Positions 1-64,000 of a stretch of DNA of 64,000 bases are shown here, in pieces (the first letter of the stretch is position 1; the number at the start of each line of letters is the position of its first letter). A program made the position numbers and the translations under genes. The stretch is taken from contig KL197715.1 of NCBI GenBank assembly GCA_000697665.1, positions 743,599 to 807,598 of the forward strand, in the 5' to 3' direction. The notes beneath the pieces are model-generated. The model saw nothing but the letters and a program-made list of their open reading frames with translations. It was not told the DNA's origin and did not search any database. Source of the stretch: Jaapia argillacea MUCL 33604. Its lineage: Eukaryota > Basidiomycota > Agaricomycetes > Jaapiales > Jaapiaceae.

Positions 1-700
1 CCATGAGTGATTTTGCACGCGAATCGGACGAGGACTTTCCACGTCGGAAGTTTTAGCAGTGGGGGTGGGAGTGGCTTCGGGCGTCGAGTCTTCGGCATGA
101 GATAATGATAGAGGCTTTGATGGCACAGCCCTTGGCTTCGCGACACTCGGGGTGGGAGTGTTTACCGGATCTTCGGAAGGGGATAGTGCGGGAGGACTCC
201 TCTGACCACGAACCCGTCTTGCACGAAAGGTAATCGGCGAAGATTCCGACGATGAAGAAGAGGTGCAACTCGAAGACTCCGCGTTCATTGAACCGTGTAG
301 AGATATGCGGTCAGGACCAGGTATCGACGGAGGGGAAGGAAATTGATGACCCGTTTGAGGTGTCGGGGGCTGAACGATCAATAAGGTCGAGGAGGGAGGG
401 GATATACTCTGGGGGCGAGAAGAGCGCGAACTTGACGTTCTCCGAGGAATGGAGGGAAGTGGTGCTCCTGCGCTGTTAGAGTCCCGCGAAAACGAGTGCT
501 CCATGGGAGTGGAATACATGGTCATGGACATCGGGGGCAATGTCTGACAGGTGGGGGAAATATTCCAGGTACTGGTTCAAAAAATGGTCTCAGGTGTTGA
601 CCTGGGTGGGAGAGGGGAGCAGACTTACCTCAAAAAATGGGTCGCGTCGGACTGAAAGATGTCCGAGCAGCAAGAACTCGATGTTTTCGAGTCTTGATAA
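1..700 (-). CDS. Unrecognised Ser/Pro-rich protein, partial (runs off the left edge)
   Basis: An open minus-strand frame runs from 543 to the window edge without a stop. It joins in phase 0, across an intron at 628-544 (GTAAGT donor, CTGTCAG acceptor), to an upstream exon that ends at 629. The visible protein is low-complexity: Ser, Pro and Thr with short Arg-rich patches (for example RPQSISPP), typical of disordered fungal regulators. The upstream exon encodes LENIEFLLLGHLSVRRDPFF, which looks structured. A further intron with acceptor near 810 and donor near 880 is plausible (branch-like TACTGAT), but I could not build a consistent 5' end between 700 and 1450. The function is not recognised. 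The gene is convergent to nothing visible here, and its head lies back to back with the MYND gene at 1707. Confidence 0.5.
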
Positions 701-1706
701 CGTTAAAAAAGATAGTGGGTGTGAAAGTACAGACGTATGGATTGTCAGAGGTGACAGAACCCAAGAAACCGCCGTACGACTATGTACAAGCGGGACAAAG
801 CACGCTGCCTGAAAATTTGCAAGTTGGATCCGGCAATCAGTAAGTCTCAGACGCGACTCAGGACCAAAACCGCGATATCGCACCTGGGAATACCAGATCC
901 AAGAAATTCTCTACGCGAGACACGTTCAAGTCTCTTTCACAGCGATATGCTGGGCGTGCTCGAGCAACAGGAGATGGAGGACGAACGACTGACGTCGTTT
1001 TTGGCGGTTAATATTGGGAAGGAGAGTCTGTTTTTAACAGAGCCTAGACAGGCAATTGAGCCCCGCCCGCTCTGTCAGCCATAGCCTCGGACAAGATAAA
1101 CACAAGAGATTGCTCACCAAGCCTAGAACCCACCGACCGTCTTGAATGTCGTCGTCAACTGTGCGTTCGCCGCCGAAAGCAGCGATGAGCAGAGGCCAGG
1201 AGCACTTGGGGGAGAGGAGAGATGGAAAAATGAAAGGTTGCGAAGGGAACTCTGTGTTTTGGGTCGTAAAACTTCAACAAACAATATACGGAACCCATAT
1301 CTGGAATAGCTTATCCTTCGGCCAAGTCTGCTTCGCATTGCACGTTGCCCTTCTTTACATCCCAAGAACTTTGGCGCAATACAAATTTCCCTCGAAAGGC
1401 ATTGGACGAGCCACAGAAATGTAGGCAACCATGAGCCGACTGCACGGGGAACTTCAGGAAACATCCAGATCCTGCACCGATTGCACCCCCAGATATCTTT
1501 GGCTCGTCCTCATTCGTCGAATTGATCGCCAGCTTCTGTATAACTCTTCCGTTCGCCTAGATCTAAGCCGACCTCGGGTGGATAAAGGTTGGCTGTCTCA
1601 TCCTCAAACCTCCTCATCCGCGTGGACCTCGTCGGACGATTCGGATTGGCCTGTGGCGTCGTACTTCTACACTCGACCTGGTCTAGTATCGCTCACATTT
1701 ACGAGA

Positions 1707-2699
1707 ATGCCTCATATGTTCGATTCGGAATCGACTATTGTCTTGGGTGAGTACCAAGCATTCCAGCCATTCAACAGCCATTCGTGGTTGGTATTAATAG
1801 TGATCATCCCTGAACAGATATGACCCAGGAGCGACCATGTGGGGTCTGTGAGTCGACCAAAAACATCAAACAGTGCGCCCGCTGCAAGAGCATATCATAT
1901 TGCAGCAAGGAGCATCAACTGCTCGTGAGTGGTTTTCGCGCCTCCTTATTCCAGGTGCCAACATCGATGGACCTTCCCCGCCGGAAAAGGACTGGCCTAC
2001 CCACAAGAAGCAGTGCCAAAGAATCGCTCCGAAATCAGGCGACACCACTACAGTCACCGGCATCTTATTCCCAGCCCTTGAAGATAAACCTCGACTTGTT
2101 CAAGTCATCTGTAAAGTGGCGCGAGTCCGAGCCATGAGTCTTGTAGGAGATGGCCTATCGGAAGTCCTCTTGCACAAGCCACAAATGACACGATTCCTGG
2201 GAGATACTGACTGGGAGGGACTTTCCATCACCCACTGCGGGTCCACGCCGCTGAAACAGCCAATCAAGCTTTTCATCCGGGATAACTTCATGAACGACAA
2301 ATCACCTTTCAATCAGAGTGTTATAAAGTTCATGGGGAAAGGGACGCCCCACCCATGGGCTGGGAACCTCCTGGCCATGAAGATGGTTGACCCGTACACC
2401 TCCACTTATGTCGATGCGGGTTTGGACGACCTACGGGCCATTCGCGACTATTTCAGTTGGTATCCTAGCCGTGGCGGATCTATCGTGAGTTCCCAACTCT
2501 GCTCCCTTTACAGTACCCATCACGCTGAATTTGTATTCGATAACAGCCCGATGTCTTTGATGGTTTTACCGTTCTCAATTTGTAGAACACGCACACCGTA
2601 TCACTATCACCGTGCGACGTGGGCGCTCTGTGTTGCGTCATCAGGGCGCTAGACAGCAACACCATGCTATCTGATATCTCCTTGTACATGTCCTTGTGA
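1707..2699 (+). CDS. MYND-type zinc-finger protein (251 aa model)
   Basis: Exons 1707-1746, 1818-1924, 1990-2484 and 2586-2699; phases agree at every junction. The MYND finger is assembled across an intron: CGVC, CARC, YCSKEHQ in exon 2, then DWPTHKKQC in exon 3. This is the usual C-x2-C, C-x2-C, C-x3-C, H-x3-C zinc pattern, with the Trp before the His-Cys pair. MYND fingers bind proline-rich peptides and are common in mushroom genomes as small proteins of unknown role. The remaining about 180 residues (with KLFIRDNFM and KMVDPYTSTY) are not recognised. The start at 1707 (MPHMFDSES) is the nearest in-frame ATG; an upstream start in the same frame is possible. The 3' end is ambiguous: an alternative acceptor at 2546 gives PDVFDGFTVLNL then a stop. 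The gene is convergent with the RBR ligase. Confidence 0.75.
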
Positions 2700-3075
2700 C
2701 TGAATCTCCGTTTCGTTGGGGCTCAAGCATAAATGATGATCGAACTCTTTCGCCTCGTGGATCACCCTGGCGTCGATTCACACCTCAATCACATAAATAA
2801 GAATGAACCTTTGCCTGGCAATCTTTCACAATAGTACCTCGTGCCATGCTGCACATTCTTATTCCGATCGTGACCTGTACCAGAAGTCAACTAGAAAATG
2901 GAATTCACTCGGAACCGCGACTGACCTGCGGTTGTTGATCAACGAACACTAGGGTCGGTGCCAATATTCCAAGGGGGAAAGCTGAAAGAGTGGTGGAATA
3001 GATAACGATATCCAAATCAACACAAGCGAAAGTCCTGGACAAATGGTTGCGACATCAATGTTCACAAGCGACTCG
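2700..3075. other. Convergent 3' intergenic region
   Basis: This is the 3' flank shared by the MYND gene (+) and the RBR gene (-). I see no coding signal, repeat or structural RNA in it. Confidence 0.5.
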
Positions 3076-5064
3076 TCACTCTAAGTTGATCGTCCACTCC
3101 CATGTCCCTTCGAGTAGGCCGTTGGCTGTATCTTGTCGAAGAATTTCATGTCTCTTCTGCACGTAGACCTATAGGCACACCCCTGCTCAGCATGACGCCA
3201 CTGAGAAGAGCATTAGCTTCTCACCGTCTTATCAATCATTCTCTGACGGAGGCTTTTGACAGTTTCGGCCTCGATGGGCTCCTCTAACATTTGGGACAAT
3301 TCCTCGACCGCCTTCTCCAGATCCCTGCGCACCAGAATCACGTTGACTAAGGGCTCGATACCAGAGACGGTGAATCACTCACGCTTGTATATCCTCAAAC
3401 ATTTGCTTCTTATTTCCCGAAACCAAGAAATGGGCCATCGCGTAACTCCACTTGAGGGTTCGGCGACACTTGGTCAACTCTTCCACAGCTTGGTCCATAA
3501 ATTTGGCCTTTCAAGGGCCAAGAGGATTACTATGGTGGGTCGAATCCGGAAGCATCCAACGTACCTCTATCCAGGATAGTTGGCTGGCCTCTTGTATTTC
3601 AACGACCTTATCAGCCGTACGCTCGACGAGCTCTTCGTCCAGGTTGGCAGATAACTCGTGGTTGTTGAACCTATCAAAATAAAACAACCACTTGTCTAAA
3701 TTGCGTTTGGCTTCTGTCATCGAGTCGTCGGCGGGGGGCTCTTTCCAGGTGTTGCAAACACTGTCGTTGTATCCGTGCACCTCCCATTTCTGCATGCATA
3801 GCCAGCAGAACATATAATTGCAGTGTCTGCACACCTTCGCGGCGTCGCGGTGTCAATACCGCGACATGAGATATCTTTGAAGTATGTGCGTACCATCCGA
3901 CTTCCGGGGAAACATTGTCAGACTTGTCACATAGAGGAAGCAAACCGTCAACTTACTTGCATCCCCCGCTCTTTTCTATGTTCTGTTGGCATTTCGGACA
4001 GTTACGAGTATTCGCTTTGATCCATTGCGAGGTTCCAGCGTCCTCTCTCGCATTCTTCAACCATATGGCCGCCAGTTGACAAACGATAGGTCGATGGTCA
4101 GAGTCCATTCCGCATCCGAAGCAGAATAAATGTGACTTTGCGCATCCAACGGTTGGGACAATGGTGAGAAGCGTCGATTTGCTAACGCTCGTACAAGACA
4201 CAGTTTCGGTGCAGCCTGGAGAAGGACAGAATCGAAGGCTGGGATGGGCTGCTACGTAAGACTCGAGTAGAAGTTTCTGATACCTGTATGCGAAGATGAG
4301 TGTTCAAGGCGTGCCTAATGAGATAAAGGTCGACGAACCGCGTATGACAATCCTGATCAACGAGCTTCGTTATAGATGGTTCGTCCAAAACCGTTTGACA
4401 CCCATCCTGCATGCACTTGATCGTACACTGCCCCTCATCCATGATTTTGCCCTTTACATATATCTCCCAGCAAGCTGTGCAAAACCGATGTTGGCATCTC
4501 AGCTGGAACGTCTCCTCCAGAGTTGGTGTATCGAAGCAGATCCCGCAGGCAGGGTCTTCACTGGTGTTTGACCTCAGGCGAGGGCGCTTATGGGCATGTG
4601 ACCGAGGTACTGCTTTCACGACGGGCTCTCCAGCATCCTTCAAAACCTCTGTGGGGGACTCCATGTACCGATCGATAAGACGATCCTTGTTCCATCGAAA
4701 GTGACGAAGAAGAATGGATACGATGGGGGGCTTTCGAGGTAGGAGATTGAGTCAGTAACAACAGGAGTACGAGCGAGAGTCATACCTCAGATCCAATGAC
4801 GGCAGCCAAATCTTGGATATCTTGCAGAACCTTTGCTTGCAGACTATCGACAGAAAGACTCTCGTAGTTTAGTTCATAAGGCGGCTTCTTCCCTTTGTCT
4901 TTGGCGGAGGATGAACCAAAGTCGCTTCCGTCCTAGATCCGATGTCGTTCAGCAATTTGGTAAAGTACTTTCGATCCGAACGCAGAGAGGAGACTCACAT
5001 CATCAGGGAAATCATCGTCGTCAAAATCGTAGCCATCGTCCGAGCCACCAGAGTAGTCTGACAT
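3076..5064 (-). CDS. Ariadne-type RBR (RING-IBR-RING) E3 ubiquitin ligase, 508 aa
   Basis: Nine exons (minus strand): 5064-4999, 4932-4786, 4730-4339, 4283-3957, 3900-3894, 3834-3565, 3507-3383, 3324-3225 and 3168-3076. Introns are 55-66 nt and all phases agree. The N-terminus MSDYSGGSDDGYDFDDDDF is the acidic Ariadne start, which decides the ATG over an upstream in-frame start. RING1 is CGICFDT with HRFCTACWEIYV. The IBR follows RFCPSPGC with FCFGCG. RING2 reads NCPKCQQNIEKSGGCNRMVC then FCWLC; the Cys of GGC is the catalytic thioester Cys in this family. The C-terminal Ariadne domain follows (LFYFDRFNNH, SWIEV, CRRTLKWSYAMAHF) and inhibits RING2 in known members. Ariadne ligases take ubiquitin from UBE2L3-like E2 enzymes and often work with cullin-RING ligases. 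Exon 5 is only 7 nt. Confidence 0.93.
3894..3900 (-). other. 7-nt microexon of the RBR ligase
   Basis: The exon TCGGATG lies between a GTAAGT..GGAAG intron (3956-3901, 56 nt, branch-like CTGACAA) and a GTACGC..CGAAG intron (3893-3835, 59 nt). It supplies the last base of an Asn codon plus Arg-Met, giving GGC-NRMV-CRHC as expected for RING2. Other joinings I tried break the frame or the zinc ligands. Confidence 0.85.
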
Positions 5065-5321
5065 GATGACAGGGATGAGACGCCGCTGGGAAACGACTCG
5101 GACGGGGAAACAAGGTTCGGTGCCGACGGCCTTCGTCGGTGCGGGTTTGTTTGTTCCACGCGACGACGGATCAGACGAAGCAACCTCCGAAGGCGCTAGG
5201 TCCGAGTCTACACAGGAGTAGTTGCCCAAAATATATACCCCAAGAATGAACCCTAGGTGTACATAAGATACAAAATAGCCGCAGCTACGTACTGTAGATT
5301 GTGAACGGAAGGCGAAACACT

Positions 5322-7618
5322 CTATAAAACAATAACAGCAGGTTGAAAATACGACTGTGTCTGGACGGGTGAGGAAACGAGTGGGGACATTGTGTACATG
5401 GCCAAAGATACCGATGATCTCTCCAAGGCATCGCTATAATAGGCTGAGAGTAATCGTCGAATGAGTTCACAAACCAGGATATGCGAGGACAAGCTACCAA
5501 CGTACCCGCGACAGGGAAAACTTCGGCGACGCGTTTTAAGCCATGAATCAAGGCCTCGAGGTCTTGATGTGGATGACCTGAAGCTTCTGTCAGAACGGAG
5601 AACGTAGTTTTCTCCATCCTTTTCAAGTGCACTTGAGCTGCCAACATCCAACACGTCTAACGCATGTATTCGTCAATTACAATCTCCGGGCGAGAATATA
5701 ACAAAGAACTCACGCAGATGATAGGATCTAGATATGCGAAATCCTGATCGTCCAGTCCTTGAACGGTGAGGGAGATAGAGATGGCCGCCCTCAAGCATTT
5801 CTCATACATCTCCCCAGGCAAATGTTGACACAAGTTGATGTAAGACGCATACACCAGAGTATGAATGGCTAGGACATTGATGTCCACTCGCTCTGACGAA
5901 GCCGGTCCACACAGAGGAGGCAAAGTAGTGCAGAATTCGTCGAGATCAAGTTCGGCTGCGCATTGTTGTTCTATCCACACTTGACTCCATTTTGAACGGC
6001 CTGAGAAAACAAGGGTCTAGCTATGAAAAACGACCATAGATTCTGACTCACGAGAACATATCCGAGCTGTCCACTCGAAAAGAGCTGCTGCCTTCCCTTT
6101 CAATGCAAGATGGTACAACTGAAGGTCGGGAGATACGGAGGGCACATCTGAACCGAGGGCGTCACCGCTAGTAGGTGCATTCTAAGTGCGCTGGGTGAGC
6201 AACTTTCGCCAAGGATCAGACAATGAAGACGACTCACAAAATCGTAATGGTCGACAGTTGATAACGGGGTCGCGGCAGGTAACCCAGCAGCCGCGGACCA
6301 AGCACGATTGACAACAATATTCTGCCAATAAGCACCTATCCTCTCCTCAGTCTCCACCCTATCCCTCGGAGGCGAGATTGAAATTTCGGGAACCTCATTA
6401 TCCTCCTGTAAATGCAACCATTCCTCAGCTCTCGTTTCCGAATCCGAATCCGCCTGGCGCAACTTGTCAAGCCCGAGCCCGACAGCGAACCGCGCGGCAC
6501 AACATGAATGGCGATAACCATCCAAGAATTGCGTGTGAACAAAGAAGTATACCGCAAGGAGACTTGAAGTTTGCACCAGGTCGACTAGGCGGTTTGAACT
6601 TTCGAGCAAATCAGATATGGAGGCGAGAGCTCGGGTTAGAAAGAGTGGCTTAAGTCCGGAGAGGTTCGGCGAGCGTGAGAAATGGGCTCCTAGTAAGCAG
6701 ATCGTATTGACCAGGGCCGGATGTGGTTGGATGTCCTCATTTTCGGGACCGCGAGATTGGAGAGATTCAACGAATCTTGGAACGCTGTTGACATGGAAGC
6801 CAAGCTGGTGGCGATGCGAGAGAAAGGTGTCGATCCTGTATATGTAGGGTTAGGTGAAGTTGCCAACCCAAACTAAGGCCTTACAGGTACTGTTTTGTTT
6901 GAGGTGGGACGGATGGATCTGAAGACCATGGCCAAGGTGATGATTGGAGAGGAAGAGGGGATAACAACGAGTTCGGTAACACATCCGTGGGGTCCGAGTC
7001 GGTGTCAGAAGAGGTGAGTTCTCCGACGGCCAGAAAAAAATCATCAAATGCAGGGGGCGCGCACGAAGGAGACGGATCAGAACCAGAAGAAGTGTACATC
7101 ATGGAAGGAGTAATATCGGGAGTTGTCGTTAGGTCAAAGAAGGAGTTGTTTGTCGATGAGGGAACAATGAACGGCGAGGATAACGCAAGATTGGGGGTGT
7201 CGAGGGATGTGGATGAAGATGAGGACCCGCTCGTCATGTTAGGGCTACCAAGAGATCCTGGAGAATCAGTATCGCCTTGGTCCTCCAGTTGCCGGACCTT
7301 TTTCTCCAAAGCCGCGACTTTCTCCTGCAACATCCTCGTCCGAGACTTGACCTTCTGATCCTCGTACTTGCAATCCTGAGACCGCTTTGCCTTTCTACAC
7401 TGGCCACAAGTTGGCTTGTCCCCATCGCATTTCTGTCCGGGCGATCAGGAGGAGATCAACATACTCCTCAGCTCACAACACACCATTTTCTTTTTCCTAC
7501 ACGTTTCCCTGTGTTAGCACCAACGGGAGGTTGAACTGGGACGTAATCACCTGCATGCTGTACACGCCGCACCTCTCTGCAAGGGAGACACAATTCTGGA
7601 GATTGGAGACGACGACAT
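5322..7618 (-). CDS. Zn2Cys6 fungal transcription factor, 638 aa
   Basis: Eight exons (minus): 7618-7551, 7496-7484, 7432-6885, 6835-6238, 6181-6052, 6000-5714, 5656-5506 and 5443-5322; all phases agree. The N-terminus MSSSPISRIVSPLQRGAAC leads straight into the zinc cluster C-x2-C-x6-C-x6-C-x2-C-x8-C (residues about 19-46: CTAC, KCDGD, CGQC, QDCKYED). A heptad-like segment follows (MLQEKVAALEKKVRQLE, likely dimerisation coiled coil), then a Ser/Thr/Pro-rich linker. The middle-homology region comes next: LIDTFLSHRHQLGFHV, LLGAHFSRSPNL, LLAVYFFVH, ARFAVGLGL, as in the fungal_trans families of mushrooms. It is probably a nuclear DNA-binding regulator; the target is unknown. A 13-nt microexon splits the zinc cluster. 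It is divergent from adenylate kinase across about 1 kb. Confidence 0.92.
7484..7496 (-). other. 13-nt microexon inside the Zn2Cys6 cluster
   Basis: The exon GAAAAAGAAAATG is flanked by introns of 54 nt (7550-7497) and 51 nt (7483-7433). It encodes the basic KKKM between the second and third cluster cysteines. Skipping it would remove 13 nt and shift the frame. Confidence 0.85.
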
Positions 7619-7999
7619 AGGGAAGAGTCAACAAGAGGACTCCGAAAAGTTCGCGGTGAACATGATATACTTCGATCAAAGATCCATTTGCTCAGCGCGT
7701 GGGTGGGCGTGGCGGTGCGTAACCCTTGATTGAAGTAGGTTCAGAAAGAAGGTTACTTGGGATCAAGCATGTTCGATCCAACGATGATGTTTTGGATGGG
7801 ACATGAATGCCGTATTCCCTAGAGAGGCAATCAGTTTCCCTTCGGCAAGATGGCCCTGATCTCGACCATTTCATAAACAGATCGCGCTTGTAGCTGCAAA
7901 ACGTGGCGGACCACAGATGATTGGCCCCACCGCGCCATGTGCTGTGGATGAACTCAGGTAATAGAACGGCCAATCCTACCCTCCGACGGGTTTAGATCC

Positions 8000-8575
8000 A
8001 CCGCTGAAGTTGGTGCTGGAGACACCGGGACGATATGGGGCTTCTATCAGCCGTATCTGAGCGCACATTGAGTCCAGCGAGGTTGTTGCGGTAGTTTGTC
8101 GCGCCAATGCGTCCGGCCTTATTGACGACGAGAGGCCACCTACCCGAGCCCAGTATGTCCTGGTTAACGTAGCCAGTTGACCACGTTCAGATCTCCCTGC
8201 CACCGAAATTTATCCATCAGAACTCATTGCGCAGATAGCGGACGCCGAGGAGTGGGGCAAATCGGAGAACAGCAGGCAGATCAGCGCAGAAAGATGGTTG
8301 GAAATGGAAGCATAGGGTGCGAAGAGACAGCTGGAACGACACAAATTTACAAGTACAGGGCAAGTGCATCATGGTCTGGAAATACGAGGAATGTGTATGG
8401 ACCCCTCACGGTTCTGACCAAGTGGATAACCCGACTCTGTCCGACCCCGCAGAGCTGGGGAACGGGACGGCAATCAGGCTCCGTTTGAAAAAGGACATGT
8501 CCGTAACGAGCGAATTTCACGGTGTCTCCGAGCCAATCCTCGTCAACGGACTTCCACATATCTCTCCGTTTCAAA
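8000..8575 (+). pseudogene. Possible decayed HSP90 N-domain fragment
   Basis: Plus-strand frames carry broken similarity to the HSP90 ATPase domain in the right order. VGAGDTGTIWGFYQPYLSA resembles the [21 protein letters not shown] region. Later come CVWTPHG, then PAELGNGTAIRLRLKKD, resembling the YVWES...GRGTxLxLxLKxD region. At least one frame change and stops separate them, and the GHKL ATP-lid glycines are not intact. I judged this by eye from remembered HSP90 motifs, so it may be chance. The rest of 7619-8660 shows no gene; it is the shared promoter interval of the Zn2Cys6 factor and adenylate kinase. Confidence 0.3.
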
Positions 8576-8660
8576 ACTCGTCTTCCGACGACTGTCGCCC
8601 CTTTCCTTGTATTCTTTCTTTTCGTCTCCTCTACCACTTCTTCCTAGTTCGTCTACGGTC

Positions 8661-9612
<952 letters not shown>

Positions 9613-9830
9613 ATACAGCGGTTTCCTTGTCTAGACTACAGTATCCTTTGGTATTCAAGCTTGTCTGATATCCTATGTTTTGTGCCAGCGATTTTGAGTT
9701 GCCGTGAATATCTCCCATACGCGTGTCCAAAAATAGAATACACGATCTGACGTGTCGGTGCTGCCACGTCCAGCGAACTCACATAACCCTTTGACTTGTC
9801 TGCTGTCGCCCCAGCTCTATACGGGCTGCC

Positions 9831-11473
9831 ATGGTTTCAATATGTTCACTGCTGGTCTCTTTACTGAGCCTTGCTCTTCTATCTCTCGCAAAATCTAGTA
9901 CAGGCGACTCGGTGCTGGTTGTACTCGAGCCAACACTTGACCAGGCTAACTTTTCCGTCTTCTTTGACGGTTTGAAGAGTATGTACTGCAGGTTTTGCCA
10001 AAATCCAAATGGGCTGACGCGTTTGTGAACAGAGAAAGGCTATGAGCTGACTTTCCGAGCCCCAAAGGACGTTTCGCCAGCTATAATCCAGGATGACATA
10101 CCTTCCTTCTCCCATGTCATTCTTTTCGCGCCTGAAACAAAAGGTAAGCACAAAATAATTCCTGGGGCATTGCTGGGCAGAGCTGTATTTATGAATAATC
10201 GTTCAGCATATGCCGGAGACATCACTCCGCAATCCCTAGTCACTCTACTCTCGAAAAATACCAATGTTCTCTTCGTCCTATCTTCCAAGCAAACTCCAGT
10301 ATCATCCCTCGCGCCAGAGTTCTCCTTGATCCTCCCACCACCCGGTACACCTCTCATCTCCCACTTCCCCGAACGTGACACCCCACCCTCTGTCATCCCG
10401 ATCCCAACAACCACCAACACAATTCCCGTCACCTCTTCCAACCTCTCACCAATTTGGTACTCTGGTGTCTCCTTCGCTTTGGGCAACAACCCCCTCTTGT
10501 TCCCGATCTTGCGAGCTCCCCCTGAGAGTTTTGCGGCGGATTCCACTGAGGATACAGGAGCGGATGCCGTGGTTGATGCGGCTGAGAAGAGTGGCGAAGG
10601 TCTTTGGGCTGGGAGCTCGATGAGCGTCGTTGCTGGTTTCCAGACTAGGGAGGGTGGTAGGGCTGCTTGGGTTGGTGGGGTTGAGGTTTTCGGTGACGAG
10701 TTTGCTAACAAGGAGGTCGCTGCGTGAGTGTTTTATATTGAGTTTCCCCTGATTCTGAGCTCACTGGATGCGGTATCCGTTTCGGTAGGGGCGTGAAATC
10801 TGGCAACGCGCAATTCGCTCAAGAGCTTGCTTCGTGGGCTTTCCAAGAGTCTTTCGCTCTTAGAGTTGATAGCATCGACCATCACCGCGTCAATGATACA
10901 ACCGTTCGTGAACATTATACCACCAATGACCAAGTCGTTCGTTGTCCCAATAATATCCTCTCATTTAACACACCCTGAAATCTCCTGTATAGGTGTATAC
11001 GACCCATATCTCAAAATTCAACGCCGAGACTAACGCTTGGGAACCCTTTTCCGGGATCACCGATTTGCAACTCGAGTTTACGATGTTGGACCCTCATGTC
11101 CGGACTGCCCTGCCTCCCGTCCCCGGTTCTCCTGGCGAGTACTCGGTTACTTTCCGCGTCCCCGACCGACATGGTGTCTTCAAATTCGTAGTTGACTACA
11201 AACGTAAAGGGTAAGATCCACCCCGCCTCCTCATCTCGCGGTCAAAATCAAACCCTGACCCCTCTGTATTTTAGGTGGACACACATCCACAGCTCGACAA
11301 CTGTCCCCGTCGTCCCACCCCGACATGATGAGTACCCGAGGTTCTTGAGTGCTGCTTGGCCCTATTATGTTGGTGCTATTAGTACCAGTGTGGCGTTTTG
11401 GGTGTTTGCGGTTTTGTGGCTTGCGGGGGATGACAAGTCGTTGTATAAGAAGAAGGGGGGAAAGACTCAGTGA
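9831..11473 (+). CDS. WBP1: Oligosaccharyltransferase 48 kDa subunit (OST48/WBP1), 446 aa
   Basis: Exons 9831-9978, 10033-10143, 10207-10723, 10789-10936, 10993-11210 and 11275-11473. This is an essential non-catalytic subunit of the ER oligosaccharyltransferase, which moves the dolichol-linked glycan to Asn. Residues 1-20 are a signal peptide (ICSLLVSLLSLALLSLAKS). The lumenal part has the family pattern DSVLVVLEPTLDQANFSVFF, KGYELTFRAPKD, SHVILFAPETK and ITPQSLVTLL, then a C-terminal beta region (EYSVTFRVPDRHGVFKFVV). A single membrane span near the end (YYVGAISTSVAFWVFAVLWL) is followed by a short Lys-rich cytosolic tail. The exon 4 donor was set at GTTCGT (10937); GTCGTT three bases earlier would drop one Val and is weaker. 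Length agrees with fungal Wbp1. Confidence 0.95.
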
Positions 11474-11805
11474 GGGGTTCAGAGCTCTAGAGGTTCAACG
11501 ACTATTGTGCTTGTGGAAATTTATTTGCTTTCGATAGCTGTGTCTGTCGTCGCGGTCCCTTCATTGTGATTCGTTTCAAGGTTCTTGACTGTTCGACAAG
11601 TAGCACTAAGCGCCCATAGTCGATCACCTATGGCAAACGTCGCCAAAGGCCTTCTCGATGGCGTCAACATCTGTCAGCAGCCCTGAGTTGCTGTCTACGA
11701 TCGCCTTGCACCAGCGCAAGAACTTGGACTTCGAACATCCCGATAATCAAACTCAACTAAGCTCCATCGACTCTGGGCATCACTGTATCTTCCTTTCCAA
11801 CCACG

Positions 11806-12867
11806 ATGTCCGTCCCCTCGACCAAGATACTGGACCATATAGTCCATCTGACCCCACCGGGCTCTCTGGAGGCAACCAGCGCCCAATGGCGCGAGTTGGG
11901 ATTCAAGTGAGCATTCGAACTTCTTTCGGTGCTGTCGTCCACTCAATCGATCCATAATCCAAAGGGTCATCCCAGGAGGAAAACATGCTGGTGGATTCAC
12001 TGCCAATGCCCTTGTGGTACGCTGCGCACTATGAAGATTTTTCCGTCCTGGTCTCATCCATTCAATCTTGGATCAGATTCTGCAAGATGGCGCATACATC
12101 GAACTCATTTACTTCACCCACCCTCTCTCGTACTATCCACCGGGTTCTCCAGAGCGCAAAGCAAGAGAGACTCACTATTGGGCATCGAAAGCCCCGGGGT
12201 GGATAGACTTTGCTTTCCTTGGAACCTCGCCTACTCTCTCCGAGGTGATCAATGAGCGAGCGGAGAGGGAAGGGAGTGGGGTGAAATATCTGAGCGAGCA
12301 GGAGGGTGGGAGAGAGAGACCGGATGGAAAGGTGCTAAAATGGTTGATCACGGCCCCTGCACCTGAGGACGCTAGAGGGCGTTGGCCCTTCTTTTGCGGA
12401 GATGTCTCGCCGCGAGAATGGAGAGTAAGTGTTCGGATTGTTGCGTCACAGTGAGTGTGATTGAGGATGTTATTCGACACGGTTTTTAGGTGCCTGTCGA
12501 CCCCCCCTCCAATGCCGAACATCCATGCAAGGCGCTAGGTCTGGCACATGTTCGTCTCCTGGCCGAAGAGCAGGGGTTTTCCATTCTCTCGAACCAAGTA
12601 ACATCCATCATTGGAGCACGTCCCATAGAATCCTCCGCATCGGAAGCTAAATGGGTTCTGGACTCGCCAAATATCTCGTCCTCGCCTCCCTACCTTATTC
12701 TCAGTAAAGCAAAGACGGAAGTAGAACTCGATTATCTCCGCACAGGAGGTGCGGGGATCTACGAGGTTGGGTTCTTGGTGCCGCAGGGAAGTGGTAGGCA
12801 TGGGAGCGCCGAAACACCTTTTGGAAGGATTGTTTGGGTGGAGGAATATTCCTTGTCATCAGAATAA
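11806..12867 (+). CDS. Glyoxalase-like domain protein, 292 aa
   Basis: Exons 11806-11906, 11965-12016, 12077-12424 and 12490-12867, phases agreeing. The start MSVPSTKILDHIVHLTPPGS matches the usual beginning of the Glyoxalase-like_dom family (PF13468 type): LDHIV, then GFKVIPGGKHAGGFTANALV, then DGAYIELIYF. The His and Glu positions are typical vicinal-oxygen-chelate metal sites, but the substrate of this fungal family is not established. It is probably cytosolic, with no signal peptide. The second half (LGLAHVRLLAEEQGF, ELDYLRTGGAGIYEVGF) looks like the second VOC module. An ATG at 11658 in another frame is a shadow and was left out. Codon use resembles its neighbours. Confidence 0.85.
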
Positions 12868-16046
<3,179 letters not shown>

Positions 16047-16500
16047 CATTGAACCATACTGTAATTTTATCACTGTTTCAATATTCTTATGTTTTATATG
16101 TATCGTCTATCCATCTCTTCCCCCATCTAGTCCATGTCAATGTTTTGCTTATCCACAGCTTTCCATCAACGCCAAGCCAGAATCACACCCCTGACTGATA
16201 CCGATGACCGTGAAAGAAGTCGGAGCGCGTGGACTCTTTGACTTCGACCACGGCATGCATGACGCTCCTCATCAGCACGCGAATTCGGGTCCAACGATTC
16301 TGTGCTTCAGGCCAAAATGACGCCAACCAGCACGAAGTGGATGAACACGAGACGCATCTACTCGTACCTCATGCTTCTTCCTTCTGCGCTTTATAGATGT
16401 TTACGTCTCAACATTCGCCATTCGGTCCTCTGCTCATACCGAGAATATTCTGCGTCTGGATATTTCTGCCCCGACGTTCCCTATTATCGGGTTGACATCG

Positions 16501-19248
16501 ATGCTTCAAGTCAAGACGTTTTCTCGCGTTCTGTTCTTGATATGCACGCTATGTGGGGTTGCAAACTCTTCTCCCGTGTCTTCCAGTTCAGCTGTCCAGA
16601 AGAATACATTCGAGGCTAGGACCCTTGATCCATTATCCGGTAGGAATGGCGCTGTCGCTAGCGAAGTGGGCCAGTGTTCCGAAGTTGGAGTGACTATCCT
16701 GAAGGAGGGAGGCAATGCGGCAGATGCTGTGCGTTCGCTTTTCAACACTGGCGACTTCACACCTGACATGCTGCTATTCAGATTATCGCCACGGCCTTCT
16801 GCGTTGGAACCATCTCTGCTTACCACTCCGGAATTGGTGGGGGAGGCTTCATGCTGTACGTATGACACATTACCGCCACTCTGGAGGAGGGCATGTGGAC
16901 TAATGGCCTCAACAGGGTTCGCTTCAACACTCCATCAGGAGGACATGATTACGAAATGGTACCGATCCTTCATTATGGTGCTCTGAGTACAGCTCAATGG
17001 CTTCTCAGATCGATTTTCGTGAAACCATGCCTGCCGGTGGCAATGAAACCATGTATATTAACAATACCAATCCCACTGCGTCCACAATCGGTGGTCTGGC
17101 GGTCGGTGTGCCAGGTGAGATGAGGGGATGGGAGCTCCTCCACCAACGTCACGGACAGCTACCTTGGCATCAACTTTTTGAACCCGCCATCGATATCGCT
17201 CGCAATGGTTTTCTGGTCAATGTTGATCTCGCGAATGCTCTTTCCTGTGAGCCATGTTATTCGTAACACTCAGTTGGGCCTCGTTCAATCCTGCCCCGTA
17301 GCATCGTACGAGTTTTTGACCCAGGATCCTTTGTGGGCTGAGGTCTACGCGCCAAATGGGACACTGTTAAGCCTTGGAGACACCGTTTACCGTAAGGCAG
17401 GTGACATTTTTACAACTGATGTCTTCGCACCCTGCTCAATACCCCATGCGTGTACAGCGATACGCGAACACTCTCGAAAAGTCAGTCAGTTCCTCGCTTC
17501 GTATATTTACCCTCGTCTTATCTGGTGAGAAGGTTGTCTATCTATGGCGCCGATTATTTCTACAAGGGCGAGTTAGCGGTCAATACAGCTGAAGGTTAGT
17601 TGTGATGTATTGCCATCTTTTTACGGGTCATTGACATCCTCTTGTCACATCAAGCTGCATATTCTCGTGGTGGCATTCTTAACACTTCAGACCTCGCTAA
17701 TTATACCGCCATCGTGCGCAAGCCTTCCAACATCAGTAAGTGCATATGACGAGTCACTTTGCAGATTCTCTTGGGACTGATATGTGCTTTTCCTCAGCGT
17801 ATCGCAATCACAGGATATTTTCGACTGTCGCGCCTTCTTCCGGATCAGTGGTTCTCTCTGCCCTTAAGATATTCGAAGGCTACCCTGGAAACGCGAGCGT
17901 CGCCGACTTTGCCGTCAACCTAACCACGCACAGGCTGATCCAGGCCACTCGTTTTGGATATGGACAAAGGTCAGCGCTGACAGATTGTCTTACGATTTAT
18001 TTGACAAGGTCCTGAAAAAATGAACTTCCAGGACCAATTTTGGTGATCCAGCTTTCACAAGAAATGTCTCCGTGCTCGAGCAGTCAGTCATATACTGTTG
18101 TAATTTTGTTATATTCCTTCTGATCCAAAGATTCGCAGGGAGTTCCTCTTGGAGTCCACAGCAGCAGCCGCTAGAGCGAAGATCAATGATAGTCAGACTT
18201 ACAATGCCTTATATGTTAGAGGTCTTCCTCTTCACTATTCCATCTGTCAGTGCTGAGCCGCCCTGTGAACAGTACGACACGAACAACTATCTCGTAGTGA
18301 ATGATTCGGGCACATCACACATCGCCGTCGTTGATCACACTGGGATGGCGGTGTCCCTTACGACAAGTTTACCTATCTCTTAAGCAGGAGCCATTACAAG
18401 AATTGATTAAATCTCTTTAGCGGTGAACCTATACTGGGGAAGCCAGATCATGACAACCGACGGGATTATCTTGAATGGTGAGATTAATCCATCTCGTAAC
18501 CTCGGTGGCATATCTGACGATACATCTGGCTTTTGTGTAGATGAGATGGATGACTTTTCCAGTTAGTAACATTCCGCTAGATTATCTAGCACTTGTCCCT
18601 CATTCTTCCTCACAGGTCCTGGTCAAACAAACTCATTTGGCTTCGCTGCTTCTCCGGCCAACTATATTGCCCCGGGAAAACGTCCTCAACCTTCCATCGC
18701 CTCGTCCATCGCAGAAGACTTGACCACAGGGGAGTTTACAATTGCCACCGGGTCTGCTGGCGGATCAAGGATCGTTACTGCTACGTTGCAGAACTTACAC
18801 TGGTATCTGGACGTTGGGCTCCAACCTGCTGCTGCGGTCAATTTGGCTAGATGGCATGACCAACTGACCAACGTAACATACTTCGAGGTGAGCATGGTGT
18901 TTTCTCATTCCTCGATTTGCACGAGTCTGACCTGGCGTCTTTCATGCATAGATCGCCGCTCCGCAGTTAGGTATGCCAGGGTTCGATAACTCAATCGTCC
19001 ACTACTTGGCTGGACTTGGATGTGAGTACCTATGATGCCCATAGACTCAGCCCTCACGATTCCGGTCTAGATAATGTTACGTATGAAGATGAGAGTGGTA
19101 GCACAGGTCACAGTAAGTTTCAGGTCAGCTGTGTGTGCAAATCTGTCTCACGAATGGACCGTCTTCAGTCATTGGCAGGTCACTAGATGGCGTGTTTACA
19201 GCAGCCAGTGATCCCAGAAAACCGGCTGGGAGGGGCGCTGCATATTAG
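16501..19248 (+). CDS. Gamma-glutamyltransferase, 592 aa, 18 exons
   Basis: Exons: 16501-16728, 16782-16855, 16916-16958, 17009-17246, 17302-17396, 17458-17480, 17533-17594, 17655-17735, 17798-17969, 18032-18082, 18139-18214, 18273-18366, 18421-18477, 18541-18561, 18616-18887, 18952-19021, 19071-19112 and 19169-19248. It transfers or hydrolyses the gamma-glutamyl group of glutathione, outside the plasma membrane or in the vacuole. The signal peptide/anchor is VKTFSRVLFLICTLCGVANS. Family motifs: GRNGAVASEVGQCSEVG, GNAADA, GIGGGGFMLV, GVPGEMRGWELLH. The Ntn nucleophile Thr sits in DSGTSHIAVVD, where the precursor self-cleaves. Further on are MDDFSSPG, TGSAGGSRI and TAASDPRKPAG. Exon 5 to 6 needs a GC-AG intron (17397-17457) to keep RKRYANTLEKL in frame. 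Exons of 21, 23 and 43 nt are unusually small. Confidence 0.92.
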
Positions 19249-19357
19249 CCTCAACCTTGACTGGACAGTGCTGACCGGAGTGTGGAAGCGATCTGAATAA
19301 TTCTTAGTCGTACAACTTGTGATGCTTCCTGTCGATGTGGGACTACGGAATGAACTG

Positions 19358-20995
19358 CTAGGAACCCTTGCCCTTCCTCCGCATCCGTGTCATAGGACTC
19401 ATCAGACCGGCTACCACGCCTTCCGCATCCATCCTTCCACCCACCCTCGACGCCAACGTCCTCCTAGTCTTCTTATTAGATATTGACGCCGAAGCGAGCT
19501 CCCTCTCCCCATCCCCCTCTCTATTCCTTTTCCTCGAAACCATGATGGAAGCAATGTCGCTCTCACAAAGGCTCTCCGGTGGTAACGAGTCGGAGATACT
19601 CTCTGCGATAGCACTGGTGATCTCTGAGTCTGTGTCACTCACGTCGTCCCAACCAGCACATGTCGAAGCGTCGACATCTTGGCTTTGTGTTTGTGTTTGA
19701 GAGTTGGGAGGGATTGATGGCGCACTGAAGGATCTTGCTCTAGAGCTTGACATACCCAGCAAAGCCCGGGTAGACCGGAAGGCGTCGTATGGTACGTCTG
19801 GGATGTCCATATCATCCAACGTAAACCTGCTCGACGAAGCAGCAGGTGACGTGTCTCGAGTGTAGCCGCCTATACTCGCAGGCTTTGAACTCGAACCTCG
19901 ACTCGGGGTGGGAACTAAACTTGGACTGGGGGTTGGATCTGAGTTTGGAGTGGGGGCGGGGGCACGGGCTCGCCATGGTTTCTTGACGATGGTCTTCATG
20001 ACCTTGTCAGGGTCGAGTTTGGCTATCTGTTCGTCCATTTCTTCGAGGTGGATGCCTAGAGCACAGAGGAAAGAGTAGCATTTGATAAACTCGATGGGGA
20101 TGGTCAAGTCCATGGAACAGACTTCCGTCATATGTAGCTGAGAAAACAGCCCGGTCAGCCAGGTCTGAGTGATATACTGCGGGAAGAGCAGGACATACCT
20201 TATCACAAACGTCGTCCCCATTACCCCAAACCCACCAACTTCCATAAACCCTCCACCTCTTCGCGGAATGCGTAGCCCCAAACACAATCTGGTCCAACCT
20301 CAATGCCCTCCTATGATACTGCGCCGTACACAAATCCATCACCAACTGATTCTTGTTCCTCGCTCCGCTCTCTCTTTTGAATTCCCCAGCAAAAAGAATG
20401 AAGGTCAGGGAACCGAAATCGTCATTAGAGGCAGAAGCGGAAGAGGGCCAGTACATGTGGCGGCGAGAAGTTTCGGGGATGGCATGAGAGGAGAAGAGGT
20501 CGAGGAGGGTTGAGCGGAGGGTTAAGTGGGTGCTAGGTGAGGTTGTGACCAGTGTGTCGGCGCGTGCTAGGGGTTTTGGGAGGGTGGGGAGGCCGTTGAC
20601 TTCGCACAGGCTGATGTCTCTTTCAAATCTGCGATAGTGAAACAAAGATTAGCGAACTACCAAAGCGAGACGAAGAGAGCTTCGTACTGGGTCTGAAAGC
20701 GACACCCCGATCTTGAACTCAGTGCCAACTCGATCAAATCATCCACACCCCTTCGTTGCGTTCCCTCTTTCGCATCATTCTCAGCCGAGTCACGGATCCT
20801 TGCATAAGCAGAACACAAGAGAAGCCAAACTGAACTCAGTCCATGGGGGTCATCGTCGCAGACACATTCAGGGTTGGCTATTGCCCATTCTGAGAGGCGG
20901 GCACGGAACTCTTCTTGGCCATTCAAGATATCAGTGCTTTGCTGAATGGGATGGTGAGTGGTGAGTGGTGGATGCAACGAAGCAGTGTGGGACAT
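19358..20995 (-). CDS. Unrecognised protein with structured N-half and Ser-rich basic tail, 505 aa
   Basis: Exons (minus): 20995-20688, 20628-20199 and 20137-19358; both introns (59 and 61 nt) are in phase. The start MSHTASLHPPLTTHHPIQQ is the first in-frame ATG. Residues about 25-265 look folded, with ALSSRSGCRFQTQFERD, MYWPSS, LTFILFAGEFKRE and WRVYGSWWVWGNGDDVCDKL, then MDLTIPIEFIKCYSFLCALG. From about residue 300 the chain is Pro/Ser/Thr-rich and ends with basic, NLS-like stretches (VSRKRNREGD, NKKTRRTLASRVGGR). A nuclear role is a guess. I do not recognise the family; it may be one of the mushroom-specific uncharacterised proteins. It is divergent from the decayed oxygenase gene, with an 850 bp interval. 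Confidence 0.75.
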
Positions 20996-21848
20996 ACTGA
21001 GAGGATGGCCTTCGGTAGCTTAAAGGACGATAGGGAAGTGTACGTGGTTTGGAATTTTTCCGACAGACGCGTCTGCCATCGGATGTTGGCTCGATCTGTC
21101 CATGGTTGGAAGAGGGAACTCTTCGCAAACCTGACGTTGGTTCATCTTGACGAATGTTTGACTGAGAAGCAGACTCGACTTACTTCCCGGCTGCGACGTA
21201 CTCGACTCCAGAGTTCGACTTTGTCGACCTTTGTGATCTTTATGCTTCTTCATCAACGCGAGAGAGGGTTCGTCGCTTGTGAGAAACGCGTACCGTATGG
21301 ACATTCAAATCAGTTCAAGCCTTTCCAGTGCAACCTATTCCTAAAGATCAAGTAATCAGAATTTTCCGAGTGAGAAGCCACCGGCCTGACGTGCATTGTC
21401 GCTGACAGATAAGCAGGACGTGAAATATCTTACTTGAAATGTCCCCAATTTATGGAGAGTGTGAGAGCTTGAACAATCAACCACCCTTGACGACGCCGAG
21501 CGGTCCGACTCGGTGTAAACGCAGGGCTGTCGGGAACAAATTTGTGTTTGAAACCCTGTATTCTCTCCAAAGCAACCCAGCGGCCCACCAGACCAAAGCC
21601 CTCGTGTGATTCAGAGCAAAGGACGGTGGCAAGCGGATGGAGCCACCGAGGGGGTGAGAACTTTACATTGAACATTCTAGCGACATCAAACCGTTCCCGA
21701 TCAGGTACAAAGCCATAGGGACCGAAGTGGCTGTGCTACCCCTGTCGATCTTGACTTGCCCCACAAGTGATTTTCATTTCTTGACCACGATAAAACTGGC
21801 AACTGGGCGATAACTGGCTGCTAGTATCCTCTCCAACTTGCTCCAACC
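20996..21848. other. Intergenic region between divergent genes
   Basis: It has short open frames on both strands but none with family motifs or consistent splicing. A minus-strand frame at 21430-21675 was considered and left uncalled. I see no repeats. Confidence 0.4.
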
Positions 21849-23177
21849 ATGTCAAGTTCCATCCCTGTCATCGATGTCAGCTCACTTTTCTCCCCTCATC
21901 TCGAGGGTCGGGGTTCCAAAATCCAGCAAGTATCCAAAGCCATCAACGACGTTTGCACAACCTGGGGTTTCTTTCAAATCACAGGACATAACATCTCCCC
22001 GGTTCTCTCCAAATCCCTCCTTAAAGCAGTCCGGGAGTTTTTCTCTCTTCCAGATGAGAAGAAACTCGCATTACATGTCAAGAAAGGTGGAGTTGCTTGG
22101 AGAGGTTACATGCCCCTCGGAGGCGAAGGTACCCATGGTCGAGTCGACCACAAATAGGGATTGTACTTTGGTGAAGAACACCCCGATAATCACCTTCACG
22201 CCGGTATGCCGCTTCACGGGAAGAACCAGTTTCCGGACGAGGATCTTCCAGAGATGTGAGGGGTTGTGTTAGAGTACGTGCAGGAGGTGACGGAGTTAGG
22301 GAAAGTGCTTTGCGATGCGATATCAATAAGCCTAGGGTTGGATAAGAGGTACATCCGGCAGAATTACCTCAAACCTGAGCCCGTTGCTCTCATGAGGTGT
22401 TTCAAGTATGAACCAAAGGAAGGTGAAGGAGTTGGGAAGGACGTCTTTGGAATTGGCGAACATAGCGGTCAGTTTAGAATCGTTCATCAGAATCGAGTAC
22501 TCACCGAATTCTCCATGGATACTGCTAGATTTTGGATTGTTGACCATTCTTGGTCAAACGACGCCTGGACTCCAGGTCCCTTCATCTCTCCCAGCATTTT
22601 ATTCCCTCCCTGACCAGTCGTTCATAAGGTGGTCTCACCGTACACACAAGAATACGTTGACGTGCCCGTCATCGAAGGTGCTCTCTGCATCAACGGTGGG
22701 TCCAATACTCGCTGATCCAAACTTTGCTAACTTGATCCGGCCAATTCACCTCCCCCGTCCGCAGTCGGCGACATGTTAGACATGCTGACCGGTGGTCGTT
22801 TCATAAGTCCCTTCCACCGCGTCATACCCCCTGCACCGGGCTCCGAGCGAATCTCCTTCCCGTTCTTCTTTGACTTTGGCTGGTTCGTCCCCTTCCCGCG
22901 TATTCCTCCAGTCCCTCTCACTTACACTCTCACTTCTCACTCTTCCAGGGATGCCAAAATGCAACCCCTACCCCTCTCCCACCTCCCTGCTCTCTCACCA
23001 GCCCTCACAGACGCCGCACATACCCGCTGGTCCAAAACGACGTTCGCCACCGTCGAAGGGTATTGGTGGCAATACCTAGCTAAGAAAGTCATGAAAGTTT
23101 TTCCCGATCTCAAGTTGCCAGATTTTGAGGCGAACAAGGCTCCTTCCACTAGGTTTTCTATCACTGTTGATACTTGA
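21849..23177 (+). pseudogene. 2OG-Fe(II) oxygenase (isopenicillin N synthase-like), disrupted
   Basis: It is clearly an IPNS-like/2OG-Fe(II) dioxygenase. The N-terminus is IPVIDVSSLFSP, then WGFFQITGHNI, EFFSLPDEKK and WRGYMPLGGEGTHGR; later MPLHGKNQFPDEDLP and LMRCFKYEPKEGEG. The iron ligands are GEHSD (His and Asp, spliced across an intron after GEHS) and His in ISPFHRVIPP, with the 2OG-binding Arg close by. Two in-frame stops interrupt an otherwise open exon: TAG at 22155-22157, where the family has an acidic residue before GLYFG, and TGA at 22257-22259. Splice sites around both are absent, because the flanking residues are family-conserved. The remaining introns and the C-terminus (to 23177) look normal, so inactivation is recent. 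A read-through or strain-specific allele is an alternative. Confidence 0.8.
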
Positions 23178-23579
23178 GGCTGCAAGAGCATGTGGTCAAG
23201 ACCAGGATCGAAGGCTTTATGCCTCTGGGTTAGCGGATTCCTGTATGATTATTGGTAGCATGTAAATGTGTACATTCTTGTGCGCGAGCGTGCTGCCGAC
23301 CCGCTTCAAACTGATTGAGGGGAAACCACCTTCCTTCCCAATCAGCCTCGACAAAAAGTCGTCTCTCCGTAAGAAAGGATATACCGCCACCCATATACGA
23401 GACCATAAGCGCGCTGAACTCAAGCGGGCCATTGCATGACCGTGACTGGGCAAAAGAAGAGTTCGGGCCACATCGACAAATGGATCTACATCATACCCCT
23501 TCAAAGTCAAGGGATCAACATACTGAATTGTGTGACAGTATGAACTACGCACCTTGTTATCTGAGCATCCGAATCACCT
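23178..23579. other. 3' flank of the decayed oxygenase
   Basis: No gene is seen. Roughly 23120-23440 is repeated, diverged, at 29601-29820 on the same strand. Confidence 0.6.
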
Positions 23580-24752
23580 TCAACTCGCACAAAAGACCTC
23601 AGAAATTTCAGTCTCGTGCATCCCACTGGGTGGAATTATACCAGGAGACTGGCAGAACTTGCAATCCGCTAGAAGAAATATCTTAGATATGGGACAGCCA
23701 AATTTGGTTCGCCTCTGTAGAAAATCGTGCAACTTGGACATCACTATGCCCTTGGAATCCAAAGTGAGACTCTGGAGAGTGCGCCAGGCGACTTCTGCCA
23801 TGGCATGATGATTGTCGGAGGATGAACTTGGTTGACGGCGAAGTGGAACAGGTTCCAGTAAGTACAAGATGTCGCCGAATTCATCATCGGCAACGGTGAG
23901 ATGTGTGACATCTGGACAAGTTCGGGCGAAGGCTCTCCCCATCCCCTTTATAGGAAGCCCCAACAAGGATAACGACCGAAGTTTTGGATACAACGGTGAC
24001 CTCTTGCCACGGCTCGCCGCACGGGAAGCGAACGTGGGCCACCCAATCCGCTCCAAACCTGGGCGCTCCTGCTGGAGGGTAAGTGATTCGAGGGAAGGCA
24101 CCGCGAAGTCCAGGGCGAGTGGGAAGAGAGGGTGGTCGCTGCGGTAAGATATGAGGGAGAGGGAGAGGAGTGAAGGTAACAATGTCACGGGATTGGGCCT
24201 AGCCACGAGCTGATACGGAATTGAGCGTAAGGTGAGATTTTGTAGGGAAGCCCAGCTGGTGGAGGTGAGTAAGCCGTGGAAATCTCCGTAGGTGAGTCTG
24301 GTATGCGATGGCATAATATCGAGGTCGAGCGCAGTAAGTTTAGCCAGAAGGGGCGACGTCCACGGTCCAGGGGAGACACCCCGAAGACTAATGCGAGTTA
24401 GTAATGGGGCCTTTCCTTCAAATAGTTCCGGCAATATCGGGGAGGGGGAGGGGCGAGCAACTGTCACCTCAAGTACTCGCAAAGCTGGGGCAGGTAGTGC
24501 TTGCAGGGTAAGCACTATCTTCGCCAAGTCCCCACCATCTCGGGTATAAACCAACAAGGAGCGGAAACGATCCAAGTGAAAGCTGACCATGTCAACTTGG
24601 AGGGCATGGTCAGGATCGAGTTCACCCATCACCTTGATCGCAAAGTCCACTAGATGAGGCTGCGATCGTTGAAGATAGAGCTTCGGAAGACGCCAGGCAT
24701 TCGGAGATGACAGGTAAAGAGAGATTCTAGACCAGAGGGAGGGTGTCCCAAC
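23580..24752 (-). pseudogene. F-box-like LRR protein copy E, 5'-truncated
   Basis: A single open frame begins at VGTPSLWSRISLYLSSPNAW, the point that follows the F-box in copies A-C (there HTPSLWTNIFVDL). It continues with weak leucine-rich repeats (FRSLLVYTR, LPAPALRVLEV, LLTRISLRGVSPGPW, LRSLSLLGLPIKGMGRAF) to a stop at 23580. The F-box itself (about the first 60 residues) is missing. The break is exactly at the end of the hAT-like element, whose sequence is read through in frame. Nothing like the missing piece occurs beyond the other element end. It is a distant paralogue of A-D. Confidence 0.7.
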
Positions 24753-26262
24753 TAGTGTTGCTGGTGGTTCAGTCACGGTTCGGTTCTGGTTCAGACTGGT
24801 TAGCGATTCTGAAGGGAGTTGGTTTCGGTTTCGGTCTAAGTTGTAACCAGTCCTCAACTGGTTTCGAACTGGTCGAAACCAGTTCCAGGCTGGTTTATTC
24901 AGTAACCAGTTGTAACTGGTTCTTGACTGGTTTTGACCAGTTTCAACCAGTTTTTCGTCAGTCTGCAAAGCAAAATCTATTCAGATACTCTTATGAACGA
25001 AGAAGAATTGTTTGAGGTGCGAGGGAGGTCAAGCTTTGGAATGAATAACTCTGTATCATCCAGACAGTCCCTCTCACTGCTTGTACACTGAACTCAACTT
25101 GTATCCCTATCTTTCGTGGTAAGCTTCAAGGCCCCACATTCAAGAGGATGATTCGGCATGTTCAGTCGATATGGTTGTCAGTGCTTGGGTCTGATTTGAG
25201 GGTACCAGTACTTGGTGGCCAAGGTGGTTGTTGATATGGTGGTATCTTGTCATTGAGAGTTGATGCCCACTTGTGTTGCGTGTATGTCGATAGACAAAAT
25301 CGTGGGATGAGACCGTAAGAACGTCGAGGGCAAAGAGGTAAAGTTCCTGTGGGTGGTGAAAATCAGGGTCTCGCAGCCCAGAGTGGAAACAAGAGCAGAC
25401 GGTTTGCGGCGGAAAAAGCAGATGTTCCTTCCCATCCATAGGAAACAGGTCCAAGATGTCAACTATGGAGAGACTGGCAGGCCTAACAAAATTTCTGGGC
25501 GCTCGGGCTGCATTGCAGAAATGTTGTCAATGTCGTAATCATCAGGTGACGAACTCATGGTATGGTGACTGATGCATGGGTACTCTACAAAGAGGTGAAT
25601 TGCCTCTCGGTCACGAGCACATCGGACAATAACTGCCAGAGGTAGTCAGGGAATCCTCGATAACCAATGTGCCTCTTGCCTTGCTGCCATGATCAATCCA
25701 ATCAAAATGGTCATATTGCACTCAGCAGGGCTCAGTCTATGGGCCTTTGGCTAGGATCAGTACAGATCTATTGAAACAGCAGCCAATAAATTGTGATATG
25801 TCACTCACAATTTTCAAGACCTCTACAATGTTGGTTGACATCACGAATCCAATTGTCGGAGGTGAAGACAGGTGAGGTTCAATGTGGCAGGACTCCGACA
25901 TCCTGCATAGTGCATGGCACTACGAGGTGGGAATCAAAAAGAAGCATGAATCCCCGTAGAACGTAAATGACAGACACACCCCGGTAGTTAAACAAAAAAG
26001 AGGTGCAATAGCCTCAGCGCCCAATAGTGGATGAGGTCAAGATGGCCATGTGCATGAACATTCCATTTGGAGACATCCCCCTGTAGCACCTACAACGGTT
26101 GGGTTGCGAACCAGTCTGTGACTGGTCCTAACCGGTTCTCGACCACGACCACTCCCCTCTGGCAGTTGGTTTCGGTCTCGGTTTGTAACCGAACCAAAAC
26201 CGTTTGGAACTGGTCTCACAACCGGTCTGAACCGGTTTACCCCGAACCGTTAGCAACACTAC
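24753..26262. mobile_element. hAT-like DNA element, probably non-autonomous
   Basis: Imperfect terminal inverted repeats start with TAGTGTTGCT and end with the complement (AGCAACACTA); 9-10 bp are perfect, then similarity continues. Both ends carry arrays of short ACTGGTT/AACCAGT and ACCGGTT/AACCGGT motifs in both orientations (24768-24965 and 26100-26245), like the subterminal transposase-binding repeats of hAT elements. The interior (25000-26090) has no transposase I recognise. The 8 bp outside the ends (GTCCCAAC left, CATACGAA right) do not match, so there is no 8-bp target-site duplication. A TA dinucleotide is part of, or next to, each end, so a TA-duplicating family is an alternative. 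Confidence 0.65.
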
Positions 26263-26380
26263 ATACGAACATGTGAAGCGGGAGCTCAACGACGAGGCAA
26301 GATACTTATGGGTTCGGGAACATCGCGAGCGGAGCTTGCTCGGAGCCATGGGACAAATAAATATTACTGTACGCGATAAA

Positions 26381-27864
26381 TTACAAGTGCGGTATATACT
26401 CAGTCCACGCAATAGTTTGGAACACTCCGTGTGGAAGCGATCTCAACGACGAGAGGGCTAAGGCGAGTAGCGTAATCCGGCAAGTGATGTAGAAAAAGAA
26501 AACAACAACCGCAAAAATCCCGGCGAACCCGAGCAGATAAGAACTTCGTCGGGGACTGGTTGAGCTGAACGCCCAGTATGCGAACATAACCACGGGCGCA
26601 CAGGTGATAGTTGCAGCGGCCATACGCCATAGCCTCTGCTCGACGTGAGTCGGAAAGTCGAATTCCCAGGCAATGCAGTGAATGGCCCCAAAAGCGATGG
26701 TGATGGCGGGCAAAATGAACACTCCAATCCTCTTCGCCTCCTCTGGAGTCAGCTTTCCTGCGTAGAATGATGGGACATTCATGGCACCATCCCCGATTTC
26801 GTCTTCGTCTCCCAAACCCATACCCAAGAAGCTCACCAGGGCAATCCTCAAGCCCTCCACAACGTACATCGACATGCAGAAGGCAGGACCCACGATGAAA
26901 AATAGGGCGTCCAATATTGTCAAGGCAATCACCTTCGGCGAGCCTCGTTTCCCCGGCTTTCCTTTGATGAAGGTGGAATAGATAAAGGCGATGAACACTG
27001 CTAGACCAACCACACCAGCAATCAACGACAAGGAAGTCTTCCAGACGTAAACTGAGGTAGATTTGGACGAGTCCGAATGTGATTGTGTGGTGCCGGATTT
27101 AAGGGGTACGCGGAACGGGCATTGGACACCGAGAGGTTTACTCCACCACAGCCAATACGTTGCTACGTTCAGGACCGTGAACGCCAGCGTGACCAACTCA
27201 AGTTCCGTGGTTGGAAGCCGATGAAAGCCACGTGCGATGACTTGGACAGTGAACCACGTGGTGTGTATGAGCGCAACGCCCTTCGACAGAGCATCCCCTT
27301 TACTTCGGTCCTTGATTTCCTCCTCGGTGATGCTGGGGAAGTCAATCGAACCGTCTTCGACAAGGGTTTCGAGGTCAACGGGCGTGAGAGTGCGGATAGG
27401 TCGATCACCGTCGTAGAGCATGAACCCTCCCATAAGAGCAAAGAACCCATGGGTTCGGGTCCATTTGTGATCTTCCTCTGTTGATCAAAACTTACATTAG
27501 AAAGGGAAGGGCCAAAAAGTGTGTGGAGAGTACCATGATCTTTGGCCAGTCGACCAGCAATTATGTATTGTCGAGCCGCCCATCCAACCACAAATTCAGG
27601 TAGAACAACCGCCATCATCATGACGCCAATCCGGCGTAAGGTCCTACTGACGAAACCCTCGCGGGGTGACGGAACGTTTAAGTGGATTGCCACCCAAGTG
27701 CACGCCATCACCGTCACCAGACAACTCCATATGATAGTCCAAACAGTGCGACAATCCTCGATACCATCGCAAGAGGACATCATAGCATCGCCAGATGCTC
27801 GGATTGTTGGGAAGACTTGAACCCCCGTAGTGAATGACCGAGCAATGTCGCGAGCAATGAACAT
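26381..27864 (-). CDS. Polytopic membrane protein of unknown function, copy A (475 aa)
   Basis: Exons 27864-27534 and 27477-26381, with a 56-nt intron. A further intron at 27924-27871 lies in the 5' leader, directly before the ATG (MFIARDIARSFTTG). About eight hydrophobic spans are visible: IIWSCLVTVMACTWVAI, RIGVMMMAVVLPEFVVGW, LAFTVLNVATYWLWW, IAGVVGLAVFIAFIY, ILDALFFIVGPAFCM, FILPAITIAFGAIHC, ITCAPVVMFAYW and FAVVVFFFYITCR. The loop WTRTHGFFALMGGFMLYDG and the acidic PVDLETLVEDG are distinctive and, from memory, recur in uncharacterised mushroom proteins. No transport or enzymatic motif is recognised. Copy B (48018-49501) has the same exon and intron lengths in the opposite orientation. 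Confidence 0.88.
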
Positions 27865-27924
27865 TGGATCCTGAAATTGCGGGGGTGATAAGTAGAAAAC
27901 GCGAGGTCGTGAACGTCTGCTCAC

Positions 27925-28377
27925 CTATTACGATGGCGGGAAGAACTGAATGTGTCGGTTCAAAAAAAGGCGGAGTGGTCGAATACAAGCCATGCACTGC
28001 ACGCAGATGAATGCGTAATTTCCTCGTTTTATCATCATTAATATTACCACCCTAGCGGCGTGTGCCATCCATATAGTAACCATCATTCCACACAAGTTTA
28101 CACTGAAAATGCGATAATGAGCGAAAGCGGTACTCGCCTTACCTAGCGCTCACCTTCGAAGTATTCTGAGTCCCCTTTTCTCGCAGGCCAGTGACCCATA
28201 TGGCTAACAAGAGGTGAGACATTTCTTTCTATGTCGGTGTGTGAGCCTCCGATCCGCTGGCTTCCTCATCCTCTGCCAGACGTGGCGATCTCGAAAGGAA
28301 CGCGCTCAGGCGTCAAGGAGTCGACATTATGTAATACATAAGTAAAACCGCCTTGCCCAATCAAAGAGTTCCCCCAG
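27925..28377. other. Upstream region of membrane-protein copy A
   Basis: Promoter/5' leader plus sequence in which I see nothing further. Confidence 0.4.
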
Positions 28378-28989
28378 GAAATCTTCAATGTACTGTCTGC
28401 TCGTGTTCACCGCCATGCGATTACCCATCTTTTGCTGGGACAGCACCCGTTTGCCAGTGAGAAGCTTCGTTATAAGGATCGCTTCCACGATGCTGTACCT
28501 TTTCATCTTCGGTTGTGCAGGTTGTGCAGAGACTCAGTGGAGACCCCGGAGCATGTCCTGCTAAGCTGCATGCACAGTGCAGAGATTGTGCACCTCCGCC
28601 GTGTGTTCCTCCTTGCCTGGTCTGACCTTACGGGGGTCCCTGCAACGCCTTTCGGTGTTGCTGCTGGGTCTTTGCGACACCTACAGTTTCTCATTTTTGT
28701 GCGACGAAGTATCGCTCTGGTGGCGAAGTTTGTTTTGGATGTTGAAGTTGTGTTAGATGCTGTACCTTTGTTCAGGCTGGCTTTACCCGATATTTACGGG
28801 AGTGAGTGATGGTCTGTCTTCTGGCTGCTGGTGGGACATCCGTGGATCTACGGTTGGAAAGGTGGCCACGTTGTCTGCGGCGTTCACCTGTGGCGTGTGG
28901 TTAGCTCCTGAGCCTGGGCACTTCCACACAAACCGGCAGTTCTTCAACGGGACCACGCCGCGTATCTATCTATCTATCTATCTATCTGT
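28378..28989 (+). mobile_element. 5'-truncated LINE (non-LTR retrotransposon) 3' end
   Basis: One open frame (stop TGA at 28807) encodes the C-terminal end of a LINE ORF2: SARVHRHAITHLLLGQHPF, then the Cys-rich LCRLCRDSVETPEHVLLSC motif, typical of the segment after the reverse transcriptase/RNase H region. A non-coding tail of about 150 bp ends in (TATC)n at about 28963-28986, as expected for target-primed reverse transcription with a simple-repeat 3' tail. Everything upstream of the C-terminal part is missing. I did not find flanking target-site duplications. Confidence 0.75.
28963..28986. repeat. (TATC)n microsatellite
   Basis: Six tetranucleotide units form the 3' tail of the LINE fragment. 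Confidence 0.85.
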
Positions 28990-29600
28990 AATTTATGACG
29001 GACCGTATCGGACAAAATTATCGGTTCCTAAGACATCCAATTTTTACTGAGCTAGCACCAGTTACGAATGTTTTTAGCAAATCCTAGGTAGCTCAAACTG
29101 TTGCGAAACAACTCTGGTCGATGAGGTTTGTCTGAGACTGGTTACACAAAGGCTCGCAGTGGTTTCCTAGCTTTGTCTTAAACCAGTGCGGCAGTTGGAA
29201 CCAACTTAAGCAGGGCTCCCTCAGGAAAACGAAGCTGAATAGAACTGATTCCAATTGAGTGGTCAGTTAAACCAAGCTGGATAGAACTGCATGGTCGTAG
29301 GCCACAGCAGGCTTTTCACCAAGATTAATTGTCCCACATCGAGTTGAGTCGATGGAATACAATTCAGAATGATTTGAAGCAAAGAAAATCGATTCAGAGC
29401 TGCTCAGAGGGCAAAACATGCTCATTTTGTCTGATAGTGCCCGTCAAAGTAATTGGAGACAACTTCGGTCCAAGTTGGTGGCGAACAGGAATCAGCCACA
29501 ATCAGTAGGTGGTGTACATAATCGAACGAATAACTTGTATATGGGACAAACCAACAATATTAATGATGAGGCTCGGATCGCACTTTGATCATAGTGAGTC

Positions 29601-29820
29601 GAGGCGAACGAGGCTCCTTCCACTAGGTTTACTATCGCCGTTGATGCTTGGGGCTGTAAGAATGTGGTTAAGACGAGGGCCAAAACTTTACGCTTTCCGG
29701 AGACTGGGTTAGTTGATTCCTATATGACCATTAATCAGCCTCGATAGAAACCCGTCCTCTCTACAAGAAAGGATTTATTGCCACTCGGAAGCGAGACTAT
29801 AAACATGTGGAACGCCAGCG
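29601..29820 (+). pseudogene. Duplicated 3' tail of the 2OG-Fe(II) oxygenase gene
   Basis: It begins at GAGGCGAACGAGGCTCC, matching the final codons of the oxygenase at about 23130 (EANKAPSTRFSITVD; here EANEAPSTRFTIAVD), and continues through its 3' flank to the CTACAAGAAAGG stretch. No upstream oxygenase sequence is present, so this is a tail-only duplicate. It ends where the hairpin element begins. Confidence 0.7.
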
Positions 29821-29941
29821 GGTAGGCTGGGACCAACCTGTCTATGAGAAACAACAGTATGGGGCAGAACTGTCATGTCCATCGACAGTTTTGCCCCATA
29901 CTGATCTCTCATAGACAGGGTGGTGCCTAGCCTACTTGCCA
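29819..29941. repeat. About 120 bp near-perfect inverted repeat (hairpin)
   Basis: Left arm 29819-29874 and right arm 29884-29941 are reverse complements at roughly nine positions in ten, with a loop of about 9 nt. Core arm words are CCTGTCTATGAGA and AGTATGGGGCA. There is no coding. It could be a foldback/MITE-type element, or an RNA that folds into a long stem. Confidence 0.85.
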
Positions 29942-30351
29942 GGCATTCCTCAACAGCTGGACACTTGCTCTACGATGGTTTAGTGATATCTCCGTGACCA
30001 AGCATGGGCCTGCTATAATCCACGCAAGATATATACCTTAAAATTGGCAGGAGACACTGTCGGTCGAGTTGGGTCAACTTGGGTGGCACGTTCGCTGTCC
30101 CCAAGTCCATGAGCAAGATCGTCGTCTGTCCTTCTCGTACTCGTGGCTGGGCTTGAGGGGAAGGGTGTCTATGTAACTACCCATGGCTCAAGGGTAAGGC
30201 TCGTTATCCAATTCGCATTCAAAACAGCTCCTTACTACCCTTACAGTGTCAAGAACATTCGAACCGTGTCCAAGGTCTGTCCCCAATTACCATGTACGAA
30301 CACGTCGATGAAACTCACGGAACGACATAGGGAACTCTCCACGCGTTCAAT

Positions 30352-31318
30352 ATGTCTGTCTGGTCTGCCATTCCCGAAGTCGCCTGGTGAGCATGCTTCC
30401 ATTGCCCCCATCTCTGCATACACTCACCCCCCTCAGAGTTGAATTAGGTTACACAGATGCAGATATCACCAAGAAAGTATTCAACCTGGCCGAAGGCGAG
30501 AACTTCGGCCCCGCCCCTCCTCCTTCCATTCCTCACTCACAAATCCCCACCCAGAAACCCAAAGTGACCCTACCGACTCTCCAAAGTCCTTCCGGCGAAG
30601 CCTATACCTCAACAGCAACAGTAACCAAATAATTAATCACCGGCACCCGTTCCGTCTCCTCAATAACCCCAGGAACAGAGATAATAGACAAAGTATACGA
30701 AGACGCTGTACATCCCCTTTCATTTACTTCTTTTGGTGGTATGAATTGAGGTGCAGAGAAACGAAGCAGAGCTGAAAGAGAAATCAGCTCGTTTCCCAGC
30801 TCTCTTCACTCAAAACCGACAAACCCTCTCTCCCTCCTCTCTTACTCACCACCCTCCTCTCGCCGACCACAGGCCACCAAGCTCTAACCGCCCATTCCCA
30901 ATCTCCCCTCGGCCAACCCTTCAAGTCCTTCTACACCGAAAAACTCACCAGCAACAGCGGTCTCCTCGCAGTCTACGAACCCACCGTCCCACCCAACACA
31001 ACCACCGATTTCTCCGCCAAATCACAAGTCCATGGGGCCAACATCAAATCAATCATCTACGACATTCTCCCCGCCGCTCTCGCCAACAAGCGACGCCCGT
31101 TCCTCGGAGGGTCGAAGCTAGGCGAAGATGACTTCCACGTTGGTGGTTGGTTAGCTCGTATAGTCTCCATGATCCCCAGTGCCCACAAGGACACCGACAG
31201 CATCAAAGTGCTTAAAGACGAGTTCGGGGGGGAGGCGCCCGAGAGTGTGGTGCGTTATTGGAATACTTGGTGTGGCCAGGAGAGTTGGGAGGTCGTTTAT
31301 GCCGAAGGGTTACATTGA
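30352..31318 (+). pseudogene. GST-like (thioredoxin-fold) gene, decayed copy 1
   Basis: It resembles a mushroom GST-like family: MSVWSAIPEVAW, then VELGYTDADITKKVFNLAEG, later TLPTLQSPSGEAYTSTATVTK, then ITPGTEIIDKVYED. Further on are NEAELKEKSARFPALFTQNR, SNSGLLAVYEP, LGEDDFHVGGWLARI and WEVVYAEGLH with a stop at 31318. An in-frame TAA follows TATVTK, where the family has an aromatic residue, and the first intron join also gives a stop, so the gene looks inactive. The downstream half is still open for over 100 codons, which suggests recent decay. The family assignment is from remembered patterns. The upstream 150 bp resemble those of copy 2. Confidence 0.6.
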
Positions 31319-31816
31319 TATCGTATCATACTTCGACATGTATAACTGCTGGTATTACACGTCTGAAATGTGTAGTCGACCTGCACCATTACAAGAAGGC
31401 AGATCTCGATAAAATGGATTCAACGTTGAAGCAATAGTGCGTTAAGCAAACGCAAACGCGGGCATACCTTTCTTTGCTTGGATCAAGTCACCCATGGTTG
31501 TATTGCAAGCATTGTATATATAGAATGACCATAGTTCATAACAAGGGGGATGTGAAGAACGGAGAGAAAGGGAACATCGACAGGGAGTCCGAAGAACGAC
31601 AACGGATCATAGTAAGTACAAGTCCATATCAAAATTTCTCGACGGTGATATGTAAAAGATTCAAGGCCGGGTTGATCCTGTAGACGTGTGACACCTCCTT
31701 GAAGTCCGAGTCGACCGGCAACAAGATGAACGACTGAGGTTCCTATAGGTGAGCGTGACTAAAGTGGCCAACAGCCCAAGTAAGATGACAACTCACGAGG
31801 GCCCGCTCAAACGAAT
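31319..31816. other. Intergenic region downstream of the NACHT gene
   Basis: 3' flanks of the GST-like relic and of the NACHT gene. Nothing else was recognised. Confidence 0.4.
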
Positions 31817-34780
31817 TTATCCACCGTAAATTTCTCGGAGTGCGAGCAGAAGAAATGGTAGGAGGAAAGCTACGACAAGGAGGGCATTGAATGGTTGAAC
31901 CAAGCGGGTCTCGCCGGATAAAGAATGTTGTTGAACAGTCTGATCTGTGAGGGACTCCGTCGAGATGGATACAATAGAAGTGGGTATGGTGGGTGTCGGA
32001 GGGGGCTCAGGCATCGAAGGGGGTTCCGATATCGAAGGGAGTTCTGATGTCGAAGGTGTACTGGGCTCCGAACTGATTGTCGTAGGAGCCGCTGGTATGA
32101 GTGTAGGAGTATATGGGGTGATATCCACGGGAGATGCTTCGAGTGGGGGTTTCAGCGTAAACACTGTAGTGGACTCGGTGATTGAAAGGGTATCGGATAG
32201 TAATGTGGGAGTAGAGGAGGTAGTGGCTGGAGGGGAAGGCTCCAAGCGAGATGCTGGTGATGGGACAGCCACACGTGAAGCCCGGAGACATGCTAGTTGC
32301 TCGGAGAATTCTTCCTCGACGCGAATGGTCATGTCATTCATCCTGCACAAACATTCAACTTCATCCAACCCCTCTGCAACCGAAATGTCCCTGAGTTTCG
32401 CGAGCATGGTGGTTTCCTGAATGTCTGCGAATCTGAGAGCTTTCTGTAGCTCGCCGTCAGAAGCACTGGGTGCCTCGAACCGGCCATCCTCCTCCCAAGT
32501 AGGCAAGGTTTCGAACCTGCTGCCATTTTGCGGGAGATGCTGGATGAGATTCCGCCAAAAACATCCAGCAAACCGCATGGCCAAAAACCCTTTAAAGGTA
32601 TCGGCCTCCAATTCTGAGAAGATTTGTAGGAGCCTGAGGATGTCAATTAGATATAGCTGTTGGTCGACAATGGTGAGAGTGGCAAGTAGTTTAGAAGTAT
32701 CAAGCTTGTTAAGAAACATAGCTGCGGGCGGCCAAGGGGAACTCTCAATGTTAAAGATAGTGCAGGGCGGACCCAAGACAACAATGATATTGTCACGGTA
32801 GCCTGATGTTCCCCATGCAATGGATTGAACAGCGATCTGGGGAATACCATCAGATGTAGCTTCGTTGGATTCTGCCCATCTGCTGAGATCTGCAGCACTT
32901 GTCGATTCAAAGAGTTCGAAACCGAACTTTTTGACAGAGGGGCAATCCAAGAGCCATGTGCCTGGATATTGCTTCCTGTCCCAAGTAGAGATATAATCAC
33001 TCTTATGCCTCTCATCATCCGGTTAAAGAGCTTACTTGGAAGGATCCGAGAAGGGATCTGAGAAGACTTGATGCTGCTACACTGGGCTGCGATGAAGGAT
33101 CCTGATTATTCTTTGCTCATGTGAATTAGCCTGGACTCGACACACAAGCAAATGAAGCTACCGACTTGTATGTTCGACAACACATATATAATGGCCTTGA
33201 AACGGTGTCGCGGTACCACAACCATCCACATTTCGACAGACCCTTTTGATTGGATATTTGAAAAAAGATCAATAAGGCGTGCAACCAGAGCAGAGTCCAT
33301 CAGTAGTGATGAGCTGTAAAATTCCAAAGCGTCACAAAGGTGGAGAAGCCAGTACACATAAGCATACGAAACCGCTGCAGAACAAGTGGCTAAATGGCGA
33401 GGCATGCATGGAGGACCATTGGGAAATGATGAATATTCTTGCAAGAGAAGCTGTATGCAGTCACCCAAGAACAAAAGGACATGCTTCCGATAACAAATGA
33501 AATAGTTCTTTGAGCGTTCTTCGGTTGACAGGAAATCGGATAGCGAAGCATGGAGGATTTCGATAAAGCCATTGTCGTGGTCGGGTATCATGAAGATGGA
33601 CCCATAGCCTTCGAAGTCGGCACGTATATCAACGGCGTCAGCACCAACGAAGCATGCAAGATCCACGATTGTAAACCGATTGGGGACATAGAGTATAATA
33701 CCGATGATGTGACGGAATCGAGTCGTGCGACTTGGAGGGGCATTGTCTAGAACTTGTTGGTACAGAGCATCGAGACTGTCGTATTCTGGTTTCATAGCTT
33801 CGTCCAACTTCTGGTCAGGCCGGCCCTGGTTGTCACCCACAAACGCAACAAGTGTCGAGGCATAGATGAATAAACCACCTGCCTTCCTGGTGAGTGTGTC
33901 GAGCTGCGACTGGGAAGGCCACGGGCGAACAGCACCAATCAAGCGACTCCTCCTCCTTTCCACCTTTCCCAGCTCAACCTCGAAGAATCTACGGATGGAC
34001 GCACGAGCATCATATTTCCACAAATCCACCATACGGATCATCTCCGAATTCAAACGATATTGCCCTTCCACAGGCGCGTAGTCGTTGCGAGTCGTGAGGA
34101 CAAAACGGATCGGGAGGTTTCGATTGTCCTGAAAGGTGTCGACAAGGACCTCAACAAGTCTTTGGGCATCCCCCTGCGCACACTCATCAAGGGCGTCGAC
34201 GACTATGATTATGGGACGGCGGAGAGATTCGGCCCAAGGCTGGATTTGGTCGAGGATAAGTTTCGTCAACTGGTCTTTCAGGTTTTGGTGAACGATGGAC
34301 GGCTCATTCCTGAGAGTTTTTTCCATGTCACCCCGGAGGAACTCCTGCGATTGAGCGAGGTGATAAGCAATTGTGGTGAAGAATCCGATGGTAGTAGTGC
34401 GATTGGCGTCTCGGGAGAAGAACCAACTGGCAGCCAGCTGCCGCCGAGGTGGTGGGGTGTCGTACGACTCGTCCTTGATGGCGAACTTCGAACAGACCGT
34501 AAGTGCAATGGTTGACTTCCCTGATCCGGCAGGACCGTGAAGCCAAAGGATCGGGGGCGCATTCTCTTCAGTTGCCCAATCCAAAATGAGGTCAATAACT
34601 TCATCACGGCTCCCCTCTTGACACTCGCGTCTCTCCTGGCAGTTGTGTGCGACTTTGAGGGCGATATGCGGACCGAGTAGTTGATGGATTGGATCTGGAG
34701 ATGAGACCAGGATAAATATGAAGCGTAGCTGTGGCAAGTGCTTGTTGCTCACCAAAAGGAGGGATAGTATCGGTAGACAT
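31817..34780 (-). CDS. NACHT-domain NTPase (fungal NLR-like) with C-terminal membrane span, 935 aa
   Basis: Exons (minus): 34780-34753, 34694-33166, 33101-33036 and 33001-31817; phases agree. The N-terminus is short (MSTDTIPPFDPIHQLL) and leads to NACHT almost at once. Walker A is LWLHGPAGSGKST, Walker B IIVVDALDEC and sensor-like RFVLTTRND, followed by a helical winged region (LYVPNRFTIVDLACFVG). No WD, ankyrin or TPR repeats follow. Instead there is a unique region (WDRKQYPGTWLLDCP, VECLCRMNDM), a Pro/Thr/Ser-rich stretch, and a C-terminal hydrophobic helix (NALLVVAFLLPFLLLALREI) ending in a few residues, like a tail anchor. NACHT proteins act in fungal non-self recognition and cell death; a role here is inferred. 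Intron 3 is only 34 nt. Confidence 0.85.
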
Positions 34781-35169
34781 CGCACAGTGATGGCAACAAG
34801 ATGGTGGCCGTGGTGGTTGGGTAGAGGGTGTGTTGCAGCATGAGGTTCCGGCATTCCGGAGACTCGGAGCAGGCGCCTATGTAGCAATAGCGGCGCTGAT
34901 CCCAGCGCTTGTTACGAGCACCAGAGATGGAGCCTGAGAGCTGAGGACTGGAAGTAAATGTGGGATAGTGATATGGAAGCCAGGTTGCTATAGATTTTAT
35001 CCCCTGCAGATAGGACTCAGTCTACGAACAATCCGAAATCGCCAAAGCTTCAGGCAAAGCAGAGCTGAGAAGTCAATCAGGTCTACATCGTGCTGGGCGC
35101 AAATTATGATATCTCTGCATCGGATCACGTGTCTGTCCAAACTGAAGGACATCACCAACATCAATGTTC
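34781..35169. other. Promoter region of the NACHT gene
   Basis: No gene signal is seen between the NACHT start and the GST-like relic. Confidence 0.4.
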
Positions 35170-35843
35170 GTCCTTCTTGCAATTCGCATGGGTGTCTATA
35201 TAACCCATGGGGCATCCGATCGAACATTCAACATCTCCTCCATCCATCCCTAGGCCTCACCCTCTCCGGATCACCCCATCGCGGGGTCGAACAAGGTCAT
35301 ACCGATGCCGGAATCACCAAAAAAGAAGTCAACCTAGTCAAAGGCGAGAAATTCACTCCAGCCTTCCTCGAGATCGTATGTCCCTTCTCTCCAGTTCATG
35401 TCATCTTTCCTAACCATTCGCTGAACCCACCCTTCACCTCTCCATCCCTAGAACCCCAAAACAACCCTCCTAACCCCGGCAAAACCCACAGGCGAAATCC
35501 CTACAAGCACAGCAACAGGAACTTACTACATCATCACCAGCTCCCCATCCGCAACTCGCATCACTCCAGGAACCAACATCGTACAACAAGTCCGCGAAGG
35601 TCAATACGAATCCAAGTTCGCTAGTTATGCGCCGTGAGTTTCCCTTTTCTGGCAAATGTTGAGACGTTGGCATTGATGAAGGCGCTAAGAAAAAATGAGG
35701 AACTCAAAGGGTTCCCAGCATCGTTAACTCGAAACCATCAGTCCTTTCCTCCCCTCCCTACATGCTTACTTAAATATTCTATCGGCCAGGACCCTCAAAT
35801 ATACTGGCAAGATTCCCTGGGGTTTTCGGAGATCACAAACTAG
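35170..35843 (+). pseudogene. GST-like gene, truncated copy 2
   Basis: Pieces match copy 1 in order: HTDAGITKKEVNLVKGEKF, then an intron-like gap, then the IPTSTATGTYYIITS region, ITPGTNIVQQVREGQYESKF, another intron (GTGAGT..), and LRKNEELKGFPASLTRNHQ. Similarity stops at about 35840. The C-terminal half present in copy 1 (SNSGLLAVYEP onward) is missing, and frames shift between pieces. The upstream GTCTATATAACCCATGG resembles GTCTATGTAACTACCCATGG of copy 1. Copies 1 and 2 bracket the NACHT gene. Confidence 0.55.
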
Positions 35844-36289
35844 GACTGACTCCGGCGGCGTGCACGCAAAGGGACGAAACAAGGGGCCGTTTCATCACCC
35901 CTATGCCATAGGCTAGAGGTTGTCGAACACGTAGGAAACCCTCAATATCCTGTGACCTATATTGTCAAGGGTGGTTGGCTCACTACCTTTCGGATTATCG
36001 TCCTGTCCTTCTGGCGCGAACCTCTCAGATCCGGTACTTATCGATGCCTGATGGCAATTCACGACGAATCCGCTTGAAAAGTCCATCTCTCGCTCAGGTT
36101 TCCGGAGTTTGCATCAAATATTTGGGAACGGTTTGAATACATCCTTGTATGCAAGTGTCGCATTAATTTGTGGATCCCTGGAGGATTGGAGTTGTTGGTC
36201 CAATCTCCCATCAGGGGAAGTCGACGGACTCGCACCTCAAGCTCTTGAAGGCCTGGCACCATACCGTGGACTCAGCCCTCCGCGAAGTT
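35844..36289. other. Intergenic, no recognised content
   Basis: Short open frames on both strands (for example minus 36059-36262) show no conserved motif. Confidence 0.35.
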
Positions 36290-38640
36290 ACATGTTGAAC
36301 AAGCGTTCATTATCCACAAAACGTGTCGATGTAAAATTGCGGGGTGTGGCCAAATATGCATGCGGGACGGGACGGTTGCGACCAGCTGCGACCAATGTCA
36401 CCGGTAAAAGGATCCGGAAGGTGAGGTCGCAGAGTCTTTACTGCTAGCGCGCCAACGTTCTCAAGTGGCTTATCTTCACAAGCGTTCTCCTTTGCCTGCG
36501 AAGCGAAGCGGATCGATAACTAGGGAGTCCTCGCGACGATTCAAGGACAAGGATCAGGCCAAACGTGGGTCCACCCTCAATGTATCGACTCCTTGCTAAT
36601 CACTATCACAGTCGTCAACGATCAATTAAACCAGCAGGAGGCGCCCAAAGCCTCGCTACCCTTTGTTTCCAAGTCACAACGCGCAACTTGTCGCTTCAAG
36701 CGCCGGGCTGTGGGAGAGGTAGTTGGGAATTTCTCCTGCGTCGCCCTTTGTAGATGATGGAATGCAGTTGGGTCAGCGATTGAACTCGCAACACCAGTGC
36801 AGTGGCGTAACATCGAGGGCACCGGTGGGGCACTGGGGGTATCGCGAGTCTTGCTACTATCGGCGATCAAGTTCTAGAGAATGCTAGGTGGAACCTGTGG
36901 TCTAATCAATCGAACACCGTAAACATGAGAGAAAAAAATACTGGATTCGCCTCCATAGAACAACGTGTGGTGGGAGGACAAGGCAACGGAGGATGCTCGG
37001 AGGGCGTAAGTTGGGAAAGGGTAAGTGGCAGGAATGTTGAGGAAGTCGAGGACCAAGCGCAACTTCGTGTGAACGCTCTCTCCCAAATGTCGAACAACAT
37101 AGTTTCTAACGGGCGCACCACAGATTTGGGAGAGACATCAATGGTAAAGCATACACACCTCAATCGTGACTTTCGAGATCGACTCAGTTCCCGCCTCCAA
37201 TCTTACGAACCACAGTCCTGCCCATCCCATCCCATCCCAAAACTTCCGGAATCTCATCAGGTTTCTGATCCACTCGAACGAATACCTCAGAGACCGGACA
37301 CCCATACTCAATACGAGTCCGTAGCACCTGATGCAACTCGCATGCGGGAACGTCCAAAGAATCGAATGTAAGATGTCTGAGATCAGGCCAAGGAACGTCG
37401 TCCTCGTCATTAAAACCCAAAGATTTTGAGTTCGACGATTTTGGTTTGTGAGAGGGCACCAGCATGTCAAGGACAGGCATAACATCAGGGCAAGTAACCG
37501 ACAGATGTGTAATTCCTGGGATAGCTCCAATGAAAGCTCTCCCTACAGACACCAACGGAACACCCGATAACACCAGCGAACGCAGTTTAGAGTATAACGG
37601 GGATTCCGCACGATGGCTAGCAGCTTGACATATGAACTCGGACCAACCCGTCTTCTCCCATGTATGATGACCTTGTATAAGGACAAGCGATTCCAAAAAC
37701 GGAGTCGAGAAGACTGAAATGATTTGGAACATGCGTTTATAATTGAAGGATGAGATCAGAGTGAGGGAGCGGAGCGATGGGATCGGGATTGGAGGTGGGG
37801 TATTAACGAAGAATCCAGAGGGTACACAGCGTAGGATGAGGTTCTCTAGGGATGTAGAATTGGTGAAAATGTTGCGCCACTCTACGCATGAGGCCCGGCG
37901 GAGCCAGCCCCCAAGCTCAAGAGTTGAGAGATTGGATAGAATAGAGGAATCCCATCCTTCCAGGATCACTCCTTGAAGGCGTATGCGCATCAATGAGGGC
38001 GCGATTCCCCCGAATAGTTCTTGTAAATGAACAGGGGTAATGATTCGAAAAACGTGGAAATCGAGATATTGCAGGGAGGGAGCTGGAATTTTCAGGAAAG
38101 AAGATGCTATCTGCATGAAATGCTCTCTTTGTTGTGCATGGACCGACAACGAGCGACAGCGATCGATTTGACGAGTGAAGATGTCAAGAACACCGTCCAT
38201 GTGCGCTCCTGGTTTCCCGTACGCGCAGATTTCGAGATCGAAGGGAAGAGGGAATGATCGTTCCAAGTATAAATTTGAAATAAATTGGAGTCGGGAAGAT
38301 GTTGCAAGGTCAACGAAGATGTTGGTCCAGAGAGATGGAGTGTGGATTAATAATGCTCGAAAACGCTTGGATACGTGTGAGAGGCGGAGAGGAAGGAGGA
38401 AGTCAAGCGAGATGGGACTGGGATGGGAGGGGGACTTGATTGCCATGCGAAATGCAATGACTAAGAGCTCGGTAGGAAGGAAGTCAATTGGTGGACCCAT
38501 GGTACGGCGATGCGACCTTGGGCGTATTGTCAAGCCTCTTGTCGTCAAGTGCGTTGACTGGTCCATTGGATCGACGTTTAACGGTCAACGTTCAACCTCT
38601 GCGGGTTGCTGTCAATTCGTCTTTGATCCGATGCGTAGAT
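36290..38640 (-). repeat. Duplicated F-box module, copy A (matches copy C with its 3' flank)
   Basis: F-box copy A plus about 900 bp of 3' flank matches 53340-55345 in inverted orientation. Shared flank words on the minus strand include CTCTCCCAAATCTG, GCGTTCACACGAAGTTGCG and TTGGTCCTCGACTTCCTCAA. Confidence 0.8.
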
Positions 38641-39190
38641 GAATAGCTCAGTGTCACCTCAACACGTACTGTTTCCGACACACCCGGTGGTTTGAACGAT
38701 TGAATAGTACCCGCGATCGCAAGGAAGAGCTCTGTCAATTTCTCACGATATCACCATCCTAACATTGGTGTCACAACCTCACACCTCGACAAGAAACCTT
38801 CCCATCCCATTGCACGAGGATCCACAGAAAACATCAGAGAAGTGAACGGCGAGCATGTTATACGTGGGTTGGATGACAAGGGTTTCGAACGTTTGTCGCA
38901 CAAACCCGCTCCTAACCTCACCTTTCTGGCCATCGATCCTCGATCCTCCGTTCGCGAAGACTGATCGAGGGTTCATAAAGGGCATGATCTCAAGGCCAAG
39001 TAAGTGCGCCATCGACTCGTTCGCCAATCATCTCTCAAGCTCAAGGCCACGTTCGAGACGCTCTTTACAACAAAACCGCAGATCACACTCTGGACTGATA
39101 GCAGGTATGATGAAAATGTGGATCAGGCGGGACGACGCCATCAACCCCAGATTTTCCCACATCAACCCGGTGGTGAGCTCGTCTCTCTAC
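37140..39190 (-). repeat. Inverted duplication arm, copy A (matches copy B with its 5' flank)
   Basis: F-box copy A plus about 700 bp of 5' flank matches 50010-51905 in opposite orientation. Examples are the CGAACGTTTGTCGCA block near 38890, complementary to one near 50190, and GATCAGGCGGGACGACG near 39120, matched near 50090. Confidence 0.8.
37184..38500 (-). CDS. F-box-like LRR protein, copy A (438 aa)
   Basis: A single exon. The start MGPPIDFLPTELLVIAF is chosen because copy B starts at the same place; an upstream ATG (MDQSTHL) is in frame. The N-terminal F-box-like motif (LPTELLVIAF, LRLSHVSKRFRALLIHTPSL) would bind Skp1 in an SCF ligase. Irregular leucine-rich repeats follow (LQELFGGIAPSLMRIRLQG, LENLILRCVPSGFF, LRSLTLISSF, LRSLVLSGVPLVSVGRAFIG, LRHLTFDSLDVP), the typical layout of the expanded mushroom F-box family; targets are unknown. 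It has the same length as copy B and lies inverted to B and C. Confidence 0.85.
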   Translation of the reverse strand: MGPPIDFLPTELLVIAFRMAIKSPSHPSPISLDFLLPLRLSHVSKRFRALLIHTPSLWTNIFVDLATSSRLQFISNLYLERSFPLPFDLEICAYGKPGAHMDGVLDIFTRQIDRCRSLSVHAQQREHFMQIASSFLKIPAPSLQYLDFHVFRIITPVHLQELFGGIAPSLMRIRLQGVILEGWDSSILSNLSTLELGGWLRRASCVEWRNIFTNSTSLENLILRCVPSGFFVNTPPPIPIPSLRSLTLISSFNYKRMFQIISVFSTPFLESLVLIQGHHTWEKTGWSEFICQAASHRAESPLYSKLRSLVLSGVPLVSVGRAFIGAIPGITHLSVTCPDVMPVLDMLVPSHKPKSSNSKSLGFNDEDDVPWPDLRHLTFDSLDVPACELHQVLRTRIEYGCPVSEVFVRVDQKPDEIPEVLGWDGMGRTVVRKIGGGN

Positions 39191-40307
39191 ACGTCCGGCG
39201 GATCAACGTTTGCAATGATTGGATTTTTGAGAGATTCGCAAAGGGTTAGGTTCCACTGGTTATGCTAGAAGGGGTTTGATAGATATTATTGATGATGTTG
39301 CTCGGTGACCGTCGATGAATTACTGAGATGAGTGATTCATGCATTGACGGTGGTGCTTATCATGTGATTGCGGTGAGCTCTCGGCGCAACTGGCAACAAT
39401 AAGTACACCAATACGACAACGATTGATACTCCAAACTGGTGGACCAAGACATCCTTGTTGGGGGAGCAAACCTTGAATTGTGAGGAACAAACTTTCACGT
39501 TGTTTGATCCTGGTGTACCCGATAGAATAGGGAATCGGTGTGAAAGCGGCAGATTTTGAGCTGCGTTTTTATACGAACACAAGTACATCATGTAACAGAA
39601 TGGTTTCCTCGAGGTCGAAGATCAGCGCTCCGACCATAAAACAGCGTGACGAAACGCCAACAACGGGAAGATGCGGGGACGAGTAAGAGGGAAGATCCAA
39701 GAAAATATCGAAAAAGGTAGTTTGCGAGACTAGGGGTTATTAGGTCCCGATGAGTGGGAAGATTTGGTTGGATGGAGAAACTTAATCTACAACCGTGTGT
39801 CGCGTCGACGACAAACGATACGTCAAAGAAAAAAGGTGCGTCACAAACGCCTCGTTTTGATTCGTTCGACGATTTTCGAGTGTGTTGGGTGTGTTTGACG
39901 ATAGCAGAGAATTGTTTCAGGTTGATACGTGCTCGGTGAGCAAGAAAGATAGAGAGATAGAGAGATGGTGGTATTATGGTTTCGGACTGCCAAGACATGA
40001 TGAGGAAGTCCGAAGCGTTGGGTAAGAAGAGCAATGTATCAGAGAACGCAGAGATAGAGATAGGAGTGGCACAGAGTCCGAGAGCGAATTTAAGGCGGGA
40101 GTACGAACTTCTGATAAGTGAGGTGATAAGGCGCTTCGGAGGTTTGGTGGATGAGGATTGGATGGTTGTGGTGGTTGGGGTTGGAAGGGGAAAGAGGATG
40201 TTCGAGATACAGTGAACAAAGTTAAGGATGAAGGATGAGACGCCAGGACAACCGGGTCCGACATGAAGCAAAGAACGATGTAACAAATATAGACGCAGAT
40301 ACCAAGA
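38501..40307. other. Intergenic; the first 700 bp are the duplicated 5' flank of F-box A
   Basis: Beyond 39190 nothing is recognised. A long minus-strand open frame (39588-40286) looks compositional (Ser/Leu-rich, no motifs) and was not called. Confidence 0.4.
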
Positions 40308-40715
40308 TTAGGTGTTACATCGGCCATGCAACTCCACGATCGGATTAGACTCTAACAGTTGTGTGATTTGTTGCGATCGCGATGGACCGAGAATGGTCGA
40401 GGTTGTGACGGGTGTGAGATTGGGAGGGGGCGCGGAGAGTAGAGAGTGGTCAGGTGGGATGGGGATGGGATGGTGTGTGACGTGGGAAGGGTCATCGATG
40501 AGCTGGCGAGTGTTGTGTGATGCAGACTGCGGTACGGCATCGGGGATTGGGGACGGGGAGATGAGGAGAGATGAGGAGGAGCGGATCTTGCGCGGTCTCG
40601 GGGCAGGGCTTCGGCCGGAACTTGGGGGACTTGCTACGCCGGAGTTGAGGGCTGCGGTGGATGGTTTGAGATGGATGGTTTGAGGTGGATAGGCTGCGGT
40701 GGGTAAGCTACGCAT
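40308..40715 (-). CDS. Small Ser/Pro-rich protein, 135 aa, unrecognised
   Basis: A single open frame, MRSLPTAAYPPQTIHLKP to a TAA stop. Third positions are strongly C-rich (TCC, ACC, CCC, ATC), as in coding regions nearby, and the reading frame is the only one of the six with that pattern. It contains a basic SGRSPAPRPRKIRSSSS patch and the possibly folded end GPSRSQQITQLLESNPIVEL. There is no signal peptide or transmembrane span. It is divergent from the kinase gene (start 41142) across about 430 bp. The function is unknown. It could be an exon of a larger gene or a chance open frame. Confidence 0.45.
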   Translation of the reverse strand: MRSLPTAAYPPQTIHLKPSTAALNSGVASPPSSGRSPAPRPRKIRSSSSLLISPSPIPDAVPQSASHNTRQLIDDPSHVTHHPIPIPPDHSLLSAPPPNLTPVTTSTILGPSRSQQITQLLESNPIVELHGRCNT

Positions 40716-41141
40716 ACGGTGGATGGATATCTGCGACGGTGTGAATAATTCCAGGCTAACAGGTACCAGGTACAGAACTCATCGCACCCAGTGAAAAGCC
40801 AGGATAAGAATTACGTCGCCGATAGCGGACACCCGGAGACGCACGTGTGAGACTACCCAGTGATCAGCTCAATCACCTTGTCCGGGACTGTTTCGTTGTA
40901 TTCCGTGTGTTTTTCTTTCATTTCCAAATTCTCACTCCACTCGTTTTTGGGTTTTTGTTTCGTTTCGCAAGAGAATCCGTTGATATCAAATCGAACTGTG
41001 GGCTGCGATGCGATATGGCTTGTTCAACTGATTTGGTTTCTCGAAACTCATTCGTCATCCGTATCGTCCCTCTCTCCCTCTGACTCTGACTCACTTGCCC
41101 TACATCTTCCTCGGACTGGGGTTACCCCCTCGACAGACACC

Positions 41142-44100
41142 ATGCTTGCTCACCCACACCCCCCGTCCCCGCACAACCTCTCGCCATCCCCGTCTCCCCC
41201 ACATGGCCTCTCATCCATCCCACCCTCCCCTCGCCTCTCCATCCTAACATCCTCCGCGTCCTCCATCTCTTCCATCTCCACCTCAGCTTTCGAACACTCC
41301 CACAATCCAAACAACACCCACCCAAACATAACGCCAAGCACAAGCGCAGGCTCAAAGACTTCCGCGTTCTTTGGTTCTCCCTTCTCTCGTCCTACGACCC
41401 CAGTGTTGCCACCTCCAAACCCACCCAAGCGGACTTCGTCAACCAAATCACAATCATCTGTCCATTCTCATTATTCGAATTCGTCGGATGATGGACATGG
41501 TTCACCGACGTCAAACTCGGTGGACCCTACACCAATTCCAGAACATCACCGACCTTCTTCCCGAAACGACTCATTCTTCGCATTCACCACCATTCAAGCA
41601 AAACCAACCCCACCTCCTTCACTTCGTTCAAACACACCTTCAATACGGTCCTTCCGATCAGGCCAAGCATCCCGTGATCACTCACCACCACCACCTTCCT
41701 CATCCTCCCACCACTCGCACACCTCATCTTCATACAACTCACATTGGCTTCCTCCCCCCTCCTCATCCCCACCACACACCAATACCACCCTCCGAGACAA
41801 ACTACCCAACACTCTCGCTCGCATCTTCCCAACAAAGTATAAACATCAACTAGATCGTGACGATCCAAGGAGGGAGTTTACAGATATCGATGGGGATGGG
41901 GGGAGGTCACCACGTTCACCAGCCAGTTGGGCTTCATCACCTGACGATTTGACATTCCCAACGTCTTCCTCACCTTCGTCGTATAACTCGGGTGGCGTTT
42001 GGGTTCCACCTGTTAGGACCAGTACACCGGAGGGCTTACCGACACATCAGGCACCAGCAATCCACACCTCCAGACCTCTATCCGCCATCCGCGTTGACGG
42101 CTTACCAGGAAATGGGGAGATGAACTCGACTCCTACCCCGCTCTCGCCTGCATCACATACATTCCTACACCATCCAGTTCATCCTCATGCAAACGGTCAC
42201 CCTCACTTGAACTCAAACATCCACAGTTCGCATCCGCACGTTTATTCACCTCTTCATCCTCATCCCCACCCGCATGTGCCAACGCCTCATCCGAAACGAG
42301 AGATACATGTTCGAACTCCTTCGCCTCCGCCGGTTTTGGGACCGGGGAGTGTGATTAGGAGTTGTGAGCGTGAGGGGTATGGGACGCCTGTTAATGGCCA
42401 TGGTACACCCGTTAATGGCCATGGTACGCCCAATAACGGGCACGAGACCCCCGTTAATGGGTACGGGACGCCTAAAACCGAGGTAGAGGTAGGGAGAGAA
42501 GAGTTGGTGGACCAAACTCCCCGACCAGACCGAACTCCCAAACTGGATTATTATTACCTCCCTTCCCCAATTCCTTCCCGACCTTCTTCTTCTCTCGCTT
42601 CTTATCCACTTTCTTCTCTACCTCCTTCTTCCCTCTCTTCCCACCCACCGTCATCGTCCACCACCACGCCCTCCACCACCACCACCACCGCGCCATCCCT
42701 AGACACGCCCATCTCATTAACCCTAGTACAACTTTTGGGTCAGGGAGCGTTTTCGTCCGTTTGGCTCGCGAGGGAGCGGGAGGGGAGTTTGGGTGGTGGG
42801 AGGGGGAGAGAGGGAGGTGTTAGGAGGAAGGAGAGTGTTAGGGTTGAGGTTGTTAGGAGGAGGGTTAGTGGTGTTAGGCCGAAAGTTAGGGTCGGCGCGG
42901 GGAATGAGGGCATACTTGGATCGAGGGGGTTAGTGAGGAGGGGAGCTATGAGGGAGAGAGGAGCTAGTGTGGGTAGTGGGAAGAGTGTTTATTTGAGAGC
43001 GCCTTCGGCTGAGGTGCCTGGTGAGATTGATATCTCGAGAGATGAGAGTGTTGAAGGCGAGAACATTCGACCTGGTGGTGGAGAGGAGAGGGAGGGCAGG
43101 TTGGTAGCTGTGAAAATGACTGATAGGAGGTTGTATGATGAGAATGATAGGACTAGAGTTAGTTTTGTTAGGGAGGTTGAAGTTCTTCGGGTGAGTCGCC
43201 ACTCTTCATTACTTTTTGATCCGTTCTTGTTCGGCTGTCGGGTTCTTTGCTTTTTTTGATTTCGGGCGTCGTGCTCGGTTTGGTGGATGTCGTCATTCGA
43301 ATTTCGTTGTTCGAGTTGATGGGGTTGCCACTTTTTTGCTTTTGCTTGGGCTTGGCTCTTTGTTCGAGTTTCCGCTTTTTTCTTGCAGGCCCTGTACTCG
43401 CGCTGCAGGTGCAAGTGGGGAGTGGGAGAGGTGATCTACTTTTCGTCTCATGTGCCATCTATTTATCTCTCAACGATCAAGGAGGCGCTTGTTGAGAAGT
43501 GTTTTTGGATCGCTGGGGGCTTGAAGGGCTTTTCGGGACTTTTGGTTTTGGAGAGGCGCTTGTTTGTTTTAAAAGTTTTATCTTCGTATCGATCGAATCT
43601 GTTGAACGTTCTTTCTTTCTTTCTTTGATTTCCTTTTTACGATTCAGTGAGGGTGGATGTATGCTGACGGTCTGAATTTTGACTTTTTTTTTTTTTGGTA
43701 GCATATATCCCACCCTAATATTGTGGAATACCTGGCTTCGTTCTCGACTAGTACGCATCATGTTTTGGTACTTGAACATGTCGGTGGGGGAGAGTTGTTT
43801 GATGTGGTTGATAGTGATGAGGTTCGTACTTCCTCCTCCCTCGGTTCCCAATTGAGATGTGCTGATTTTTGTTCGATGTAGAAGCATGCGAAGTTGAGTG
43901 AACCGTTGTTGAGGAGGATGTTTGGAGAGCTGTGTAAAGCTGTTGCGTGGATGCATAGCGTTGGTTTGGTTCATCGGGATATCAAGTTAGAAAGTCAGTT
44001 ATCATTTCCTTGGCACGTGATTTGCCTTTTGTCCTAATGAATCCTGTTTAGATATCCTGCTGACGTCAAATCCGTTCAACGCGCTACCACCACTGACTCA

Positions 44101-45078
44101 GCCTCTGATAAAATTGTCGGATTTTGGGCTGAGTAGGTTCGTGGACCTTGATCATCCGATGTTGAATACGAGGTGTGGGAGTGAGAGTTATGCTGCTCCT
44201 GAGTTGGTCACTGGCCGGTACGTCCTCGTGTCTCTTTCCTGCTTCTTCGACTTGTTCTCATGATATACTTTAGACCATACGATGGGCGAGAAACTGATGC
44301 CTGGGCCCTCGGTGTGGTCCTCTATGCTGTCGTATGTCGACGACTTCCTTTTGATAGCCAGTTGGGCGATCTGGAAAGGGAGAGGGAAGGTCTATCTGCT
44401 CATGGCCCTGGTGAGAGGGGTAGAGGCCAAGACCAATTGCACGATACGTTGAGAGCTGGGATAGATGAGAGGGCTAGGTCGAGAGAGAGGAGAAGTTGGT
44501 TGGTGAGGATAGCCAAGGGGGAGTACGTATGGCCTGAACCCCCCACTCCGCCGCCCATCTCCCCAACCTCGGATTCCTCGTCTGTGGAAGGTGTTGAGGA
44601 TGGACTTGGGGTTTGGGATGAAGTTTTGAGAGGGGAGGAGTTGATAAGGAGTGTGGGGATAAAGAGGGTTGTTGGGAGGTTGTTAATTCGGAACCCTGAG
44701 AAGAGGGCGAAAGTGGGGGATGTACTTGGGGATGAGTGGGTTTGTGGGGATGGTGGTGTTTGTTGGCCTGTTGGAGTTTATGGTGGGGGTGAGAGTGGAG
44801 ATGATGGAATTGTTGTGATTAATGGGGGAAGTGAGAGTGGGCACGGAAGTTCGGAGGGGCATGGGTTGGGTTTTGGGTTTGGGAGTGATAGTGGGCATGG
44901 ACATGGAAGGGGCCCTAGTGAGGAGGGTGGAGGAGGGGTTGTGGATGGTGTGGGTCCGGTTCAGGGCGGGGAAGAGGAGGGGAGTGAGTTTGAGTGGGAG
45001 TATGTTGTTAGAGGGGAGGAGGGGATGTTGGTTGATGGGCATGATATTGGGAGAGTTGCGAGAGAGGAGGTTTTATAA
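41142..45078 (+). CDS. Large Ser/Thr protein kinase (CAMK-like), 1083 aa
   Basis: Exons 41142-43190, 43702-43821, 43882-43993, 44052-44217 and 44274-45078, phases agreeing. The start is the ATG in CACCATG at 41142; the open frame extends upstream without motifs. Residues 1-530 are disordered (Ser, Pro, His) with a GTPVNGH-type minisatellite. Kinase motifs: LLGQGAFSSVW loop, LVAVKM (Lys), FVREVEVLRHISHPNIVEYL, LVHRDIKLENILL, KLSDFGLSRF, RCGSESYAAPELVTG and DAWALGVVLYAVV. About 105 basic/Gly residues sit between the glycine loop and VAVK, and a second insert follows LPFDSQLG. The 280-residue C-terminal part is Gly/Asp/Glu-rich. DFGLSRF and the RCGSESYAAPE loop suggest the CAMK/SNF1-related group. 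Intron 1 is 511 nt, about nine times the local norm. Confidence 0.88.
42376..42475 (+). repeat. Coding minisatellite (21-bp unit, Gly-x-Gly/Thr-Pro-Val-Asn-Gly)
   Basis: Five imperfect units encode YGTPVNGHGTPVNGHGTPNN and continue. They lie in the disordered N-terminus of the kinase, a likely length polymorphism. Confidence 0.8.
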
Positions 45079-45990
45079 CACTCGCTTCAAGTCACTGTTC
45101 GTCCCTCGTCAAAAACCCATGGCCAACGACGATTGGTCTTCGCTCTCCGTGAACCCTCCTCGGGTCACTCGGTTTACTTCTCTTCCGGTTCAAGATCCGA
45201 AGTTCTCTGCAATTCCAGTTCTTATGCCAAATATTCGGATTTCATCCAAATGCTTATTTCATTTGCCAGCTCATTATCCATTCCATTCCCTTTCTCTCCC
45301 AACTCGCTCGCTCTCTCTCTATCGTCATGTGTGTTGTGTTCTAGTCAAAGTCATTCATCATCGTTTTCTTCACTCACTGTCGTTATATCACCCCATTCAT
45401 ACCATGTTTGCATTGATGCCTAAGCTATAGATATTATATCCACATTGGATCTTGTTGTAATACATTCCGATCGTTGCGCGTTTGTTCACTTCGAATGGTG
45501 AACCAGTACATGCCCCTGCTGCTCGAGACGAGCCCAATTAATACTGTTGTCCCTGGGGTAGGAGGACTCATCGACCCCCTGGTAAAGGCATTTGTGCTCT
45601 GGAGGTATATTGGCGGGATAGTGTGACCTGCTTGTATAGTGTATAGTAATTCTTCCAATTATGGGACTTGTCAGCATAATATACTCCTCCTCCTCCTCCT
45701 CCTCCTTAGGTTGAGAAAGAAGTTTCATATTCCAATCGCAACTCTGTCGTCGTTGCAAGCCTTCCGAGTCGTTGCCTCTTGGTTGTGAACCTCTGAGACT
45801 ACTTACTTCTCGTCATTTTGCACGCATCGGCACGTCGCTGGAGTTAAACCCAGCTTGCCAGTATATCTAAATCAAGGTGAGCAGGCTACTTCCATTGACG
45901 ATGATAAGGCTGAGGCTGCAGCGAGGTTCATTTTGACAACAGTGACGGATCGATACAAGAAGCTTACAGCTGGCTACAATCATTGTCATT
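45079..45990. other. Intergenic, with a (CTC)n microsatellite near 45683-45706
   Basis: The 3' flank of the kinase, a run of about seven CTC trinucleotides, then the upstream region of F-box copy D. No gene is seen. Confidence 0.5.
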
Positions 45991-47259
45991 ACGACTTCGT
46001 GGATCGAATTGCTCCCTGTTGAACTCCTCGCCATGATCTTCTGCCTGGGAATACCACCCTTCCGCAACGATTTCACGCCCTTCGACTTGCTCTATCCTGT
46101 TCGCCTCTCCCACGTATCCAGGCGTTTTCGCGCGTTGGCAATTCAAACCTATCTCATCTGGACCACCTTTCTGGTTCAGGTCCCGGCTTGTCGCCTCTTA
46201 CGCCTTTCCGATCTATACCTCGAACGATTACTCCCTCTGCCATTCCATTTGGTAGTTGAAGTGAACGTACCGCTAGATGGCTAGTGGGATTACATCTTAG
46301 CCCCGTTCATTCGTCAATTCGATCGTTGTCGATCGTTGTTGATACGTGCACCAAGTGAGATCGGAGGTTTAAGGAAGATAGCATCTTCGTTTGCAAAAAT
46401 CCCCGCTCCTGCCCTTGAAAGCCTCCTTGTACGAGTTGGTGGTGAAATGCGCACGGGTCGGCTATATGAGCTATTCGATGGGGAAACGCACTCGTTGAAA
46501 TACATGCAGCTTCATCGCGTGGACCTCGTACACTGGGACTCACCTCTCCTCGCCAATGTGACAACCCTCGACATCCCATGTGGTGCATTCTACTACAACC
46601 TCACCGATGCTAAGTTTCGTGGCATCTTCACCAGTGGCTGTCCCTCCCTAGTGAATCTCACCCTTGATGCTATTCCACATCAGATCTGCCATTCCACGAC
46701 CCGAACACCCGTACCCACACTGCGAGCCCTCACTCTCATCTGCAGGAAAGACTTCCACGAGACCTTCACGTTTCCCCTAATCCTCTCGACGCCCTTCCTC
46801 GAATCCCTTGTTCTCGAACAGGAATATCCATATCTATCACGCACAGGGTGGCGGGAATTCGTCTCTCTATTGGAACACAGTAGCAGAAATTCGCCACTAT
46901 ACCCCAATCTTCGTTCACTTTCGTTGCAGGGTGTTGACCTAGGACGGTTATCTGGCGATTTCTCGCGAGGCTGCCCAGAACTCACGCACCTATCAATTGT
47001 CCCGAGGCTGGTGCCCTCCTTCGACTTTATATCTACACTCCTGCTCTCCTGCTCTCCCACGCCGTCATCGGACAATTATCATCACGCAACCAACCTACCT
47101 TGGCCTGCTCTCCGACACCTCAGGTTGGAATGGTTGGACATTCCTGTCCCCATGTTGCGCCGAATTCTACATGCACGAACCGATGCTGGCTTCCCCATCG
47201 CTGATGTGTTTATTCGGGCGTGTATTGAGGTCTGCAGCGATCCAGCGATGTTACAGTAG
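45991..47259 (+). pseudogene. F-box-like LRR protein, copy D, disrupted
   Basis: One frame runs from the F-box (WIELLPVELLAMIF, VRLSHVSRRFRALAIQTYL) through the LRR part (AKIPAPALESLLV, LVNLTLDAIPHQI, LRALTLICRKDFHE, NLRSLSLQGVDLGRL) to a stop at 47259. An in-frame TAG at 46282 sits where copies A-C have a coding residue before the DIFTRQIDRCRSL block (here FIRQFDRCRSL). By alignment with copy C, the start ATG position is ACG at 45991. So one internal stop and a lost start mark a young pseudogene; a new downstream start would lack the F-box. Confidence 0.75.
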
Positions 47260-48017
47260 GGCGGGATAGGTGAGACTGAGGCCGCCGATGTGTAAGCTCC
47301 GCCTTGAAAACTGCTGTTCGTGTGTTAATCGAATATTCACTTACAATCATTATCATGGGGCAAATCGAGTATGGTTTGTCCCATATTTTAAGGTGTTCGA
47401 TTCAGTGGACCAGACTCCACTTAGCACTCTACTGATGTCCCTGATTTCCCCAGCTTCAGGTTCGCCGCCATGTTGGACCCAAGTTGTCTCCTGCACATTG
47501 ATGACTTCCAAAGTTGGTTGGGGAAATCTTGCTTGGGCGGGGCAAGATCTTAACTGAATCTCAAATTTGAACCGTATTGTCGGGTTTATGAAGACTCCGT
47601 AACACCTGAGCCCTTAAGGTTAAGCACCGACGGAGAGTATCTAAAGTCTCCGGGTCATATATCCTTTCAAGGTCGCTAAGTACGTCCGGGTGGCTGTAGA
47701 AGGTGAGCGCTAGTTAAAGCTGTCCCTACCGTTCTCGCTCATGATCATCATTCTTCGCACTAACTCACGCAAACTAGCGTGGAATGAGAGTTATCGATGG
47801 CACGCGCTCCTAGAGTTCCAATGATAATGGGAACGAGGTAATCATGTGTTGATCCGCATGCCTCCCATCTCCAATGGACGGCTTGTACTTAAAAACCCTA
47901 CCTTGTGGACGGAGACGTTCAGGTCGTCCTTTCATCACAGTGGGTGAGCAGATATTCACGACTTCGCGTTTGGGAGTGTACTTATCACCCCCTTCACGAC
48001 GCAATTTCAGGATCCAA
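47260..48017. other. Intergenic and 5' leader of membrane-protein copy B
   Basis: It contains the leader intron acceptor (TTTCAG before the ATG at 48018) and the GTGAGCAGATATTCACG donor region matching copy A. Nothing else is seen. Confidence 0.5.
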
Positions 48018-49501
48018 ATGTTGATTGCTCCAGACATTGCTCGCTCATTCACTCCGGGGGTTCAAGTCTTCCCTACAATTCGAGCATCTCACGATGCTGT
48101 GATGACTTCTTGCAACGGTATTGAAGATTGTCGAACAGTTTGGACCATCGTATGGAGTTGTCTGGTGACGGTGATGGCATGCACTTGGGTGGCTATTCAT
48201 TTGAACATTCCGTCACCCAGCGAGGATCTCGCCAACAGGACCTTACGCCGTATTGGCATCATGATGATGGCGGTTGTTCTGCCTGAATTTGTGGTTGGAT
48301 GGGCGGCACGACAATACATAGTTGCTGGTCGACTGGCCAAATATCACGGTATTCTCTGCACTGTTTTAGCCTCCTCCCGTTCTAATCAAACTTTTGATCA
48401 ACAGAGGAAGATCACAAATGGACCCGAACCCACGGGTTTTTTGCTCTCATGGGAGGGTTTATGCTCTACGATGGCGATCAACCTATCCGCACTCTCACGC
48501 CCGTCGACCTCGAAACCCTTGTCGAAGACGGTTCGGTTGACTTCCCCAGCATCACCGAGGAGGAAATCAAGGACCGAAGTAAAGGGGATGCTCTATCGAA
48601 GGGTGTTGCACTCGTTCACACCTCGTGGTTCACTATACAAGTGATCGCACGCAGCTTTCATCGACTTCCAACCACGGAACTCGAGGTGGTAACGCTGGCT
48701 TTCACGGTTCTGAACCTAGCAACGTATTGGTTGTGGTGGAATAAACCCCTCGGCGTTCAATGCCCATTCCGCGTACCCCTTAAATCCAAAAGCGAGTCGC
48801 ACTCGTCCAAATCCACACCAATCGATGCCTTCAAGTATTTCTTGACGTTGATTGTGAATGGGGTCGGCATAACACTCCTCATTGCCTTGATCTACATTAT
48901 CTTCATCGAGTCAAAGCGTGGAAAACGAGGCTTGCCGTCGGCGATTGCCTTGACGGTCCTGGACAACTTGCTGTTCTTCGGGATTCCCTTCTCCCACATA
49001 TCGAGGTGCATTTTCTGTAACTTGGGCCCGGGTGCCCTGAAGAGCTTCTTGGATATGGGTTTGGGAGACCAAGACGAAATCGAGGATGGTGCCATGAATG
49101 TCCCAGCATTCTACGCAGGAAAGCTGACTCCAGAGGAGGGGAGGAGAGTTGGAGTGTTCATTTTGCCCACCATCGCCATCGCTTTTGGGGCCATTCATTG
49201 CATTGCCTGGGATTTCGACTTCCCGACTCACATCGAGCAGTGGCTATGGCGTAGGGCCGCCACAACTATCACCTGTGCGCCCGTGGTTATGGTCATATAC
49301 TGGGCATTGAAATCAACCGATCCCCAACGAGCTTCTAGTTGGTTACTAGTGGGATTGTTGCGGGTTTTTGTGGTTGTTACTTTCTTTTTCTACGTCATTT
49401 GCCGGATTATACTACTCGCCTTAGCCCTCTCGTCGTTGAGATCGCTTCCACATGGAGCGTTCCATACTATTGCATGGACTGGGTATATACCCCACTTGTA
49501 A
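48018..49501 (+). CDS. Polytopic membrane protein of unknown function, copy B (475 aa)
   Basis: Exons 48018-48348 and 48405-49501, with a 56-nt intron: the same exon lengths (331 and 1097 nt) and intron length as copy A, in the opposite orientation 20 kb away. The start MLIAPDIARSFTPG follows a leader intron, as in A. It shares the CRTVWTIVWSCLVTVMACTW, GFFALMGGFMLYDGDQPIRT and PVDLETLVEDG segments. The central loop (after VPLKSK) and the fifth membrane segment (LTVLDNLLFFGIPFSHISR) are the most diverged. No function is recognised. Both copies look intact, so both may be expressed. Confidence 0.88.
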
Positions 49502-50009
49502 TAACTAATAATCTTCAATACTCAAAACTTCGTAACGTCGACAACATCAATCAATGTCTGATATTGTATGACACCCCATCAAGCTCAAGTTCAACTTAAC
49601 TCTTTGAATTTGAGAACCGCTGGATGACTCTCGTGACCCACCATCGCTCCGCTCGTCTCTACACTTGGATCCCCGCCTCTTTGCGCGAGCAAATCAAGGA
49701 TACGATCTAACCACATGACCGCCAATATGGGATGAATTCATCGTGTATGCGCTCCAGTATTACCACCGAACGGTGTGGGGAAATCTGGGGTTGTGATCCA
49801 CTTTGCGTTTCCATCATTATTAGCGCTGATCCGAGTCGACGGGCGATGATCTTCGGTTTGTGTCGTCTCAGGCTCGAGATGATTTCCATGGAATACCCTC
49901 GATAAGGAACTCCCCATATTTATTGGGGCCATCTGTCCGAGCAAATTCGTTGGTTGGAGAGATAGGATGTCATTGCCATGTGAGAGGCGAACTCACTGTT
50001 GCATGTAGT

Positions 50010-51905
50010 ACTGTACCGGGATGATGCGGGGAAATCTAGGGTTGATGGGCTAATTCATCGAGTTGCCCCACCTGATCCACATCTTCAGCGGCGGAATCTG
50101 CTTGTCATTATGAACACTCGATCAGTCTTCTCGAAACCGAGGATCGAGGATCGATGGAGACGTGAGGTTAGAAGCGGGTTTATGCGACAAACGTTCGAAA
50201 AATACCACGCACGACATGCTCGCCGTTCAACGTTCAACGTTCACTTCTCTGATGTTTTCTTTAGAATTCGTGTAATGGGATAGGAAGGTTTCTGGTTCCT
50301 TGTGACGCTGATGTGTTAGGATAGAGATATCGTGAGAAATCGATAGTTCCTTTAGATCGTAGGTACTGTTCAATCGCTGTCAAACCACCAGGTTGTGTTG
50401 GAAACAGTACGTGTAGAGGTGACACTGCAGTACTGAGCTATTCACCTACACATCTCATCAAAGACGAATTGACATCGCAGTACCCCGCAGAGGTTGAACG
50501 TTGACCGTTGACCATCGATCCATCGGACTAGTCAACGCACTTGAACGACAAGAGACTTGACAAGACGCCCAAGGTCGCACCGTACCATGAGTCCACCAAT
50601 CGACTCCCTTCCTACCGAGCTCCTAGTGATTGCATTCCACATGGCTATCAAGTCCCCCTTCCATCCCAATCCCATCTCGCTGGACTTCCTCCTTCCTCTC
50701 CGCCTCTCACACGTATCCAAGCGTTTTCGAGCACTAATAATCCACACTCCATCTCTCTGGACCACCATCTTTGTTGACCTTACAAAATCTTCCCGACTCC
50801 AGTTTCTTTCAAATTTATACTTGGAACGATCGTTCCCTCTTCCCTTCGATCTCGAAATCCGCGCGTACGGGAAACCAGGAGCGCACATAGACGGCGTTCT
50901 TGACATCTTCACTCGTCAAATCGATCGCTGTCACTCGTTGTCGGTCCATACACACGATGGAGAGCATTTCATGCAGATAGCATCTTCTTTCCTGCAATTT
51001 CCAGCTCCCTCCCTGCAATATCTCGAATTCCGGGTTTTTCGAATCATTACCTCTATTCATTTACAAGAACTATTCAAGGGAATCGCGCCCTCATTGATGC
51101 GCATACGCCTTCAAGGATTGATCCTGGAAGGATGGGATCCCTCCATCCTATCTAATCTCTCAACTCTTGAGATTGGGGGCTGGTTACACCAGGCCTCATG
51201 CGAAGAGTGGCGCAACATCTTGACCAATTCCACCTCCCTAGAGAACCTCATCCTACGCTCTGTACCCTCTAGGTTCTTCGTTAATACCCCACCTCCAATC
51301 CCGATCCCATCGCTCCGCTCACTTACCCTGACCTCATCCTTCAATTATACACCCGTGTTCCAAATCATCTCAGTCTTATCGACTCCTTCTTTGGAATCAC
51401 TTGTCCTTATACAAGGTCATCCTGCATGGGAGAATACGGGTTGGTCCGAGTTCATATGTCAAGCTGCTAGACATCGTGCGGAGTTCCCGTTATACTCTAA
51501 ACTTCGTTCGCTGGCGTTATCGGGTGTTCCGTTAGGTCGTGTAGGGAGAGCTTTCATTGGAGCTTTCCCAGGAATTACACATCTGTCGGTTGCTTGCATT
51601 GATGTTAAGCCCATACTTCACACGCTGGTACCCTCTCGCGAAGCAAAATCGTGGAACTCAAAATCTTTGGGTTTATATGATGAGGACGATGTTCCTTGGC
51701 CTGCTCTCGGACATCTTACATTGGATTCTTTGGACGTTCCCACACGCGAGTTGCATCAGGTGCTACGGACTCGCATCGAGTATGGGTGTCCGATCTCTGA
51801 GGTGTTTGTTCGAGTGGACCGGAAACTTGATGAGTATCCGGAGGCTCTGAGATGGGATGGGATGGGCGGGACTTTGATTCGTGAGATCGTTGAGGTGAGA
51901 TGAAG
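50010..51905 (+). repeat. Inverted duplication arm, copy B
   Basis: The partner of 37140-39190, in reverse orientation: F-box B plus about 580 bp of upstream DNA. Similarity ends soon after the F-box stop codon. Confidence 0.8.
50587..51903 (+). CDS. F-box-like LRR protein, copy B (438 aa)
   Basis: A single exon from MSPPIDSLPTELLVIAFHMA. It has the same length and most of the sequence of copy A: LRLSHVSKRFRALIIHTPSL, LQFLSNLYLERSFPLPFDLE, LQELFKGIAPSLMRIRLQGL and LRSLALSGVPLGRVGRAFIG. The likely role is SCF substrate adaptor. Differences from A are scattered substitutions and no frameshift, suggesting both are under constraint or very recent. Confidence 0.85.
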   Translation: MSPPIDSLPTELLVIAFHMAIKSPFHPNPISLDFLLPLRLSHVSKRFRALIIHTPSLWTTIFVDLTKSSRLQFLSNLYLERSFPLPFDLEIRAYGKPGAHIDGVLDIFTRQIDRCHSLSVHTHDGEHFMQIASSFLQFPAPSLQYLEFRVFRIITSIHLQELFKGIAPSLMRIRLQGLILEGWDPSILSNLSTLEIGGWLHQASCEEWRNILTNSTSLENLILRSVPSRFFVNTPPPIPIPSLRSLTLTSSFNYTPVFQIISVLSTPSLESLVLIQGHPAWENTGWSEFICQAARHRAEFPLYSKLRSLALSGVPLGRVGRAFIGAFPGITHLSVACIDVKPILHTLVPSREAKSWNSKSLGLYDEDDVPWPALGHLTLDSLDVPTRELHQVLRTRIEYGCPISEVFVRVDRKLDEYPEALRWDGMGGTLIREIVEVR

Positions 51906-53339
51906 TGGGTTCTTGGACGTCGAGGTTGCGGCTTGAGAGGTAGGTACGCTCCCCGATCGTGATGTTCTTCCCAATCCTGACATTCATTCTAATTCGCCGG
52001 TTAGGAGGCGTGTTGGGCAGAAGGTTAGAGTGACAATCAAGCACTCTTCCGACTTGCCCTTTGGTTGGGTATTGGAGACCTGAGTTTCCTTACCAAATAG
52101 CAAAAGGCCGCAGGAGTCCGCCTTTATATCCAGAACTTTGTCGTCGGACCTCCCTATAAAACACTTGGGGTGGGCCTTTAAACCAATTTGCCCCAAAACC
52201 AACGCATACATCCACCATTCATCATAATTCCCGCTCCCGCTGTCCGGCCTTCTCAGAGGGTCTACGCGAACTTGCCAGCAAATCCACGCATATATCCATG
52301 GTTCATTGCGATTTCTGCTTCGTCCTCAACTTTCTAGGACTTCCTCCTACTCCTCACAACTACAAATTTCGCCACGCCACACTATGACAGTAAAATCCGT
52401 GGAACATTCGAGCACGAAATGGACAACCCGAGTCGGAACATGGCGGCCGCAGCTCACAACGGTGACCACGCCACCCACTCGATACCTACTCATGGCACCA
52501 GCCAAGTCTCCCGCCTCGCATCAGTGGTTCCCTCGCGGTTTCTGCCTCCCGTCGACCTTACTACCTTCAGTATTTGAAGTGGAGGTTAGCCACTTCCACT
52601 CGTTTCAGCCCTTGATAAATACTTACATCGCACGACTAGCGTGACAAGTCGACACGGACGTACCCTGCTCAAACCATGCTAAGACCCACAGGTAACAAAT
52701 AACCTGCGGGTATTCCCAACGATCCCAAAACACCCAACACCACGGTCTAACCGTTGCGACCACCTTGCAACCACTGTGCAAAAGCTCGTAACGTCACCAC
52801 CGACCTTGTTGCAAAGGCATCCGTTTTATGAAAGCACGTTGACACTCAGGCTCCTAAAATGATTCGTCGCCACAACGTAACTGCCGCCTTGAGATCGTTG
52901 GGTTCCTGCTGCGAGTGCCACTCTCGGATAACTTATTCACTGGCAATACAGGTCGTTGCAGAGATGCCAGAGTGGTTTCTTACACCGTTAAAATCTATCA
53001 GGACCTTAGTAGATGCCTCGGAATTCAGTTTCATCGTGTTGAAGACTTTCTTCAATGCCTCCCAGGCGCACTGGCACATCTCACTAGCTCCCACTGCCCC
53101 AAACTGTAATGTATAGTGTGCTCGTCCTGAAGTATGAATTCAATGTGATGTTCCGTTTGTACAAGAATAAATGTATGGACGGAACATCACATGTTCCAAG
53201 CGTTGACACTCCCACCACCGACGCGTTTCGGGGTGAACGCTTACGTAAGAACAGTACTTCGAGCAGGCATGCGCTTGGGCATGCGCCTGTTTGGTGACCG
53301 CCATTTCAACGATCAACTTCAACAACGTCCCTAGGCTGT
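51904..53339. other. Intergenic between F-box copies B and C
   Basis: No gene is recognised. A small inverted repeat, TGATGTTCCGT ... ACGGAACATCA, lies at about 53145-53190. Confidence 0.5.
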
Positions 53340-55345
53340 ATCGGAAATCCTACGTGTCGTGGAGGCCCGCTATTCGCCTACACGTCGGATCAAAGCTGAG
53401 TTGACGTCTTAGTATCCGCAGAGGTTGGACGTCGAACGTTGAACAGTCAACCAACACGGCGACAAGAGAATCGACAAGACGCCCGGCGTCACACCGTAGT
53501 ATGCGTTCATCAATCGAATCCCTTCCCAACGAGCTATTACTGAGTGTATTTCGCATGGCCACTATGCCCCCTTTCCACCCCAGACCTTATCCGCGGGACT
53601 TCCTCCTTCCTTACTGCCTCTCACACGTATCCAAGCGTTTTCGAGCGTTAACAATCGGCACTCCATCTCTCTGGACCCTCGTCTTCGTTGAGCTTAAAAC
53701 TCCTCTCCCCCGACTCCGATTCCTTACAAATTTATTCCTGAAACGATCACGCCCTCTTCCCTTCCATCTCGAAATCCGCGCAGATGGGGAATCAGGAGCC
53801 ACAAACGTTCTTGACATCTTCACCCCTCAATTCGATCGTTGTCGCTCGTTGTCGATCTATGCAGATGATGTAGATCATTTCACGCGGGTGGCATCTTCTT
53901 TCCTGCAAATTCCAGCTCCCTCCCTGGAATATCTCAATTGCATGGTTTATAATATGACGAAACCCGCTCATTTACAAGAACTATTCAAGGGAATCGCACC
54001 TTCCTTGATACGCGTGCTCCTTCGAGGAGTGGTCATGGAAGGATGGAACTCCTCCACCCTATCCAATCTCTCAACTCTTGATCTTGGGAGCTGGCGCCAC
54101 ATGGACTCATGGGAAGGGTGGCCCAACATTTTCACTCATACCACATCCCTAGAGAACCTCAGATTACGCAGTATACCCTATCGGTTCTTCGAGACTACCC
54201 CACCTTCCATCCCGATCCCATCGCTCCGCTCCCTCGCTCTGTTCTCATTACTCAATGATCAGCCCATATTCCGAATGCTTTCAGTCTTCTCGACTCCGTC
54301 TTTGGAATCGCTGGCCCTTATACAAATACATCCATCATTCGCCGGAACGGGTTGGGCCGAGTTCATATGTCAAGCTGCTAGCCATCGCGCAGGATCCCCG
54401 TTATACCCGAATCTTCGTTCGCTGGTGTTATCGGGTGTTCCGTTGGGAGCTGTCGGGAGAGCTTTCATCGGAGCTTTCCCGGGTATCACACATCTGTCGG
54501 TTGAATGCCCGGATGTTATGCCTATACTTGACATGCTGGTACCCTCTCACAAACCGCAATCGTCGGAATCAAAATCTTTCGGTTCTGAGGAGGAGCTTCC
54601 TTGGCCTGCTCTCAGACATCTCACCTTGAATTCTTTCGATGTTCCTGCTTGCGAGTTGCATCAGGTGATACGGACTCGCATTGAGTATGGGCGTCCGATC
54701 TCTGAGGTATACGTTCGAGGGGATCGGAAGCGCAATGAGATCCCGGAAGCTTTGAGATGGGATGGGATGGGCGGGACTGTGGTTCGTAAGATTGGAAGGT
54801 ATTGGGCCAATTTCGAGGGTCGCCATTGAGGTGTGTATGATTTACTATTGACGTCTCTCCCAAATCTGACGTGCACCCGTTAGAAACTATGTTGTTCCAC
54901 ATTTGACTCTGAGAGAGAGCGTTCACACGAAGTTGCGCTGAAATCCACTGGTATATTCGTCGCTCATCATCATTTCCGCTTGGTCCTCGACTTCCTCAAC
55001 ATTCCTGCCACTTCCCTTTCCCAACTTACTTCCTCCGAACATCCCACGTTGCCTGGTCCACTCACTACACGATGTTCAATGGAGGCGAATCGAGTATTGT
55101 TTTCTCGGGAACTCGATCGCCGATGGCGGCAAGACTCGCGATACCCCCTACGGTGCCCTCGATTTTACGCCACTACAAAGGACTCCCTAAATATCATGTA
55201 TCGATCCGCTTCGCTTTGTAGGCAAAGGAGAACACCTGTGAAGATAAGCCACTTGAGGACGTTGACGCGCTTGCAGTGTAAAGTCTCTGCGACCTCGCCT
55301 TTCCGGATAAGCTTGAATGGTGGCATTGGTCAGAGCAGGTTCCAA
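53340..55345 (+). repeat. Duplicated F-box module, copy C with 3' flank
   Basis: The partner of 36290-38640 in reverse orientation; it includes about 160 bp of promoter and 500 bp of 3' flank. Confidence 0.8.
53501..54829 (+). CDS. F-box-like LRR protein, copy C (442 aa)
   Basis: A single exon from MRSSIESLPNELLLSVFRMA. F-box-like LPNELLLSVF and YCLSHVSKRFRALTIGTPSL, then leucine-rich repeats (PSLEYLNCMVYNM, LQELFKGIAPSLIRVLLRG, LENLRLRSIPYRFFETTPP, LRSLVLSGVPLGAVGRAFIG, LRHLTLNSFDVPACELHQVI). It is more diverged from A and B than they are from each other, but shares A's downstream flank. The likely role is Skp1-binding substrate adaptor. Confidence 0.85.
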   Translation: MRSSIESLPNELLLSVFRMATMPPFHPRPYPRDFLLPYCLSHVSKRFRALTIGTPSLWTLVFVELKTPLPRLRFLTNLFLKRSRPLPFHLEIRADGESGATNVLDIFTPQFDRCRSLSIYADDVDHFTRVASSFLQIPAPSLEYLNCMVYNMTKPAHLQELFKGIAPSLIRVLLRGVVMEGWNSSTLSNLSTLDLGSWRHMDSWEGWPNIFTHTTSLENLRLRSIPYRFFETTPPSIPIPSLRSLALFSLLNDQPIFRMLSVFSTPSLESLALIQIHPSFAGTGWAEFICQAASHRAGSPLYPNLRSLVLSGVPLGAVGRAFIGAFPGITHLSVECPDVMPILDMLVPSHKPQSSESKSFGSEEELPWPALRHLTLNSFDVPACELHQVIRTRIEYGRPISEVYVRGDRKRNEIPEALRWDGMGGTVVRKIGRYWANFEGRH

Positions 55346-55399
55346 ACATAATGTCCGATTGGCATCCGACCTTCACATCGTTCTTAGCCTGCCTTCGAT

Positions 55400-55720
55400 T
55401 TTCCACTTCCACTCCGTCGTACTATAATGCTCTTCAAATAAACCAACGCTACGTCCGGCAGAAAATTATCGCCACTCAGTCCACTTACCTTGACCTGTTC
55501 TCCAGAATCTCACGTTGGACTCGTTGGATATCAATACCTCACTGCCCTCCAACCATGACCAATTTCGCCTAGTTCGACTTTACGACACCACATCTACTAG
55601 TATGCTGGTTTTCCCTTCGCTAAGGGCTTTGTTCGAACGGCTTGCAAGATCTGCAATGATCTCGACGTGTTACGATGGAGTGGGGTGGGTGAGACAAAGG
55701 TTACGAGTTTGCCGATGTGC
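55400..55720 (+). pseudogene. F-box-like LRR C-terminal relic, copy F
   Basis: Short matches to the last LRR of the family are readable: the NYRHSVHLP then LQNLTLDSLDINTSL pattern (compare YHHATNLPWPALRHLRLEWL in copy D). A stop replaces the usual Trp after LP, and no N-terminal part is present. The relic lies directly downstream of copy C's duplicated flank. Confidence 0.4.
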
Positions 55721-56902
55721 GAGCCCGGCCGTTGAACGGTGAGGTTCGGGCGGTGTTGGGTTTTCACGCCCACTGTCATAGCCTTTCGAATCTGAACATA
55801 GTGCTGGATGTCAACTCGAGGGTCGACAGTATCATCGGGCTGGGAATCGCCCATGCTTCATCGCTTCAATCGTTCAGGCCATCCTGTAAGCTCTCCTAGC
55901 GTGTGATACTTTTTGCAGACATCTTGCTGACCCGGGCTTATATGGGCTGTAGTGGTCATCGCACTAGCAAGAAGACCCGCAGCTCCGATGGTGGATGGCT
56001 ATTGCATGATACATCTCAAATACGAAGTCTCTACAGTCTCACCCCCGGCCACTCTCCCCGCCACCAATGTCACCGGGGCCCTTCTTGACCCTGTTCTCCT
56101 GACCGAGCGAGATCTCAAGAAGCTGGATGTTCTTCGGGTTCTCCGGTTCTGTTCTGGGATTTTGAATGACTAGAACGAACGGCGTTTGTGTCCTTGTGGA
56201 AAGAAGAAGGAACCCAGGTCACGTGTACCTCGGACGGTCTGCTGGGTTTCGGACTGGCTCTCGTTGGGCTGTCCCCTACTGCCACTTCCGAACTCCCCCC
56301 TTGGCGATTTCTTTTCCCTCGACGGCTGAGAACTGCGCATAAACTGCGGGCGTTCTTCTGAACGATTTCATTCGCCCGCCGTTGTTGCATTCCCAGAATA
56401 AATCGCTCAATCTTTGAACGCTCTCGGAGCCTCTCCGAGACAAAACCCGCCCCTCTTGCCCAACCCCCTCCCGTTCAGATGAGAATTGCTGAAGGTTGTG
56501 GTTGGGTCGAGCCATATGATTCGAAAGTTGAAGTAATTTCTCTTCCGCATTCCACGGCAAGACAAAGAAGTCTGCTCTCGAGTTGGTCAGATCGCGCTGA
56601 TGGGTTGGAAGTTCCGTCGGTCAACTTACTCCGCCGCCGGAGTGGATAGAAAGTACCTCCCAAATGCCCAGATCTAGGAGGCAATCGATTGCCGTGGGCT
56701 CCATCTAGGAATCCTCCTCACAGGCCTCATGATATGAAGGCGCGTGTATAATTCTCACAAGAGTGTCTCAAGGCCGTAAGTCGAGGCAATGACGGTGGTT
56801 TGAGAGGTCAAGCCGTCTCGGGCTCATTTACGCCAAGGATGATAAAAGGGAGTGTCGCTCCTCCCTCAAACACCCAGCAGCAGCACGCAGCCTTACAACA
56901 AC
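55721..56902. other. Intergenic and promoter of cerato-platanin 1
   Basis: No gene is seen. A possible TATA element, GATAAAAGG, lies at 56841, about 60 bp before the ATG at 56903. Confidence 0.45.
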
Positions 56903-57322
56903 ATGAAATTCACAACCATCCTCGCCGCATTCAGTCTCCTCATCGCTCCCGCCCTCGGTGTCCAGGTCACCTACGACACCACCTACGACATCGGTTCCCA
57001 ATCTCTCTCCACCGTCGCTTGCTCCGACGGTGTGAATGGTCTCCTTACTAAAGGTTATACAACCTTCTCTTCGTTGCCTACCTTCCCCAACATCGGCGGC
57101 GCTCAAGCCGTTGCTGGTTGGAACTCGCCCAATTGTGGGACGTGTTGGTCGTTGACTTGGGGGGGAAATAATGTTACCGTTTTGGCTGTTGATCATGCGG
57201 GAAGTGGGTTTAATATTGGGTTGCAGGCGATGAATACTTTGACTGGGGGACAGGCCTATGATTTGGGGGTTGTACAGGCAACGGCGACCCAGTTGGCGAA
57301 TTCCGCTTGCGGGATGAAATAG
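56903..57322 (+). CDS. Cerato-platanin family secreted protein 1 (139 aa)
   Basis: An intronless reading frame. The signal peptide is MKFTTILAAFSLLIAPALG. The mature domain is the cerato-platanin double-psi beta-barrel: VTYDTTYDIGSQSLSTVACSDG, GYTTFSSLPTFPNIGG, WNSPNCGTCWSLTW, VLAVDHAGSGFNIGLQAMN and TATQLANSACG. All four conserved cysteines are present (ACSD, NCGTC twice, SACG). These small proteins bind chitin oligomers, loosen cell walls and act as elicitors or surface-active proteins. The length is typical. Paralogue 2 lies at 62566, on the far side of COX17 and the ABC transporter, in the same orientation. Confidence 0.97.
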   Translation: MKFTTILAAFSLLIAPALGVQVTYDTTYDIGSQSLSTVACSDGVNGLLTKGYTTFSSLPTFPNIGGAQAVAGWNSPNCGTCWSLTWGGNNVTVLAVDHAGSGFNIGLQAMNTLTGGQAYDLGVVQATATQLANSACGMK

Positions 57323-57699
57323 CCCTGAGGTAGGAAGGAATTTCTTCATCACTTCGAGATGGTATTTGACGTCGGATTCGGAATAGGCCACGATAACTTG
57401 AGCGGATTTGTGCAGAAAGAAGGAGCTTCGGACTTTTTGACATGCATTGGACTTGAGGGACACGTACTTAGTGAAGCAATGGACATATGACCCCCTCGTT
57501 TCTTCGCACAGGTTACTGTCAGTCTCTCAATATACAGAAACACGAGCCAATCGAACCGTTTGAAATTTTTGTTCGGATGAAAGGAGCTGGATAATTTTCT
57601 TGTTGGATACAATATTAAAGGACGATGGGGAGAATAATGATAAATTTGTGATGTGGCGGTTCCTTCTATACCACGGGGCCTTTGGAAGCACTCCACTCT

Positions 57700-58065
57700 C
57701 TAAATCTTGAAACCAAGGTTCCTCATGCAACTGAGATGCTGTTGCACGAGATCCTGGCACTTCTCGTCCGCCTCCGGTCCGTACCGCAAGAAGCAGTCAT
57801 CCCGAACAGATTTTGTCTGCGGGCACGCGCAGCATCTGCAACAGACAGTCAAAGTCACCACTGTAGAATCTGAAGAATGATGATGGTCGTACGGTTTGAG
57901 CCCTTGAGGATTCAGAGGATTCATTTTTGGATCCGTGGGGTCGTATGGACACGCAGGAACGGGTGGACTGGCAGCTGGGGTTGGCCACCAAAGCGAGGTA
58001 ATCTATGAAGACGTCAAGCTTCCATCACGCTGATTCTTGTGCTAGAATAGTACCTTTTCGAACAT
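57700..58065 (-). CDS. COX17: Cytochrome c oxidase copper chaperone Cox17 (85 aa)
   Basis: Exons (minus): 58065-58054 (12 nt, MFEK), 58002-57893 and 57835-57700; phases agree. The conserved core GLKPCCACPQTKSVRDDCF has the copper-binding CCxC, split by intron 2 after LKP. The twin CX9C helices follow, with C in DDCFLRYGPEADEKC and HLSCMRNLGFKI. Cox17 passes Cu(I) to Sco1 and Cox11 in the intermembrane space and is imported by Mia40, which oxidises the CX9C pairs. The Pro-rich N-terminal extension is longer than in yeast, as in other basidiomycetes. The first exon is inferred: an initiator at the downstream Met (MNPLNPQG) would also give a working Cox17. It is divergent from the ABC transporter (225 bp). 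Confidence 0.9.
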
Positions 58066-58289
58066 CCCAGCAACGGAGGCGAAAGAGGAATTACTTGGTG
58101 GAAGGGAAGCGGAGAGTTGGAGTTTGTGCTGACTGTCGGAGTCGGAGACAGACCTTGTCCGCGTGGAAAAGCCAAATCAAGCTCAATTCATACCGGGAGG
58201 CTATAACGGTGGTTCCACTAGCCCCATGCTGGTTGTAACATTTAATTGCTAACATCTCCACCCCATCTTCACCAGGGAACAACTCAGAG
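58066..58289. promoter_or_regulatory. Short bidirectional promoter between COX17 and the ABC transporter
   Basis: Only about 224 bp separate two divergent start codons, so the genes share a promoter interval. No specific site was recognised. Confidence 0.5.
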
Positions 58290-61200
58290 ATGGATGGTGG
58301 TCTCCTTAGAATTCTCTTTCTTTTCATATCCTTCACTTTGGCGAATGCACAATCTTGCGCGAACTATGGCTCTGTCAATGGATCCTCTTGTTCTTGTCCT
58401 TCAGGCTTTGGAGGTTCGAACTGCGCACAGCCGGCATGTGGGGGCACAATATTCCAAGGCTCTAGTCGAAACATCGCTCCTCCTTCCGGCTCTCCGTCAT
58501 TTGGGAATTTGACTGCAGCGGGATGCTCTTGTTCGAGCGGTTGGACGGGGACTGGCTGCAATGTTTGCCAGAATGCCGATGCCTGTCAGGTCGCATTCTC
58601 TGCATCCGGATACAACCAGACAGGCAGTGGGGTGACAGGCTCGCAGGATGGCCTGAATAGCACCATGGTCTGTAATACTTCACCACAAGTTTGGGCGGCT
58701 GGGCAGATGAGTTGTCAAGTTATCGTATGTGTATTTTGTTCAACGATAGCTGTTTCGACTCTTATCCTCGACACCCTAGAATCCGACTCTCCAAGCGATA
58801 TACTCTGGCGCGAGTTCCTTGAATATTCTCCGCACGTTCAAGTCTGGCCTGACGCCCATCCCGAATGTCACTGCTTTTGGATCCGATAACACCATTCTGG
58901 CTCAACTCTTCTACGATGGTGTCGAGCAGTTCTACTGCAAGGCCGATACGTGTACCCAAGACACATCATCTGGCGGTGCCGACTGGAATTGCCAAAATTT
59001 GGCCTGTACCTGTATTCCCAACACCACATTCTGCGGAGGCGTTCCGATAACCAACCTCACCTCCACGATCGATGGCTTGGGGGGAACTCTGGGTATATCC
59101 TGCGGAGCGGTGGCCTCAAACAACGGTACAGCTGCGTGTTCGTTCAAGCAAACTGTCCTCGATTCGTTATTCGGAGCCAACGGCCTATCGTTGACTGGCT
59201 GCACATTCGGTGAATGTGTCAGGCAGAGTGTTATCGATTCCTCTGGAAACTCCACTTCCACGCCTACTGCGGATTCCAAAAAGCAGCTGAGTGGAGGTGT
59301 GATTGCTGGTTTGGCAGTCGTGGGTGGTCTAGTTGGTTTGGCTTTGGTCGGGGTGCTGCTAGGATGGCTCAGTCAGCGGAAGGCGAGGCGAGGAGGAGGA
59401 GATGGTCTTGTCCAGACGGGTGGTGTTCCAGTGGTTTGGAAGGATGTCAGCTATGTGGTACCTGGCTCCGGAGCTTCTCTCTTCTCCAGGAAGAAGAAAA
59501 AGACTGCTGATGATGAAGGAGGTCTCGCTTACAATGATGATAAGGTTGTGTTGGATGCTGTGAGTGGGCGAGTTGAACCTGGGCAGATGTTAGCCATCCT
59601 CGGCCCTAGCGGTAAGCTATATCCTTGTTGAGATCTTCAATCCACTTACCGTGTATAGGTGCGGGGAAGACGACTCTCGTCGAGATTCTCGCTGGGAAAC
59701 AGAAAATTGGACTTACCACCGGAGAAGTCACGTTCCCCTCGTCGTCTTCGCGGCCTCGGGTCGGCTTCGTCCCTCAACAAGATCTCCTACCTCCCACACT
59801 CACAGTTTCGGAGGCACTGTTATTCGCAGCCCGCCTTCGCCTACCTGAGAGCCTTCCAGATGCGGAGAAACGGGACAGAGTCGAAGAAGTTATGGAAAAA
59901 TTGGGGATCGCTAAGTTGAGGAATGTTAGGATCGGAGATGGCGAGAGGAGGGGGATTAGTGGCGGTGAGATGAGAAGGGTTAGTATTGGGTTGGAGTTGG
60001 TGGCGAAGCCGGATGTGCTTATCTTAGATGAACCGACCTCAGGTCAGTCGTCTCCTCACAATATGGTTCACCTTTCCTGATGTATGGCGACCATATAGGT
60101 TTGGACTCTGTTTCGGCTGCCAACGTCGCGAATGTCCTTCGTGCTGTTGCTCACGATCCTCAAAATCCTACTGCTGTGATTGCTTCCATCCATCAACCCA
60201 GGTCGGTTACCATTATCTGTATTCGAGATTTGCATTCTCAGAACCGCCTTTCAGCTCCCAACTCTACCAAGCATTCGACCAAATCCTAGTGCTCTCCCAT
60301 GGCCGCTCGTTATACTATGGACCTGGCTCTTTCCATCCCGTCCAACACCTTGCCGCACAAGGCACGGCTCCGCCCTATACGGAGGGTTATAATATTGCAG
60401 ACTACTTGCTAGAGGTTGCAAGCGATCCTCCTTTAACTTTATTCCATGCAAGCGCACAGACCGTTGGGAACGAGCAATCGATGGAGTCCGCTGAGGGATT
60501 AGAGAAGGGACCATCGCAGGTACACTTGAATGAGAAGAGTGTGCCAGCTTCGCGCAGAAGGACACCATGGACGAGTCCAGGAACTGGGTCGGGTTACGCT
60601 GCTACTTTCCTCACCCAACTTGAGGTTATATCTGGCCGAGAATGGAAGGTTTTGAAACGGTTCGTATATGTTGTAACATTTCTTTCAGGATCGATGTCTC
60701 ATGTTTTCTCGCACTTAGTGATAAGAGCTTATTCCTCACTCATGTTGCTATTGCTTGTGTGCTTGGTGTATTCTGCGGTACGTGGCCTGATTACCTGGTC
60801 ATTATCACTTCGAGCTCTGATCTCTTTCCTTCAGGTGGCTTGTATTACCACACTGGTATAACTATTGCTGGATTTCAGTCAAGAGTAGGATGTCTATTCT
60901 TCCTGGTGAGTCCCTTTGCGGAACCGTTACTTCTCCTTCTCGTCGCGCTGACTGCCAATTCAGGGTGCTCTCATTGCATTCTCCACACTTAGCGCACTGT
61001 ATAACGTGGTGCAGATCCGCCCACTGTTTGTTAGGGAGCGATCTAGCTCTTATTATAGGTGAGTTGTTCCCTCCACTGGGAAGGACGTACGTCTCAGCTG
61101 ACCGATTGATAGTCCTACCGCCTGGTTACTTTCCCGGCTTATCTTCGATGTTGTACCCTTGCGGCTGATTCCGACCATCGTTGTTGCGACGATGTAAGTA

Positions 61201-61835
61201 TCCTCTGACTCTGTAATCTCCCATACTCACCTATGTTGTCCGTGGTTAGCACATATTGGATGGCCGGCTTGGCCGCGGATGCCGCTCATTTCTTCAAATT
61301 CCTGTTCATCCTCGTTCTTTTCGCACTTGCGATGACGCTTTACGTAGGTTCAAGTTGCTTTACGGTGATATGCGTAGCTGATTCGTTTCAACAGAATTTC
61401 CTTTTGGCAGCGTTCTTCCATAACGGTGGTATTGCCATTTTGCTCTCCGCACTATCAGCTCTTTACCAGATGACATACGCCGGCTTCTTCGTCCATCTCA
61501 ACGATATTCCTCCCGTCCTTCGATGGCTGCAGTGGATTTGTCCTCTGAAGTACTGTCTCGAAGCCCTTGCTGTCAATGAAATCAGCAGTGGCTTGATGAT
61601 CCAGGATACGCTACAGGGAGTTCCTGTGGACGTTAGCGCGAGTCTGATCATGCAGCTGGTGAGCATCTTCACATCGATTCAACTCCCTTCCCCTCACTGC
61701 TTCCATGTTTGTCAGTTATTCGGGTTTGGTGTGAACAATTACTATCGAGACGTTCTAGTTTTGTTCGGGTTCATCGCAGCTTTTGGTATTGGAGTGATTG
61801 GCGTTGTCTGGTTAAAGGTTCGGGAGAGGCGGTAA
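58290..61835 (+). CDS. ABCG (White-type) half-transporter, ADP1-like, 980 aa
   Basis: Twelve exons: 58290-58724, 58780-59611, 59659-60042, 60099-60201, 60255-60659, 60719-60777, 60835-60905, 60964-61058, 61113-61193, 61250-61343, 61395-61658 and 61716-61835. Signal peptide ILFLFISFTLANA. The lumenal Cys-rich region has two EGF-like motifs (CSCPSGFGGSNC, CSCSSGWTGTGC). A membrane span near residue 345 (GLAVVGGLVGLALVGVLLGW) precedes the nucleotide-binding domain: Walker A GPSGAGKTT (split by intron 2), signature GISGGEMRRVSIG, Walker B VLILDEPTSGLDS and H-loop ASIHQP. The ABC2 membrane domain follows (VAIACVLGVFCGGLYY, FVRERSS, ALSALYQMTYAGFFV) and ends LKVRERR. The order matches yeast Adp1; the substrate is unknown. 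Family members work as dimers. Confidence 0.95.
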
Positions 61836-62498
61836 TCTCACACGTACATTCTTTTCTCTTCGTCGCGAATGGGCTCTGGGGAACTGTTTTGTATCTATCG
61901 ACCTGTCTACTTATATGTATGTTTCTAGGGACCTTTAAGTAATAGCATCCTTCGCCACTACATTCATAGTCTGTGAGATCAGTCAAAACATCAAGGGCAG
62001 GACAATATCAATAAGAACGGCAATAAATGACCGCATAATGACTCGGGAGCAGAGGGATAAAACTCGCCAGCGGTCATACCTCGGCCATCCTGGAATATAT
62101 CTTCTCCTGCATGTGGAGGGAGCGGTTCCTTTCAAGGCGATGGGATGGCAGAAGGCGAGGTGAAGCAAACATTTCGGGATTGTGAGAAGGAGGGCTGTAA
62201 GAACTGACCGCCAAGATTTTCCACTATATTTAGCTCGTCGAAGACAGCGCCGACGGTCATCTGGACGACTACCATCAGTCACGAGCACGCAGCGACACAG
62301 AGAGGAAGACTGAATGATGGTGGAAATGCCTTCCAGCAAGAGCTCTGTGTGGTTCTGTGCTGTGCTTTGCACCCGCTTCCCGATGATAATTCTTGGATTG
62401 TTCCCTAGCGGAAGTTATCCCCCGTGAATGTGCGTGAAAATGGAGGTGTCGGCAGATGTAAGAGAGGAAATAGCTACCCGTCGTGAGAGGTGATGAAG
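61836..62498. other. Intergenic between the ABC transporter and cerato-platanin 2
   Basis: Minus-strand open frames here (61983-62372, 62275-62673) are shadows without motifs. Confidence 0.5.
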
Positions 62499-62507
62499 GA
62501 CTATAAA
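62499..62507 (+). promoter_or_regulatory. Probable TATA element of cerato-platanin 2
   Basis: CTATAAAGG lies about 60 bp upstream of the ATG at 62566, the same spacing as GATAAAAGG of cerato-platanin 1. Confidence 0.6.
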
Positions 62508-62565
62508 GGAGTCGGTGAGCATCGTCTGTCGATATCCAAGCAGCAACAATTCCATACCCACCAAC

Positions 62566-62991
62566 ATGAAATTCACACTTGCTCTCGCCACCGTCACCGC
62601 CCTCCTCACCCCATTCGCCTTCGCCCAAACCGCATCCGTCTCGTATGACACCACGTACGACAACGGGGCTCAATCACTCGCCACGGTCGCTTGCTCCAAT
62701 GGGGTCAATGGCCTAATGACTAAAGGCTACACCACCTTCGCCTCCCTCCCCAACTTCCCTTACATCGGGGGTGCAGTTGCAGTAACCGGGTGGGATTCGG
62801 CTGCTTGTGGGACGTGTTGGCAGTTGATGTATGGTAGCAACATGATCAACGTGCTGGCGATTGACGTTGCATTGGAGGGGTATAACTTGTCGGAAGAGGC
62901 CATGAATGCGTTAACAGGAGGGTTGGCAGTGGAGCTGGGCAGGGTAACTGCCACTGCTGTACAAGTCGCCGCATCCGAGTGTGGCCTATGA
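62566..62991 (+). CDS. Cerato-platanin family secreted protein 2 (141 aa)
   Basis: Intronless. The signal peptide is MKFTLALATVTALLTPFAFA. The mature domain is SVSYDTTYDNGAQSLATVAC, MTKGYTTFASLPNFPYIGG, WDSAACGTCWQLMYG, NVLAIDVALEGYNLSEEAMN and TATAVQVAASECG. The four cysteines match paralogue 1. It differs most in the second half, including the loop after AIDV, which in known members lines the chitin-oligomer groove; binding could differ, by inference. Tandem arrangement with paralogue 1, interrupted by COX17 and the ABC gene, implies local duplication. Confidence 0.97.
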   Translation: MKFTLALATVTALLTPFAFAQTASVSYDTTYDNGAQSLATVACSNGVNGLMTKGYTTFASLPNFPYIGGAVAVTGWDSAACGTCWQLMYGSNMINVLAIDVALEGYNLSEEAMNALTGGLAVELGRVTATAVQVAASECGL

Positions 62992-63657
62992 GTGGGAGAT
63001 GAAGGTGAGTAGTGTTCCTTTGCATCTTGTAAGGGTGTGGCTCACATTCATAAAGACCAGGGGTAACGAGTAGCCACGGACTTCATCGCACCGTTATGCA
63101 GTTATTCGGTGGTTATTTGGGCTGTTTCTATAGTATGGACTTGAGTGGTATTTGAGTAGTGTAGAAATCACTACCGTGGACATTTGAAGGGAAACTTGAA
63201 AGGGCGTGAAAGCTAGTCAACGATTCAGGGTTGAAGTTCGTATCGAGGGGCTGTAATCCGTTTGGCGTCGAAGACTAGGAGGTACATACTTACACCATTG
63301 ACACTCCTACGACTGTTGAACTCTGCCGAACTCCGTCAAGCTCTGCGGAGATCTTGATAAACTCCTGGATATATCAGCAGAAGATGGACAGTTCACCCTA
63401 TTTGTGCTGGCAACCCCCTGACGCGACAATGATGGAGACTCGATGATGGCTACATAGTCGCGGCAGTCAGACTCGGAGTCCTACGGAACGTTGCGGGAAG
63501 GTGAAATACATGCTGCAACATTATGAGTAAACAGCCAGCACATCATCATTATACAGGGTACATGGTGTCCATACATTCATTCCAGATAATAGAGCAAGTA
63601 AACACGGGGTAAAATACGCAAGCCAAGCGTGTAGTGAATCGGAGGACGTCTTGTCTG
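62992..63657. other. Intergenic, 3' flank of cerato-platanin 2
   Basis: No gene or repeat is recognised. Confidence 0.4.
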
Positions 63658-64000
63658 CTAATTCTTGTCAGGCACAGGAGGCCCTTCGGAACTGGCGCTG
63701 ACGGGTGTTGTCGCTTCCTTACCCGCCCATCCGCACCACTTATTGAACCAAGTAGGACCCCTCGAATCCACCTCCGGTTCTTCGTCGACAAAAGAAATCT
63801 TAACGGACCCATGTGAAGTCTCCGCGTGAACCTCGTCGCCAACCCACGCATCCGGATCTGCACTCCACCCACTTTCCTCATAATCGCCCAGGAAACCGAA
63901 CCGTTTGTTGTTGACTTCTGAAAAGACGATGAGATGTTTGAGGACTTGTTTGGAGAATGTTACAGAGCCGAAGTTGGATGAAGCGGTTATTGGTCCTCGG
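63658..64000 (-). CDS. Unrecognised protein, 3' part (runs off the right edge)
   Basis: An open minus-strand frame from the window edge to a TAG at 63660-63658 encodes about 113 residues. It starts RGPITASSNFGSVTFSKQ, then KHLIVFSEVNNKRFGFLGDY, SGWSADPDAWVGDEVHAET, SHGSVKISFVDEEPE, and ends in a Ser/Pro tail. The pattern (a threonine-rich strand, FLGDY.., SGW.., WVGDEVxAxTxxGSVKISF) resembles the repeated beta-strand domains of uncharacterised mushroom proteins (DUF7330 type), but I cannot confirm that. No intron is seen in this part. The overlapping open frame with an ATG at 63881 is a shadow. Confidence 0.6.
   Translation of the reverse strand, partial: RGPITASSNFGSVTFSKQVLKHLIVFSEVNNKRFGFLGDYEESGWSADPDAWVGDEVHAETSHGSVKISFVDEEPEVDSRGPTWFNKWCGWAGKEATTPVSASSEGPPVPDKN

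Follow-up and report, generated by a model that had tools for sequence, protein, structure and literature searches.

A predicted 7-nt exon at the RING2 active-site codons of an ARIH1-like ubiquitin ligase gene in Jaapia argillacea

The ARIH1-like gene and its 7-nt exon

We analyzed a window of 64,000 nucleotides (this being the whole stretch of Jaapia argillacea DNA under study), the minus strand of which carries a gene for an ARIH1-like RBR ubiquitin ligase (3076..5064, read from 5064 to 3076). The gene model has nine coding exons and encodes a protein of 508 amino acids. Pfam analysis and alignment with ARIH1 give the domain order as a UBA-like domain, RING1, IBR, RING2, and an Ariadne domain. 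The spliced protein produced matches above cut-off to the Pfam families UBA_ARI1, IBR, IBR_1, IBR_2, and Ariadne; RING1 did not reach the Pfam E value of 0.001 in the microexon-included form, yet this region aligned with RING1 of ARIH1. A search of NCBIfam with the protein gave no match. Human ARIH1 is the best relative of known structure (PDB), with a best E value of 1.9e-88, and this match together with the Pfam domains bears out the RBR/Ariadne identity proposed in an earlier note on this DNA. Human ARIH1 (HHARI; PDB 5udh, 7b5l, and 2m9y) has the same domain order as the window protein, and the alignment of the two is colinear at RING2, with IEKSGGCNRMVCRH of the window protein set against IEKDGGCNHMVCRN of ARIH1.

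The coding sequence for RING2 is interrupted twice directly behind the catalytic cysteine. Based on the gene model and the ARIH1 alignment, exon 4 (3957..4283, minus strand) ends in the catalytic GGC motif, with the Cys codon at 3961-3959, followed by the AA of an Asn codon. Intron 4 (3901..3956, minus strand) is a phase-2 intron of 56 nt with the signals GTAAGT...CTGAC...AAG. Exon 5 (3894..3900, minus strand) consists of the seven nucleotides TCGGATG, which supply the last base of the Asn codon and then codons for Arg and Met. Intron 5 (3835..3893, minus strand) is a phase-0 intron of 59 nt with the signals GTACGC...TTGAC...AAG. Exon 6 (3565..3834, minus strand) opens with GTG TGC and encodes the rest of RING2, from VCRHC onward, and the start of the Ariadne domain, as assigned from the gene model, Pfam, and ARIH1. 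Introns 4 and 5 are both of the GT-AG type, and the six other introns among the eight of the gene are 55-66 nt in length. The position of the microexon and the lengths of its flanking introns, as first proposed, agree with our gene model. We thus find a short exon, flanked by two canonical introns, whose inclusion puts the sequence of a conserved protein back in frame. At the sequence level the 7-nt exon is confirmed, and from this we infer its presence in the mRNA.

We enumerated the alternative ways in which this region could be spliced, considering only GT or GC donors from the catalytic TGC codon on, only AG acceptors no further than where exon 6 begins, and a minimum intron length of 35 nt. 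The enumeration yielded 25 single-intron and 15 two-intron choices, a total of 40, with 13 being in the downstream frame. Only two of these 13 are free of stops, and only the microexon choice retains the catalytic Cys and the ligands that follow it; the second employs two GC donors, reads GGFGWYVC, and loses the catalytic Cys. TCGGATG had been claimed as the only sequence able to restore the frame, and it is indeed the sole in-frame, stop-free option among the 40 enumerated that keeps the Cys. A microexon that would give N-H-M instead of N-R-M was absent from the in-frame splice combinations.

Searches of the genome at the DNA level, performed with a query of 1101 bases and one of 71 bases covering the intron 5 region, found only the locus itself and no second copy. 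We rejected a repeat or second-copy origin for the region, as both queries detected this locus alone. One scan each of viral contigs (4 pattern matches) and genome contigs (31) found no relatives.

A second Ariadne gene and the origin of the exon

A search with the window protein identified a second Ariadne gene of the genome on contig C16 (L019), whose model encodes 557 amino acids. The two genes share four introns (introns 2, 4, 7, and 8 of the window gene, matched in position and phase by eye) and have 43% identity over 539 columns (230/539 identical, 436 bits by BLASTP). Intron 4 of the window gene corresponds in position and phase to intron 3 of the C16 paralogue. The two genes differ behind the GGC motif, where the paralogue contains one 55-nt intron (L019 2112-2166) of phase 2, splitting the codon as AA|C, and no microexon. 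In the paralogue, CAC ATG ACG TGC follows this intron uninterrupted and yields the canonical GGC-NHM, whereas the window gene has the microexon and reads NRM. The equivalent of intron 5 is absent from the paralogue. Because the paralogue has a single intron at this place, the 7-nt exon is best viewed as the piece lying between the shared intron and a second intron. The simplest reading of the comparison with this one paralogue would be that intron 5 was gained in the window gene rather than lost from the paralogue.

Other RBR genes were found to carry introns close by. In three of them, introns lie 1-3 nt from the position of intron 5: in the two L031 genes (both strands) a phase-2 intron interrupts the Met codon at a distance of 1 nt from the intron 5 site, and in L033 a phase-0 intron precedes the Met codon. 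The readings for L031, L033, and L034 were made by eye from translations. The nearby introns of the two L031 genes and of L033 argue against a simple polarity for intron 5. Of the 12 RBR loci found, 5 have an intron in the N-x-M codons that follow the catalytic Cys of RING2, at four different exact positions, and only the window gene has two introns there; the 12 loci underlie 16 IBR matches and are a lower bound to the number of loci. The introns in the N-x-M codons (L031 on both strands, L033, window 3835-3956, and L019 2112-2166) could represent a recurrent intron site or intron sliding. As a separate observation, three RBR-type RING2 domains occur within about 5 kb on one strand at G000:C6:1149470-1154460 (L036), and these are likely to form a tandem cluster.

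Intron 5 itself bears some similarity to the exon that follows it. Aligned with the start of exon 6, intron 5 agrees at 19/29 positions over its first 29 nt and at 3/30 over the remaining 30, the region having been chosen post hoc. The match over positions 7-29 was reached by 3/20000 shuffles. The intron 5/exon 6 comparison scored 4.65, with none of the seven other introns of the window gene scoring above 1.3; the controls for this score gave 2/7560 GT sites and 15/15057 pseudo-introns. Comparison of intron 5 with the upstream coding sequence revealed no similarity beyond 5 nt. That introns can be gained through tandem duplication has been published (PMC4974935). Such an origin for intron 5 is suggestive but a lead only, because the region was picked after the similarity had been seen and because the match ends after 29 nt.

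The altered active site and divergence of the window copy

The microexon places an Arg at the active site of RING2. The catalytic Cys of HHARI is C357, and the catalytic His, H359, lies two residues on (PMC3772753). The N-R-M encoded by the microexon has Arg at the H359 position; His is found there in 11 of the 12 RBR loci found, with the window gene being the sole exception. The window protein also differs from HHARI, and from the C16 paralogue, by the absence of the W386-Y387 pair located near the second zinc site, and its segment bounded by the zinc ligands C362 and C367 is two residues shorter than in HHARI. The catalytic Cys (in GGC), the W379 position, and all eight zinc ligands in the alignment (seven Cys and one His, based on the HHARI positions given in PMC3772753) are shared by HHARI and the window protein. 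The earlier note had the microexon completing the RING2 active-site motif; this is only partly right, as the frame is restored but the motif completed is NRM, which is non-canonical with Arg in place of the catalytic His.

Information on related ligases bears upon the likely consequences of this substitution. In parkin, substitution of H433, which matches H359, abolishes the formation of polyubiquitin (PMC3772753). HOIL-1, like the window protein, is an RBR protein that does not have a His two residues past the catalytic Cys; a Trp is found there in HOIL-1, which makes use of another base and an ester-forming chemistry (PMC9853177). The example of HOIL-1 indicates that the catalytic His is usual but not strictly defining for RBR ligases. 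HOIL-1 differs from the window protein, however, in that it employs a C-terminal His together with an unusual zinc cluster and forms ester links (PMC9853177), whereas the window protein retains the standard RING2 zinc pattern. The presence of Arg at the catalytic His position, coupled with loss of the W-Y pair, casts doubt on ordinary ligase chemistry, and the predicted ligase may thus have weakened or altered chemistry.

To assess divergence of the window copy, lineage-specific differences were counted over 440 columns with human ARIH1 as reference. The window gene had 69 such differences compared to 31 for the C16 paralogue (p 0.00018). The excess was significant in the Ariadne domain (28 vs 7, p 0.0005), and not significant in RING2 (12 vs 4, p 0.077) or in the region before RING2 (29 vs 20, p 0.25). 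The human RING2 chain 2m9y scored 61.8 bits with the window protein compared to 106.2 with the paralogue, and Pfam IBR_1 scored 44.8 compared to 68. By the Pfam IBR (60.9 vs 55.8) and Ariadne (51.6 vs 50) scores, the window protein is not the more diverged of the two.

A potential explanation for these differences is that the window gene is a relaxed or decaying duplicate in the course of losing its function, in which case the microexon would be immaterial. The faster change, the missing W-Y pair, and an Arg at a position where the His is otherwise present in the RBR loci found are all consistent with decay. But the reading frame is open over nine exons, the catalytic Cys and the eight zinc-ligand positions of RING2 are kept, and the C terminus closely resembles that of the C16 paralogue, features that a dead gene would soon lose. 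We consequently consider decay of the gene to be unlikely.

Splicing of the exon and its significance

We examined the predicted products of alternative splicing of the region. Skipping of the microexon results in a protein of 349 aa with a stop in exon 6; retention of intron 4, or of introns 4 and 5 together, results in 311 aa, and retention of intron 5 in 371 aa. The stop of the skipped form lies 377 nt upstream of the last exon junction, and a stop well upstream of the last junction is a layout that usually invites decay of the transcript. The Pfam matches to IBR_1, IBR_2, and Ariadne are lost from the skipped form. These predictions from the gene model and Pfam are in line with the proposal that skipping would destroy the ligase, since RING2 is ruined. 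They do not extend to the accompanying proposal that inclusion serves as a switch, which our analysis does not support.

Under that proposal, inclusion of the seven nucleotides versus their skipping would turn the ligase on or off. Skipping would truncate RING2 and the Ariadne domain, and AAG serves as the acceptor of the intron on either side. AAG acceptors are found in introns 2, 4, 5, and 6 of the window gene (4/8) and in none of the introns of the C16 paralogue (0/7; Fisher p 0.077); after adding three introns of L031 and L033 identified by eye, the count outside the window gene is 0/10 (p 0.023). The AAG acceptors of introns 4 and 5 are possibly weak and mildly favor the idea of weak splicing; they leave room for inefficient splicing but do not demonstrate regulation. 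A microexon switch is also known from the Xlr2 gene of Trichoderma virens, in which glucose-dependent use was shown by experiment (PMC11121469). As predicted for the window gene, leaving out this fungal microexon deprives the protein of a key domain; Xlr2, however, is an ascomycete transcription factor for which use was shown experimentally (PMC11121469), whereas the window microexon is a prediction from sequence and homology. Against regulation, the intron lengths are standard (56 and 59 nt, compared to 55-66 nt for the others), intron 4 has a perfect GTAAGT donor, and both introns contain good branch-site candidates (CTGAC in intron 4 and TTGAC in intron 5) at 21-22 nt from their 3' ends. 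In addition, the product of skipping is a frameshift rather than an alternative protein. Given the normal lengths of the introns and their branch-site candidates, default inclusion is the simpler reading, and a regulated switch seems quite unlikely.

Intron 5 also contains a perfect 8-bp inverted repeat (3844..3865, minus strand), the 6-nt loop of which holds the TTGAC branch-site candidate. We rejected this hairpin as a control element because the fold is not unusual (z -1.60), with 15/200 shuffles being as stable, which is not significant; this too argues against regulation.

A more elaborate scenario would join several of these elements: an intron 5 derived by tandem duplication from the first part of exon 6 and placed beside an older intron, a resulting 7-nt cassette that holds the three residues behind the catalytic Cys at a recurrent intron site, the change of His to Arg in the same copy, and weak AAG acceptors through which inclusion tunes a ligase of altered chemistry. 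Taken as a whole, we regard this scenario as quite improbable too.

To determine how readily such an exon appears by chance, we compared the 122-nt stretch with 20000 dinucleotide-shuffled versions of itself, keeping the end signals and requiring introns of at least 45 nt. An in-frame, stop-free microexon of any length from 4 to 28 nt was present in 3911/20000 shuffles, a 7-nt microexon in 926/20000, and a 7-nt microexon starting with N in 493/20000. A 7-nt microexon reading N-x-M was present in 10/20000. These counts indicate that a small exon per se is not rare by chance, but that one spelling the family motif is. An assembly error or another gene structure that mimics a microexon is highly improbable in view of this rarity, the single splice solution, and the canonical nature of both introns.

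The reading that we favor, to which we assign a probability of roughly 0.8, is that the window gene is a diverged ARIH1-type duplicate with a genuine 7-nt coding exon, inclusion being most likely the default rather than a demonstrated switch. The shared phase-2 intron (AA|Y) would split the Asn codon that directly follows that of the catalytic Cys, and the second, phase-0 intron 7 nt downstream would isolate TCGGATG as an exon. In small-intron genomes, short introns are generally recognized as units. Were introns 4 and 5, at 56 and 59 nt, each recognized and removed in this way, the exon would be included by default; the two would probably be excised in sequence, since an exon of 7 nt is too small to accommodate two complexes simultaneously. 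Skipping or retention would give products with early stops that are predicted to be non-functional and are probably degraded.

Very short fungal exons and a fungal microexon switch have already been published (PMC1184071, PMC11121469). The P450 genes of Phanerochaete chrysosporium, a white-rot basidiomycete, contain exons down to 6 bp and resemble the window gene in their small introns and very short exons; they belong to another family, and that paper deals with alternative splicing rather than with an active-site codon trio (PMC1184071). Codon-sized microexons are mentioned for Tuber with citation of other work (PMC4986451), and PMC3990503 and PMC4014442 mention only the settings of microexon searches. 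In the open-licence literature we found no report of a microexon in an RBR ubiquitin ligase, and nothing on the intron structure of fungal Ariadne/RBR genes. The window gene would neatly illustrate one way in which exons this short originate, by means of a second intron beside an existing one, seen here through a paralogue of the same genome. It also carries a practical warning, in that a gene finder that overlooked an exon of 7 nt would lose the reading frame in the active-site codons. Finally, the predicted loss of the catalytic His from an otherwise intact Ariadne ligase offers a testable lead on the chemistry of the RBR family.
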